From a virus: 31,874 nt of DNA. Where the stretch lies: the IMG/VR virus record IMGVR_UViG_3300020156_000068, positions 1 to 31,874 of that record. One strand, written 5' to 3'. The notes under the pieces are model-generated. The model did not search any database. It had not been told where the DNA came from and saw nothing but the letters and a program-made list of their open reading frames with translations. A program made the translations under genes and the position numbers. Shown piece by piece: positions 1 through 31,874 of the stretch. Numbering within the stretch: position 1 is the stretch's first letter; the number at the start of each line of letters is the position of its first letter.

Positions 1-86
1 CGGACATAATAGACCGTGCCATCAGTATGGTTGGCGATCTGCCTGACTATCGGGAACGGAACCTGGGGCTGAAGGATGACACTCAT
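1..86 (-). CDS. Phage structural (tail/virion) protein, N-terminal fragment
   Basis: The reading frame starts at ATG 86-84 and runs off the left end of the window. The first residues read MSVILQPQVPFPIVRQIANH, followed by TDGTVYYVR. This beta-rich start resembles small virion or tail proteins that lie just after capsid genes. The gene follows the 134-residue exported protein with a 3-base gap, so it probably belongs to the same late operon. The function is inferred from position only, because most of the gene is missing. Confidence 0.5.
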   Translation of the reverse strand, partial: MSVILQPQVPFPIVRQIANHTDGTVYYV

Positions 87-89
87 AGC

Positions 90-494
90 TTAGAAAACGA
101 AGGTTGAAACGGTGATGGTGCTGGTGGCTGATCGGGCTATGGCACTCACATTACCGCAACCGTATATGGCGGAATCATAGAACACGGTCGTAGTGCCGGA
201 CTGTAAATGGCCAGCTGAGGCGGTCGGGGTGAAGTCGCTATCGAAGGACAGCGATATGTCCGAATAGGTGGTGATGACCCTAGAAGCACAAGACCTGCTG
301 CCTGTGTCGGCAGCTATCTGGCTGGCGGCGGCAACGCCTACCGAAGTGGTCGCCGTGTTCAGAATCGCCGCGTGCATGTTAGGCTCGGATGCGTTACCCA
401 CGCCGACATTGCTGGTGAACAGAATGACGGAGAGGCTGGCTAAGGCTATTAGTGCCACGGCAACCGCAAGTAATGAGTTTTTGTGTAGGGTCAT
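90..494 (-). CDS. Exported or membrane-anchored small protein, unknown function
   Basis: This 134-residue protein has a basic start (MTLHKNS) and a hydrophobic segment at about residues 8-29, consistent with a signal peptide or N-terminal anchor. No lipobox cysteine is seen. The remainder is rich in Ser, Thr and Ala, looks beta-rich, and contains two cysteines (about residues 69 and 113). It sits directly after the major capsid gene and before a tail-type gene, so it could be a decoration or tail-associated protein, although an export signal is unusual for a virion protein. The nearest strong Shine-Dalgarno (AGGAGG, 515-520) lies about 20 nt before the ATG, longer than normal. No family is recognised. 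Confidence 0.6.
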   Translation of the reverse strand: MTLHKNSLLAVAVALIALASLSVILFTSNVGVGNASEPNMHAAILNTATTSVGVAAASQIAADTGSRSCASRVITTYSDISLSFDSDFTPTASAGHLQSGTTTVFYDSAIYGCGNVSAIARSATSTITVSTFVF

Positions 495-514
495 AAATGA
501 ATTTATTTGCTAAT

Positions 515-544
515 CCTCCTATCCCAGCCCTCGCAAAAGGGCTG
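515..544 (-). promoter_or_regulatory. Intergenic hairpin followed by AGGAGG
   Basis: Arms CAGCCCT (525-531) and AGGGCTG (538-544) form a 7-bp stem with a 6-nt loop between the capsid gene and the next gene. On the minus strand it is followed by AGGAGG (515-520), not by a T-run, so it is more likely an mRNA-processing or translation-control hairpin than a terminator. Confidence 0.4.
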
Positions 545-554
545 AGTAGAGGGA

Positions 555-1829
555 CTAATTAGGTGTAGTGTCCGCACCAGTGAAGGCGGCGGAGTTGACC
601 GAAAGCTGAACGATCATCGGCGCTTGGTCAGTGAAGACCTTGATGCCGTATACAGTCCATGCGATGTAGTCACGTCCGATCTTGCCGGATACCGGGTTCT
701 CCTCCATAGATGGGTCTTTTTGGACCACTAGGGATAGAGACTTAGATAGGGCAAAGATCGGGTGCAATTGCTCCTTGCCAACAGTGAAGATGTTACCGGC
801 GGCAGTGAAAGCCTCCGATACTGGCACTGTTCCCCAACCTGAGCTAACAAGTGTAAGCAAGTTAGTACCAGTGTCGTAGGAAGCGGTGATGTTCTGCAAC
901 TTGCGGCGATCAGCGGCGGAAACCTCGATGTAGGTATCTACACCTGGTGTGCCCGTGCCGTTGATGAGCGCCACGATGTTCGCGGCCGCGTCATCTACAG
1001 CCGCCTGGATTGAGTAGTGACCTGCTCCTACAGCGGCTCCGTCCGCATCTGCGGTCAAAGTTACGCCGTTGATGGTCATTACGTCAGTGTCAGTCGGGAT
1101 GGTAGGTAGCTCAAGCGTAGCGGTCCATGGCAGAGCGTTCGATACGAACAGCTCAAAGCCCATGAAGTAGCCAGCGTAGCCGTTACGAGAAACCTGATCG
1201 CCAAGAAGAGTGTCCTTGCCGCCTAGGTAAAGCTCGATGTAGCTGAGCATTTCAGGTGAAATGACAGCGATTGGCATACCTTCCGGTACTTCCAGCTTAG
1301 CTCCTCCCTGGAAGCGCTTGTTGTATACCACGTTGTTCAAGCGGAGCTTCTGCATCGCCGTAACGAATACGGTAGCAATGTTGGAAGAGGTAAGGGTGAG
1401 GCCATTACCGGAAGTTCCAGCGAAGTCGCCATCGTCCATCGAAGTGCCAGCGCCCTGGTAGGCAGCTAGCAATACGTCGCCATCAATCTGGTTGATGAGA
1501 GCATTGGCGAGCTTGCGTCCATACTTCTGCTTGAGTGGTAAGTGAGCCTGCAACTCATCAAGTTTCTTGATGTAGATAGAGGCTTCCTTTTCTTTGTCGA
1601 TAACAAGAGTTTCTTGAGTGTCAACAATTGCTTGGGTTGAGTAGCTACCATCGCCTCCCATGTCGTTCACTTGAACGTCGGAAGCGTATGAGCGAGCTAT
1701 GGTCTGTCCCTTAGTTAGGGAGCTTTCAAGACGGGTGTCAGCGAGAATCTGGTATACAGGCTCTCGGAAGTGTGACATCTGGTATTCTGCGGAGAATACC
1801 GTCTTGAATGTCATTGTGTTCGGGTTCAT
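555..1829 (-). CDS. Major capsid protein (HK97-fold type)
   Basis: This 424-residue protein is the likely shell protein of the head. Residues about 80-120 hold the segment ASIYIKKLDELQAHLPLKQ then YGRKLANALINQIDGDVL, the pattern of the long spine helix and following helix of phage major capsid proteins. From about residue 240 to 355 there is an extra beta-rich segment (VMTINGVTLTADADGA, DTYIEVSAADRRKLQNI, TGTNLLTLVSSGWG) that looks like a surface insertion domain. The order portal, small proteins, scaffold, capsid fits a head operon. No clear Shine-Dalgarno precedes ATG 1829; a second in-frame ATG five codons later is an alternative start. The role is secure from context and helix pattern; the fold subclass is inference. 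Confidence 0.85.
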   Translation of the reverse strand: MNPNTMTFKTVFSAEYQMSHFREPVYQILADTRLESSLTKGQTIARSYASDVQVNDMGGDGSYSTQAIVDTQETLVIDKEKEASIYIKKLDELQAHLPLKQKYGRKLANALINQIDGDVLLAAYQGAGTSMDDGDFAGTSGNGLTLTSSNIATVFVTAMQKLRLNNVVYNKRFQGGAKLEVPEGMPIAVISPEMLSYIELYLGGKDTLLGDQVSRNGYAGYFMGFELFVSNALPWTATLELPTIPTDTDVMTINGVTLTADADGAAVGAGHYSIQAAVDDAAANIVALINGTGTPGVDTYIEVSAADRRKLQNITASYDTGTNLLTLVSSGWGTVPVSEAFTAAGNIFTVGKEQLHPIFALSKSLSLVVQKDPSMEENPVSGKIGRDYIAWTVYGIKVFTDQAPMIVQLSVNSAAFTGADTTPN

Positions 1830-1863
1830 TGTTAAAGTTAATGATTAACCCGAAAGAGTGCGG

Positions 1864-2736
1864 CTATATGATGATCTTCCTTCCGTTTGAGTCTGAAGCT
1901 AGACCTTCCGACTTTCCAAGTTCTTGATACGTTTCGTACCATTTATCTCGTTGTTCGGAAGACATTTTGGAAAGGTCAGCACTAGGATCAAAGTTAGGGT
2001 CGCCTGGAGCGGCGTCCTTCGGATTCTTTGGCTCTATACCTCTCTTTTTAGGTGAGACAAGTGCGCCTAGTTTGTCCTTTTGCTTAAACACGATGTAATC
2101 AAGAGACTTGTCCGACCAATCCTTTGTATGGGATATGTCGTCCAGTTCCTTCTTAATCGCCTCCATTTCCGCTTCGCTGGCGGTGGGGAAGATCTCTTTG
2201 AGAGTAGGGGTGATTTCCTTAAACTCCTTCTCGAACATCTGCGCTTCCTTAGCGAGGCGAGCCTCTTCTAGTAGCGCCCTGTCTGCATCTGATAAGGATG
2301 AGGTGGGTTGGATGTCCTTTAGAAACAGATCGCGCATTTTGCGGACGGTAGCCGGGTCTGCATTTATTTCTTGTGCAAACGCCTCTAGATCGTCCTGCGC
2401 TTCCTGTTTCTCGATTGGGTTTGAAGCAGTAGCGACAGCTTCTAGCTTAACCTTCAGCTCGTCGCGTTCTCTTTCCGCCTGCTCTCGCGCTTCTCTCTCC
2501 GTCTTCAACTCGGATTTCTTTTCCTTGTATTCCTCGTAGATAGAGCGCTTCTCTCTCGGTTCTTGTAAAGGTTCGGGTGGAGTATTGGGCTTTGGTTCTT
2601 CCGGCGGAGTTTCCTCCTTTGGCTTCTCCTCTACCTTCACCTCCTCTCTAGGAGCTATTACCTCTGGCGTATCCGTAATTTCAGGAATATCAACGCCAGC
2701 GTCGGCAAGCTCCTTCTTATATTCTTCTTCGTTCAT
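1864..2736 (-). CDS. Capsid scaffolding-like protein
   Basis: From ATG 2736 (MNEEEYKKELADAG) the protein has 290 residues. The N-terminus is acidic and proline-rich (PKEETPPEEPKPNTPPEP). A long charged coiled coil covers about residues 60-115, then helices, ending in the basic tail SNGRKIII. Low complexity, high charge and a position immediately before the major capsid gene are typical of internal scaffolding proteins that guide procapsid assembly. A further upstream start would add nine residues, but the chosen ATG opens the typical acidic N-terminus. Neither start has a convincing Shine-Dalgarno. Confidence 0.75.
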   Translation of the reverse strand: MNEEEYKKELADAGVDIPEITDTPEVIAPREEVKVEEKPKEETPPEEPKPNTPPEPLQEPREKRSIYEEYKEKKSELKTEREAREQAERERDELKVKLEAVATASNPIEKQEAQDDLEAFAQEINADPATVRKMRDLFLKDIQPTSSLSDADRALLEEARLAKEAQMFEKEFKEITPTLKEIFPTASEAEMEAIKKELDDISHTKDWSDKSLDYIVFKQKDKLGALVSPKKRGIEPKNPKDAAPGDPNFDPSADLSKMSSEQRDKWYETYQELGKSEGLASDSNGRKIII

Positions 2737-2763
2737 ATTGGTTTTTAGACAGCGCCGTACCAC

Positions 2764-2871
2764 GGCGGATAGGTTTTAACGTCCTATAACGATGCTGGGC
2801 TAAAGCCTGCCAGCGAGGGAAACAACGTGGCGTTGTTTGTGAGGGAGGCGATTATTCCCCTCCCCTGCAAA
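2764..2871 (-). other. Structured intergenic stretch ahead of scaffold gene
   Basis: No open frame is seen. The stretch holds consecutive hairpins: an 8-bp stem AAACAACG/CGTTGTTT with a 3-nt loop (about 2823-2841), a GCTGG/CCAGC stem (about 2795-2815), GGAGG/CCTCC (about 2844-2863) and CGCCGT/ACGGCG just before the scaffold start. None has a T-run, so these may be mRNA-stability or translation-control structures that set scaffold and capsid output. Confidence 0.4.
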
Positions 2872-3108
2872 CTACACTACGGTTCCACCCTTCTTCGCAG
2901 CGAACTCTTTGGCGAGAGCCTTGAACTCGGCACCGTGAAGCTCTTTTGTGTAGACGCGGGACTGCCCCTGCCACTTGACGGTAACACTTCCCTTTTCATC
3001 TTCCGTTGACCCTTCTGGTAGTAACTTCTCCAAATCTGCTTTAGTAGCAGATGGGTCGTGAGGTATGTTCAGCTCAGTAAGCTTCTTACTTATTTGGTCC
3101 TTAGACAT
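2872..3108 (-). CDS. Small HeH/LEM-like domain protein
   Basis: This 78-residue protein begins with SKKLTELNIPHDPSATKADLEKLL at about residues 7-30. That is the helix-extended loop-helix pattern (SAP/HeH family) often found on small proteins of phage head operons. The second half (SVTVKWQGQSRVYTKELHG) looks like a short beta segment followed by a helix. HeH domains bind nucleic acid in other proteins, so a packaging or head-completion role is possible but is inference. Confidence 0.6.
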   Translation of the reverse strand: MSKDQISKKLTELNIPHDPSATKADLEKLLPEGSTEDEKGSVTVKWQGQSRVYTKELHGAEFKALAKEFAAKKGGTVV

Positions 3109-3153
3109 ATAGAAAGTTTTAGTGGTAATAATAAACAGCCTAGCAACACGACA

Positions 3154-3510
3154 TCAATTTGTGGCGTTGAGGGCTCTTCGGATTTCGGCGCTGATCTGCT
3201 CCAGCTCGCCCTTTGCATCCTTCTCAGTAAGGGAGAGGATAAAAAGCATGGCGTCTTGTCTGGCCCATAATTTCTCCCGCTGGTCGGACGTAAGTGAACG
3301 ATTGTTCGCTAGCTGGATAGCGGCGTCGATGTAGGTCTGGCGAGTCTGGGCGGATACGCGCCTGGTGATGTCGTGATCCTGCCAGCTAGCATATGCCTGA
3401 TTTTCAAGAATGCCTTGCTCCCACTCCGCAATTAGCTTGCGGTTATCTTCTACCGTCTCGGGGTCTTCTACGTTTAGAAAAACCTCTTTTACCTTTTCTA
3501 GTTCTTTCAT
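3154..3510 (-). CDS. Conserved-position helical protein after portal
   Basis: This 118-residue protein is almost entirely charged helix (MKELEKVKEVFLNVEDPETV at the start, EIRRALNATN at the end). No metal site or catalytic motif is visible. It starts one base after the portal stop, so the two are probably coupled in translation. Position between portal and scaffold suggests a head-assembly or connector role; no family is recognised. Confidence 0.6.
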   Translation of the reverse strand: MKELEKVKEVFLNVEDPETVEDNRKLIAEWEQGILENQAYASWQDHDITRRVSAQTRQTYIDAAIQLANNRSLTSDQREKLWARQDAMLFILSLTEKDAKGELEQISAEIRRALNATN

Positions 3511-3511
3511 A

Positions 3512-5533
3512 TTAGACGGCCATTTCAGCTATGTTCATGGCCCTTGACATGCCGCCGGACATGCCTGGGTTGTCTGCTGTGCTTTCTGTTGGAGCGGCGA
3601 TTTGCTGTTTGGCCTGCAAAGCCGCTTGATCTGCCACCTTGCGCTCGATATTGCCTCTAGCGATCTCGTTGTGGGAAAGAGCGAAGTCCATAAGAATCTG
3701 GAACTTCTCGCCTAGGGTGCTTCGCTTGTCGTTGGCGAAATCTACGATCTTCTGAATAAAGGCGATGTTAGCCCCGTGCCATTGAAGGGGCTGTTCATTC
3801 CGTAGGATCATCTGAATGCACTCGGAAGCCTTAGCGAGCGCCTTGCGGTCCTGGTAGGTCTGGAGATCCAGGAACTCCGCGATCTCCTCGTCCTCGTAGC
3901 CTCCGACAGAACGCAATATCTCCTCGTTGCGCTTCTGCGGATTGACTGTCATCGGGTCTACTAGGGAAAGAGCCTCACTCCTTCGCTTGGCCTTAATCTC
4001 GCTATCCTGAACCTGCTGGTCGGTCGATGAAATGAGTACGTCGATGTCCTTCTTGGTGCTGAGGTCTAGGCGGGTGATTTCATCCCAGTCGTATCCACCT
4101 TCACCTAAGACGCGGATACCCATTTTGGCGGGCATGTGGTCTTTAAGGCCGAAGATGTATCGCTTGCCTAGGTCGGCCATCATGTCTTGGAATGGCTGTG
4201 ATCCCCAACCAATGCGCTTGCTGACACTCTTTTGCTCGGCGAAAGTGACAGAGGCTTTCTTAGACGCCTCGGTCACGTCGCCCATAGCCAGGTCGTTAGC
4301 GCCGGTGTTCCTGCCTAGCGTGCCGCTGATCCAGTCGATCAGGTTCACGGTTCCGGCTAGCTCTCCCACCTTGAACTCATACACACCGTTAGCGATAGCC
4401 TTAGTGCCTCCGGCCGTATCAGCGGGAACAAGGGCGTCGGGGCGGTGCATAGCCTCGTCGAGCTTCCGCACGTCCTTAAACATATCCTTATCATAAGCCC
4501 TTGCGCCAAAGTTCCGCTTCTCGCGGTTTGTTAGCTCCTGGTTGAACATGGCCACGATAGCGTCTGAGGCCGAATACATATCGTCCGAATAGGACTTGGA
4601 CAGGAAGTTCTCATCGTCCTCGTGGGTAGCGTATGAAACCCACGGATATAGGCCGTTGTTCTCCTCCCACTTCTCGAAGCGTAGCCACTTCTTAGTCCAC
4701 GGATGGAAGCATAAATACCAACGCTGGCCATCCATCTCGATGATGTGATTGACGAGCTTAAAGACCGCCTGTCCGACGTATGAATGGTTAGATGGGTCTA
4801 TCCCTAGCGGCTTAAAGCGGGATAGCCTCTCGCCCATATCGTGATCGCTGTCCGGCAAATAGTTGGACTTGGAAGCGGTGTCTAGTAAGTGCTTCACCTG
4901 TGTCTTGTCGTAGTAGCCGGAAAGAGCGCCCTTCTTTAGCTCGTCCTCGGTGCGCTCCACGTCCTCGGTCCCGGCGAATAGGTGGTTCTCAAGATACAAG
5001 CCTCCTTTTGGCTGGAAGTTGAAGTTCTTTAGGTTGATGACGCTTAGGTCTGAGTGATACTCGGGGTCGCTAGAGGCGGTGTATTCCAAGGTCGTGCGGC
5101 CGTTCATAATCGCGTGCTTCCTAGCCATACGGAGCTTGCTATCCCACTTGCTATTCTGGGCGGTGTTCATTACCTCCATATTCCAAGCGCCTTGTATCTT
5201 CTGTACCTTAAAATAGTCGGCCGCGTCCCCTTCTTTGAATGTGAGGATGATAGGCGTATCGTACTGAGCATTAAGGGTGTCCACCATGCCTGAGAATACT
5301 GGAATAGGGACATTAAAGAGTTGGCGAAGCTTTTTAGAGGTCTTGCCGTCATAAAGCTCCCAATACTTCCCGAGGCGCTGGATGCGGGGCTTCTTAAACT
5401 CTTGGCACGTCACTATCTGGCGAGTCGCAATATTCACCGCCTTTTCAGCTAACTGGGCTTTGGTAAGGTTTTTGTATTGGCTTGCTAAATCTAGAAGGTC
5501 AGATTTAACGGCCTCCTCATTGGAGTTTTGCAT
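3512..5533 (-). CDS. Portal protein
   Basis: At 673 residues this is in the range of long portals of the P22/podovirus-like type. It starts with a helical region. The core includes PIPVFSGMVDTLNAQYDTP, DDMYSASDAIVAMFNQELTN and DLAMGDVTEASKKASVTFAE; the last matches the motif before the pore helix in many portals. A helical tail rich in Gln and Ala covers about residues 600-670. It lies downstream of the terminase genes and upstream of scaffold and capsid, as a portal should. It would form the dodecameric ring through which DNA is packaged. Identification rests on length, motifs and order. Confidence 0.85.
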   Translation of the reverse strand: MQNSNEEAVKSDLLDLASQYKNLTKAQLAEKAVNIATRQIVTCQEFKKPRIQRLGKYWELYDGKTSKKLRQLFNVPIPVFSGMVDTLNAQYDTPIILTFKEGDAADYFKVQKIQGAWNMEVMNTAQNSKWDSKLRMARKHAIMNGRTTLEYTASSDPEYHSDLSVINLKNFNFQPKGGLYLENHLFAGTEDVERTEDELKKGALSGYYDKTQVKHLLDTASKSNYLPDSDHDMGERLSRFKPLGIDPSNHSYVGQAVFKLVNHIIEMDGQRWYLCFHPWTKKWLRFEKWEENNGLYPWVSYATHEDDENFLSKSYSDDMYSASDAIVAMFNQELTNREKRNFGARAYDKDMFKDVRKLDEAMHRPDALVPADTAGGTKAIANGVYEFKVGELAGTVNLIDWISGTLGRNTGANDLAMGDVTEASKKASVTFAEQKSVSKRIGWGSQPFQDMMADLGKRYIFGLKDHMPAKMGIRVLGEGGYDWDEITRLDLSTKKDIDVLISSTDQQVQDSEIKAKRRSEALSLVDPMTVNPQKRNEEILRSVGGYEDEEIAEFLDLQTYQDRKALAKASECIQMILRNEQPLQWHGANIAFIQKIVDFANDKRSTLGEKFQILMDFALSHNEIARGNIERKVADQAALQAKQQIAAPTESTADNPGMSGGMSRAMNIAEMAV

Positions 5534-5543
5534 TATTGAAATG

Positions 5544-5807
5544 TTACCACTGCGCTATAGGTTTGTGGCGTATCTTCGCCATATAACAGCGCTTGCACAT
5601 GCCTCTGGCGTGGTGATCTATGAAGGAGAAGGGAATAGAGCAAGAACCGCATCGCCCGCTCCGCTCGTTGCCATCCCTAAAAGCACAAAAAGGGCATGGC
5701 GTATGCAAGAGTAGAATTTCCCTCGCTCTCGATTGCTTGATGTTAGGGATGTCGAACTTCCGCTCACAACGCTCACATCGCTTGCTGACAACGGAAGGAC
5801 GAGTCAT
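5544..5807 (-). CDS. Small double zinc-ribbon protein
   Basis: This 87-residue protein has two paired CxxC sets: C-E-R-C with C-P-F-C, and C-G-S-C with C-K-R-C. The spacing suggests two zinc ribbons. Its ATG overlaps the stop of the upstream 52-residue gene by four bases, so it is translationally coupled. It lies between terminase and portal. A DNA- or protein-binding accessory role is likely; the exact job is unknown. Confidence 0.6.
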   Translation of the reverse strand: MTRPSVVSKRCERCERKFDIPNIKQSRAREILLLHTPCPFCAFRDGNERSGRCGSCSIPFSFIDHHARGMCKRCYMAKIRHKPIAQW

Positions 5808-5962
5808 ATCCCGTTAAATGGACTTTCATAATCCGGTTGCTGGTAAGGTTCTTCACACCCTCGGGGACAAAGGAGTCCTTTAGACTGGTCTAAAATGCAC
5901 TCGCTATCCGCAAAAAGTCCTTTGCATACCTTACATCTGAAATAGTCGTCTCGGCTACTCAT
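5804..5962 (-). CDS. 52-residue Cys-containing protein
   Basis: The frame from ATG 5962 to TGA 5804 encodes MSSRDDYFRCKVCKGLFADS and ends in SPFNGI. Cysteines fall as CKVC and, near residues 32-36, CPRGC, a compact zinc-ribbon pattern. Both ends overlap neighbours by the ATGA arrangement (upstream 5959-6201, downstream 5544-5807), which strongly supports a real gene. Function unknown. Confidence 0.6.
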   Translation of the reverse strand: MSSRDDYFRCKVCKGLFADSECILDQSKGLLCPRGCEEPYQQPDYESPFNGI

Positions 5963-6201
5963 TTCCTCGGGGGCTTATGGGTTAAATGCCAGTGTACTAC
6001 CTCAACAAAATCAAAGCGTGGACACTCGTAAGCATACAGTGTAAGTCCGGCGTCTTCCTGACGACGAAGGCGTAACTTTTCTGCCTCCTCCCAAGTGCGA
6101 TAGCTATGTTTGCCGTTACATCTTTGAAGACGGGAGTGAAAGTATCTGCTGGTAAAGCGCCCTTTATCCTTCTTGCGTTTGATCCGTTCAAAGTTCTCCA
6201 T
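5959..6201 (-). CDS. Small basic zinc-finger-like phage protein
   Basis: This 80-residue, strongly basic protein has the layout C-N-G-K near residue 28, a charged helix in the middle, and Y-E-C-P-R-F followed by VVHWHLTH near the end. A Cys, aromatic, then WHLT ending is common in small phage proteins that pair a conserved Cys set with His. It follows the terminase large subunit by three bases. A nucleic-acid-binding role is plausible; no function is established here. Confidence 0.55.
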   Translation of the reverse strand: MENFERIKRKKDKGRFTSRYFHSRLQRCNGKHSYRTWEEAEKLRLRRQEDAGLTLYAYECPRFDFVEVVHWHLTHKPPRK

Positions 6202-6204
6202 AGG

Positions 6205-7800
6205 CTATTCAAGGCCAGAACGTTGAAACTCCGGCTGCTGATAGGGTGCTGTTTCGGTCCTGTACTGCGACCAATTTCTCATCTGATAGGCAATGGCACA
6301 CGCTATAAGTATATCAAAGTGCCTTGTGGTGAGGCGCACGTCCTCATCCTTATCCATCAAGTCATCACGAGTGTAGGAGCGCAACTCCGCTATCAGGTCA
6401 GGGTCGGATAGCTCTAAATGCCCGTCTTCCACGGCCTTCTTAAGCTCAAACAGCATCTTTGGCTTGGTCATGGAGTTGGTATTCCAGCCAAAGGTGCGAA
6501 TTTTTGGTGCTAGGCCAGCTCTCGTCTCCTTCACTTCGGTAAAGTAGATGCTGTCGTAGCCTTGGGCCTTCAAAACGCCGATGCACATATCAAACTTGTT
6601 GTTCTCTGGGGCAATGATCGGCCTTCCATACATATCAGCCTCGCGTATCAGCTCATAGCCAAAGACATCTGGCTTGATGGTATTGCTCTTAAATGTGGCT
6701 ACTACCCTGTTAGGAATTGTGGAAAAGTCGATAACAACCGACGTGGAGCTGTCCAGTCCCACACCTCCAGCCACGTCAGCGCCTATACCATAGCGGTGTG
6801 ACGGGTCGTATTGATGAAATATCTTAAAGTCTGCGACGACCTTTACGGGCGTCTTTTTGATCTGGCGATCGAGCGTAGCTCGGTCAAAGAAGATATCAGC
6901 ACCTGCCGATGGCTCGCAAAGATATTCTCCGGCAAAGTCCTCGGCGTTTTTTTCAATCGTGGCGATTTCCTCGACGGTGTACGCCTCTGGCCACGTTGGC
7001 TTCCCGCCCTGTCGGATCGGCGTGATGAGGGTTGCGTCTCGATGCTTCTCTACCAGCCTGTGGACGTTGCCACGCTCTGACAGATAGTTGCAATTGTATA
7101 GGGACGCGCCGCCCTTGGCTAAGCCGTTGCGGGCCTCCTCCATGTTGTCCCATATCGCCTGAGTGGTGACGGCCGATCTGAGCGTCTTCCTCGTCTCAAA
7201 GTCATCGAACCAAATGAAGTCTGGTCGGCTCTCCTCCTGAATGTCGCCACGCTGGTCTGTGCCTACGGAGTCAGCCTGCATACGCACGCCCGTGGCCGTA
7301 GTGAAGACAGCCATAGTCTCTTGGCGTTTCTCCACCGTCTTCTCGAATAGCTCGGGATAGAACTCCTGCACACGGCGATTGATGAGGAGGTTGTATATGT
7401 CCGTCACGATCTGCTTGGCATTGCCATAGTCGGCGGACAGAACCTTAAAGAACCGCCTGGTGTGTTCTTCGTCATTGGCGATCACAAAAGCCACAAAGAG
7501 CTTAGTCCTGGTGGTCTTGGCCGCCCCACGAAATGCAATGTCTACAAAGGTAGACGTAGAGCCCCGGTATAGGGCGATTAGGTTCTTATCAATTTCTTCG
7601 TGAAAGGGGGCATCATCACACTTGAAGAACTTATAGAAATACCACCTAGACCATAGTCGGAACTTAATCCATATCTCCTCGTCGGTATCGGTGCTGTTGA
7701 AAGCAAATAAGGCTCGGACTTCTCCAAAGTCTCCGTTGTCTAGTATCTCCTCAGCTAACGATACGCTTGATTGCGTTTTTTGCTTTGTCTCGCTGTTCAT
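6205..7800 (-). CDS. terL: Terminase large subunit (packaging ATPase/nuclease)
   Basis: This 531-residue protein would pump DNA into the prohead and cut the concatemer. The ATPase half has a Walker A variant, FRGAAKTTRTK (about residues 88-98), and a Walker B, PDFIWFDDFE (about 194-203). The nuclease half has YGIGADVAGGVGLDSSTS with the first metal-binding Asp (about residues 336-353), then NNKFD, and a C-terminal RHFDILIACAIAY containing the last acidic residue. Length and motif order match the family. The start overlaps the small subunit by about 50 bases, a common terS-terL arrangement. Confidence 0.92.
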   Translation of the reverse strand: MNSETKQKTQSSVSLAEEILDNGDFGEVRALFAFNSTDTDEEIWIKFRLWSRWYFYKFFKCDDAPFHEEIDKNLIALYRGSTSTFVDIAFRGAAKTTRTKLFVAFVIANDEEHTRRFFKVLSADYGNAKQIVTDIYNLLINRRVQEFYPELFEKTVEKRQETMAVFTTATGVRMQADSVGTDQRGDIQEESRPDFIWFDDFETRKTLRSAVTTQAIWDNMEEARNGLAKGGASLYNCNYLSERGNVHRLVEKHRDATLITPIRQGGKPTWPEAYTVEEIATIEKNAEDFAGEYLCEPSAGADIFFDRATLDRQIKKTPVKVVADFKIFHQYDPSHRYGIGADVAGGVGLDSSTSVVIDFSTIPNRVVATFKSNTIKPDVFGYELIREADMYGRPIIAPENNKFDMCIGVLKAQGYDSIYFTEVKETRAGLAPKIRTFGWNTNSMTKPKMLFELKKAVEDGHLELSDPDLIAELRSYTRDDLMDKDEDVRLTTRHFDILIACAIAYQMRNWSQYRTETAPYQQPEFQRSGLE

Positions 7801-8134
7801 CGTTTAAGTTAAAAGAGCCAACCAGCTTCTTTTCTGGGGCGTATGAGCCTTGCACTTTGAACACCTCCTTAGCGGCGTTTATCCGAGTGTTCTTATCAGT
7901 CTCAGGGTCAAGTAATATCTCAGCCACTACCATCTTGGCGTTATCCTCGGTGAAGCCGAAGTCAGCCAGGGCCTCCTGAGTGCCTATGCTCTCAATAATC
8001 TCAGTGGCCTTCTTATCAGCCGATAGTTCGCTATAACCCACAGAAGCCACTAGCTCCTGCTTGTTTAATGGCTTCTCAGCTACGGCGTTATCAATGATGG
8101 CTTTAGCTAGCCTTTTCTGTCGTATGGTCGGCAT
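7751..8134 (-). CDS. terS: Terminase small subunit-like protein
   Basis: From ATG 8134 this is a 127-residue protein; a GTG four codons earlier (8146) is an alternative start. It has an N-terminal helix-turn-helix (RQKRLAKAIIDNA, then LNKQELVASVGYSELSADKK) and later helices (TRINAAKEVFKVQGSYAPEK) resembling the DNA-recognition and oligomerisation parts of small terminases. It immediately precedes and overlaps terL. It should recognise the packaging site and load the large subunit. Confidence 0.8.
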   Translation of the reverse strand: MPTIRQKRLAKAIIDNAVAEKPLNKQELVASVGYSELSADKKATEIIESIGTQEALADFGFTEDNAKMVVAEILLDPETDKNTRINAAKEVFKVQGSYAPEKKLVGSFNLNDEQRDKAKNAIKRIVS

Positions 8135-8146
8135 AATTGTTATCAC

Positions 8147-8338
8147 GTTCTCTTGTGCGCGGGCTAGACTGGATACTCCATAGGACGGCTTTCACCGGAA
8201 GGCTTAAATAGTACGAAACTTAAATTACCAGCATTGTCCCTATGTTTTTCGTTGTGGCGTCTAACCGTTGCAAACAGAACACGATGGAGTGGGTTTTGTT
8301 ATAGCCGGTCTGTAAGCGGCTAACTTTTGTCCCACCCT
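8147..8338 (-). other. Untranslated stretch upstream of terS with a hairpin
   Basis: No convincing gene is seen. Just after the preceding stop, the minus strand can pair GTGGG with CCCAC about 45 nt later, enclosing TAGCCG/CGGCTA (about 8288-8332). No T-run follows. It may attenuate or punctuate transcription between the 45-residue gene and terminase; a pac/cos site is another possibility that sequence alone cannot show. Confidence 0.35.
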
Positions 8339-8476
8339 TTAGGCGACCTCTGCCGCCTTAATAGCTTCCTCTAACAGCTTAAGAGCCTCCTTCTCGGTCT
8401 TCCCTCTCGCCTGTATCTTTCCATCTGGTGAGGTGGCGAAGAAGAAGGTTTGCTTTGTAACTTTAGGCTTTTTCAT
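8339..8476 (-). CDS. 45-residue HicB-like small protein
   Basis: The protein starts at ATG 8476, overlapping the end of the upstream gene by 14 bases. It reads MKKPKVTKQTFFFATSPDGK and ends EKEALKLLEEAIKAAEVA. A short beta hairpin followed by a helix rich in Glu/Ala with the signature G-K-T-E-K-E-A resembles the partial RNase-H fold of HicB-type antitoxins, but no toxin partner is adjacent, so this is only a shape comparison. Longer upstream codons in this frame are a shadow of the neighbour. Confidence 0.5.
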   Translation of the reverse strand: MKKPKVTKQTFFFATSPDGKIQARGKTEKEALKLLEEAIKAAEVA

Positions 8477-8948
8477 CGCCAATTTCTTCAATGCGCTTGT
8501 TAAGCATAGCGATATTAATGTCCATGCGTTCAATCTCCTTCTTGTTGAGTAGCACTCGGTTTTCTTCCTCGAAGATAGCCTTAGAAGCCTGAGCCTCAAC
8601 GGCACGCATTTCCTTTAGCACCTGAGCCTTGCCTTTAGCGTTAGGTTTAGTGTCTGCCTCGGCGATGTTGGCTTTGAGTTCGTTGAAGTGGCCTCGCTTG
8701 GTTTCTAATAGGGCTTCAAGAACCATCTGAGATTGAACAATGATCTCCTTCTTTGCTGCTAGGTCGTTTATCTGCTCCTTAATAGTAGCTATACGGACAG
8801 ACAGTGGCTCTGGATCGCCGTCTTCAAATGGGATCATGACGTGGCCGTCAGAAACGAGAATGTGCATACCCTTTGCGAGCGGGTATGTGGCTAGTAGGGC
8901 ATTGACTTCTTTATAGTCTGCAATGTTGAACGAATGTACTCTGAGCAT
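8463..8948 (-). CDS. Coiled-coil protein, first gene of packaging operon
   Basis: This 161-residue protein has an N-terminal mixed domain (about residues 1-50, including HILVSDGHVMIPFEDGD) and then a long coiled coil to the C-terminus (IKEQINDLAAKKEI to IAMLNKRIEEIGDEKA). It is the first protein gene after the promoter at 9135 and the tRNA-like RNA at 8973-9127. No Shine-Dalgarno precedes ATG 8948. Not recognised; a regulatory or structural role cannot be told apart. Confidence 0.65.
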   Translation of the reverse strand: MLRVHSFNIADYKEVNALLATYPLAKGMHILVSDGHVMIPFEDGDPEPLSVRIATIKEQINDLAAKKEIIVQSQMVLEALLETKRGHFNELKANIAEADTKPNAKGKAQVLKEMRAVEAQASKAIFEEENRVLLNKKEIERMDINIAMLNKRIEEIGDEKA

Positions 8949-8972
8949 TTATGTGAAATTACTTTGTAATGT

Positions 8973-9127
8973 GCCCGATCTCCGAATTGAACGGAGCGCC
9001 TTGCCATAAGGTTGGAGAGGGATCACTCCCTTAATGTTGAACGCATTAAATTGAGGGCAAGAGGAGCGCGGCGAACCTGCGCGGGCAAAAGGTGGCATTA
9101 AACAGAGGGTCGATACTCTGCGCCACC
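8973..9127 (-). ncRNA. tRNA-like structured RNA in the packaging-operon leader
   Basis: On the minus strand, hairpin GGTGGC/GCCACC (9122-9127 with 9091-9096, enclosing CAGAG/CTCTG) is followed by a cloverleaf. It has an acceptor-like GCCCG/CGGGC, a short GCGC/GCGC arm in the D-arm position, a long central arm closed by CTTGCC/GGCAAG (9000-9005 with 9056-9061) holding TTAATG/CATTAA with a 7-nt loop, and a T-arm CTCCG-TTCAATT-CGGAG (8980-8996). Exactly 7 nt of acceptor strand and an A follow the T-arm. No anticodon arm of normal size and no CCA are present, so it is not a working tRNA. An extended -10 promoter lies just upstream. Confidence 0.55.
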
Positions 9128-9134
9128 GCTATGG

Positions 9135-9143
9135 ATTATAACA
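9135..9143 (-). promoter_or_regulatory. Extended -10 promoter TGTTATAAT
   Basis: The minus strand reads TGTTATAAT, a perfect -10 with the TGn extension. Transcription would start near 9128, directly at the first hairpin of the tRNA-like RNA, and continue into the 161-residue gene and the terminase/head operon. It sits immediately after a strong terminator. Confidence 0.7.
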
Positions 9144-9144
9144 T

Positions 9145-9179
9145 AAAAAAGCCCAGCCCTCGATCTGGGAAGGGCTGGG
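9145..9179 (-). terminator. Intrinsic terminator after 9219-9536 gene
   Basis: A 9-bp perfect stem (CCCAGCCCT/AGGGCTGGG, 9152-9160 with 9171-9179) is followed on the minus strand by a T6 run. It separates the short exported-protein gene from the packaging operon. Confidence 0.85.
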
Positions 9180-9218
9180 TTGTGGATAGTTGCCGCCGCT
9201 GGCCGCTCTTAGAGGCGG

Positions 9219-9536
9219 CTAGAAAAGGGTACGCTTCGGTCTAATGAGAGCGCAGGTAGGCTTATTCTTTTTGAAATAGTAGACGATCATTCCCGGAGGC
9301 TTATTGGTGGCGTATCTGATGGAATCGGCCGTCGTTTTGATCTTCTTTGTCCGGCGCACTCCTGCAACCACGGCGCAGGGGTTCTTTGGGTCGGCGAAAC
9401 GTATCTCGATTGTGAACCGTTTGGTCTTAGCTTCGGCGGGTGGGATTTCAAAAAAGAAGACGAAGAAGATCGCGGTGGCTCCGGCCAGTGCGAGAGCGTA
9501 CAGGATCAGCTTCTTTGGCGTGAGAATTTCGGACAT
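9219..9536 (-). CDS. Small exported or anchored protein
   Basis: A GGAGG lies seven bases before ATG 9536 but only two bases before ATG 9542, so the second ATG is preferred, giving 105 residues (MSEILTPKKLILYALALAGA). One hydrophobic segment (about residues 9-31) ends in PPAEAKTK, a plausible signal-peptidase site. The rest is basic and beta-rich with two cysteines (about residues 54 and 96). It is a single-gene unit ended by the terminator at 9145-9179 and divergent from the XRE gene, so it could be a lysogeny-expressed envelope protein, which is inference. Confidence 0.65.
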   Translation of the reverse strand: MSEILTPKKLILYALALAGATAIFFVFFFEIPPAEAKTKRFTIEIRFADPKNPCAVVAGVRRTKKIKTTADSIRYATNKPPGMIVYYFKKNKPTCALIRPKRTLF

Positions 9537-9649
9537 TTTCATTCCTCCCTAATCGGCTCCCGTTCAAACAACCCAACCGAAATATAACTGTTTGGAATAA
9601 TTGGCAACCGGAATTTACGCCAGCCGTTGTCTTCAGAGAGTTCAACGGA

Positions 9650-9895
9650 ATGCGTAATGCCCTGTATTCGCCGCTTAATGCGCGGCTTTGTAAACGGATT
9701 AAGGAAGCGCGGCTGGCGGCGGGGATGACGCAAACTGAATTGGCCGAAGCCACCGGCCGCACTCAGGCGTACATTTCCAAGTTTGAGAAGGGACAGCTAA
9801 GGCTGGACGTGGCGGATTTCGTGATCTTTGCCCAATGTCTCAAGCTCGATGCTCACGCCCTGCTCGATGAGCTGATGGAAGAAGGCCCGCGCTAG
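9650..9895 (+). CDS. XRE-family helix-turn-helix regulator
   Basis: This 81-residue protein is a compact Cro/C1-type HTH_3 domain: LCKRIKEARLAAGMTQTELA, EATGRTQAYISKFEKGQLRL, DVADFVIFAQCLKLDAHALL. It has no extra dimerisation or protease domain, so it resembles a Cro-like or minimal repressor protein. It is one of only two plus-strand genes and is divergent from the exported-protein gene. The shared promoter region (9543-9649) holds two near-identical 10-mers (CAACCGAAAT and CAACCGGAAT) that could be operators. A 7-bp hairpin overlaps its stop. It is the best candidate for the lysogeny switch regulator. Confidence 0.85.
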   Translation: MRNALYSPLNARLCKRIKEARLAAGMTQTELAEATGRTQAYISKFEKGQLRLDVADFVIFAQCLKLDAHALLDELMEEGPR

Positions 9896-9907
9896 GCGGG
9901 CCATAAA

Positions 9908-10030
9908 TCAGGTGCGGTAGATGCTGCGGCGGTTAATGGCCCTGATCCGCTTCTTTATGCCCGTGAGGGGATTGAGATAGCGGGCGAGCTTCTTGACAGG
10001 GCCGGTCTTTCTCCTTCTGCGTCTTGCCAT
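9908..10030 (-). CDS. 40-residue highly basic protein (second of a pair)
   Basis: From ATG 10030 the product is MARRRRRKTGPVKKLARYLN followed by PLTGIKKRIRAINRRSIYRT. About 40 percent of the residues are Arg or Lys. The ATG overlaps the stop of the upstream gene (TGATG), so translation is coupled. The upstream sibling also begins MARRR. Such proteins resemble DNA-condensing or nucleoprotein components, but no family is recognised. Confidence 0.6.
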   Translation of the reverse strand: MARRRRRKTGPVKKLARYLNPLTGIKKRIRAINRRSIYRT

Positions 10031-10173
10031 CACAGCCCCCAGCTCTTGTGAACCTTGATCGGTCCGAACAGGCCGTTCTTGCGGTGACGGCGATAGTAGC
10101 TCCGCGCTGCGTTCACTTCCTTCCGCACCCGCCGGATTGTGCGGAATATCTTGAATTTCCTGCGTCTTGCCAT
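10030..10173 (-). CDS. 47-residue highly basic protein (first of a pair)
   Basis: ATG 10173 is preceded by TAGGAG seven bases upstream. The product is MARRRKFKIFRTIRRVRKEV, then NAARSYYRRHRKNGLFGPIK, then VHKSWGL. Arg and Lys dominate. Its TGA stop overlaps the next ATG. The shared MARRR start and coupling suggest an old duplication or a two-subunit basic complex. Possible roles are DNA binding or condensation; unproven. Confidence 0.65.
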   Translation of the reverse strand: MARRRKFKIFRTIRRVRKEVNAARSYYRRHRKNGLFGPIKVHKSWGL

Positions 10174-10295
10174 TTTGATCTCCTATGGTTGGCGAGATCA
10201 GTGAGACAGGAAACAGAAGGGCTGTCACCGTTTGGTATGGGGTGAGCTGGTGGGCCATTAGGGGTGGTGGTGGCCTATGAGGAACTATCACTTTT

Positions 10296-10323
10296 AAAAA
10301 AAACCCGCCAAATAATGACGGGT
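10296..10323 (-). terminator. Intrinsic terminator after DUF932 operon
   Basis: A stem of 7 bp with one wobble (ACCCGTC/GGCGGGT on the minus strand, 10317-10323 with 10303-10309) is followed by T8. It ends the two-gene unit 11216-10337. Confidence 0.85.
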
Positions 10324-10336
10324 AGTTGGTCGGCGA

Positions 10337-10486
10337 TCAGGCCGCCGTGGCGAAAAGTGCCACGATCACGATGCCGACAACGATATAGGGAAGGTTCTGC
10401 CAGAAGAATGAGGGAGGCTTACGCTTCTCGAACATTTCGATCTGCTGCCCTTCGCCCTGGTATTTGCGGATGCGGTCGTTCAGCAT
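10337..10486 (-). CDS. 49-residue tail-anchored membrane protein
   Basis: AAGGAG lies six bases before ATG 10486, fixing this start rather than one 14 codons upstream. The product starts MLNDRIRKYQGEGQQIEMFE and ends in a single transmembrane segment (LPYIVVGIVIVALFATAA). It would insert by its C-terminus with the charged part inside. It follows the DUF932 gene with a 13-base gap and shares its promoter and terminator. Function unknown. Confidence 0.65.
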   Translation of the reverse strand: MLNDRIRKYQGEGQQIEMFEKRKPPSFFWQNLPYIVVGIVIVALFATAA

Positions 10487-10499
10487 TGGAGTTCTCCTT

Positions 10500-11216
10500 T
10501 CAGTGGATGCGCTGGCAAACACCATCAATTACTTGGTGCAAGCGCGTGGTGACGGTGGGCTTCTCCATCACCTTGCCGGTCAGAGCGAAGGTGGTGGCAT
10601 TGAAGAGGCGCCAGGCGGTCTTGTCGCCCCAATCGCACTCCGGCTGCTCCCATTGCCGAAGAACATCGGCGATGCGAGTGACGTTGATAATGTCATCGCG
10701 GTACATCCGCATTATCGCCAGATCAGCGTCGTCGTCCGAAAGCTCGGTCTGCTGATAGACAGACAGCTTCTTCTGCTGGGCTTCTCGCTGTTCCGCGATA
10801 GGCTCGATCAGCTCTCCGATCAGGCCGGGGAGCCGCATTTTCAGCTTGGCGCTGTGCTTGGTCTTGATGACGGAATCGCCGACGAAGGCGAGGTTGTCAC
10901 AGACGAAGACCGACGATCCGAACGACACGCCCACGGGCAGGGACTTGTCGTGCGAGTTGCGAAGCCCCACGACATCCGTGTAGCCGGTGTATGGCGACTT
11001 CAGCGTGAGAACTCCGAAGAAGCGCATACCGTCCGGCGTCACGCCAAAGTGCTGTTCGGTGATCTCATGTCCGTAGTAGCCAAGGCTATGGGAGATGAGA
11101 TCGACCAGCCGGAAGTGCGGTACGGGTACGTGGGTGGCGGTGGGTTCGGGGGTTTCGAGCTGTCGTAGGCCGTCGTAGTCTACGGGGTTAGCGCCCGCAT
11201 GTAGAACGAGAGTCAT
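10500..11216 (-). CDS. DUF932-like phage/plasmid protein
   Basis: This 238-residue protein contains the run VVGLRNSHDKSLPVGVSFGS followed by SVFVCDNLAFVGDS, the hallmark of the DUF932 (phage/plasmid-like) family. Family members are common on plasmids and phages and have no firmly established role. Length is near the short end of the family. An AGGAG ten bases upstream supports ATG 11216, and an extended -10 (TGGTAAAAT) lies at 11250-11258. Confidence 0.75.
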   Translation of the reverse strand: MTLVLHAGANPVDYDGLRQLETPEPTATHVPVPHFRLVDLISHSLGYYGHEITEQHFGVTPDGMRFFGVLTLKSPYTGYTDVVGLRNSHDKSLPVGVSFGSSVFVCDNLAFVGDSVIKTKHSAKLKMRLPGLIGELIEPIAEQREAQQKKLSVYQQTELSDDDADLAIMRMYRDDIINVTRIADVLRQWEQPECDWGDKTAWRLFNATTFALTGKVMEKPTVTTRLHQVIDGVCQRIH

Positions 11217-11249
11217 TTCAATGTACTCCTACTTGTTGATCCTTTCACC

Positions 11250-11258
11250 ATTTTACCA
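11250..11258 (-). promoter_or_regulatory. Extended -10 promoter TGGTAAAAT
   Basis: Minus-strand TGGTAAAAT lies 34 bases upstream of the DUF932 ATG. A wobble-containing inverted repeat TTGTGTCG/CGATACAA (about 11308-11332) lies upstream and could be an operator. Confidence 0.5.
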
Positions 11259-11327
11259 CACCCTATTTGCTCGTTGTTTTTCCGATTAAAGTATTAGCTT
11301 GTATCGCCACAATTTCGACACAACTAT

Positions 11328-11360
11328 TAACGAAAAAGAAAAGGCTCCAGTGAGGAGCCT
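11328..11360 (-). terminator. Intrinsic terminator overlapping primase stop
   Basis: The 7-bp stem AGGCTCC/GGAGCCT (11342-11348 with 11354-11360) overlaps the primase stop codon and is followed on the minus strand by a T-rich tract (TTTTCTTTTTCG). Confidence 0.8.
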
Positions 11361-11982
11361 ATAGATGCCACTTAGGAGGCAACAGTACGTCGCTTCCTAG
11401 TGAAATGTAGCCGATCAAGCGGCCATCTGCTAAACGCAGTGGAAGAGCTAAACGCCCTTTGTGGTGGCCTCTTGGTGCATAACCTAGACCTAAAGACTGG
11501 GCGATCTCTGGTGGAAACCCCAATGCTTCTACGGTCGGGTGTGCTGGCTCAAGATAGGGTAGCTCACGGAAACCACGTTCCATTGAGCTACCCGTCTCCT
11601 TCTCTTCGGGAGCTTTGTTCTCCTCTGCGGAGAAATTGTTATTGGACATTCCTTTTGGCTGGTCGGGCTTTTGTCCGGCTGGCCTTTTTTCCGCTAACTC
11701 TTTGAAGACGGCGTAGGGTTTCGATTGGCGAACGTGAGCCAGTAGGCCGACACGATCACCACCTACTTTTTCACCGAAGCAATAAAATACTCCGGCGTTC
11801 CCCTTTTCGTCTGGTTGGTCGGGTGTGACTACCAGACTGCGCTTGCCGCCTTTGTGTACCGGACATTCGCAACGGTACGACTTGCCATCTTTCTTAAACG
11901 GCAAGCCCGTCATATCCATCAACTCTTCTATCGAGTAGGAGAGTAGTATGGCGGTAAAATCTAGGAACGGGACGTTACCCAC
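11359..11982 (-). CDS. Truncated CHC2-type primase protein without toprim
   Basis: This 207-residue protein starts at GTG 11982 with AAGGAGG eight bases upstream. The N-terminal domain shows the CHC2 zinc-finger layout: C-E-C-P-V-H (about residues 38-43) and G-V-F-Y-C-F-G (about 65-71). The usual final cysteine after this point is replaced (CFGEKVGGD), so one zinc ligand may be missing or supplied by the extra Cys in CEC. The C-terminal part (GRLALPLRLADGRLIGYISL) resembles the primase core entry. The protein ends before any toprim catalytic motif. It may recruit a host primase, bind DNA, or be degraded; there is no second primase gene here. Confidence 0.7.
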   Translation of the reverse strand: MGNVPFLDFTAILLSYSIEELMDMTGLPFKKDGKSYRCECPVHKGGKRSLVVTPDQPDEKGNAGVFYCFGEKVGGDRVGLLAHVRQSKPYAVFKELAEKRPAGQKPDQPKGMSNNNFSAEENKAPEEKETGSSMERGFRELPYLEPAHPTVEALGFPPEIAQSLGLGYAPRGHHKGRLALPLRLADGRLIGYISLGSDVLLPPKWHL

Positions 11983-12015
11983 AGCCTCCTCCTTTTAGTT
12001 GTACTATCTTGGTGT

Positions 12016-12024
12016 ATTATAGCA
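12016..12024 (-). promoter_or_regulatory. Extended -10 promoter TGCTATAAT for primase
   Basis: Minus-strand TGCTATAAT would start transcription near 12009, 27 bases before the primase GTG. The same bases read TATTAT on the plus strand (12015-12020), which could serve the hammerhead RNA divergently; that second use is weaker. Confidence 0.6.
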
Positions 12025-12034
12025 CCTAGAGTAG

Positions 12035-12219
12035 ATGGTGTGTTGTCCCCGTGGGTTCGCTCGATAGGTTACTGCGAACATCTGGACTTGCTACCTTAAA
12101 TGGTACGGCTGATGAGACATTAGTCGAAACGGAGCGTTGTTGCTCCGTCCCGTGGAGTTTCCCCAGCAAGTGAATAACTGGAAACCTTAGCCTATCGCCC
12201 TTCGGGGACAACACACCAT
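12035..12219 (+). ncRNA. Structured RNA carrying a hammerhead ribozyme
   Basis: A perfect 17-bp helix (12035-12051 with 12203-12219) closes the element. Inside are CGATAGG/CCTATCG (about 12062-12068 with 12191-12197) and ACTTGCT/AGCAAGT (about 12086-12092 with 12165-12171), then a small hairpin TACC/GGTA and a complete type I hammerhead core (12105-12153). The nested helices extend stem I, so the ribozyme sits at the tip of a long arm. There is no matching open frame. The RNA lies upstream of a second structured stretch and the 70-codon gene on the same strand. The closing helix after cleavage would hold both halves together. Confidence 0.75.
12105..12153 (+). ncRNA. Type I hammerhead ribozyme core
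   Basis: All conserved parts are present in order: stem I strand ACGG (12105-12108), CUGAUGA (12109-12115), stem II GAC-AUUA-GUC (12116-12125), GAAA (12126-12129), stem III with A15.1-U16.1 and CGGAGC/GCUCCG around a 6-nt loop (12130-12147), U then C at 12148-12149, and stem I strand CCGU (12150-12153). Predicted self-cleavage is after C12149 (GUC). Stem II has only 3 bp, short but possible. Stems II and III are capped and stem I is open, making it type I. Confidence 0.8.
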
Positions 12220-12238
12220 AGAGTTGTAGGTTGATGGG

Positions 12239-12422
12239 GGACGGAGCAATACGCAGGAAGCTACTATCCGTCGCGCGGTTCGTGTCCTAGGCACGCTGAT
12301 CCGTAGCTGAAATAAATGCGCGGTTCCCCACCAGCCTATAACCACAGACGTTTGTTGATGACCGTGTGAGAGCGCGAACCTCTTGGTAATCGTTCGCCCA
12401 CGGTTTCACCAGCAAATGTCTG
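12239..12422 (+). ncRNA. Second structured leader RNA before the 70-codon gene
   Basis: Between the hammerhead element and ATG 12438 there are nested arms. CAGACGTTTG pairs with CAAATGTCTG (12345-12354 with 12413-12422, one wobble), enclosing ACCGTG/CACGGT (12361-12366 with 12399-12404) and GCGAAC/GTTCGC (12374-12379 with 12392-12397). The upstream part has GACGGA/TCCGTC and two copies of GCGCGGTTC. The ending TTTCACCAGCAA...CTGGAAA resembles the hammerhead element's TTTCCCCAGCAA...CTGGAAA, hinting at a related fold. The AAGGAG of the gene follows the outer stem directly. Confidence 0.5.
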
Positions 12423-12437
12423 GAAAGGAGAAGTACA

Positions 12438-12650
12438 ATGGCTAAGAACAACGCACCTGTACACACCATTCGCATCGGGTATGTGAAAGCCAGTATTTGG
12501 CAGAACGGCGAACATCACAACGTTACGGTCGTCCGCGCCTACAAGGACAACGAAGGCAAGTGGCAGGACGGCGATTCGTTCTCCCACGGCGACCTGCCTA
12601 CGCTGGCGAAAGTCGCAGAAATGGCGTGTGACTGGATCAGCGAACAATAG
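12438..12650 (+). CDS. 70-residue conserved small protein
   Basis: ATG 12438 has AAGGAG seven bases upstream. The pattern HTIRIGYVKASIWQNGEHHN, then RAYKDNEGKWQDGDSFSHGD, then LPTLAKVAEMACDWISEQ matches a widespread small bacterial family seen in several phyla whose function I cannot name with confidence; two beta strands and a C-terminal helix are apparent. It is a single plus-strand gene following two structured RNAs and ending in its own terminator. It may be expressed from the lysogen, since it opposes the lytic genes. Confidence 0.7.
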   Translation: MAKNNAPVHTIRIGYVKASIWQNGEHHNVTVVRAYKDNEGKWQDGDSFSHGDLPTLAKVAEMACDWISEQ

Positions 12651-12684
12651 CGGCGTGCATCCTCCCCCAGGCACGACCGCACCT

Positions 12685-12715
12685 ACAGCTTAGATTTATC
12701 TAGGCTGTCTTTTTT
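12685..12715 (+). terminator. Intrinsic terminator of the 70-codon gene
   Basis: Arms ACAGCTTAGAT (12685-12695) and ATCTAGGCTGT (12698-12708) pair with one wobble and are followed by a T6-rich run. It overlaps the 3' end of the opposing Replic_Relax gene. Confidence 0.8.
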
Positions 12716-13629
12716 ATTGTGAAGGGCTTTTTCCCTGCTGGCCTTATCCACTTGTCATTAAAGAGGTGTTTTAACAAACCCGGCGGCTTAAACGGTCGAT
12801 CAAACTCAGGCACAAGCCCAATCAATATGAACTTTGCTTTTTCCTCTTCCAAACGCTTTAGGAGCCTTCTTACTTTTACCTCGGTGGTAGTGACAAAAAG
12901 CATCACTAATTGCTCATCACGTCCAAAATCTTTGACGTACTGTTTTGTTGTGATGAAGTTATGATACTGACGAATACAACGCTGGTCTGTTTTAAGGTCG
13001 GGGTTGTTTGACTTCGATTTGCTGGTCTCGTTATTTCGATCAGCTTCAAGTGCAAAGGCAAGGTAACTCTCGTCTCCATAATCAATGGCAAACACGGCAT
13101 CGGCCGTGAGTGGTTTGAGATACCGCACGCCATCATTTCCGACAAAGGCCACTTTGACAGTCAATTCGTGTTTACCAAGATACTCGTGCGGAGGGATGTA
13201 TGTGTAGCCCTCCCGCTGACACATAATGTCCATCGTAGCCGTCACGCACGATACGAATAATTGGTGAACCATCCAACCAGTGGGCCGAAGAGCGTTAATC
13301 CACAGGTCATTCTCTTTGAGATAGGCTTTGCCTTTGTCGTCAAGATCGTAGCAGTAGTGGTTGTAGTTGGCGTTGGCTGTCTCCCACAGAGAACGTGGGC
13401 GATAGATGTAGCCGCCTAGCCAAAGCCGCTGGAGCTGCTTCTGGGCCACTCGGCGCTGACTGTCGGTCTTCTCGCCCTCCAGGTCAAAGAGGTACTGGGA
13501 AGGGAGCGGGCCGTGCAAGTTCAAGAACCGTAACCAGCGAATCTGCCGGTCGGTTGGTTTCAGCTCTATCCGTTCGTCGGGGAGCGGGCGTTCTCTGAAC
13601 ATCCCGCGGCCATATTGTTTCTTATCCAT
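12700..13629 (-). CDS. Replication-relaxation (Replic_Relax) family protein
   Basis: This 309-residue protein has an N-terminal winged-helix region (KPTDRQIRWLRFLNLHGPLP, QKQLQRLWLGGYIYRP, then YDLDDKGKAYLKEN). The core strand set includes LTADAVFAIDYGDESYLAFA followed by LEADRNNE; the D...E-x-DR spacing is typical of Replic_Relax proteins and resembles a nuclease-like fold. The family is implicated in plasmid replication and DNA relaxation and is often found beside VirD4/TraG ATPases, as here. It has its own promoter and stem-containing leader. The ATG touches an anti-Shine-Dalgarno-like sequence rather than a Shine-Dalgarno, which is odd. Confidence 0.8.
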   Translation of the reverse strand: MDKKQYGRGMFRERPLPDERIELKPTDRQIRWLRFLNLHGPLPSQYLFDLEGEKTDSQRRVAQKQLQRLWLGGYIYRPRSLWETANANYNHYCYDLDDKGKAYLKENDLWINALRPTGWMVHQLFVSCVTATMDIMCQREGYTYIPPHEYLGKHELTVKVAFVGNDGVRYLKPLTADAVFAIDYGDESYLAFALEADRNNETSKSKSNNPDLKTDQRCIRQYHNFITTKQYVKDFGRDEQLVMLFVTTTEVKVRRLLKRLEEEKAKFILIGLVPEFDRPFKPPGLLKHLFNDKWIRPAGKKPFTIKKTA

Positions 13630-13705
13630 AGAAAGGAGGTAACGCAGGGACGCATAGCCGCATACGTTTGGTATGAGGCGGAATGGCTAAGGTGAGCCGC
13701 CCTGC
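13629..13705 (-). promoter_or_regulatory. Structured leader with anti-Shine-Dalgarno-like sequence
   Basis: The minus-strand leader is closed by GCAGGG/CCCTGC (13700-13705 with 13644-13649). It contains CATAC/GTATG (about 13661-13675) and GGCGG/CCGCC arms. After the stem comes GTT then ACCTCCTTTCT, which runs directly into ATG 13629. That 11-mer equals the conserved 3' tail of bacterial 16S rRNA, the complement of a Shine-Dalgarno. A real role, such as pairing with a ribosome binding site elsewhere in the mRNA, is speculative. Confidence 0.45.
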
Positions 13706-13717
13706 TGTACTATGAAT

Positions 13718-13726
13718 ATAATATCA
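13718..13726 (-). promoter_or_regulatory. Extended -10 promoter TGATATTAT
   Basis: Minus-strand TGATATTAT lies just after the VirD4-like stop and would start transcription near 13711, directly at the leader stem of the Replic_Relax gene. Confidence 0.6.
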
Positions 13727-13734
13727 CGATTGCG

Positions 13735-16026
13735 TTACAACTTGCCGCTGGGCCGGATTTCGTCATCATCGTCGTCATCCGGTTCGTCTGGTGGCGGAGG
13801 CAGTGTTTTTTCATCCGGCTTATACGTGTACTTCGCCGCCACGATCTCTCGTGTACGCCTCTGTTCCTCTGATGTAAGTCCTTGCCTCTCGTCTATGACA
13901 AAGTAGGGGATAGGAGCATTCACCGGACTGGTCACGTCTCTGGCTGAAATTTTAAACGTCTGCTTCGGCAAGCCACGTAATAGATCGGGGTCAAGGTTCA
14001 TATAGCGGCCTACCGTGATAGCGTCTTCGTTGGTGGGTCGAACCAGGAGGATACCGCACGATAACAGAGCGTCCTTCACGGTGTCGTCCGTGATGTTTTT
14101 GAGCCGCTGGGTAGCGAAGGTCAAAGCCAGTCGAGACTTCCGCACGTCGTTTATCATACTGTTTACTTGCGGGTCGTTGTCGAAAAACTCCTGCATCTCG
14201 TCAATGTAGAAATAGACAGGCTTACGGGCCTGTATTTGTGTCTTATCCCGTGCCTTCATCGCCAGCCGAACTAGAGCCATCATTAAGCGGCCGAAAACCG
14301 CCGTACCCTCTTTGCCTAAAAGCGTCCGATCACAGTGAATGAGGATGAAAGAGCCTTTTTCCAGTAGCGAATGGAAATCCAGCTTGCAGTCCGGTGCGTT
14401 CACCATTGGCGCAAAGGTCTCGTTCTGCACTACCGCTTGAACCCGCCACAACAGCTCCTCATCCAAGACCTTTTTTAGTTTCGGAAACGTGTCTTGGAAA
14501 AAATCCTGAGAACCTTTTGCAAGCGTGGCAACGTACTCCTGATACGGCTCCACGCTGGCTGTTTTCATAATGTCGTAAAGCGTCTGCAAACTAGAGTTCG
14601 GAATCGCCATACACAGTCGGACACAATGACCGAAAACCAAGCTCTGTCTTTTGGAAAAAGCGGAGCCTTCTTTTACCGCCGAGAATACGTCTGTCAGTAG
14701 CTCAATCGCTTGGGTGGTCAGCTCGGCACGATCATCCCCCGTGGCGTTCTTAATTCTCCGGCGGCCGTACTCAAAGGGATTGAGGGCTATTGGGTTCACA
14801 GTAGAGGGCTTGATGATAACAAGCCGATCAAGAAAGCGGCCATTATCAGGGTGGAAGTGGGGATGTTTCAGCCAGCTCTCCAAAAAATCGCCGTTGTGAT
14901 CCATAGCGATGATGGACACATTTCGTGACAGATAACCAAGATCGTTGTCGATGAGGTAGTTAAGAAGGGTTGATTTACCGGATCTTGGCGGAGCTAGAAT
15001 AAACGTGCTTTCAAACCTCACTTCACCGTCTCGTATCTGCGGCAGTTCATCAATGAAGTTGGCGAAAGGAGTATGATGTAAAAAATGTCTCTTCTGGTTC
15101 TCTAGCTGCTTTGCTTTGTCGCTAGCCGCTAAAGTTTTTAGAATCTCATCAATCCTGCTACCAAGCAGTGAGTATTCAAAATCGTCTTTGGTCTTTCTTT
15201 GTTTTTCCAAGAACCTGTCCACCTCCTTTCGTTTAGATTCGTATTCCTTTTCCGGCAGAATCCGGCCGATTGCCTTAGCCTTGTAAGACCACGGTAAGAT
15301 CGGCACCAGATTTTCGTAAAGCTGGTTTAACGCCTTGAGCATCTTAGAGGTGACGGGTAGCAATGGAAAAGGTGGAAATCCGTCAGGCTTAGGCAGGTTT
15401 TCAACCAGTGTCTTGTATTCTTCATATAACTTGTACTTAACCTGACCAATGTTAAGAAACGTCTGCCGTTCTCGGCGGGCGAGTATGAGCTGATCTTCAG
15501 TAGGAGTGAGACGATCAGCTTCATAACACGCTACTATTTCTTGGGCGGCCTTCAAGTATTCCGCTTTCGCGGCATCGGGAAGTGATGGTTTGTGGTTTAG
15601 TATCCAATCTACATACTGCTCCTCCACTGGAGGGGTTAACTCGTCCTCTTTCGGGGCTTCCGGTTCTATACCCTTCCATTCCGGTCTTCTACATCGGAAA
15701 ACTAGATAACCGATAGGAAATATCATCAAGAAATACCCAGACCAGAACAATGCCTTTGCTGGTTCTATTTTTTTCTCGTTCGCAAACACGCCGAAAATCA
15801 GAAACACCGACATCAGCGCGAAGGCTGAGAAAAAATGCAAGACGTGACGCCTCTGCCACGCCGTACCGTCTAACGAACGATGTAATTCAAGCAGTAACCA
15901 GCCAGACAGAAAAACACCAAAAAAAGGAACCAAAACGACAACTGCTACTACTCCGGCAAAAGGGCCAGTGATCAGAAGGAACAGCAGAAAAGATGCTACA
16001 TAAGGTGTCAGCAGGATGTACGGCAT
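13735..16026 (-). CDS. VirD4/TraG-like membrane ATPase (HerA-FtsK superfamily)
   Basis: This 763-residue protein has several transmembrane segments in about residues 1-115 (SFLLFLLITGPFAGVVAVVV, FFSAFALMSVFLIFGVFA, FWSGYFLMIFPIGYLVF). A charged linker follows, then an ATPase domain: Walker A LAPPRSGKSTLLNYL (about residues 341-355), Walker B PVYFYIDEMQEFF (about 600-612), and FATQRLKN as the sensor or Q motif. The acidic tail is PPPPDEPDDDDDDE. This layout is that of type IV coupling proteins that pump DNA through a conjugative channel. It sits four genes from nothing else conjugative: no VirB4, pilin or MOB relaxase is in the window. It might move DNA, or use a host channel. Confidence 0.8.
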   Translation of the reverse strand: MPYILLTPYVASFLLFLLITGPFAGVVAVVVLVPFFGVFLSGWLLLELHRSLDGTAWQRRHVLHFFSAFALMSVFLIFGVFANEKKIEPAKALFWSGYFLMIFPIGYLVFRCRRPEWKGIEPEAPKEDELTPPVEEQYVDWILNHKPSLPDAAKAEYLKAAQEIVACYEADRLTPTEDQLILARRERQTFLNIGQVKYKLYEEYKTLVENLPKPDGFPPFPLLPVTSKMLKALNQLYENLVPILPWSYKAKAIGRILPEKEYESKRKEVDRFLEKQRKTKDDFEYSLLGSRIDEILKTLAASDKAKQLENQKRHFLHHTPFANFIDELPQIRDGEVRFESTFILAPPRSGKSTLLNYLIDNDLGYLSRNVSIIAMDHNGDFLESWLKHPHFHPDNGRFLDRLVIIKPSTVNPIALNPFEYGRRRIKNATGDDRAELTTQAIELLTDVFSAVKEGSAFSKRQSLVFGHCVRLCMAIPNSSLQTLYDIMKTASVEPYQEYVATLAKGSQDFFQDTFPKLKKVLDEELLWRVQAVVQNETFAPMVNAPDCKLDFHSLLEKGSFILIHCDRTLLGKEGTAVFGRLMMALVRLAMKARDKTQIQARKPVYFYIDEMQEFFDNDPQVNSMINDVRKSRLALTFATQRLKNITDDTVKDALLSCGILLVRPTNEDAITVGRYMNLDPDLLRGLPKQTFKISARDVTSPVNAPIPYFVIDERQGLTSEEQRRTREIVAAKYTYKPDEKTLPPPPDEPDDDDDDEIRPSGKL

Positions 16027-16028
16027 TG

Positions 16029-16154
16029 TTAGCGCCTACGTCGCTTTCTTAAACCCTCTCTTTTGTCGTACCACTTCGCCCAGAGAATATAGGCGAGAAT
16101 AAACACCGCCGTTCCAATGACGGAGAACAAAAATGCTATCCAGAAACCTTCCAT
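16029..16154 (-). CDS. 41-residue single-span membrane protein
   Basis: AGGGGGAG lies just before ATG 16154. The product is MEGFWIAFLFSVIGTAVFIL followed by AYILWAKWYDKREGLRKRRR and R: one transmembrane helix then a strongly basic tail, so the C-terminus should be cytoplasmic. It fills the gap between the two ATPase genes (stop two bases before the next ATG), which argues for a small partner of the membrane ATPase. Confidence 0.65.
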   Translation of the reverse strand: MEGFWIAFLFSVIGTAVFILAYILWAKWYDKREGLRKRRRR

Positions 16155-16162
16155 CACTCCCC

Positions 16163-17308
16163 CTAGAGCGCCGCGATCTCACGCTCCACTTTCACGCGTG
16201 GTCTACCATAACGCCGCCTAGACTGTGCCACAAGCGTCTTTCTCCGTTTGGCACTTCCCCTCGGCAGTGGCTTGGTTAGGGACTTTGCTTCGATCAGGCT
16301 TTTCACCTTGTTGTCGTAAAATACCGCTTCAAACGCTCCCAGCTCGTGCAGGGCCACGGTGTTATCGGCGGGCAGAGAATTACGCAGATAGGCGCTGTCC
16401 TCGATGCCACAGCGAAAGGTAATTCTCCGGTCACAGGAGCCGATCAGGGCGCTTTTCAGTTCCGGTGAGAGCTGGGCCAGATATTGATTAGCCACGGTGA
16501 CGTGAAGGTTGTGCCGCTTGCTGTCGGACAGTAGATGCCGAAGAATTGGTGTATCAAAGTGTTGCACGTCATCTATGAAGACGTGAAAGGGAAAGATACC
16601 TTTGCGCTCGTAGGCGACGGATAAAAGGTACGCCAGAAAGAGAGAACCGAACAGCGTGGTTTTCTGCCCTAGCTGGCCCTGGGGCAGTTTAAGAACGATT
16701 ACCGCACGCTCGAACATCAGGCGTCTAAGATCAAAGCTGGTGACGCTCTGGCCGATGATATTACGGATGCGGGGGTCTTCCGAGAACTCCCCTGCCTTGT
16801 TTTCGGTGGACTGAATGAGCAGCTCCCAATCCTTTTCCTTTTTGGCGTTCCAGTGTTGCCATTTTCTTTTAAGGATAGGGTCAGAGACATATTCAAGGAC
16901 ACGCTCCCGAAACGCCTTGTCCGTTAGCATAGGCTCGATGTGTAGAAGGCTGGCACCAGGAAATTCCAAAAGTGCGGCCAGCGTGTTGTACAGCGTGCGG
17001 TCAAGAACCGGCGTTGCAATCGTGTCGTACTTCCAAATTGCTTTTACAGTAGAGAGGATTAAGGACGCCAATAGTGGCTTGTTACGGACATCGTAAAGGA
17101 CATTAAAACCAACTGGATAATCAACGTCAGTCGGGTCAATAATTAAAACCTCCTTCTCTTTGGGAATGTGTGAAAGAAAGGTATCGGCGGCATCCCCATT
17201 GGGGTCAACGAAAAGAACGCCGCCGGTTTCCAGAGCTTCAAGAGAATGCTGAATAAGCAGGGTTGATTTGCCCTGCCCGCCGAATACGTGGGTGTTCATT
17301 AAGGCCAA
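16163..17308 (-). CDS. Second VirD4/TraD-like ATPase, N-terminus uncertain
   Basis: This 381-residue frame opens at a TTG only eight codons before Walker A (GGQGKSTLLIQ). Walker B is FHVFIDDVQHF (about residues 238-248), and VTVANQYLAQL is the conserved Gln motif. It has no membrane segment. Upstream in-frame codons from 17362 read PIGHASRTRDRHYAALALMN, the conserved lead-in to Walker A in this family, but no ATG/GTG/TTG lies there. An out-of-frame ATG at 17363 joins this frame if one C of a CCC run (17351-17353) is removed, so the true start is probably 17363 with an indel or a frameshift. It likely works with the membrane ATPase. Confidence 0.75.
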   Translation of the reverse strand: MALMNTHVFGGQGKSTLLIQHSLEALETGGVLFVDPNGDAADTFLSHIPKEKEVLIIDPTDVDYPVGFNVLYDVRNKPLLASLILSTVKAIWKYDTIATPVLDRTLYNTLAALLEFPGASLLHIEPMLTDKAFRERVLEYVSDPILKRKWQHWNAKKEKDWELLIQSTENKAGEFSEDPRIRNIIGQSVTSFDLRRLMFERAVIVLKLPQGQLGQKTTLFGSLFLAYLLSVAYERKGIFPFHVFIDDVQHFDTPILRHLLSDSKRHNLHVTVANQYLAQLSPELKSALIGSCDRRITFRCGIEDSAYLRNSLPADNTVALHELGAFEAVFYDNKVKSLIEAKSLTKPLPRGSAKRRKTLVAQSRRRYGRPRVKVEREIAAL

Positions 17309-17382
17309 CGCCGCATAATGCCTGTCTCTTGTCCGTGAGGCGTGGCCGATGGGACGCTGGCATCAAGGAACCGCCTAGACCT

Positions 17383-17388
17383 ATTGTA
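17383..17388 (-). promoter_or_regulatory. Possible -10 TACAAT upstream of ATPase gene
   Basis: Minus-strand TACAAT would start transcription near 17376, about 13 bases before ATG 17363. No TG extension is present, so it is weaker than the promoter at 17768. Confidence 0.35.
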
Positions 17389-17490
17389 CCGCGAAAAATG
17401 TTCACGATTTGTTCTGCCGCAAGAAAACGCCCTCACAGCGCGGCGCTAGAACCATTAATCTAACGACGCTGTGTGGGGGAGCTTTGGTCA

Positions 17491-17678
17491 TTTGTTGAAA
17501 TGTGGAAGGCAAGGATTTGACGAGGCCGTCACCATAAATGGTGAGTGCAACTCGTATAGTCACCTTGCAAGAGTGTTTTTCACGGTACTCTCGCTCACCA
17601 GAGGGGATATACCGACCCCCTGCGGGAATCGAACCCGCCTAGCGTCTACCTATTCCGCCACTTCCACATTTCAACAAA
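17491..17678 (-). ncRNA. tRNA-Leu-derived structured RNA
   Basis: A perfect 18-bp helix (17661-17678 with 17491-17508) closes the element on the minus strand. Next to its inner end is TGGCGGAATAGGTAGACGC, a near-perfect tRNA-Leu D-arm, then GCGGG-TTCGATT-CCCGC, a perfect T-arm-type hairpin, placed where an anticodon arm should be. About 110 nt follow with AGGGG/CCCCT, GCGAGAGT/ACTCTTGC inside GGTGAG/CTCACC, and CACCA/TGGTG hairpins. In tRNA the T-arm would adjoin the acceptor; here it does not. It therefore looks like a tRNA-derived RNA with a new role. No terminator separates it from the ATPase gene. Confidence 0.6.
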
Positions 17679-17682
17679 CCAC

Positions 17683-17759
17683 CTGTCATCCAGTACGCCA
17701 TTCGGAAGAATGGTAGGAACATATTGGCGCCTGTCTCTGACGGGCGTACTGGATGACAG
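17683..17759 (-). ncRNA. 17-bp leader hairpin
   Basis: Arms 17743-17759 and 17683-17699 are perfectly complementary over 17 bp, with a 43-nt terminal region that includes a small ATTC/GAAT hairpin. It begins two bases after the predicted start of the TGCTATAAT transcript and is followed four bases later by the tRNA-Leu-derived element. Confidence 0.6.
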
Positions 17760-17767
17760 CTAGGTCC

Positions 17768-17776
17768 ATTATAGCA
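17768..17776 (-). promoter_or_regulatory. Extended -10 promoter TGCTATAAT
   Basis: Minus-strand TGCTATAAT predicts a start near 17761, right at the 17-bp hairpin. It lies between a terminator (17788-17817) and the two structured RNAs, so it marks the start of the RNA/ATPase transcript. Confidence 0.75.
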
Positions 17777-17787
17777 TAAGGCGAGAA

Positions 17788-17817
17788 AGCAAAAAGCCGA
17801 CTGTGGTAGTCGGCTTT
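17788..17817 (-). terminator. Intrinsic terminator of the zinc-ribbon operon
   Basis: A perfect 10-bp stem (AAAGCCGACT/AGTCGGCTTT, 17793-17802 with 17808-17817) with a 5-nt loop is followed on the minus strand by TTTTTGCTTT. Confidence 0.85.
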
Positions 17818-17828
17818 CTCTTTTTCTG

Positions 17829-17942
17829 TTAAGCGGTGTAGTCACATTTAGCGCTGGAGCAGGACATATAGTATTGGTCTATGGGGCTTCCGCAATCCGG
17901 ACAAACTGTGTTCCACGCTCTAAATTTGATTTCTCGGTTCAT
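17829..17942 (-). CDS. 37-residue mini YopX/zinc-ribbon protein
   Basis: The frame starts MNREIKFRAWNTVCPDCGSP and ends in SAKCDYTA. REIKFRAWN is the N-terminal signature of YopX-family proteins, as in two longer genes here (24795, 25778). It is followed at once by a four-Cys ribbon (CPDC and C..SAKC) instead of the YopX body. It is either a natural mini-protein or a fusion remnant. Its ATG overlaps the upstream stop (ATGA), and a terminator follows. Confidence 0.6.
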   Translation of the reverse strand: MNREIKFRAWNTVCPDCGSPIDQYYMSCSSAKCDYTA

Positions 17943-18109
17943 ATTTGAAGGCTAATACTTTTATCGGTTACTTCTATCCGTGCGATCTCGTCTTGGTCAT
18001 AGGGCAGGTTGGTATAACCCGCTACCGTCTTTTCCGCTTCCTCGGCAGAGGACGCCTCTACATAGAACTCCCAAGGAACGATGTGTACTGTGACTTTGTA
18101 GGACTTCAT
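17939..18109 (-). CDS. 56-residue small protein
   Basis: The product reads MKSYKVTVHIVPWEFYVEAS, then SAEEAEKTVAGYTNLPYDQD, then EIARIEVTDKSISLQI. A beta strand, a helix with SAEEAEK and further strands resemble small alpha/beta folds common in phage accessory genes. It overlaps the next gene by four bases. Not recognised. Confidence 0.6.
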   Translation of the reverse strand: MKSYKVTVHIVPWEFYVEASSAEEAEKTVAGYTNLPYDQDEIARIEVTDKSISLQI

Positions 18110-18125
18110 ACTTTGTTGGTGTCAG

Positions 18126-18380
18126 TTAAACGAGTGCTGGCGTGCCATAACCGCACTCCAAACACATCAAGGTTTCTACTAAATTTGTGCCGTCTACATC
18201 GAGCATACGAGAGTGAAGTTCCGCGTCACAATGGGGGCAAGTTATCTTCGCCACGTTGTCCATCCACTCTTTCACCAGAGCGAAAGCCTCCCGTGTGTCC
18301 TCTTGGTATGTAGCGTGCAAAACGTACCGCTCTATTTTCGACATAAGCAGTTGCATTGCTTCGTAGGTTTGCTTTTCCAT
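18126..18380 (-). CDS. 84-residue zinc-ribbon protein
   Basis: An N-terminal helical part (residues 1-45) is followed by a CPHC...CLEC zinc ribbon (ITCPHCDAELHSRM and TLMCLECGYG). It lies in a four-gene operon between a winged-helix gene and two tiny genes. A regulatory or nucleic-acid-binding role is likely but unproven. Confidence 0.65.
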   Translation of the reverse strand: MEKQTYEAMQLLMSKIERYVLHATYQEDTREAFALVKEWMDNVAKITCPHCDAELHSRMLDVDGTNLVETLMCLECGYGTPALV

Positions 18381-18384
18381 AGAG

Positions 18385-18606
18385 CTATAGAAGTGAGATT
18401 ATTCCTATACCTTTGTCGGCGAACTTGAATGTTCGGCCCGCGCGGATTTCCCTGTAAACAACTCCTCTTAGTCCTTCTTTCCAGAACTCGGAAGTCTTAG
18501 CACCTTTTCGGTATTTTCCAATATTCTCGTAGATGTCTGACCAAGTAGCGGAGCCGCCACGGTCGGAGAGCAGACGAACAATCGCCTGCACTTTTGTCGT
18601 TTTCAT
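18385..18606 (-). CDS. 73-residue winged-helix protein
   Basis: The sequence MKTTKVQAIVRLLSDRGGSA then TWSDIYENIGKYRKGAKTSE then FWKEGLRGVVYREIRAGRTF ends in FADKGIGIISLL. Helix, turn, helix and a beta wing ending in FKFADKGIG resemble HARE-HTH or HB1-type winged helices. It is the first gene of the operon ending at 17829. A possible -35 TTGACA lies at about 18697-18702. Confidence 0.6.
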   Translation of the reverse strand: MKTTKVQAIVRLLSDRGGSATWSDIYENIGKYRKGAKTSEFWKEGLRGVVYREIRAGRTFKFADKGIGIISLL

Positions 18607-18724
18607 ATTCAGTTTTGAATGAGCTTATAAAGTAGCGAAAAGATTTAATGGTGTATCACTTCACTACTTCAACCAGTCTATCAAGCGATAGCGAACTGTC
18701 AAGAATATGGCCGTGTTAAGCCAT

Positions 18725-18955
18725 TTAAGACACGGTTTGTCCAATCGTGTCCTTTAGAACCGCGATAGCGGAAAGTTCAGCCTTCACAAGCGGTGCAAAC
18801 ACTCTGTCCGGCAAAGTGTATGCGTGGTTTGGCTTTCGGTGCGTTGACGGCCGGTAAATCGAAGGCGAAGGCGTTTTGGTCTTTAGCTGATTTCTCGATT
18901 TTTGTGTCCATTTTGGAATTTTAGAATTTTTCTCAGTTTGGCGATTTTCTCGCAC
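18725..18955 (-). CDS. Doubtful small gene downstream of a good promoter
   Basis: A GTG-started 76-codon frame has a low-complexity N-terminus and a more protein-like end (HAYTLPDRVFAPLVKAELSA). A second frame from ATG 18911 gives about 44 residues (MDTKIEKSAKDQNAFAFDLP). A strong extended -10 (18965-18973) lies just upstream, so the stretch is probably transcribed, but which frame is used, if any, is unclear. A copy of the GCGATAGCG repeat lies inside it. Confidence 0.3.
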   Translation of the reverse strand: MRENRQTEKNSKIPKWTQKSRNQLKTKTPSPSIYRPSTHRKPNHAYTLPDRVFAPLVKAELSAIAVLKDTIGQTVS

Positions 18956-18964
18956 TGTTTTGGA

Positions 18965-18973
18965 ATTGTAGCA
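18965..18973 (-). promoter_or_regulatory. Extended -10 promoter TGCTACAAT
   Basis: Minus-strand TGCTACAAT, identical to the one at 19721-19729, would start a transcript near 18958. Confidence 0.55.
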
Positions 18974-19014
18974 CGGTGAATGGTTGTCGGTAGCATAGGG
19001 CGGTAGGTAGTGTA

Positions 19015-19138
19015 TCCGCTCGGCGTAGAGCCGACTTCCTTCTGTCTGATCGGCAAGCGGTAGCGCCGCCGACGTTAGCTTTAAGACTGATAAGGAAGAA
19101 AGTCAGAGAGAAGGAAGTCGGCTGTTAAGACGAGCGGA
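19015..19138. ncRNA. Long two-part helix element
   Basis: Two stacked perfect helices, TCCGCTCG/CGAGCGGA (19015-19022 with 19131-19138) and a 15-bp stem (19029-19043 with 19109-19123), close a 65-nt region. That region has further small hairpins (GCGG/CCGC; GACT/AGTC). Orientation is not clear. With no reading frame, it looks like another stable RNA or a cruciform DNA site. Confidence 0.5.
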
Positions 19139-19231
19139 AAGGTATTGGAAAGGTTAAACAAAATAGCGATAGCGGTGTTCGTTCATAAGGGCATAGGCGA
19201 TAGCGGCGTCAACGAACACGTTTGGACAAAG

Positions 19232-19256
19232 AAAAAGCCCGCTGGTAATGCGGGCT
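19232..19256 (-). terminator. Intrinsic terminator of the coiled-coil/wHTH gene
   Basis: The 7-bp stem AGCCCGC/GCGGGCT (19236-19242 with 19250-19256) is followed on the minus strand by T5. Confidence 0.8.
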
Positions 19257-19274
19257 GGGTAGGATTGTGTCTGG

Positions 19275-19688
19275 TCAGGCGGCTATGTAAAGGCCGTCTT
19301 TATCAGCGATCTTGTTCTGCTTCTTGAGGGCAGATAGAGCGTTGGCAACGGATTGTGCGCCGGACTTATCATCGCTGCCAATGCCGAGTTTGGCGCGAAT
19401 ATCTGCCGGTGAGATGCCGTCAGTAGTGGCCTTGATAGCGTCCAGCACTTCGTCACGGATGCCGGAGCGACGGGTGCCAGTGGAAGGGGTGCGGGGAGTG
19501 GATGCCTTGCCCTGCTTGCCTTCTACCAGCCGGTAGTCGTAGCCGAGTGCGTTTAGTTCTTCGAGTGCCTTGTTGACGTTGGCGAGGGCTTCGGCCTTGG
19601 CTGATTCCTGGAGCTTGGCCTTGCGCTCACGGATGCGGGCTTCTTCGGCTTCAAGCTCTTTTAGTTCTTCTGCAATGTTCTTTGCCAC
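19275..19688 (-). CDS. Coiled-coil plus winged-helix DNA-binding protein
   Basis: This 137-residue protein starts at GTG 19688 with AGGAGG five bases upstream. An N-terminal coiled coil (IAEELKELEAEEARIRERKA) is followed by a basic Ser/Thr-rich linker (KASTPRTPSTGTRRSGIRDE) and a C-terminal winged helix (DAIKATTDGISPADIRAKLG to DKDGLYIAA). The layout, oligomerisation coil then linker then small DNA-binding domain, resembles H-NS/Lsr2-like silencers in organisation, not by clear homology. It has its own promoter (19721-19729) and terminator, so it is independently expressed near the integration module. Confidence 0.7.
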   Translation of the reverse strand: MAKNIAEELKELEAEEARIRERKAKLQESAKAEALANVNKALEELNALGYDYRLVEGKQGKASTPRTPSTGTRRSGIRDEVLDAIKATTDGISPADIRAKLGIGSDDKSGAQSVANALSALKKQNKIADKDGLYIAA

Positions 19689-19720
19689 GGTAGCCTCCTA
19701 GGGTGCGGGGTTCTGTGGTT

Positions 19721-19729
19721 ATTGTAGCA
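19721..19729 (-). promoter_or_regulatory. Extended -10 promoter TGCTACAAT
   Basis: Minus-strand TGCTACAAT predicts a start near 19714, giving a short leader before the GTG at 19688. Confidence 0.65.
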
Positions 19730-19783
19730 TTGTGGAAAAGTAAATAGGGTAGGCGGCGGGTTGGAACCGCCGCCCGCTTCCGG

Positions 19784-20107
19784 CTACCGTTGGGCGAGCT
19801 TGCGCTGTTCCATCGGCTTGTCAGGAGCGTACCAGTCTTCGCTCACGCTTAGACCGAGGGCCTCTAAGTATGCGAGGACTTCAGTTACTACCCACACCTT
19901 TGGCGAGCTGGGATAGTGTCCGAGCTTCCGGCACTTTGGAAAGGGCCGAGGGTTGGGTTCAACCCATTCCCTATAGGTTCCTTTGCGCGGAGAACCAGTA
20001 GTTCGCAACACGGTCGTCAGCATCATCCGGTCTGTATGGGATTTGCTGTAAGGCCATCCCATCTTCTTTAGGCCACTAAAGTCCACAAGCAGGGGTCTGA
20101 TTGACAT
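19784..20107 (-). CDS. AlpA/excisionase-like helix-turn-helix protein
   Basis: GGGAGA six bases before ATG 20107 selects this start over one 11 codons upstream, giving 107 residues. The pattern LLVDFSGLKKMGWPYSKSHT, then PFPKCRKLGHYPSSPKVWVV followed by TEVLAYLEALG, is that of AlpA-type MerR-like domains: a strand-turn-helix, then a P-x-P-x-K-x-G wing, then a helix. Such proteins act as recombination directionality factors or regulators of neighbouring integrases. It lies immediately downstream of the integrase, in the same orientation. Confidence 0.65.
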   Translation of the reverse strand: MSIRPLLVDFSGLKKMGWPYSKSHTDRMMLTTVLRTTGSPRKGTYREWVEPNPRPFPKCRKLGHYPSSPKVWVVTEVLAYLEALGLSVSEDWYAPDKPMEQRKLAQR

Positions 20108-20152
20108 TGCACTTCTCCCGATGCTGGGAGCATTGCGCAACGCCGCCAGTGG

Positions 20153-21244
20153 TTAGCCACTAGTGGACAAAAGGGACTGTAGATGATTTTCGTACTTTTG
20201 AACAGCCTGACGTTGTTCTGTGAGATAGGTATGCCTGTTATATACCCCAGTAACGCCTGAAAACGTACCAGAAACGTGATTTAAGAGCTTTTCGACAATA
20301 TGTACGGGTGTGCCTATTCCGGCGTGCTTAGAAGCGAATGTACGGCGCAGATCGTGTAATTGCCACTGAGCATCAAGCGGGTCAAAGTCGAGTTTTGTCT
20401 TACTCCACCCATTCCAGATGTTGTCTCCCCTGCCCTTGAACAAACGATCATCGTCATTCGGTATCTCTGCGATGACGGCTTTCGTGATGTTTGAGTACGG
20501 AAAGGTGTGTTCCCGCCGATTTTTCGTATATTCGGCGGGAATGGTGATTGTGTCTTCTGCTATCCAGCTACGACGGAAGTTCGCCACCTCCGATCTGCGC
20601 TGTCCGGTAAGGATGCAAAGAAGCACGATGTTACCAAACGGATGCCCATAGCCTTGGGCCTTTTTATAGATGGTGGTCAGCTCTTGGTCTGTTAAGACAC
20701 GTTCTCTCTGCGATATCCGGCCGATGCCACGAATACCGGCAATCGGGTTGGCTTGGATTTTGCCGTTGGTGACACACCAATTGAGAAAGACGTTGAACGC
20801 TGTTGAAGCGTGTGACTGTTCGCCTGGAGTGGCCGATAGGCCAGATAATTTCGTGAGAAGTGAATGGCGGGTGATAGCCGCCAGTCGCCCTTTTGGAAAA
20901 TGCCGATCTAGCAGGCGCTCGTAATCTGCTTTGGTGCGAGGGCTGGTCTTAGTTTCACAATGCGTCAGAAAGTCTTTGATAGCGTCAGCAGCGATGATCT
21001 TGCCGCTGATGGGCTTAGGCGCCGCAAGAAACGCGATAGCGTCTGTGCGGGCGTCTTTGAGTGATTTTTCGGGGTATCTGCCTAGTTTCTTGAGTTGGCG
21101 CTTTTCGCCAAACATCACGACAAAGGACTTGGAACCGCCTTGCGATACGCGAACACCTAGCCCGCGTACCACGTCGTCAAAATAGGTCTTCTGACCCGTG
21201 GCCGGTGGTTTAATCCGGTCGATTGCAAGCTCAGTTAGTCTCAT
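20153..21244 (-). CDS. int: P4-type tyrosine integrase
   Basis: GGAG nine bases before ATG 21244 supports this start (363 residues) rather than one 13 codons upstream. The N-terminal DUF4102-type domain (TELAIDRIKPPATGQKTYFD, VVRGLGVRVSQGGSKSFVVM) is followed by a SAM-like core-binding domain and the catalytic domain. The catalytic domain has Arg in LTGQRRSEVANFR, H-x-L-R-R-T in LHDLRRTFA, HIVEKLLNH, and the nucleophile in VYNRHTY. The family integrates at the 3' end of tRNA genes, and a tRNA-Gln 3' half lies 127 bases upstream of its start. Confidence 0.92.
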   Translation of the reverse strand: MRLTELAIDRIKPPATGQKTYFDDVVRGLGVRVSQGGSKSFVVMFGEKRQLKKLGRYPEKSLKDARTDAIAFLAAPKPISGKIIAADAIKDFLTHCETKTSPRTKADYERLLDRHFPKGRLAAITRHSLLTKLSGLSATPGEQSHASTAFNVFLNWCVTNGKIQANPIAGIRGIGRISQRERVLTDQELTTIYKKAQGYGHPFGNIVLLCILTGQRRSEVANFRRSWIAEDTITIPAEYTKNRREHTFPYSNITKAVIAEIPNDDDRLFKGRGDNIWNGWSKTKLDFDPLDAQWQLHDLRRTFASKHAGIGTPVHIVEKLLNHVSGTFSGVTGVYNRHTYLTEQRQAVQKYENHLQSLLSTSG

Positions 21245-21300
21245 TTTAGTCTCCGAAACGTGCCGATTTACGGTGATTTTCAATGAACAGGTATGGAGAC

Positions 21301-21309
21301 ATTATAACA
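21301..21309 (-). promoter_or_regulatory. Extended -10 promoter TGTTATAAT for integrase
   Basis: Minus-strand TGTTATAAT predicts a start near 21294, 50 bases before ATG 21244. It lies between attP and the gene, so integration may leave the promoter attached to the gene. Confidence 0.7.
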
Positions 21310-21370
21310 CAGAAAGTGTTGAAAAATATGGGCTTTATGGTTGGTATGGTGTGGTATGAGGAGATTGCGG

Positions 21371-21421
21371 CTACGGACTCTGACTCCGTTAGTCCTGGTT
21401 CGAATCCAGGTTCCCCAGCCA
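21371..21421 (+). other. attP core: 3' half of a tRNA-Gln(CTG) gene
   Basis: The anticodon arm ACGGA-CTCTGAC-TCCGT (anticodon CTG), T-arm CCTGG-TTCGAAT-CCAGG, acceptor TTCCCCA, discriminator G and CCA are perfect. Upstream there is no D-arm and no matching 5' acceptor strand, so this is not a complete tRNA. It lies next to a P4-type integrase, exactly what attP for tRNA-directed integration looks like: the carried half restores the host gene. Confidence 0.85.
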
Positions 21422-21481
21422 AACATTTTCAATGACTTAGCGGACATCTAGCCAGACCTTAGTCGCTGGTTAGTCGCAACA

Positions 21482-21817
21482 TCACCGCTTGTATGTGACA
21501 GGGCCGATGCCTTCAACGTGAGCTGTAACTGTCTCTTTTCGCTCGACGCACTCGCATACGTTACCTCGGTCGTGCCACTTTCCTTTGAGACAGCGCCATT
21601 GACCGTTCTTGCGGCGCATTCGTTCCTCCATCGCTTCGGGAGTAAAAACGCCGAGAATTTCAAACGAGTTTACGAGCTGGCCGTCAATATCCACGAATTT
21701 CGGGAGCTTGTTGGCTTCTAGGGCGTCGGTTAAGGCCTTAGCTCGTTCTTCGGCTACCCACAGTTCCACGTCACCTCTAATCAAAATGCACTTACGTCTG
21801 ATGTCTAGATTTGTCAT
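21482..21817 (-). CDS. Small protein downstream of the initiator
   Basis: This 111-residue protein has an alpha/beta first part (CILIRGDVELWVAEERAKAL, TDALEANKLPKFVDIDGQLV) and a Cys-containing C-terminus (QWRCLKGKWHDRGNVCECVE). Its ATG overlaps the initiator stop by four bases. It sits where a helicase loader (lambda P) would be, but no loader motif is seen, so it is left unnamed. Confidence 0.55.
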   Translation of the reverse strand: MTNLDIRRKCILIRGDVELWVAEERAKALTDALEANKLPKFVDIDGQLVNSFEILGVFTPEAMEERMRRKNGQWRCLKGKWHDRGNVCECVERKETVTAHVEGIGPVTYKR

Positions 21818-22536
21818 ATTTTTACGACAGATGGTGCTGATAATTCCAACCGTTTACGCTGTACCGACCCTTGAAGCTGTACCCACTTATCACGCAATTG
21901 AACGGGAGTGGTGATCGTGGGGAAGTACGGCAAGCGGTTGGTTTGAGTGAGTACCGATATCCGCTTCATCACCTCCTCTAACCCGTACTCCGACAGTAGG
22001 AAGTCACAAGCTGCTCGTTGAGTGGTGTTGTTGTAGTAGGTTTTGTTCTTCGGGTCGATCTCCTCGAACGCCTTGATGATGTCGGCTCCTAATGGGTCAA
22101 ACACCCCCTCCCTGCTAGTTTCTTTTGTAATAGTTTCTTTCTTTCTTTTGTATGTGGTCTTTTGCCCACTACCTTTGGTGGTCTTTTGCCCACTAGCGGG
22201 AGTGGTCTTTTGCCCACTACCTTTTACTAGTGGTCTTTTGCCCACTACCCAGTCCTCCCAGTTCTTGTTGAGTTTATAAATTCCACCATCTTTAATGACG
22301 ATGCGTTTCTCTAAAAGAGATTTGATTGTCTCGACAGCTTGTTTTCTTTCCATAAGCGTTCCGGCTTGGAATTGTGATAGTGATATTCTATCTGCTTTTT
22401 TTTGGAAACCGTACGTCTTGCGAATAATAAAGTGAATAACTCTATATTCGCTACCGTTGATACCAGGATAGCAAAGACGCTCAAGAAGCTCATTTGCTAT
22501 TGCGGTATACCCGTTCTCTTTTTGTGGGGAGGCCAT
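21814..22536 (-). CDS. Lambda O-like replication initiator
   Basis: This 240-residue protein has an N-terminal winged-helix domain of the Phage_rep_O type: NGYTAIANELLERLCYPGIN, VIHFIIRKTYGFQKKADRIS, LSQFQAGTLMERKQAVETIK. The middle is a linker with repeated GQKTT blocks, which are the translated iterons. The C-terminal domain (SYN-type helices EVMKRISVLTQTNRLPYFPT) probably binds the helicase machinery. The 18-bp iterons lie inside its own gene, as in lambda O. Its ribosome binding site is part of a predicted pseudoknot. It should open the origin and recruit host replication proteins. Confidence 0.8.
   Translation of the reverse strand: MASPQKENGYTAIANELLERLCYPGINGSEYRVIHFIIRKTYGFQKKADRISLSQFQAGTLMERKQAVETIKSLLEKRIVIKDGGIYKLNKNWEDWVVGKRPLVKGSGQKTTPASGQKTTKGSGQKTTYKRKKETITKETSREGVFDPLGADIIKAFEEIDPKNKTYYNNTTQRAACDFLLSEYGLEEVMKRISVLTQTNRLPYFPTITTPVQLRDKWVQLQGSVQRKRLELSAPSVVKI
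22115..22247. repeat. Phage replication origin: four iterons plus AT-rich tract
   Basis: Four perfect copies of the 18-mer GTGGTCTTTTGCCCACTA start at 22154, 22178, 22202 and 22230 (spacing 24, 24 and 28 bp). Each has dyad symmetry (GTGG/CCAC). A pyrimidine- and T-rich, AT-rich tract (about 22115-22153) lies immediately at one side. Lambda also has four 18-bp dyad iterons inside the O gene next to an AT-rich unwinding element, so this is very likely the origin. Confidence 0.85.
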
Positions 22537-22540
22537 AGAA

Positions 22541-22633
22541 AAACTCCACTCTGACCGGAGCTTGACATATTGCTACATCAAGCCACCGTCACAATGGAGT
22601 TTCCGAAGTTTGCGCCTGGTGTTTTTCCGGTCA
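22541..22633 (-). promoter_or_regulatory. Pseudoknotted leader covering the initiator RBS
   Basis: On the minus strand, segments run x (22633-22626, TGACCGGA), y (22602-22595, AAACTCCA), x' (22559-22552, TCCGGTCA), y' (22548-22541, TGGAGTTT). x pairs x' and y pairs y', both perfectly over 8 bp, in crossing order. An inner hairpin GGCTTGA/TCAAGC-type arm (22560-22565 with 22578-22583) lies between. y' contains GGAG, seven bases before ATG 22536, so folding would hide the ribosome binding site. Confidence 0.65.
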
Positions 22634-22651
22634 CTCCGAGGGAGTAATTTA

Positions 22652-22660
22652 AAGATAGCA
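22652..22660 (-). promoter_or_regulatory. Extended -10 promoter TGCTATCTT
   Basis: Minus-strand TGCTATCTT predicts a start near 22645, ahead of the ACTCC/GGAGT hairpin and the pseudoknot, giving the initiator its own transcript in addition to readthrough from the early operon. Confidence 0.5.
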
Positions 22661-22706
22661 TACCGATGAAGCGAGAATGAACACAACAGGCAGATGTTGG
22701 GGATAA

Positions 22707-23234
22707 CTAGAACGTCCCTGTTTCCTGGCCTTGGTAGATGTCTTCGGGGTACTCCATATTCTTGGCCTTGTCGATTGCTTTAATCAGATCGTTGCCTTTG
22801 TCTGGGTCTGATGGAAAGGGAACGTGTAGCTCAAACTCTTGGCTGATGAACTTGTTAAGTCCTTCATACACTTTATCCACCTCGAACTTTGTAAGCTCGG
22901 TGGTGCTTTCCTTGCCCAGTGCGGCGATCTGGTAGGGTCGCCACAAGACTTCTTTCAGAACCGTCTTGTTCGGCCTGATCTCGGCCCGTTTGATACGCTC
23001 AACAATGTTCTGGACAGTGTGGCCGTTCTTATCCAGCTCGTCGGCCAAAAGCTCCAGCCATTTGTGGATAGCGGCGTTTTGGCTCGGTGTACGATTGCCC
23101 TTCAAAGGCTCTGTGATCGCTTCTGGCGTGTCTACAGGAGGATGGCTGGCTAAGTACGCTTTTAGGTTCCTAGAAGCAAACCACGGCTCTTTGAGAGCGA
23201 TTTGGTCTAGAGTGTGATATTCCTCGGTGGTCAT
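22707..23234 (-). CDS. Conserved phage protein of the replication/recombination region
   Basis: This 175-residue protein has the recognisable pattern TPSQNAAIHKWLELLADELD, VLKEVLWRPYQIAALGKEST then TELTKFEVDKVYEGLNKF, ending in HVPFPS. This WRP...STT.L...E.D.VYE layout recurs in phage early regions next to recombination genes; I cannot name a proven activity. NinB-like proteins are one comparison. Its start overlaps the upstream 81-residue gene by four bases. Confidence 0.6.
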   Translation of the reverse strand: MTTEEYHTLDQIALKEPWFASRNLKAYLASHPPVDTPEAITEPLKGNRTPSQNAAIHKWLELLADELDKNGHTVQNIVERIKRAEIRPNKTVLKEVLWRPYQIAALGKESTTELTKFEVDKVYEGLNKFISQEFELHVPFPSDPDKGNDLIKAIDKAKNMEYPEDIYQGQETGTF

Positions 23235-23476
23235 ACCTCATTGTTAGGTAAACCTAGCGACTGCCTAATACGTGAAAACGTAGTAGGTGAAAATGGCATC
23301 TGTTCGTACTTCTTCAACACCTCCCTAGCTTGTTTCTTAGAAATATAATCACCAACTGGGATAATTTCGTTGTGTGAGGGAGTAAAGAAGCCAACTAAAC
23401 TGGGGTCGTATACAGTCTGCCTACCCTCTTTATCGGGGGCTGTGAAGTGTATGGTTTTGCCTCTGATTGGCTTCAT
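23231..23476 (-). CDS. 81-residue protein, unknown
   Basis: MKPIRGKTIHFTAPDKEGRQ opens a beta-rich half, and YISKKQAREVLKKYEQMPFS opens a helical half that could bind DNA. It overlaps both neighbours by the ATGA arrangement, which supports it as a gene. Function not recognised. Confidence 0.55.
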   Translation of the reverse strand: MKPIRGKTIHFTAPDKEGRQTVYDPSLVGFFTPSHNEIIPVGDYISKKQAREVLKKYEQMPFSPTTFSRIRQSLGLPNNEV

Positions 23477-23853
23477 AATGATTTTTGATTACCATCCTCC
23501 TTAGTGGTGAGGGGAGGGGTGCAGGTGCAAGCACAGTTACATCTAGGACTGGCATCGAATGTTTTTAAGTAACAGAGATGGCTCGGCTCAACGTGGCACT
23601 CGGCGTTTCCGTGAATAGGACATACGGTAATGTCAGCACCTTTGGTAAGGGCGTCAATTAAAGTCTGCACCATTCCTTTTGATTTAGGCGAGCCTGTTAA
23701 ATCAATATATGCCATTCCCATAGCGGTACTTACTCCGTCAAGGTAGGCTTTTTGTTCTGCACTTCCGTCAACGTACTGGTTGGGAGTTGCGTAGTGATGA
23801 ACCTTCTCCGATAGCTCTTGGGCGAACTTCTCTACTAGTGGGTCTGGTTTCAT
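23473..23853 (-). CDS. Cys/His-rich small protein
   Basis: ATG 23853 (MKPDPLVEKFAQELSEKVHH) is chosen because the upstream 52-codon gene stops just before it; a start 8 codons earlier would overlap that gene. The first 80 residues are helical. The end holds CPIHGNAECH and CNCACTCT, a dense metal-binding set. It resembles the first half of the 138-residue gene two genes upstream (which also has CPIH). Confidence 0.55.
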   Translation of the reverse strand: MKPDPLVEKFAQELSEKVHHYATPNQYVDGSAEQKAYLDGVSTAMGMAYIDLTGSPKSKGMVQTLIDALTKGADITVCPIHGNAECHVEPSHLCYLKTFDASPRCNCACTCTPPLTTKEDGNQKSL

Positions 23854-23857
23854 AGAT

Positions 23858-24016
23858 TCATTTATATTTAGGTACATCTATTAACTCCCCTAATATCATC
23901 GCGAGCAAGCCTGCTTCCATACCGAAACCTTGATGAAAAAGAGAAAGTACGAAGTAGACCGCGCCAAAGCCAGTGAAGAATAACGACAGTGTGGTTAGTA
24001 TTTTAGATTTTTTCAT
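23858..24016 (-). CDS. 52-residue membrane protein
   Basis: The product is MKKSKILTTLSLFFTGFGAV then YFVLSLFHQGFGMEAGLLAM then ILGELIDVPKYK: two hydrophobic segments after a basic start. ATG overlaps the upstream stop (ATGA). A small two-span protein in an early operon might affect the host membrane or superinfection, which is speculation. Confidence 0.55.
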   Translation of the reverse strand: MKKSKILTTLSLFFTGFGAVYFVLSLFHQGFGMEAGLLAMILGELIDVPKYK

Positions 24017-24429
24017 ACCTCAGGTTGGTTATTAAGGGCTTGTAAGAGTGGTACAAGGACTACATTGACTTCTGCCGCCTGAGCGCACTCTTTGCATTCA
24101 ACAGGGTCTAAATCATCGTGAATAGGACACTGCCAGAAACTTTCCTTTACTAATTGCCGAATCTCGCTTCTAACAGCACGCTCACGTTGGTCTAGGGCTT
24201 CGTGAACTATTTTCAATACATCAATAGCTCCTAGTTCTTGATTGTAGAGTTCCGCAAAACCTAGCTCTGTTAACCTATCTATGGCTGCATCTATGTCGTG
24301 GCTTTCTTCTATCTCCCCCACGCTCTTTTGATGGCAGGGACAGTTGGAGTTATCGCAACGATACGAGTCCGAGTTCTTAATCGGGTCGTGGCACGCTTTG
24401 CAACACTGGGTCTTTGTAGGTGTGGTCAT
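24013..24429 (-). CDS. Multi-zinc-motif protein
   Basis: This 138-residue protein begins QCCKACHDPIKNSDSYRCDN then SNCPCH (first cluster) and ends near FWQCPIHDDLDPVECKECAQ (second cluster), with a helical middle. The CPIH motif is shared with the downstream Cys-rich gene. Probably zinc-binding; substrate unknown. Overlaps both neighbours. Confidence 0.55.
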   Translation of the reverse strand: MTTPTKTQCCKACHDPIKNSDSYRCDNSNCPCHQKSVGEIEESHDIDAAIDRLTELGFAELYNQELGAIDVLKIVHEALDQRERAVRSEIRQLVKESFWQCPIHDDLDPVECKECAQAAEVNVVLVPLLQALNNQPEV

Positions 24430-24554
24430 AGGGTGATTTCGTTAAACTGATGCTGAATTGCCTTCACGTCTTCTCCTGTCAGTCCTTGAAATAGACGTGC
24501 ATTTGCTAGTTCACCGTCAATTTTAAGTTCAATCTCTACCTGATGTTTTTTCAT
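24426..24554 (-). CDS. 42-residue small protein
   Basis: MKKHQVEIELKIDGELANAR then LFQGLTGEDVKAIQHQFNEI and TL. A short beta strand then two helices. It overlaps the upstream stop and the downstream start by four bases each, which supports it. Function unknown. Confidence 0.5.
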   Translation of the reverse strand: MKKHQVEIELKIDGELANARLFQGLTGEDVKAIQHQFNEITL

Positions 24555-24787
24555 TTCATTTTCTTCTTAGGTTGTAGGGGGAGGGAGTAGATAATTTCGC
24601 ACTCAACGACTTTTAAACGGTCAGCTCCAGTTTCTACATAGTCCGATACTTTTTGAGCACCTTCCTTGGTCGTGTAGACGCTTGGTTGAAAAACGTTATG
24701 CGCGTGGTTAAAGGCTGGAGGTATATAACCATCGCTTTGTATTAAAGCCCAAGCCTTCACCGTCTTCTTTAGTGGTTTAGTAGACAT
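24551..24787 (-). CDS. 78-residue small protein
   Basis: MSTKPLKKTVKAWALIQSDG and YTTKEGAQKVSDYVETGADR, with a lysine-rich C-terminus (PLQPKKKMK). A possible small alpha/beta fold. Coupled to the following gene by overlap. Not recognised. Confidence 0.5.
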   Translation of the reverse strand: MSTKPLKKTVKAWALIQSDGYIPPAFNHAHNVFQPSVYTTKEGAQKVSDYVETGADRLKVVECEIIYSLPLQPKKKMK

Positions 24788-24794
24788 AGGGTGG

Positions 24795-25178
24795 TTATTT
24801 AATTAGCTCTGGGTTCTCGTAGATGTTGCCGATGATTTCAAACTTAAAGAGGTATTCTGGGTTGTTGGCATAGAGGCTATCTTCTCGGTAAAAGCAGAAA
24901 GCACCTTCTCTAAAACCGACCTCGTAGGTTGAAGGCGACCATGCTTCACTTTTCACAATGTCCCCCTCATAAATCTCCTTGCCGTTCTTGTCTTTGAGGC
25001 CAGTGAATTGCATAAGGTGGATAGTTCGCCCAATTGCTGTTCCGTCTGTCCAAACCTCGCTTGGACTGTCTACAAGCTTACTGAAATATAGGTGTCCATT
25101 TCCCTCTATGTATGGCGATGGGAAAAACGCCATTGTTCTCGTCTCATCGTCCCACGCTCTAAATTTAATTTCTCTCAT
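24795..25178 (-). CDS. YopX-family protein
   Basis: This 127-residue protein has the N-terminal MREIKFRAWDDETRTM and the central LMQFTGLKDKNGKEIYEGDI then VKSE, followed by EYLFKFEIIGNIYENPELI. These are the defining YopX motifs. The family is very common in phage early regions; members are beta-rich and no activity is firmly established. A second full-length copy lies at 25778 and a tiny N-terminal echo at 17829. Confidence 0.85.
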   Translation of the reverse strand: MREIKFRAWDDETRTMAFFPSPYIEGNGHLYFSKLVDSPSEVWTDGTAIGRTIHLMQFTGLKDKNGKEIYEGDIVKSEAWSPSTYEVGFREGAFCFYREDSLYANNPEYLFKFEIIGNIYENPELIK

Positions 25179-25221
25179 ACTAATTACTTTTATCTAGGGT
25201 TACGTCTGAGGGGGTGTTAAC

Positions 25222-25410
25222 TTATAACTTCTCCAACAGCTTCGGGTAGTTCTGTTTAAACCAGTCCTCTTTCCACATCAGGGCAAAGCGTCTGCGGTAA
25301 AGAGCTACGATGTCTTCTGCTCGATTTGCTCGTTCTGTCTGCTGATCTAGGTCGTTTAAGAGCCGTAGATTGCTAGTGTCGTTACGACGGATAAGGATTG
25401 GATTGGTCAT
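25222..25410 (-). CDS. 62-residue helical protein
   Basis: MTNPILIRRNDTSNLRLLND followed by a coiled helix (LDQQTERANRAEDIVALYRR). Its ATG overlaps the RusA stop (ATGA). Unknown function; it may be a small partner of the resolvase, a guess from position. Confidence 0.5.
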   Translation of the reverse strand: MTNPILIRRNDTSNLRLLNDLDQQTERANRAEDIVALYRRRFALMWKEDWFKQNYPKLLEKL

Positions 25411-25757
25411 ACAATGGTAATTTCTATGCGTGGGTGCTGTTTGTCGTACTCCTTGCGAACAGTCGCTTCTACGATCTGCGCGTCATCTTCCCAAACAATG
25501 CCGGTGAGAGCGTCCATTGAGAGCTTGTGGTAGTTATCCCAATCGGCTTTGCGCTTGGTGCCGAAATAAAGGACTACCGAGATTGAGATAGGGCCGGTGA
25601 TAGGCTTGCCGTGATGTTGGCTCTTTGCTTGCCTCTGGTAGCTCTCTTTGAGGGCTTTTCCATCGGCGGTCATATAACCGCTGGGTCTGCCGAATTTGCA
25701 GTGGTAGTGATAGATGTGGCTGGTGCTTTTTGGCTCTCCCAATAGGGTAATTTTCAT
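25407..25757 (-). CDS. rusA: RusA-like Holliday junction resolvase
   Basis: This 116-residue protein is of the usual RusA length. It shows the opening G-x-P-x-S strand (LLGEPKSTSHIYHYHCKFGR) and the catalytic acidic set in KADWDNYHKLSMDALTGIVW then EDDAQIVEATVRKEYD: D in WDN, D in MDAL, and DD. It cuts Holliday junctions and would act with the exonuclease and annealing protein of this operon. Confidence 0.85.
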   Translation of the reverse strand: MKITLLGEPKSTSHIYHYHCKFGRPSGYMTADGKALKESYQRQAKSQHHGKPITGPISISVVLYFGTKRKADWDNYHKLSMDALTGIVWEDDAQIVEATVRKEYDKQHPRIEITIV

Positions 25758-25777
25758 TACCCAATTGTAACGTTGTG

Positions 25778-26140
25778 CTACTGATTAGGGGTGTTGATAA
25801 GTTCGGGGTTGGAGTAGATGTTGCCGATGATTTCAACCTGGTACTTGGTCATTAGATGGCTCAGCGTTCGGATGGTGTTGATGTGGTTTGTCTTGAACGA
25901 CGCATCCTTCCAATAAACGACAGTGGTTCCTTGTCGTGTCTTCAACAAGTCCCCCTCATAAATCTCCTTCCCGTTCTTGTCGTGGAGGCCGGTGAATTGC
26001 ATGAGTGCATAGTCCTCGGGATGCTCAACCACGTCTGCGAAACAGCCATCGGGGTCGATTTCATCAGGGCGAATTAGATGAACATCGTAGTCCATCACAT
26101 TATGTCCTTTGTCCCACGCTCTAAATTTGATTGATCTCAT
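25778..26140 (-). CDS. YopX-family protein (second copy)
   Basis: MRSIKFRAWDKGHNVMDYDV opens this 120-residue protein; LMQFTGLHDKNGKEIYEGDL and YQVEIIGNIYSNPELI follow. It is clearly paralogous to 24795-25178, especially at LMQFTGL..KNGKEIYEGD. The two flank rusA. Confidence 0.85.
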   Translation of the reverse strand: MRSIKFRAWDKGHNVMDYDVHLIRPDEIDPDGCFADVVEHPEDYALMQFTGLHDKNGKEIYEGDLLKTRQGTTVVYWKDASFKTNHINTIRTLSHLMTKYQVEIIGNIYSNPELINTPNQ

Positions 26141-26349
26141 ACGCTGATAGTTTTGCTTATAAGCCGGTACTCAAAGTCCCTTCCGTACTCCGTCTTTACA
26201 CTGTGGCCTTCTATTTGGAAGCCAGCACGTTTGAGGTCGTTAATCCTCGCTGCGGCTCGACTGATGTAGCGTTCTAGGCATTGGTTTCGCGTAACTACTC
26301 CATGCTTTAGGAGCTGATCGCGTATCCAGTTGGTTTGAGTGGTTTTCAT
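26137..26349 (-). CDS. Small winged-helix protein
   Basis: Started at ATG 26349 (MKTTQTNWIRDQLLKHGVVT), the 70-residue product continues RNQCLERYISRAAARINDLK and RAGFQIEGHS...YEYRLI. This is a common phage helix-turn-helix type (helix, recognition helix, wing ending in YRL). It overlaps the downstream YopX gene by four bases. Likely DNA binding. Confidence 0.65.
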   Translation of the reverse strand: MKTTQTNWIRDQLLKHGVVTRNQCLERYISRAAARINDLKRAGFQIEGHSVKTEYGRDFEYRLISKTISV

Positions 26350-26350
26350 A

Positions 26351-26590
26351 CTACCAAGGTACGTCAGCTGGATTAATTTCACTGTCCCGTTGCGGCAAGG
26401 CGTTTTCGGCTTGCTCCTTTGGCACTGATCGCAGAATACGCCAGTCGGGATGTTTTGCGTCTTTCTTGTGCTGGTTAGTAAAACAGACGATCTCTGTGAC
26501 GGTATCACCGATCTTGATATTGCCAGTCATATACGTGCCTTTTGAACCGTTCTTAATCCACAGTGCGCCTAGTTCTCGGTCTTTCTCCAT
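26351..26590 (-). CDS. DUF736-like small DNA-metabolism protein
   Basis: This 79-residue protein reads MEKDRELGALWIKNGSKGTY, MTGNIKIGDTVTEIVCFTNQ, then KKDAKHPDWRILRS. The G-A-L-W, Y-M-T-G and P-D-W-R-I motifs fit the DUF736-type small phage and plasmid family, often encoded near recombination genes and suggested to bind DNA. It follows the YqaJ exonuclease gene. Confidence 0.65.
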   Translation of the reverse strand: MEKDRELGALWIKNGSKGTYMTGNIKIGDTVTEIVCFTNQHKKDAKHPDWRILRSVPKEQAENALPQRDSEINPADVPW

Positions 26591-26591
26591 A

Positions 26592-27209
26592 TTAGAAAAT
26601 GTATTTAGATGTTAATTCTTCCCATTTGGTTCTGAACGTCAGCAACTTACCTTCTGCCACTGCCAATTCGTCGGCAAGTTCTTCGCGGGTCACTCGAACG
26701 ATGAATAGCTGTAACTCTGGTAGCGATATACGCGGGTCGTAACTGACGAAATCAAGCCACTCAACGGTATCGCATACAAGGAAATATTGAAGCACCTGAG
26801 CGCGGTATTCGGTCGGAACTTTACCCTCGATGAGATATTTGATGTGCGTGTTGGTGTCGGGGCATTTGATTTCAACAGCGCCCCTGTAATGCTTTTTCAC
26901 TTCCACCAAGGCATCCGGTGAAACGCCTAACCAATCATAGGTTTCGTGAAGAACAAACCCCACTTGATCGGCACTGTTGCCGGTGGTCAGCTCGTACAAA
27001 GCAAGGGCATCGCTTTCTAACTCGCTCCCGCGCTCCATCGCTTCGTTTGCTGAACGCTCCTTTGCTGGTGCAAGTTGCTCGGCAATCAGCTCGTAAAGCA
27101 AGGTCTTTGGAGCTTTCCCAAGAACCTGCTTTAAGCGAGTGCCGGTGATGACGGCGTTGCGAACCTCTAGCCATTCGTCTGTACCCTGCTCGATGTCCAG
27201 TATTCGCAT
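26592..27209 (-). CDS. YqaJ/lambda-exonuclease-type recombinase nuclease
   Basis: This 205-residue protein has RNAVITGTRLKQVLG at the N-terminus, the metal-binding Asp in WLGVSPDALVEVK (about residue 98), and E-x-K in GAVEIKCPDTNTH (about 113-115), followed by QVLQYFLVC. It is of standard length and would resect DNA ends 5' to 3', feeding the annealing protein encoded just upstream. Confidence 0.9.
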   Translation of the reverse strand: MRILDIEQGTDEWLEVRNAVITGTRLKQVLGKAPKTLLYELIAEQLAPAKERSANEAMERGSELESDALALYELTTGNSADQVGFVLHETYDWLGVSPDALVEVKKHYRGAVEIKCPDTNTHIKYLIEGKVPTEYRAQVLQYFLVCDTVEWLDFVSYDPRISLPELQLFIVRVTREELADELAVAEGKLLTFRTKWEELTSKYIF

Positions 27210-27211
27210 AA

Positions 27212-27721
27212 TTAGGTGATGGTGGTTATCTCGTGCTTTCTGGTTTTCCCGGCGTCAATGATCTCCTTTGAACGCTGGACTGCCAGCGGAAGCGCCTTAT
27301 AAGCCTTCTCCAGCTCCTTCACAGTTTTGGCGGCTTGGATAGCGGCGATGCCCTCGAACACGGCTTCCTGATCGACTTCGTTGGAGTATTCTTTCATTTC
27401 GTCGGCTGATGCGATCTCGCCGTCTGCGTGATATCCGGCAAAGGCCAGAGCGCGGCCCACTGCGATGGTTTCCAATTTCTCGAACGCCTTGACCTGGCCG
27501 TTCTTGCCGAGTGAGTGGCCGTTGAATGTCACCGGACCCTCCGCGCCCTTCTTGTCACGGATGATGAGCGTAGCCTTGAAGGTGACGTTACCGGCCTCGT
27601 TGAGCTTGAAGTCAGTTAGAATATCGAAGTCCTTGTGGTCGCCGTGGATGGCTCGCAAGCGTTCGGCAACCTGGGCATAATCTTTTCCTTGGTACTGTAT
27701 GGTCTTTAGTTTCTTCCCCAT
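27212..27721 (-). CDS. ERF/Rad52-like single-strand annealing protein
   Basis: This 169-residue protein contains AFEKLETIAVGRALAFAGYH followed by ADGEIASADEM. That motif is the conserved A-E-T-A-x-G-R-A-L-x-x-x-G segment of ERF and Rad52-type phage recombinases. The preceding beta region (DFKLNEAGNVTFKATLIIRD) fits the same fold. The gene directly precedes the YqaJ exonuclease, the usual pair for phage recombination. Confidence 0.8.
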   Translation of the reverse strand: MGKKLKTIQYQGKDYAQVAERLRAIHGDHKDFDILTDFKLNEAGNVTFKATLIIRDKKGAEGPVTFNGHSLGKNGQVKAFEKLETIAVGRALAFAGYHADGEIASADEMKEYSNEVDQEAVFEGIAAIQAAKTVKELEKAYKALPLAVQRSKEIIDAGKTRKHEITTIT

Positions 27722-27724
27722 AAA

Positions 27725-27865
27725 CTATTTGATATTGAATAATGTTTTTGTCTCCGCTTCACTTCTGCCGATAGCGTCAGCCATTAAACGAGTGAACGTT
27801 TTAGAAAGGGTTGGCTCAGCTCGTTCAACTTGAATGTTTTGGCAGGGATTATCTGCGAAATTCAT
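27725..27865 (-). CDS. 46-residue small early protein
   Basis: MNFADNPCQNIQVERAEPTL then SKTFTRLMADAIGRSEAETK and TLFNIK. The stop lies four bases before the annealing-protein ATG. Its ATG overlaps the previous stop. Unknown function. Confidence 0.5.
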   Translation of the reverse strand: MNFADNPCQNIQVERAEPTLSKTFTRLMADAIGRSEAETKTLFNIK

Positions 27866-27939
27866 ACCTTGCAATTATCGGGGTCTTGGGCGATCTCGTC
27901 GTATCCGAAGTCATTGCCGCCGTCGTCTTCTTCAAACAT
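27862..27939 (-). CDS. 25-residue acidic microprotein
   Basis: MFEEDDGGNDFGYDEIAQDP then DNCKV. It is very acidic and overlaps its downstream neighbour by four bases; its own ATG lies two bases after the upstream stop. Probably translated by coupling. A DNA-mimic or inhibitor role is conceivable but unsupported. Confidence 0.45.
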   Translation of the reverse strand: MFEEDDGGNDFGYDEIAQDPDNCKV

Positions 27940-27941
27940 AA

Positions 27942-28088
27942 CTAGATGAATAGGCTGATAATAAACACTGCTACTCCGACTGCCACTAGGCTTGCGAAGC
28001 CGATGGTGGCGAGTATGTGTTCTTCTTTTTCGTCTGGGATGTTTTCTAAACGGGGCTTGCCGTTGTAGTCGTGTAGATAGAGGCTCAT
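27942..28088 (-). CDS. 48-residue tail-anchored protein
   Basis: MSLYLHDYNGKPRLENIPDE then KEEHILATIGFASLVAVGVA then VFIISLFI. A short soluble part and one C-terminal transmembrane helix. Its ATG overlaps the first gene's stop. Unknown function. Confidence 0.55.
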   Translation of the reverse strand: MSLYLHDYNGKPRLENIPDEKEEHILATIGFASLVAVGVAVFIISLFI

Positions 28089-28219
28089 ATATTTTCTAAA
28101 GTTATTGTCTTGCAAAATTGGTGTGCCGTCATCATCTTGCCTTCGCTCTTTGATCGTGCGATGGCAGAATCAATGAGTTTTCTTGTTTCGGCTTTGTCTA
28201 ATCTAAATCTGATCTCCAT
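28085..28219 (-). CDS. 44-residue first gene of the early operon
   Basis: MEIRFRLDKAETRKLIDSAI then ARSKSEGKMMTAHQFCKTIT and LENI. Starts about 20 bases after the predicted transcription start and opens a chain of ATGA-coupled genes. Unknown function; a compact alpha/beta or helical fold is likely. Confidence 0.55.
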   Translation of the reverse strand: MEIRFRLDKAETRKLIDSAIARSKSEGKMMTAHQFCKTITLENI

Positions 28220-28235
28220 AGATGCTCTTAATTGT

Positions 28236-28271
28236 TAATACTAGTATTATACACAGCGCGGCAAATGCCGC
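28236..28271 (-). promoter_or_regulatory. Early-operon promoter with overlapping operators
   Basis: A minus-strand TATAAT (28247-28252) with a TTGCGG-like -35 about 16 bases upstream drives the early operon. A perfect 14-bp palindrome TAATACTAGTATTA (28236-28249) overlaps the -10 and start site, and GCGGCAAATGCCGC (28258-28271) lies in the spacer. Both are good repressor sites, for example for the XRE regulator. Confidence 0.65.
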
Positions 28272-28331
28272 AAGACAAAGGGATGTGGATAGCGGTATCA
28301 GAAATCAATAAAAGGGGAACGTCAAGCACAC

Positions 28332-28350
28332 AAAAACCGCCTTTCGGCGG
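28332..28350 (-). terminator. Intrinsic terminator after the CHAP gene
   Basis: A CCGCC/GGCGG stem closed by a GAAA tetraloop on the minus strand is followed by TTTTTG. A second perfect hairpin, GTGGTGG/CCACCAC (28368-28384), stands just before it. Confidence 0.8.
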
Positions 28351-28391
28351 CTGTTGCGGATCGCGTCGTGGTGGAGTCCACCACCGCATTT

Positions 28392-28703
28392 CTATTCTAT
28401 CAGCTTCGGGTCGGCAAAGCCGATCAGATGGGGATAATCGGGTGGCAGGAAACGGTAGGAGAACTCTCCGGCCTTGTAGTTCGTTTCACTAATCAGAATG
28501 AGAGTATCAGTGATGGCCTCCACGTAGGCGAAGTGGTCTAGTCCCTGCTTCTCGTAGCGCATCACTGCCACGCTTCCTACCGTTGGCGTGGTGGTGGCGT
28601 TCGCTAAGAGAACAGCGGCGGGGATGGTGCGGTTAATGCGTTCTGTGACGTAGCTCCAACAGTTCGCCGGATCGTAAGCGTTAGCGAATAGCGGGGTGAG
28701 CAA
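28392..28703 (-). CDS. Secreted CHAP-type peptidoglycan hydrolase, start uncertain
   Basis: This 103-residue frame has YDPANCWSYV (Cys nucleophile), GSVAVMRYEKQGLDHFAYVE (His) and ISETNY (third residue), the CHAP amidase/endopeptidase layout. The only standard start (TTG 28703) cuts a hydrophobic lead that reads in frame WLILWKSLTLILLLTPLFANA-like upstream, a textbook signal peptide. Removing one G at 28737/28736 would join ATG 28740, which has AGGAG upstream, to this frame. So an indel or frameshift is likely. It would degrade the cell wall, at lysis or for lysogen benefit. Confidence 0.7.
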   Translation of the reverse strand: MLTPLFANAYDPANCWSYVTERINRTIPAAVLLANATTTPTVGSVAVMRYEKQGLDHFAYVEAITDTLILISETNYKAGEFSYRFLPPDYPHLIGFADPKLIE

Positions 28704-28780
28704 AAGGATAAGTGTGAGTGATTTCCATAAGATGAGCCATTTCTCTTGGTTGGTATCTCCTAGCCGTAACTGTCTCTACT

Positions 28781-28826
28781 ATTGTACAACGAAAGCGGCG
28801 GGCAAATATGGAGAGCCGCCGCTTTC
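28781..28826 (-). promoter_or_regulatory. 11-bp hairpin and TACAAT promoter before the CHAP gene
   Basis: GAAAGCGGCGG (28791-28801) pairs perfectly with CCGCCGCTTTC (28816-28826); on the minus strand it is followed by CGTTGTACAAT, a likely -10 for the CHAP gene. The hairpin may terminate or stabilise the lysis transcript. The rest of the 237-base gap holds only a 31-codon frame that continues the small holin-like frame past its TAG. Confidence 0.55.
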
Positions 28827-28940
28827 TGTGTATATTCGCCGCTACGGGAGCGTCGTTTTCTTGGAGGTCTGCCCAGCGCCGTAGCTACCCTCGAAAGGCC
28901 ACCAGATAGCCGTTCTGTCGCGTACTACCCAGCCAGTAGA

Positions 28941-29159
28941 CTATTCGTACTTTGAAATAAGGTGAAACTTAGTGTAGTTGATCGCCATTGCGATTAAGCC
29001 ACCGACGGTTATCGAGCCAACCAGCGGCTTCACGTATTCCTCGATCAAAGCCCAAAGCGAGATGTCGTTCATTCCCGCAAAAGTGACCAAAGCGGCCAGT
29101 GCGATCAAACCGCTGGTCACTCCTTTACCAAGCGTCTTTCTAAACGAGTATTCTTTCAT
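28941..29159 (-). CDS. Small holin-like two-span membrane protein
   Basis: This 72-residue protein begins MKEYSFRKTLGKGVTSGLIA with one hydrophobic segment (GLIALAALVTFAGM) and a second (GSITVGGLIAMAINYTKF), ending in a charged tail. Size, two spans and position directly after an M23 endolysin gene fit a holin or holin-like protein. It would make pores that let the endolysin out. Confidence 0.65.
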   Translation of the reverse strand: MKEYSFRKTLGKGVTSGLIALAALVTFAGMNDISLWALIEEYVKPLVGSITVGGLIAMAINYTKFHLISKYE

Positions 29160-29160
29160 A

Positions 29161-29754
29161 TTAGGTGATTTTGTTAGACCGCAATCCGTAAGCCAGATTG
29201 TCGGCGTGCTTTGCTAAAAACTCCTTGATCCACTTCAAAAGGGAATCATGGAATAGCTGGTTGCGAGCGAAGATGTTGAACATCAAAGGCTCAGGGTCGA
29301 TAGCCACCCACTTCCCGCCTTTCCACTCCTCCAACTGGAAGTGAAGATGATCCCCGCTTGACCATCCTGTGTTATCCGCCCAGCCGACGAGTTGGCCGGT
29401 AATGATCGTATCACCGATCTTGCCCTGGTAGCCGAGCAAATGCTCATAGATGTGCCGGAACGTGCGGCCTCCGATCGTTGAGACGATCCGCACGTCCAAG
29501 CCGGTACGGGGATTGGTGTCTATGCTCTCGATCACGCCGGTAAGGGTACAGTAGACCTCCTGGCCGTGGCCTGCCTTTAGATCGAGGCCAAGGTGTCCTT
29601 GCGGGCCATAGAGCTTCTTGTAGCCCGCTGGGGCTTTCCCCGTGCAACTCTTAACCTTGTTTCGGCCGTCGGTGGAGACACAAGCCGAGTTCTCGCCAAA
29701 ACGCTGATTGATCTTAAACGGGGAGACCGGCTGATACAAAAATTTTAGCGCCAT
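29161..29754 (-). CDS. M23-family endopeptidase (endolysin)
   Basis: This 197-residue protein has the LytM/M23 set: QGHLGLDLKAGHGQEVYCTL with H and D zinc ligands (HxxxD), and WSSGDHLHFQLEE with the H-x-H motif. The last residues are helical. It cleaves peptide cross-links in the wall. No signal peptide is seen, in keeping with holin-dependent release. It overlaps the upstream zincin gene by 10 bases. Confidence 0.85.
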   Translation of the reverse strand: MALKFLYQPVSPFKINQRFGENSACVSTDGRNKVKSCTGKAPAGYKKLYGPQGHLGLDLKAGHGQEVYCTLTGVIESIDTNPRTGLDVRIVSTIGGRTFRHIYEHLLGYQGKIGDTIITGQLVGWADNTGWSSGDHLHFQLEEWKGGKWVAIDPEPLMFNIFARNQLFHDSLLKWIKEFLAKHADNLAYGLRSNKIT

Positions 29755-30317
29755 AGCCGTTTGATTATTTCGATTAGGACCATTCTGAGTGTTCGAGTTA
29801 TAGACATTTTATCATAGTCGTAGAGGGCGAAGATGTTGTGTATCTGCTTTAGATCGTAGTCGAAGTGATGGACGTTGACGTTCGGCCAGCCGAAGGACCA
29901 ATGATCGAAACCGTGCGCTAGCTCGTGCAGGAAGATGCGGGTGAAGTTGTCGAACGGGTAGCCGATGGCCTTAAAGCCTTTGTCGGCGATTACCAGGAAG
30001 TCCAGCACGTTGTCTTGATCGACGTGATACGAGCCTCCTAGTGCCTGGGTAGGGCTGATCTGAAGGCCGAAGCGATCTCGCTCCTTCCTGGTAATGTGGA
30101 GGCATACAGCGCTGTAACCTGGATCAAACACGTTCTCTCGAAGCCACTCCCAATCGGGCATAACGCCTCCATCTGTTTCGATGATCGTTGGTAATGCGGG
30201 GAGCTTGATTTTCTCCACTTCTATGTCGGCCGTAACCCCGGCTTTAGAAACGCACTCGGAGATAAAGGGCAAGTCCTTCTTGAACCAGTTATTCGTGGTA
30301 TAGATTTTTACTTTCAT
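29745..30317 (-). CDS. HExxH zincin-type metalloprotease
   Basis: This 190-residue protein has TRIFLHELAHGFDHWSFGWP, in which H-E-L-A-H is the zinc site and HGFDH or the following HHFDYD gives a third ligand. The N-terminal half (VKIYTTNNWFKKDLPFISEC) is an alpha/beta lead. A zinc peptidase between a holin-like gene and an M23 endolysin gene could be a second wall- or protein-cutting enzyme, or could process virion proteins. Substrate unknown. Confidence 0.7.
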   Translation of the reverse strand: MKVKIYTTNNWFKKDLPFISECVSKAGVTADIEVEKIKLPALPTIIETDGGVMPDWEWLRENVFDPGYSAVCLHITRKERDRFGLQISPTQALGGSYHVDQDNVLDFLVIADKGFKAIGYPFDNFTRIFLHELAHGFDHWSFGWPNVNVHHFDYDLKQIHNIFALYDYDKMSITRTLRMVLIEIIKRLWR

Positions 30318-30326
30318 TCCTAATAA

Positions 30327-30665
30327 TTATACACCGCCCTCAACGCCCACTTGGTCAATCATCAACTTCTCCGCTTCTGCTTGTAGCTCGATCAAAGCCT
30401 TGACTACTTCTTCTCTAGTCGTTGGTGGATTATCCATTTGGCCTTGAACTTGTACCAAAAGCCAAAGACCCCACCCGAAGATGGGCAGGATAACCACGCC
30501 CATAAAGACACTGGAAGCGACAAACATGCCGTGCGCCCGCTCGCGCCATTTTTCCATTTTTGTCATACGATGGTTGTGTTCAGTCGTCTGCGTCTTAATT
30601 TCACCAAGCAGCGTGAAAATCTGCGTGTGTAGCAGGTCGTTGGCTTCCTTGTTAAATTCGGTCAT
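30327..30665 (-). CDS. Coiled-coil membrane protein, holin-like
   Basis: This 112-residue protein has an N-terminal coiled coil (DLLHTQIFTLLGEIKTQTTE, HNHRMTKMEKWRERAHGMFV), one hydrophobic span (SSVFMGVVILPIFGWGLWLL) and a charged helical tail. The layout recalls phage holin or spanin-type proteins with a coiled front. It overlaps no gene but is tightly spaced in the lysis block. Confidence 0.6.
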   Translation of the reverse strand: MTEFNKEANDLLHTQIFTLLGEIKTQTTEHNHRMTKMEKWRERAHGMFVASSVFMGVVILPIFGWGLWLLVQVQGQMDNPPTTREEVVKALIELQAEAEKLMIDQVGVEGGV

Positions 30666-30673
30666 ACATTAGG

Positions 30674-31834
30674 TCATTGCGTGATAATGATGCGGCGGTT
30701 GGATGATGCGGCGGCGGTGTAGGTGGCGTATATGGAGAAGATGTCCGTTTCGTTAGTCACGGTCGCAAAAGGGTTGCGCCATGTTGGATAAACGCCAGTC
30801 GTTGTGATCGAGTCACCACTGACGCCGCCCGCATCGTAGGCTCTGTACACGCTATTAGTGGTGGCGGCGGCATCTACTAATACTGCCGCATAGTAGGTTC
30901 CAGCGGAAACTGTGGGGCCACTTGAAATATTGGCCGTCCGAAACTGCATCACTGTACTGGTTATGCTCACAGCTCCAGACTGAGGAGATAGCAAGCTTAA
31001 ACCACTGTCGTAAACAGCACCTTGGAAGTTGCGATTATTCGTATCTTTGCGGACTCCAAAGGAGACAGAATCAATAACGCCGTTTCCGACAACGGTACCG
31101 ATGCGGCCATGATGACGGTCTGCTTGTATCTGCGTTTCACTTGCTCCTAAGGAGGTATACCCAAACGTAGGGTCGATGCGTACAGGGTACTCCGCTTCAT
31201 CAATAAACTCTTGACGTGCCGTGACACAAAGTTCGCCACCTTCGTAGGACAGCTCGGCCCACTCCTTTGTGTTCTCCTCGTCATTAAGCTCCCACACCTG
31301 GGGGCGCGGGATGTGCATCACCTTGCCGGTGGCATAATTCTCGCTGCCGACACGATGGTTCTTCAGCTCCTTGTGGTAGACAGCGTAGGAGCCGACGATC
31401 TCTTCCGGTCGCTCGGCGCCTTCGGCGATCTCGTCCTCGGTGAGAGGCGGCTGGTAGAAGAAGTCATAATCCTCCGCCCCTTCGATGGCGTAGCAGAAGC
31501 GGTTGGTGTCTGGCTTCTCGTTGAGGAGAATATCCACTTTGAACCCGCCTTCGCCGAAGTCCACTACCTCGGTGATGACTTCCTTATTTCGCTTGTCTGC
31601 TAACCGCTCGCCTATTGTCGGGTTGCCTAGATCAACGACCACCTTGAGGCCATTCTGGTCTTTCCACGGGAACGTGGTCTCTACCCTGTCCTCGATCTGG
31701 CGCGCTTCCACCCGCTCGTCTGCGATCATCTCGACGCGCTCCAGTGGCTGTTCTTTGAGGACTGCCGCGTCCACCCCGCCGAAGACGAGTGCGGTTCCTG
31801 CTACTATGCCTGCTCCTGTTTTCTTGAAGTCCAT
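30674..31834 (-). CDS. Tail appendage/fibre-like protein
   Basis: This 386-residue protein has a hydrophobic N-terminus (GAGIVAGTALVFGGVDAAV) like a secretion signal, a mixed middle domain, the motif YPVRIDPTFGYTSLGAS (about residues 219-235), and a beta-rich, Ser/Thr/Ala-rich C-terminal region (SGPTVSAGTYYAAVLVDAAA). YPV.IDP..GY precedes C-terminal fibre modules in many phage and bacterial surface proteins. It lies just upstream of the lysis genes, as tail fibres often do. The apparent secretion signal is odd for a virion protein, so a surface-exposed lysogen protein is possible. Confidence 0.55.
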   Translation of the reverse strand: MDFKKTGAGIVAGTALVFGGVDAAVLKEQPLERVEMIADERVEARQIEDRVETTFPWKDQNGLKVVVDLGNPTIGERLADKRNKEVITEVVDFGEGGFKVDILLNEKPDTNRFCYAIEGAEDYDFFYQPPLTEDEIAEGAERPEEIVGSYAVYHKELKNHRVGSENYATGKVMHIPRPQVWELNDEENTKEWAELSYEGGELCVTARQEFIDEAEYPVRIDPTFGYTSLGASETQIQADRHHGRIGTVVGNGVIDSVSFGVRKDTNNRNFQGAVYDSGLSLLSPQSGAVSITSTVMQFRTANISSGPTVSAGTYYAAVLVDAAATTNSVYRAYDAGGVSGDSITTTGVYPTWRNPFATVTNETDIFSIYATYTAAASSNRRIIITQ

Positions 31835-31837
31835 AAG

Positions 31838-31874
31838 CTAGTCGTTTTTGGTGTAAGTCCAGCACACCGAGAGC
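31838..31874 (-). CDS. C-terminal end of a protein cut by the window
   Basis: A frame entering from beyond the window ends ...LSVCWTYTKND and TAG at 31838, four bases before the next ATG. It is probably the preceding tail gene. Only 12 codons are visible, so nothing more can be said. Confidence 0.4.
   Translation of the reverse strand, partial: LSVCWTYTKND

Follow-up and report, generated by a model that had tools for sequence, protein, structure and literature searches.

A tRNA-like RNA without an anticodon arm appears to be a movable gene at the head of phage packaging operons

Introduction

Is the tRNA-like structure that lies ahead of this phage's packaging genes a leader of the terminase mRNA, or is it an RNA gene in its own right? 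The window is a viral sequence record, 31,874 bases long, that carries nearly all of its likely genes on the minus strand. A preliminary description of the locus had noted an extended −10 element, a hairpin, acceptor-like ends, an exact T-arm and an expanded central arm, and had proposed that they form a tRNA-like leader ahead of the terminase genes.

RNase P, RNase Z, and the CCA-adding enzyme all recognize a tRNA by its T-arm together with its acceptor stem. In tmRNA the tRNA-like domain has no complete D-stem, and a long helix, the SmpB-binding site, replaces the anticodon arm. The pRNA of phage phi29 is a structured RNA gene near packaging genes. Phages are also known to carry tRNAs and tmRNAs, including the two-piece ssrA of methylophage Melnitz, which adjoins an early promoter upstream of a transcription coactivator gene (PMC9004378), and the tmRNAs carried by huge phages (PMC7162821).

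Results

Anatomy of the transcription unit

All the elements of the preliminary description are present on the minus strand, which it had not named, and its coordinates are an exact fit to a minus-strand unit running from 9143 to 8972 (Table 1). This unit sits between a gene at 9219-9542 and p161, a gene with conserved counterparts in about 17 distinct contigs. A plus-strand reading of 8973-9143 was rejected, since its fold was weaker (z = −1.53) and the promoter, the T-arm, and the genes are all on the minus strand.

Table 1. Features of the tRNA-like transcription unit and the adjoining packaging genes in the window
Feature	Position	Strand	Remarks
Intrinsic terminator of preceding gene, with T run	9152..9179	minus	directly 5′ of promoter
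Extended −10, TGTTATAAT	9135..9143	minus	consensus match only; no −35 seen; predicted RNA start ~9129-9126
5′ hairpin, GGTGGC/GCCACC, inner stem GCAGAG/CTCTGT	9091..9127	minus	predicted leader; from fold
Linker TTTT, 4 nt	9090-9087	minus	between 5′ hairpin and acceptor-like strand
Acceptor-like stem P1, 5′ strand, GCCCGCG	9080..9086	minus	5/7 pairs form
Short D-loop-like segment	9063..9079	minus	GG, as after P1 in other members; putative function
Expanded central arm P2, TCTTGCC (9062-9056)/GGCAAGG (9005-8999)	8999..9062	minus	inner hairpins; replaces anticodon arm
T-arm, CTCCG-TTCAATT-CGGAG	8980..8996	minus	from sequence
Acceptor-like stem P1, 3′ strand, ATCGGGC	8973..8979	minus	no CCA encoded
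Discriminator A (position 73)	8972	minus	from sequence
p161, 161-aa protein	8463..8948	minus	first gene 3′ of RNA; conserved in relatives
Small terminase-like ORF (putative TerS)	7751-8146	minus	precedes terL
terL, terminase large subunit, phrog_38	6205..7800	minus

Taken alone, the window copy makes a weak case and is among the weakest members of the set described below, with 5/7 acceptor pairs and modest minimum free energy z scores (−1.47 for 8973-9090, −2.83 for 8949-9134 on the minus strand, and −3.1 for the 5′ hairpin plus the body). An unguided scan for acceptor pairing did no better in this copy than in shuffled sequences (P = 0.84). Strict T-arms, however, are scarce in the window: there are three, and the RNA contains one of them. 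Because this evidence was thin, we examined relatives of the phage, and it is the comparative evidence that settles the reality of the element.

The same architecture in related phages

TerL searches of viral contigs gave two overlapping sets of 56 and 25 loci, and matches in genome contigs came from a Parcubacteria metagenome-assembled genome (MAG), a groundwater MAG, and one contig labelled Methylococcaceae. The only direct nucleotide relative of the window was a near-identical contig, L002. We scanned the relatives for strict T-arms, with the other stems not required, and obtained L025, L072, L080, and L008, in each of which the 7 nt after the T-arm pair with an upstream strand and a long arm separates the two pairing strands. 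A collection-wide pattern search returned the L072 type in three more contigs (L131, L109, and L133), besides many ordinary tRNAs, and the TerL relatives of L109 added L143, L145, and L144. Member discovery went through the T-arm throughout.

Ten distinct elements share one architecture (the window, L025, L072, L131, L109, L143, L145, L144, L080, and L008). The nine elements of the relatives stand at the head of a packaging operon, and most of them differ in sequence; the search of related phages that the preliminary description had proposed thus found RNAs of this kind ahead of their terminase genes. The bodies measure 72 to 136 nt. L025 folds well (z = −5.6), and L080 and L144 are weak members. 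Most members have a clear −10 element close to where the RNA begins, L008 being one without a clear −10, and a 5′ hairpin is also found in L025, L072, L131, L145, L008, and L080. Most terminase relatives (for example L003, L006, L021, and L030) have no detectable RNA of this kind.

Covariation and position

Because MAFFT aligned the divergent members poorly, we cut a skeleton alignment by hand from eight distinct members, a procedure that leans towards structure. In this skeleton 96.3% of the stem cells are paired, against 32 to 47% in slid registers, and 15 of 17 pairs have changed on both sides, with 57 cells holding double changes and none of 500 shuffles scoring as high; the arms do therefore co-vary across relatives, although some circularity enters the test, since T-stems were a requirement and P1 and P2 had been selected for their pairing. 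The discriminator A73 and the pair C3-G70, each present in all eight skeleton rows, and the GG that follows soon after P1 are less affected by this circularity. The same holds for the 5′ hairpin, which changes in sequence with its pairing kept, as in CCAACTG/CAGTTGG of L072 versus CCAACG/CGTTGG of L131 and also between L143 and L145, and T-stem sites are compensated between the close kin L008 and L080, the TerL proteins of which are 83% identical. In a combined single-sequence shuffle test, P2 reached significance (P = 0.003) and P1 was borderline (P = 0.056). A central-loop motif, UCUCCA, that had seemed conserved in three members was dropped, as L131 has CUACA and L080 has ACTCCA.

Strict T-arms are concentrated on the terL strand within 5 kb upstream of that gene (12, against 4 elsewhere; P = 4e-7); a few of those counted upstream are part of ordinary tRNAs or of the tmRNA described below. 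The second TerL family gave 6 versus 3 (P = 0.003), with L109 itself having been chosen by the pattern.

Independence from the terminase

The RNAs of L072, L131, and L109 are 91 to 96% identical, yet three different packaging modules lie downstream of them, and the first gene 3′ of the RNA differs among the three. The TerL of L072 is of the window's type (32% identity), the terminase of L131 is of the phrog_5653/phrog_2 type, with a ParB-methyltransferase gene directly after the RNA, and that of L109 is of the phrog_38/phrog_4758 type. Blast comparison of these three terminases and that of the window detected no similarity except between L072 and the window. The TerL proteins of L143, L144, and L145, on the other hand, are 95 to 99% identical to that of L109, and their RNAs differ in sequence with the architecture kept. 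That one RNA precedes different terminases, two of which show no blast match to one another or to that of the window, and that different RNAs precede one terminase argues for a separate, exchangeable RNA gene in a fixed slot and against the terminase leader of the preliminary description. Judged from the sequences, the RNA looks like a movable gene that occupies a hot spot in front of the packaging genes.

A role in cis, as a leader for processing or punctuation, was also considered, in which cuts by RNase P and RNase Z would set the 5′ end of the packaging mRNA and the released RNA would have no further role. No terminator parts the RNA from the operon, and the fold ends close to the next start codon, the ATG lying 23 nt past the A at 8972 in the window and about 10 to 23 nt past the fold in L025, L008, and L080. 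In the clade of L072, L109, and L131, however, a −10-like TATAAT separates the RNA from the next ATG; the gene that begins there does not need the RNA as its leader, and processing would be superfluous. A long central arm would likewise serve no purpose in a leader, and most relatives manage without the RNA, so that we regard this explanation as unlikely.

Other RNAs in the same slot

L091, a TerL relative (56 to 61% TerL identity), carries a genuine tmRNA at 1543-1877 (ARAGORN; Rfam score of 71.6 bits with E = 8.5e-28). Ahead of it come a terminator, TGTTATATT, and an 8-bp 5′ hairpin, the end of which lies one nucleotide before the first base of the tmRNA. In L044 the slot holds a tRNA-Met (3612-3685) behind a terminator, TGGTACAAT, and a hairpin. 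L018 has, at 2274-2420, an apparent tRNA-like RNA (ATTGCAG..CTGCAAT) enclosed by an outer structure that resembles tRNA-Leu (CATATGAG..CTCATATG); two T-arms are present. These contents suggest that tRNA, tmRNA, and tRNA-like RNA share one design in this slot.

Such occupants could also mean that the elements are functionless, decaying tRNA or tmRNA genes taken from hosts: a real tRNA-Met and a real tmRNA occupy the slot, the window copy has acceptor mismatches, and L006 holds an odd tRNA-like fragment. Co-varying stems, together with stems and a T-arm that are unchanged among L072, L131, and L109 while the loops and the leader vary, nevertheless point to selection, and the promoter and the 5′ hairpin have been retained, which makes decay a doubtful explanation.

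The tmRNA of L091 stands ahead of the packaging genes in a phage contig, and its tag as read by ARAGORN is VNTQKSDMVASPFMSLLSRDTVLA. L006 carries, at 1650-1578 on the minus strand, an odd tRNA-Arg(CCT)-like gene that ARAGORN misses. Pattern searches also found RNAs of about 45 to 50 nt that consist of an acceptor stem and a T-arm only in the unrelated phages L108 (about 11240-11310), L115, L116, and L135; these were not called by ARAGORN, and we left them out of the member set.

Likeness to known RNAs

None of the ten elements was called by ARAGORN or Rfam, and Rfam gave no meaningful match at gathering scores or at E values up to 10. Specifically, they were not detected as tRNAs by RF00005 or ARAGORN, and they matched neither the Rfam phage pRNA model nor the Rfam tmRNA model, the latter of which does match the tmRNA of L091. 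With tRNA (RF00005) the elements share the 5-bp T-arm with its TTCRANN loop, the 7-nt acceptor strand, and the discriminator A. They differ in that a tRNA has an anticodon arm with a 7-nt loop, whereas the central-arm loops here measure 16 to about 60 nt, the D-arm is missing or aberrant, and CCA is not encoded.

The closest likeness in shape is to the tRNA-like domain of tmRNA (ssrA, RF00023), which has the same acceptor stem and T-arm, the same short GG D-loop without a full D-arm, and the same long helix adjoining the T-arm in place of the anticodon arm; a true tmRNA, moreover, occupies the same slot in L091, where similar 5′ elements precede it. The differences are that tmRNA has G3-U70, the alanine identity pair, where the elements have C3-G70, that tmRNA has a tag reading frame and pseudoknots, of which the elements have none, and that it is about 335 to 374 nt long, compared with the 72- to 136-nt bodies here. 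A tag peptide was considered and rejected: the bodies of near-identical members are 121, 120, and 128 nt long, no common tag was seen, and length differences of 1 and 7 to 8 nt are not multiples of three and would break any frame. Without G3-U70, a tag frame, pseudoknots, or an encoded CCA, any tie to trans-translation would lie in the shape and in one slot-sharing tmRNA. The phage tmRNAs of Melnitz (PMC9004378) and of huge phages (PMC7162821) are likewise phage-borne and have a tRNA-like domain, but they include a tag-coding part, and the Melnitz ssrA is not upstream of packaging genes.

In every known context the elements lie at the start of the packaging operon, and like phi29 pRNA they are structured RNA genes near packaging genes; a packaging RNA that works with terminase or portal is nonetheless highly improbable, given the same RNA beside unrelated terminases (that is, no tie to one motor) and different RNAs beside the same terminase, the lack of any sequence or Rfam model match to pRNA, and a T-arm and A73 that are signs of tRNA and not of pRNA.

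Discussion

Comparison between phages establishes, at the level of sequence, the architecture, the covariation, the position, and the exchange of these elements. In our estimate there is roughly a 55% probability that the element is a small RNA gene apart from the terminase, with its own promoter, in a packaging-operon hot spot and with a tRNA-like body that lacks an anticodon. Its extended −10, a predicted promoter, would drive transcription just past the terminator that ends the preceding genes. The resulting RNA would fold into the 5′ hairpin and a tRNA-like body comprising an acceptor stem, a GG D-loop, a long central arm, a T-arm, and A73. By analogy with known tRNA biology, RNase P would remove the 5′ hairpin, RNase Z or exonucleases would free the 3′ end, and CCA would then be added. 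Maturation would leave a stable RNA and free any downstream mRNA. Processing by RNase P and RNase Z is plausible, because the 5′ hairpin, the T-arm plus acceptor stem, and A73 fit it anatomically.

What such a stable RNA would do is suggested by its shape. Since the elements have the parts of the tmRNA tRNA-like domain, they may be matured like a tRNA and act as a mimic of that domain in trans, on SmpB, EF-Tu, or ribosome rescue and without tagging; we put this forward tentatively. More speculative is the proposal that these are phage RNAs of a new class, namely tRNA-like domains of tmRNA type that stand alone and are carried as exchangeable cassettes ahead of the packaging genes; they would act in trans on host rescue (SmpB, EF-Tu, or the CCA-adding enzyme) or against tRNA-directed defence, with some of the hosts probably being Patescibacteria. 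A host search in 379 genomes from the phylum of a Parcubacteria MAG, with the 3′ part of the window's tRNA-Gln (see below) and with the L131 RNA, gave no match, a negative that speaks neither for nor against such a host.

New in comparison with the tRNAs and tmRNAs that phages are known to carry is a tRNA-like RNA with neither anticodon nor tag that recurs in one slot beside unrelated terminases. We found no such RNA in Rfam, with ARAGORN, or in the literature searched, and the class seems to be undescribed. If SmpB or other partners of tRNA were bound, the RNA would represent a natural way of inhibiting or modifying trans-translation, and its genes would be a phage RNA family overlooked by current annotation. 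The slot itself, with a tRNA, a tmRNA, or a tRNA-like RNA behind a common layout of promoter and hairpin, offers a handle for finding more.

Other features of the window

A second tRNA-like RNA lies at 17480..17776 on the minus strand, with a terminator, TGCTATAAT, a long 5′ hairpin, and a 19-bp outer stem that ends at an ATG (z = −6.86). Read from 17776 to 17480, it has a tRNA-Leu-like D-arm, GTGGCGGAATAGGTAGACGC, and a T-arm that equals the tmRNA consensus and is followed by an insert of about 110 nt.

An integrase gene (20153-21283) adjoins a slightly degenerate tRNA-Gln(CTG) at 21350-21421 on the plus strand, opposite to that of the integrase. This is probably the attP site, and the phage is therefore likely to be temperate. 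The tRNA-like RNA at the packaging operon was also considered as an attachment site, a reading that was rejected because the integrase and the tRNA-Gln are 11 kb away. Positions 13735-17308 encode two large proteins with phrog_5156 (function unknown), one of which is weakly terminase-like.

Follow-up and report, generated by a model that had tools for sequence, protein, structure and literature searches.

Introduction

Type I hammerhead ribozymes (Rfam RF00163) occur in phages and prophages, and examples flanking phage genes are documented to cut polycistronic RNAs of ~2 kb (PMC3088659). The RAGATH-1 hammerhead (RF03152) has a short stem II and a hairpin 5' of stem I. Type-SGC hammerheads (HRIMA-1) combine a hammerhead core with pseudoknots and natural permutation (PMC10085705). 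Phages and prophages also encode the non-coding RNAs GOLLD and ROOL. These are hundreds of nucleotides long, fold elaborately, frequently lie in the vicinity of tRNA islands and form nanocages (PMC12286853).

Here we describe an RNA element in a viral record of 31,874 nucleotides (IMG/VR IMGVR_UViG_3300020156_000068; the whole stretch is referred to as the window). The element shares its invariant core, stem order, UH cleavage site and phage context with type I hammerheads. However, the ribozyme module here occupies a loop of a separate RNA that has a conserved double-pseudoknot fold of its own, with the cleavage site always 4 nt ahead of the sequence GGAGU. RAGATH-1 is the best, though weak, hammerhead match in Rfam and has the short stem II and 5' hairpin in common with the element. 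The match stays below its gathering score, and the 3' block and pseudoknots lie outside the RAGATH-1 model. Compared with GOLLD and ROOL, which are similar in their phage setting, frequent proximity to tRNA islands and elaborate folding, the core is small (~100 nt), contains an inserted hammerhead and has natural circular permutants. The GOLLD and ROOL models matched neither the window, at gathering scores, nor six phage loci, at E values up to 3. In type-SGC RNAs the hammerhead itself is permuted, whereas here an ordinary type I hammerhead sits in a host RNA that is permuted. A type-SGC hammerhead was ruled out since the blocks run CUGANGA, GAAA, cleavage site (C-G-S) and not S-G-C. The element joins two open questions: the role of hammerheads in phages and the purpose of structured RNAs in phage tRNA islands.

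Results

A complete type I hammerhead in a phage genome

The window encodes a major head protein, terminase, integrase, exonuclease and primase. The element is flanked by the primase gene and a gene of 70 codons (Table 1). The only tRNA of the window is at 21350, so this copy lies outside any tRNA array.

An earlier note, made from the sequence alone, had described a full type I hammerhead core in the right order with a GUC cleavage site at 12149. Reading the sequence again, we could place every part between 12105 and 12153 of the + strand, and the predicted site is the same. Stem III, with its A15.1-U16.1 pair, is also present, but it has 8 bp and not the 7 bp given before. The CUGANGA and GAAA core, three helices, the A15.1-U16.1 pair and a nucleotide other than G at H17 are those of a type I ribozyme. 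So is the topology; the chain enters and leaves through stem I, which is open, and loops close stems II and III. Stem I runs into the pseudoknot described below, and no standard loop-loop pair between stems I and II was seen in the window.

Table 1. Features of the locus, in window coordinates.
Feature	Position	Strand	Basis or remark
Primase gene	11359-11982	-	one flank of the hammerhead element
Whole element (E1), double-pseudoknot RNA with inserted hammerhead	12035-12219	+	helices, covariance model, fold z
P1 5' strand, 17-bp closing helix	12035-12051	+	perfect pairing
CGUGGG, core start	12050-12055	+	invariant in 40/40 aligned members
P2 5' strand, GUUCGC, pairs 12074-12079	12055-12060	+	pairing, covariation
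c, within P2 loop, pairs c' 12188-12197; first pseudoknot	12062-12071	+	family pairing
P2 3' strand, GCGAAC	12074-12079	+	pairing
Conserved CAUCUGG	12079-12085	+	CAUCU invariant in 40/40
a, ACUUGC, pairs a' 12166-12171	12086-12091	+	six of six positions covary
Stem I, CGG(+A)/CCG(+U)	12105-12108/12150-12153	+	sequence
CUGAUGA	12109-12115	+	sequence
Stem II, GAC/GUC, loop AUUA	12116-12118/12123-12125	+	sequence
GAAA	12126-12129	+	sequence
Stem III, 8 bp including A15.1-U16.1	12129-12136/12141-12148	+	sequence
Cleavage triplet GUC	12147-12149	+	sequence
Predicted cleavage, C17 (12149)/12150, 4 nt 5' of GGAGU	12149-12150	+	family-constant distance
GGAGU, 5' edge of conserved 3' block	12154-12158	+	invariant
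b, GUUUCC, pairs b' 12180-12185; second pseudoknot	12157-12162	+	100% paired in 94 members; three variable positions covary
a', GCAAGU	12166-12171	+	pairing, covariation
GAAUAACUG, largely unpaired	12172-12180	+	invariant
b', GGAAAC, and invariant ACC	12180-12186	+	pairing, invariance
c', UAGCCUAUCG	12188-12197	+	pairing
P1 3' strand	12203-12219	+	perfect pairing
70-codon gene	12438-12650	+	other flank of the hammerhead element

At gathering scores, Rfam reported only the tRNA in the whole window. Below threshold, RF03152 matched at 24.6 bits (E 0.066, cut-off 56.3). The search with hammerhead models proposed in the earlier note did find RF00163, at 15.5 bits and thus under its cut-off of 34. 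Note that this cut-off is a score and not a structural feature; the model, of 45 positions, left clear hammerheads (e.g. at locus L093) unreported. A full hammerhead descriptor run over 886 kb of fetched loci returned the window hammerhead and only two other believable ones. The element is also far more stable than shuffled sequences (folding z = -6.85). The hammerhead element is therefore far beyond chance, and activity in vitro is very likely.

The hammerhead is held in two interlocked pseudoknots

The perfect 17-bp closing helix, P1, was correctly recognised before. The extra helices inside it were taken to be nested, and this is wrong. Instead, P2 crosses c-c' and a-a' crosses b-b'. The resulting helix order is P2, c, P2', a, b, a', b', c', which places one H-type pseudoknot inside another.

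A family of phage RNAs shares the core

A scan of viral sequences for similar hammerhead cores yielded more than 100 phage hammerheads. Among 232 cores (the listed loci and the window), only that of locus L180 has an enclosing helix longer than the window's, at 22 bp. Outside the hammerhead, L180 is homologous to the window (CCGUGGG, CAUCUGG, CGYGGAGU, GAAUAACUG and ACC). The same conserved block was spanned by a weak blastn match to Enterobacter phage SDFMU_EhYP. Searches from L180, and then from Mycobacterium phage Gaia, led to Arthrobacter phages Constance and Karkharias and to phages of M. abscessus, Pectobacterium, Dickeya and Microcystis. The conserved core consists of CGUGGG, CAUCUGG, GGAGU, GAAUAACUG and ACC, all at fixed places in the window.

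We expressed the family as the pattern GGAGU-N3-C-N9-GAAUAACUG-N3-ACC, which matches at least 120 viral loci or contigs. The listed matches include phages of Arthrobacter, Mycobacterium, Microcystis, Enterobacter and Pectobacterium. The core is also present in 15 of 5,426 E. coli genomes, in one case between the antiterminator Q gene and a holin gene. In the window the pattern lies at 12154-12186; by chance no match is expected in the window (none in 100 shuffles). A covariance model built from 40 other members, with the window left out, found the window at 12050-12199 as its sole match there (95.9 bits, E 2.2e-26). This model also finds copies that have no hammerhead. Conversely, the core was absent from the plasmids searched and from PaP3, a phage known for its hammerhead, and a viral search with the pattern CTGATGAGACNTTNGTCGAAAC gave no match.

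We are almost certain that the window copy belongs to this GGAGU-GAAUAACUG double-pseudoknot family, as defined here. Judged by sequence, this phage RNA is widespread, and the window has one copy of it. In Rfam 15 it matches nothing except the hammerhead itself, below threshold, and the open-licence literature holds no description of the core; a description could exist in a subscription journal or preprint. On this basis the family is probably new.

The fold is supported by covariation

Fold statistics were taken from 94 distinct copies among the matches listed, using features outside the search pattern. P2 is paired at 98.7% (67% when shuffled) and a-a' at 99.1% (69% when shuffled). The figure for b-b', whose invariant letters belonged to the search pattern, is 100% (78% when shuffled). 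Across these helices, with pairing of 98.7-100%, all four Watson-Crick types occur. The c-c' helix has at least 7 bp in 82 of 93 listed copies, against about 8.5 when shuffled, and P1 measures 5-23 bp in most other listed copies.

The 40-sequence alignment, which omits the window, was scored for P2, a-a', b-b' and the hammerhead stems. Here, 99.6% of cells are paired. There are 203 two-sided changes, compared to 44.8 in shuffled alignments, and covariation is 0.635 compared to 0.155. The signal collapses when partners are slid by one column. Both crossings, made by P2, a-a', b-b' and c-c', are thus borne out by the helices of the window and by covariation in the family.

The hammerhead is an insert at a fixed position

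An intact hammerhead is found in ~65 of the 94 distinct listed copies (about 70%), and the CUGANGA/GAAA core is unchanged in 65. These were counted by script; one more copy, at L306, is intact by eye. Two copies (Gaia and L266) have UUGAUAA, and a few are decayed. In all 67 hammerhead-bearing listed copies the cut position is 4 nt before GGAGU, as in the window (12149/12150 versus 12154). A further 20 of the 94 listed copies lack the hammerhead altogether and have a linker of 6-7 nt in its place. Spacing between a and GGAGU is thus bimodal (6-7 nt in 20 copies and at least 42 nt in most others), which marks the hammerhead as inserted into a different RNA. The earlier note had held that relatives without CUGAUGA/GAAA would count against the ribozyme. 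Such relatives exist, in these 20 copies, and the hammerhead is not thereby false. A tree of the core, drawn from too few columns, needs at least 15 changes in hammerhead presence, but only two of them are forced by strongly supported branches. Repeated gain or loss across the family is therefore possible.

The element could be a natural allosteric ribozyme, in which the double pseudoknot binds a ligand and controls the hammerhead by way of stem I. The pseudoknot is joined directly to the short stem I, and the unpaired GAAUAAC and the CAUCU are invariant in the manner of a binding site. However, about a fifth of the listed copies retain the core with no ribozyme to gate, which argues that the core is useful without the hammerhead, and there is no constant metabolic gene beside the copies. 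We regard this explanation as improbable.

Circular permutants

Ten distinct listed copies, and also L323 (which was not parsed), are circularly permuted. Their chain opens with the hammerhead, continues through P1, which here forms a central hairpin, and ends with a. The predicted hammerhead cut would trim the 5' end exactly at the nick point of the standard form. The ten natural permutants indicate that continuity of the chain at the hammerhead is dispensable and that the fold tolerates ends there. Mainly for this reason, we infer that the cut matures the RNA and does not destroy it. The existence of permutants is not, on its own, proof that the nicked standard form is active.

Permutants would also fit a circular RNA, or a selfish viroid-like unit made through the hammerhead, and a circularising RNA had been suggested for this locus. 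However, rearrangement of DNA can also produce permutation. Each copy has a single cleavage site, and no tandem units were seen. A link to the RtcB ligase was rejected because its gene was recognised in only one of the 129 listed loci. This route is highly improbable. Of the three roles proposed before, a stable nicked RNA is the best supported, by the predicted cut in a loop of the double pseudoknot and by the ten permutants.

Many copies lie beside tRNA genes

A tRNA is found within 500 nt of 33 of the 129 listed member loci, on the same strand in all 33. Often, the copies are within tRNA arrays and on the tRNA strand; those of Gaia and of M. abscessus start beside tRNA-Ser. In 8 of 83 listed copies an upstream tRNA or T-arm abuts the element directly, and these have only a short P1 (p = 0.003), as if tRNA processing replaces P1. 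The neighbouring genes of the listed copies show no enrichment, no recurring gene and no constant metabolic gene. In 59 of 90 cases the downstream gene shares the strand of the element. Intrinsic terminators follow 5 of 93 listed copies, a weak enrichment over random stretches (10 of 930). Hence, most copies are not simple promoter-RNA-terminator genes. The absence of a recurring neighbour, the variable downstream strand and the tRNA-adjacent setting point to a stand-alone RNA.

Compact pseudoknots can block nucleases. The hammerhead could thus cut polycistronic phage transcripts, as documented for other phage hammerheads (PMC3088659), while the pseudoknot protects the resulting ends against exonuclease attack. 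The location between tRNAs and late genes would suit such a role. Against it, many neighbours are on the opposite strand and copies without the hammerhead persist. Furthermore, P1 would keep the two sides tethered, since the cut is internal to the fold. We consider this very improbable.

Position of the window copy upstream of the 70-codon gene

Downstream of the window copy come two further structured arms and then the 70-codon gene; given this position, the copy may share a transcript with them. It could open the 5' leader of the gene as a cis-acting switch, with cleavage setting mRNA stability or translation. The arrangement of element, two arms, Shine-Dalgarno sequence and gene fits such a leader. 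Moreover, a motif similar to the promoter/operator region of relatives, GTACYAT...TGGTGTATTAT, lies directly 5' of the element. At relative L008 an arm of GGUGUGUGG and CCGCAC, with a tRNA-like tip, occupies the same leader position, and P1 of the window begins GGUGUGU. However, a consensus scan found no σ70 promoter in this region of the window. The element is absent from all searched relatives that share the primase/small-gene arrangement, and in other listed copies the downstream gene and its strand vary. Relatives of the 70-aa protein and of DUF932 contained, on searching, only a different family of leader arms. A processing switch for the 70-codon gene, as put forward in the earlier note, is thus unsupported, and a leader switch of any kind is unlikely.

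A two-piece non-coding RNA

The explanation we favour, and think probable, is that of a stand-alone phage non-coding RNA whose maturation by the hammerhead yields two pieces, held by pseudoknots and acting in trans or as a stable particle. The RNA would comprise a core of ~100 nt plus the hammerhead, with two interlocked H-type pseudoknots that either an outer helix or flanking tRNAs would close. The type I hammerhead, inserted in a surface loop between helix a and GGAGU in the window copy as elsewhere, would cut during transcription, 4 nt 5' of GGAGU, leaving a 2',3'-cyclic phosphate and a 5'-OH. P1, c-c' and a-a' would keep the halves together, so that the mature RNA would be discontinuous. 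The core would then work in trans or as a stable particle and not as a leader switch. For instance, it might bind a protein or the ribosome as a particle, or serve as a decoy produced alongside the tRNAs of the phage.

What the sequences show is the family, its fold, the conserved hammerhead and where it sits, the permutants and the location in tRNA arrays; that the RNA is cut in vivo, that its nicked form persists and that it acts in trans are parts of the proposal. A two-piece RNA in vivo seems reasonably probable, and action in trans is slightly favoured. For the full statement, of an undescribed and widespread phage class, permutants included, whose hammerhead yields a two-piece trans-acting RNA during infection, we judge the chances to be even. 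If true, an RNA that its own ribozyme splits and that pseudoknots hold together would be unusual. With its hammerhead-bearing, hammerhead-less and permuted copies, the family is a natural experiment on the contribution of self-cleavage. Members occur in culturable phages (Arthrobacter phage Constance, whose hammerhead is intact, and M. abscessus phage phiGD24-3) and in E. coli prophages, which puts deletion, 5'-OH mapping and pull-down within reach.

Other RNA features

Phage hammerheads are very common. One hammerhead pattern scan gave at least 120 viral contigs (L113-L232), many of which have multiple hammerheads, of types I and III. In other phage contigs, strong hammerheads at L093:2454 (+) and L090:6032 (+) lie within about 600 nt of DUF932 genes; Rfam reported neither, even at E up to 1.

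A separate RNA feature, different from the hammerhead element, is seen in the leaders that lie between the gene for primase and the small gene on the + strand. They occur at 12228-12341 and 12344-12422 of the window and in L002, L004, L008, L021, L024, L025, L027, L038, L039 and L110. Each opens with a long arm, GGUGUGUGG...CCGCAC, in which CCCGC of the 3' strand can alternatively pair with GCGGG beside the Shine-Dalgarno sequence. In L110 all three strands are altered jointly (GUGUGA/CUCGC/GCGAG), which suggests a two-state leader. In L008 (2885-2959, +) the arm ends in a tRNA-like structure that scores 32.4 bits with the Rfam tRNA model; ARAGORN calls no tRNA there. The second arm of the window (12240-12308, +) has two crossing 6-bp helices, GACGGA/UCCGUC and AGCUAC/GUAGCU, possibly a further pseudoknot, and matches nothing in Rfam. 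A sub-threshold match to RF00043 at 12359-12445 (24.7 of 55 bits) was set aside, as it rests largely on the Shine-Dalgarno sequence and start codon.

Beside the primase gene, the 70-codon gene alternates with a second small family (A-W-x5-DGIS-x4-LxALP), as seen at window 12438-12650, L002-L008 and L024-L044. Relatives of the 70-aa protein are found on planctomycete and alphaproteobacterial plasmids. Finally, one phage contig (L025:4470-4533, +) has a near-threshold match to the suhB/mmgR sRNA family, at 37.5 of 41 bits.
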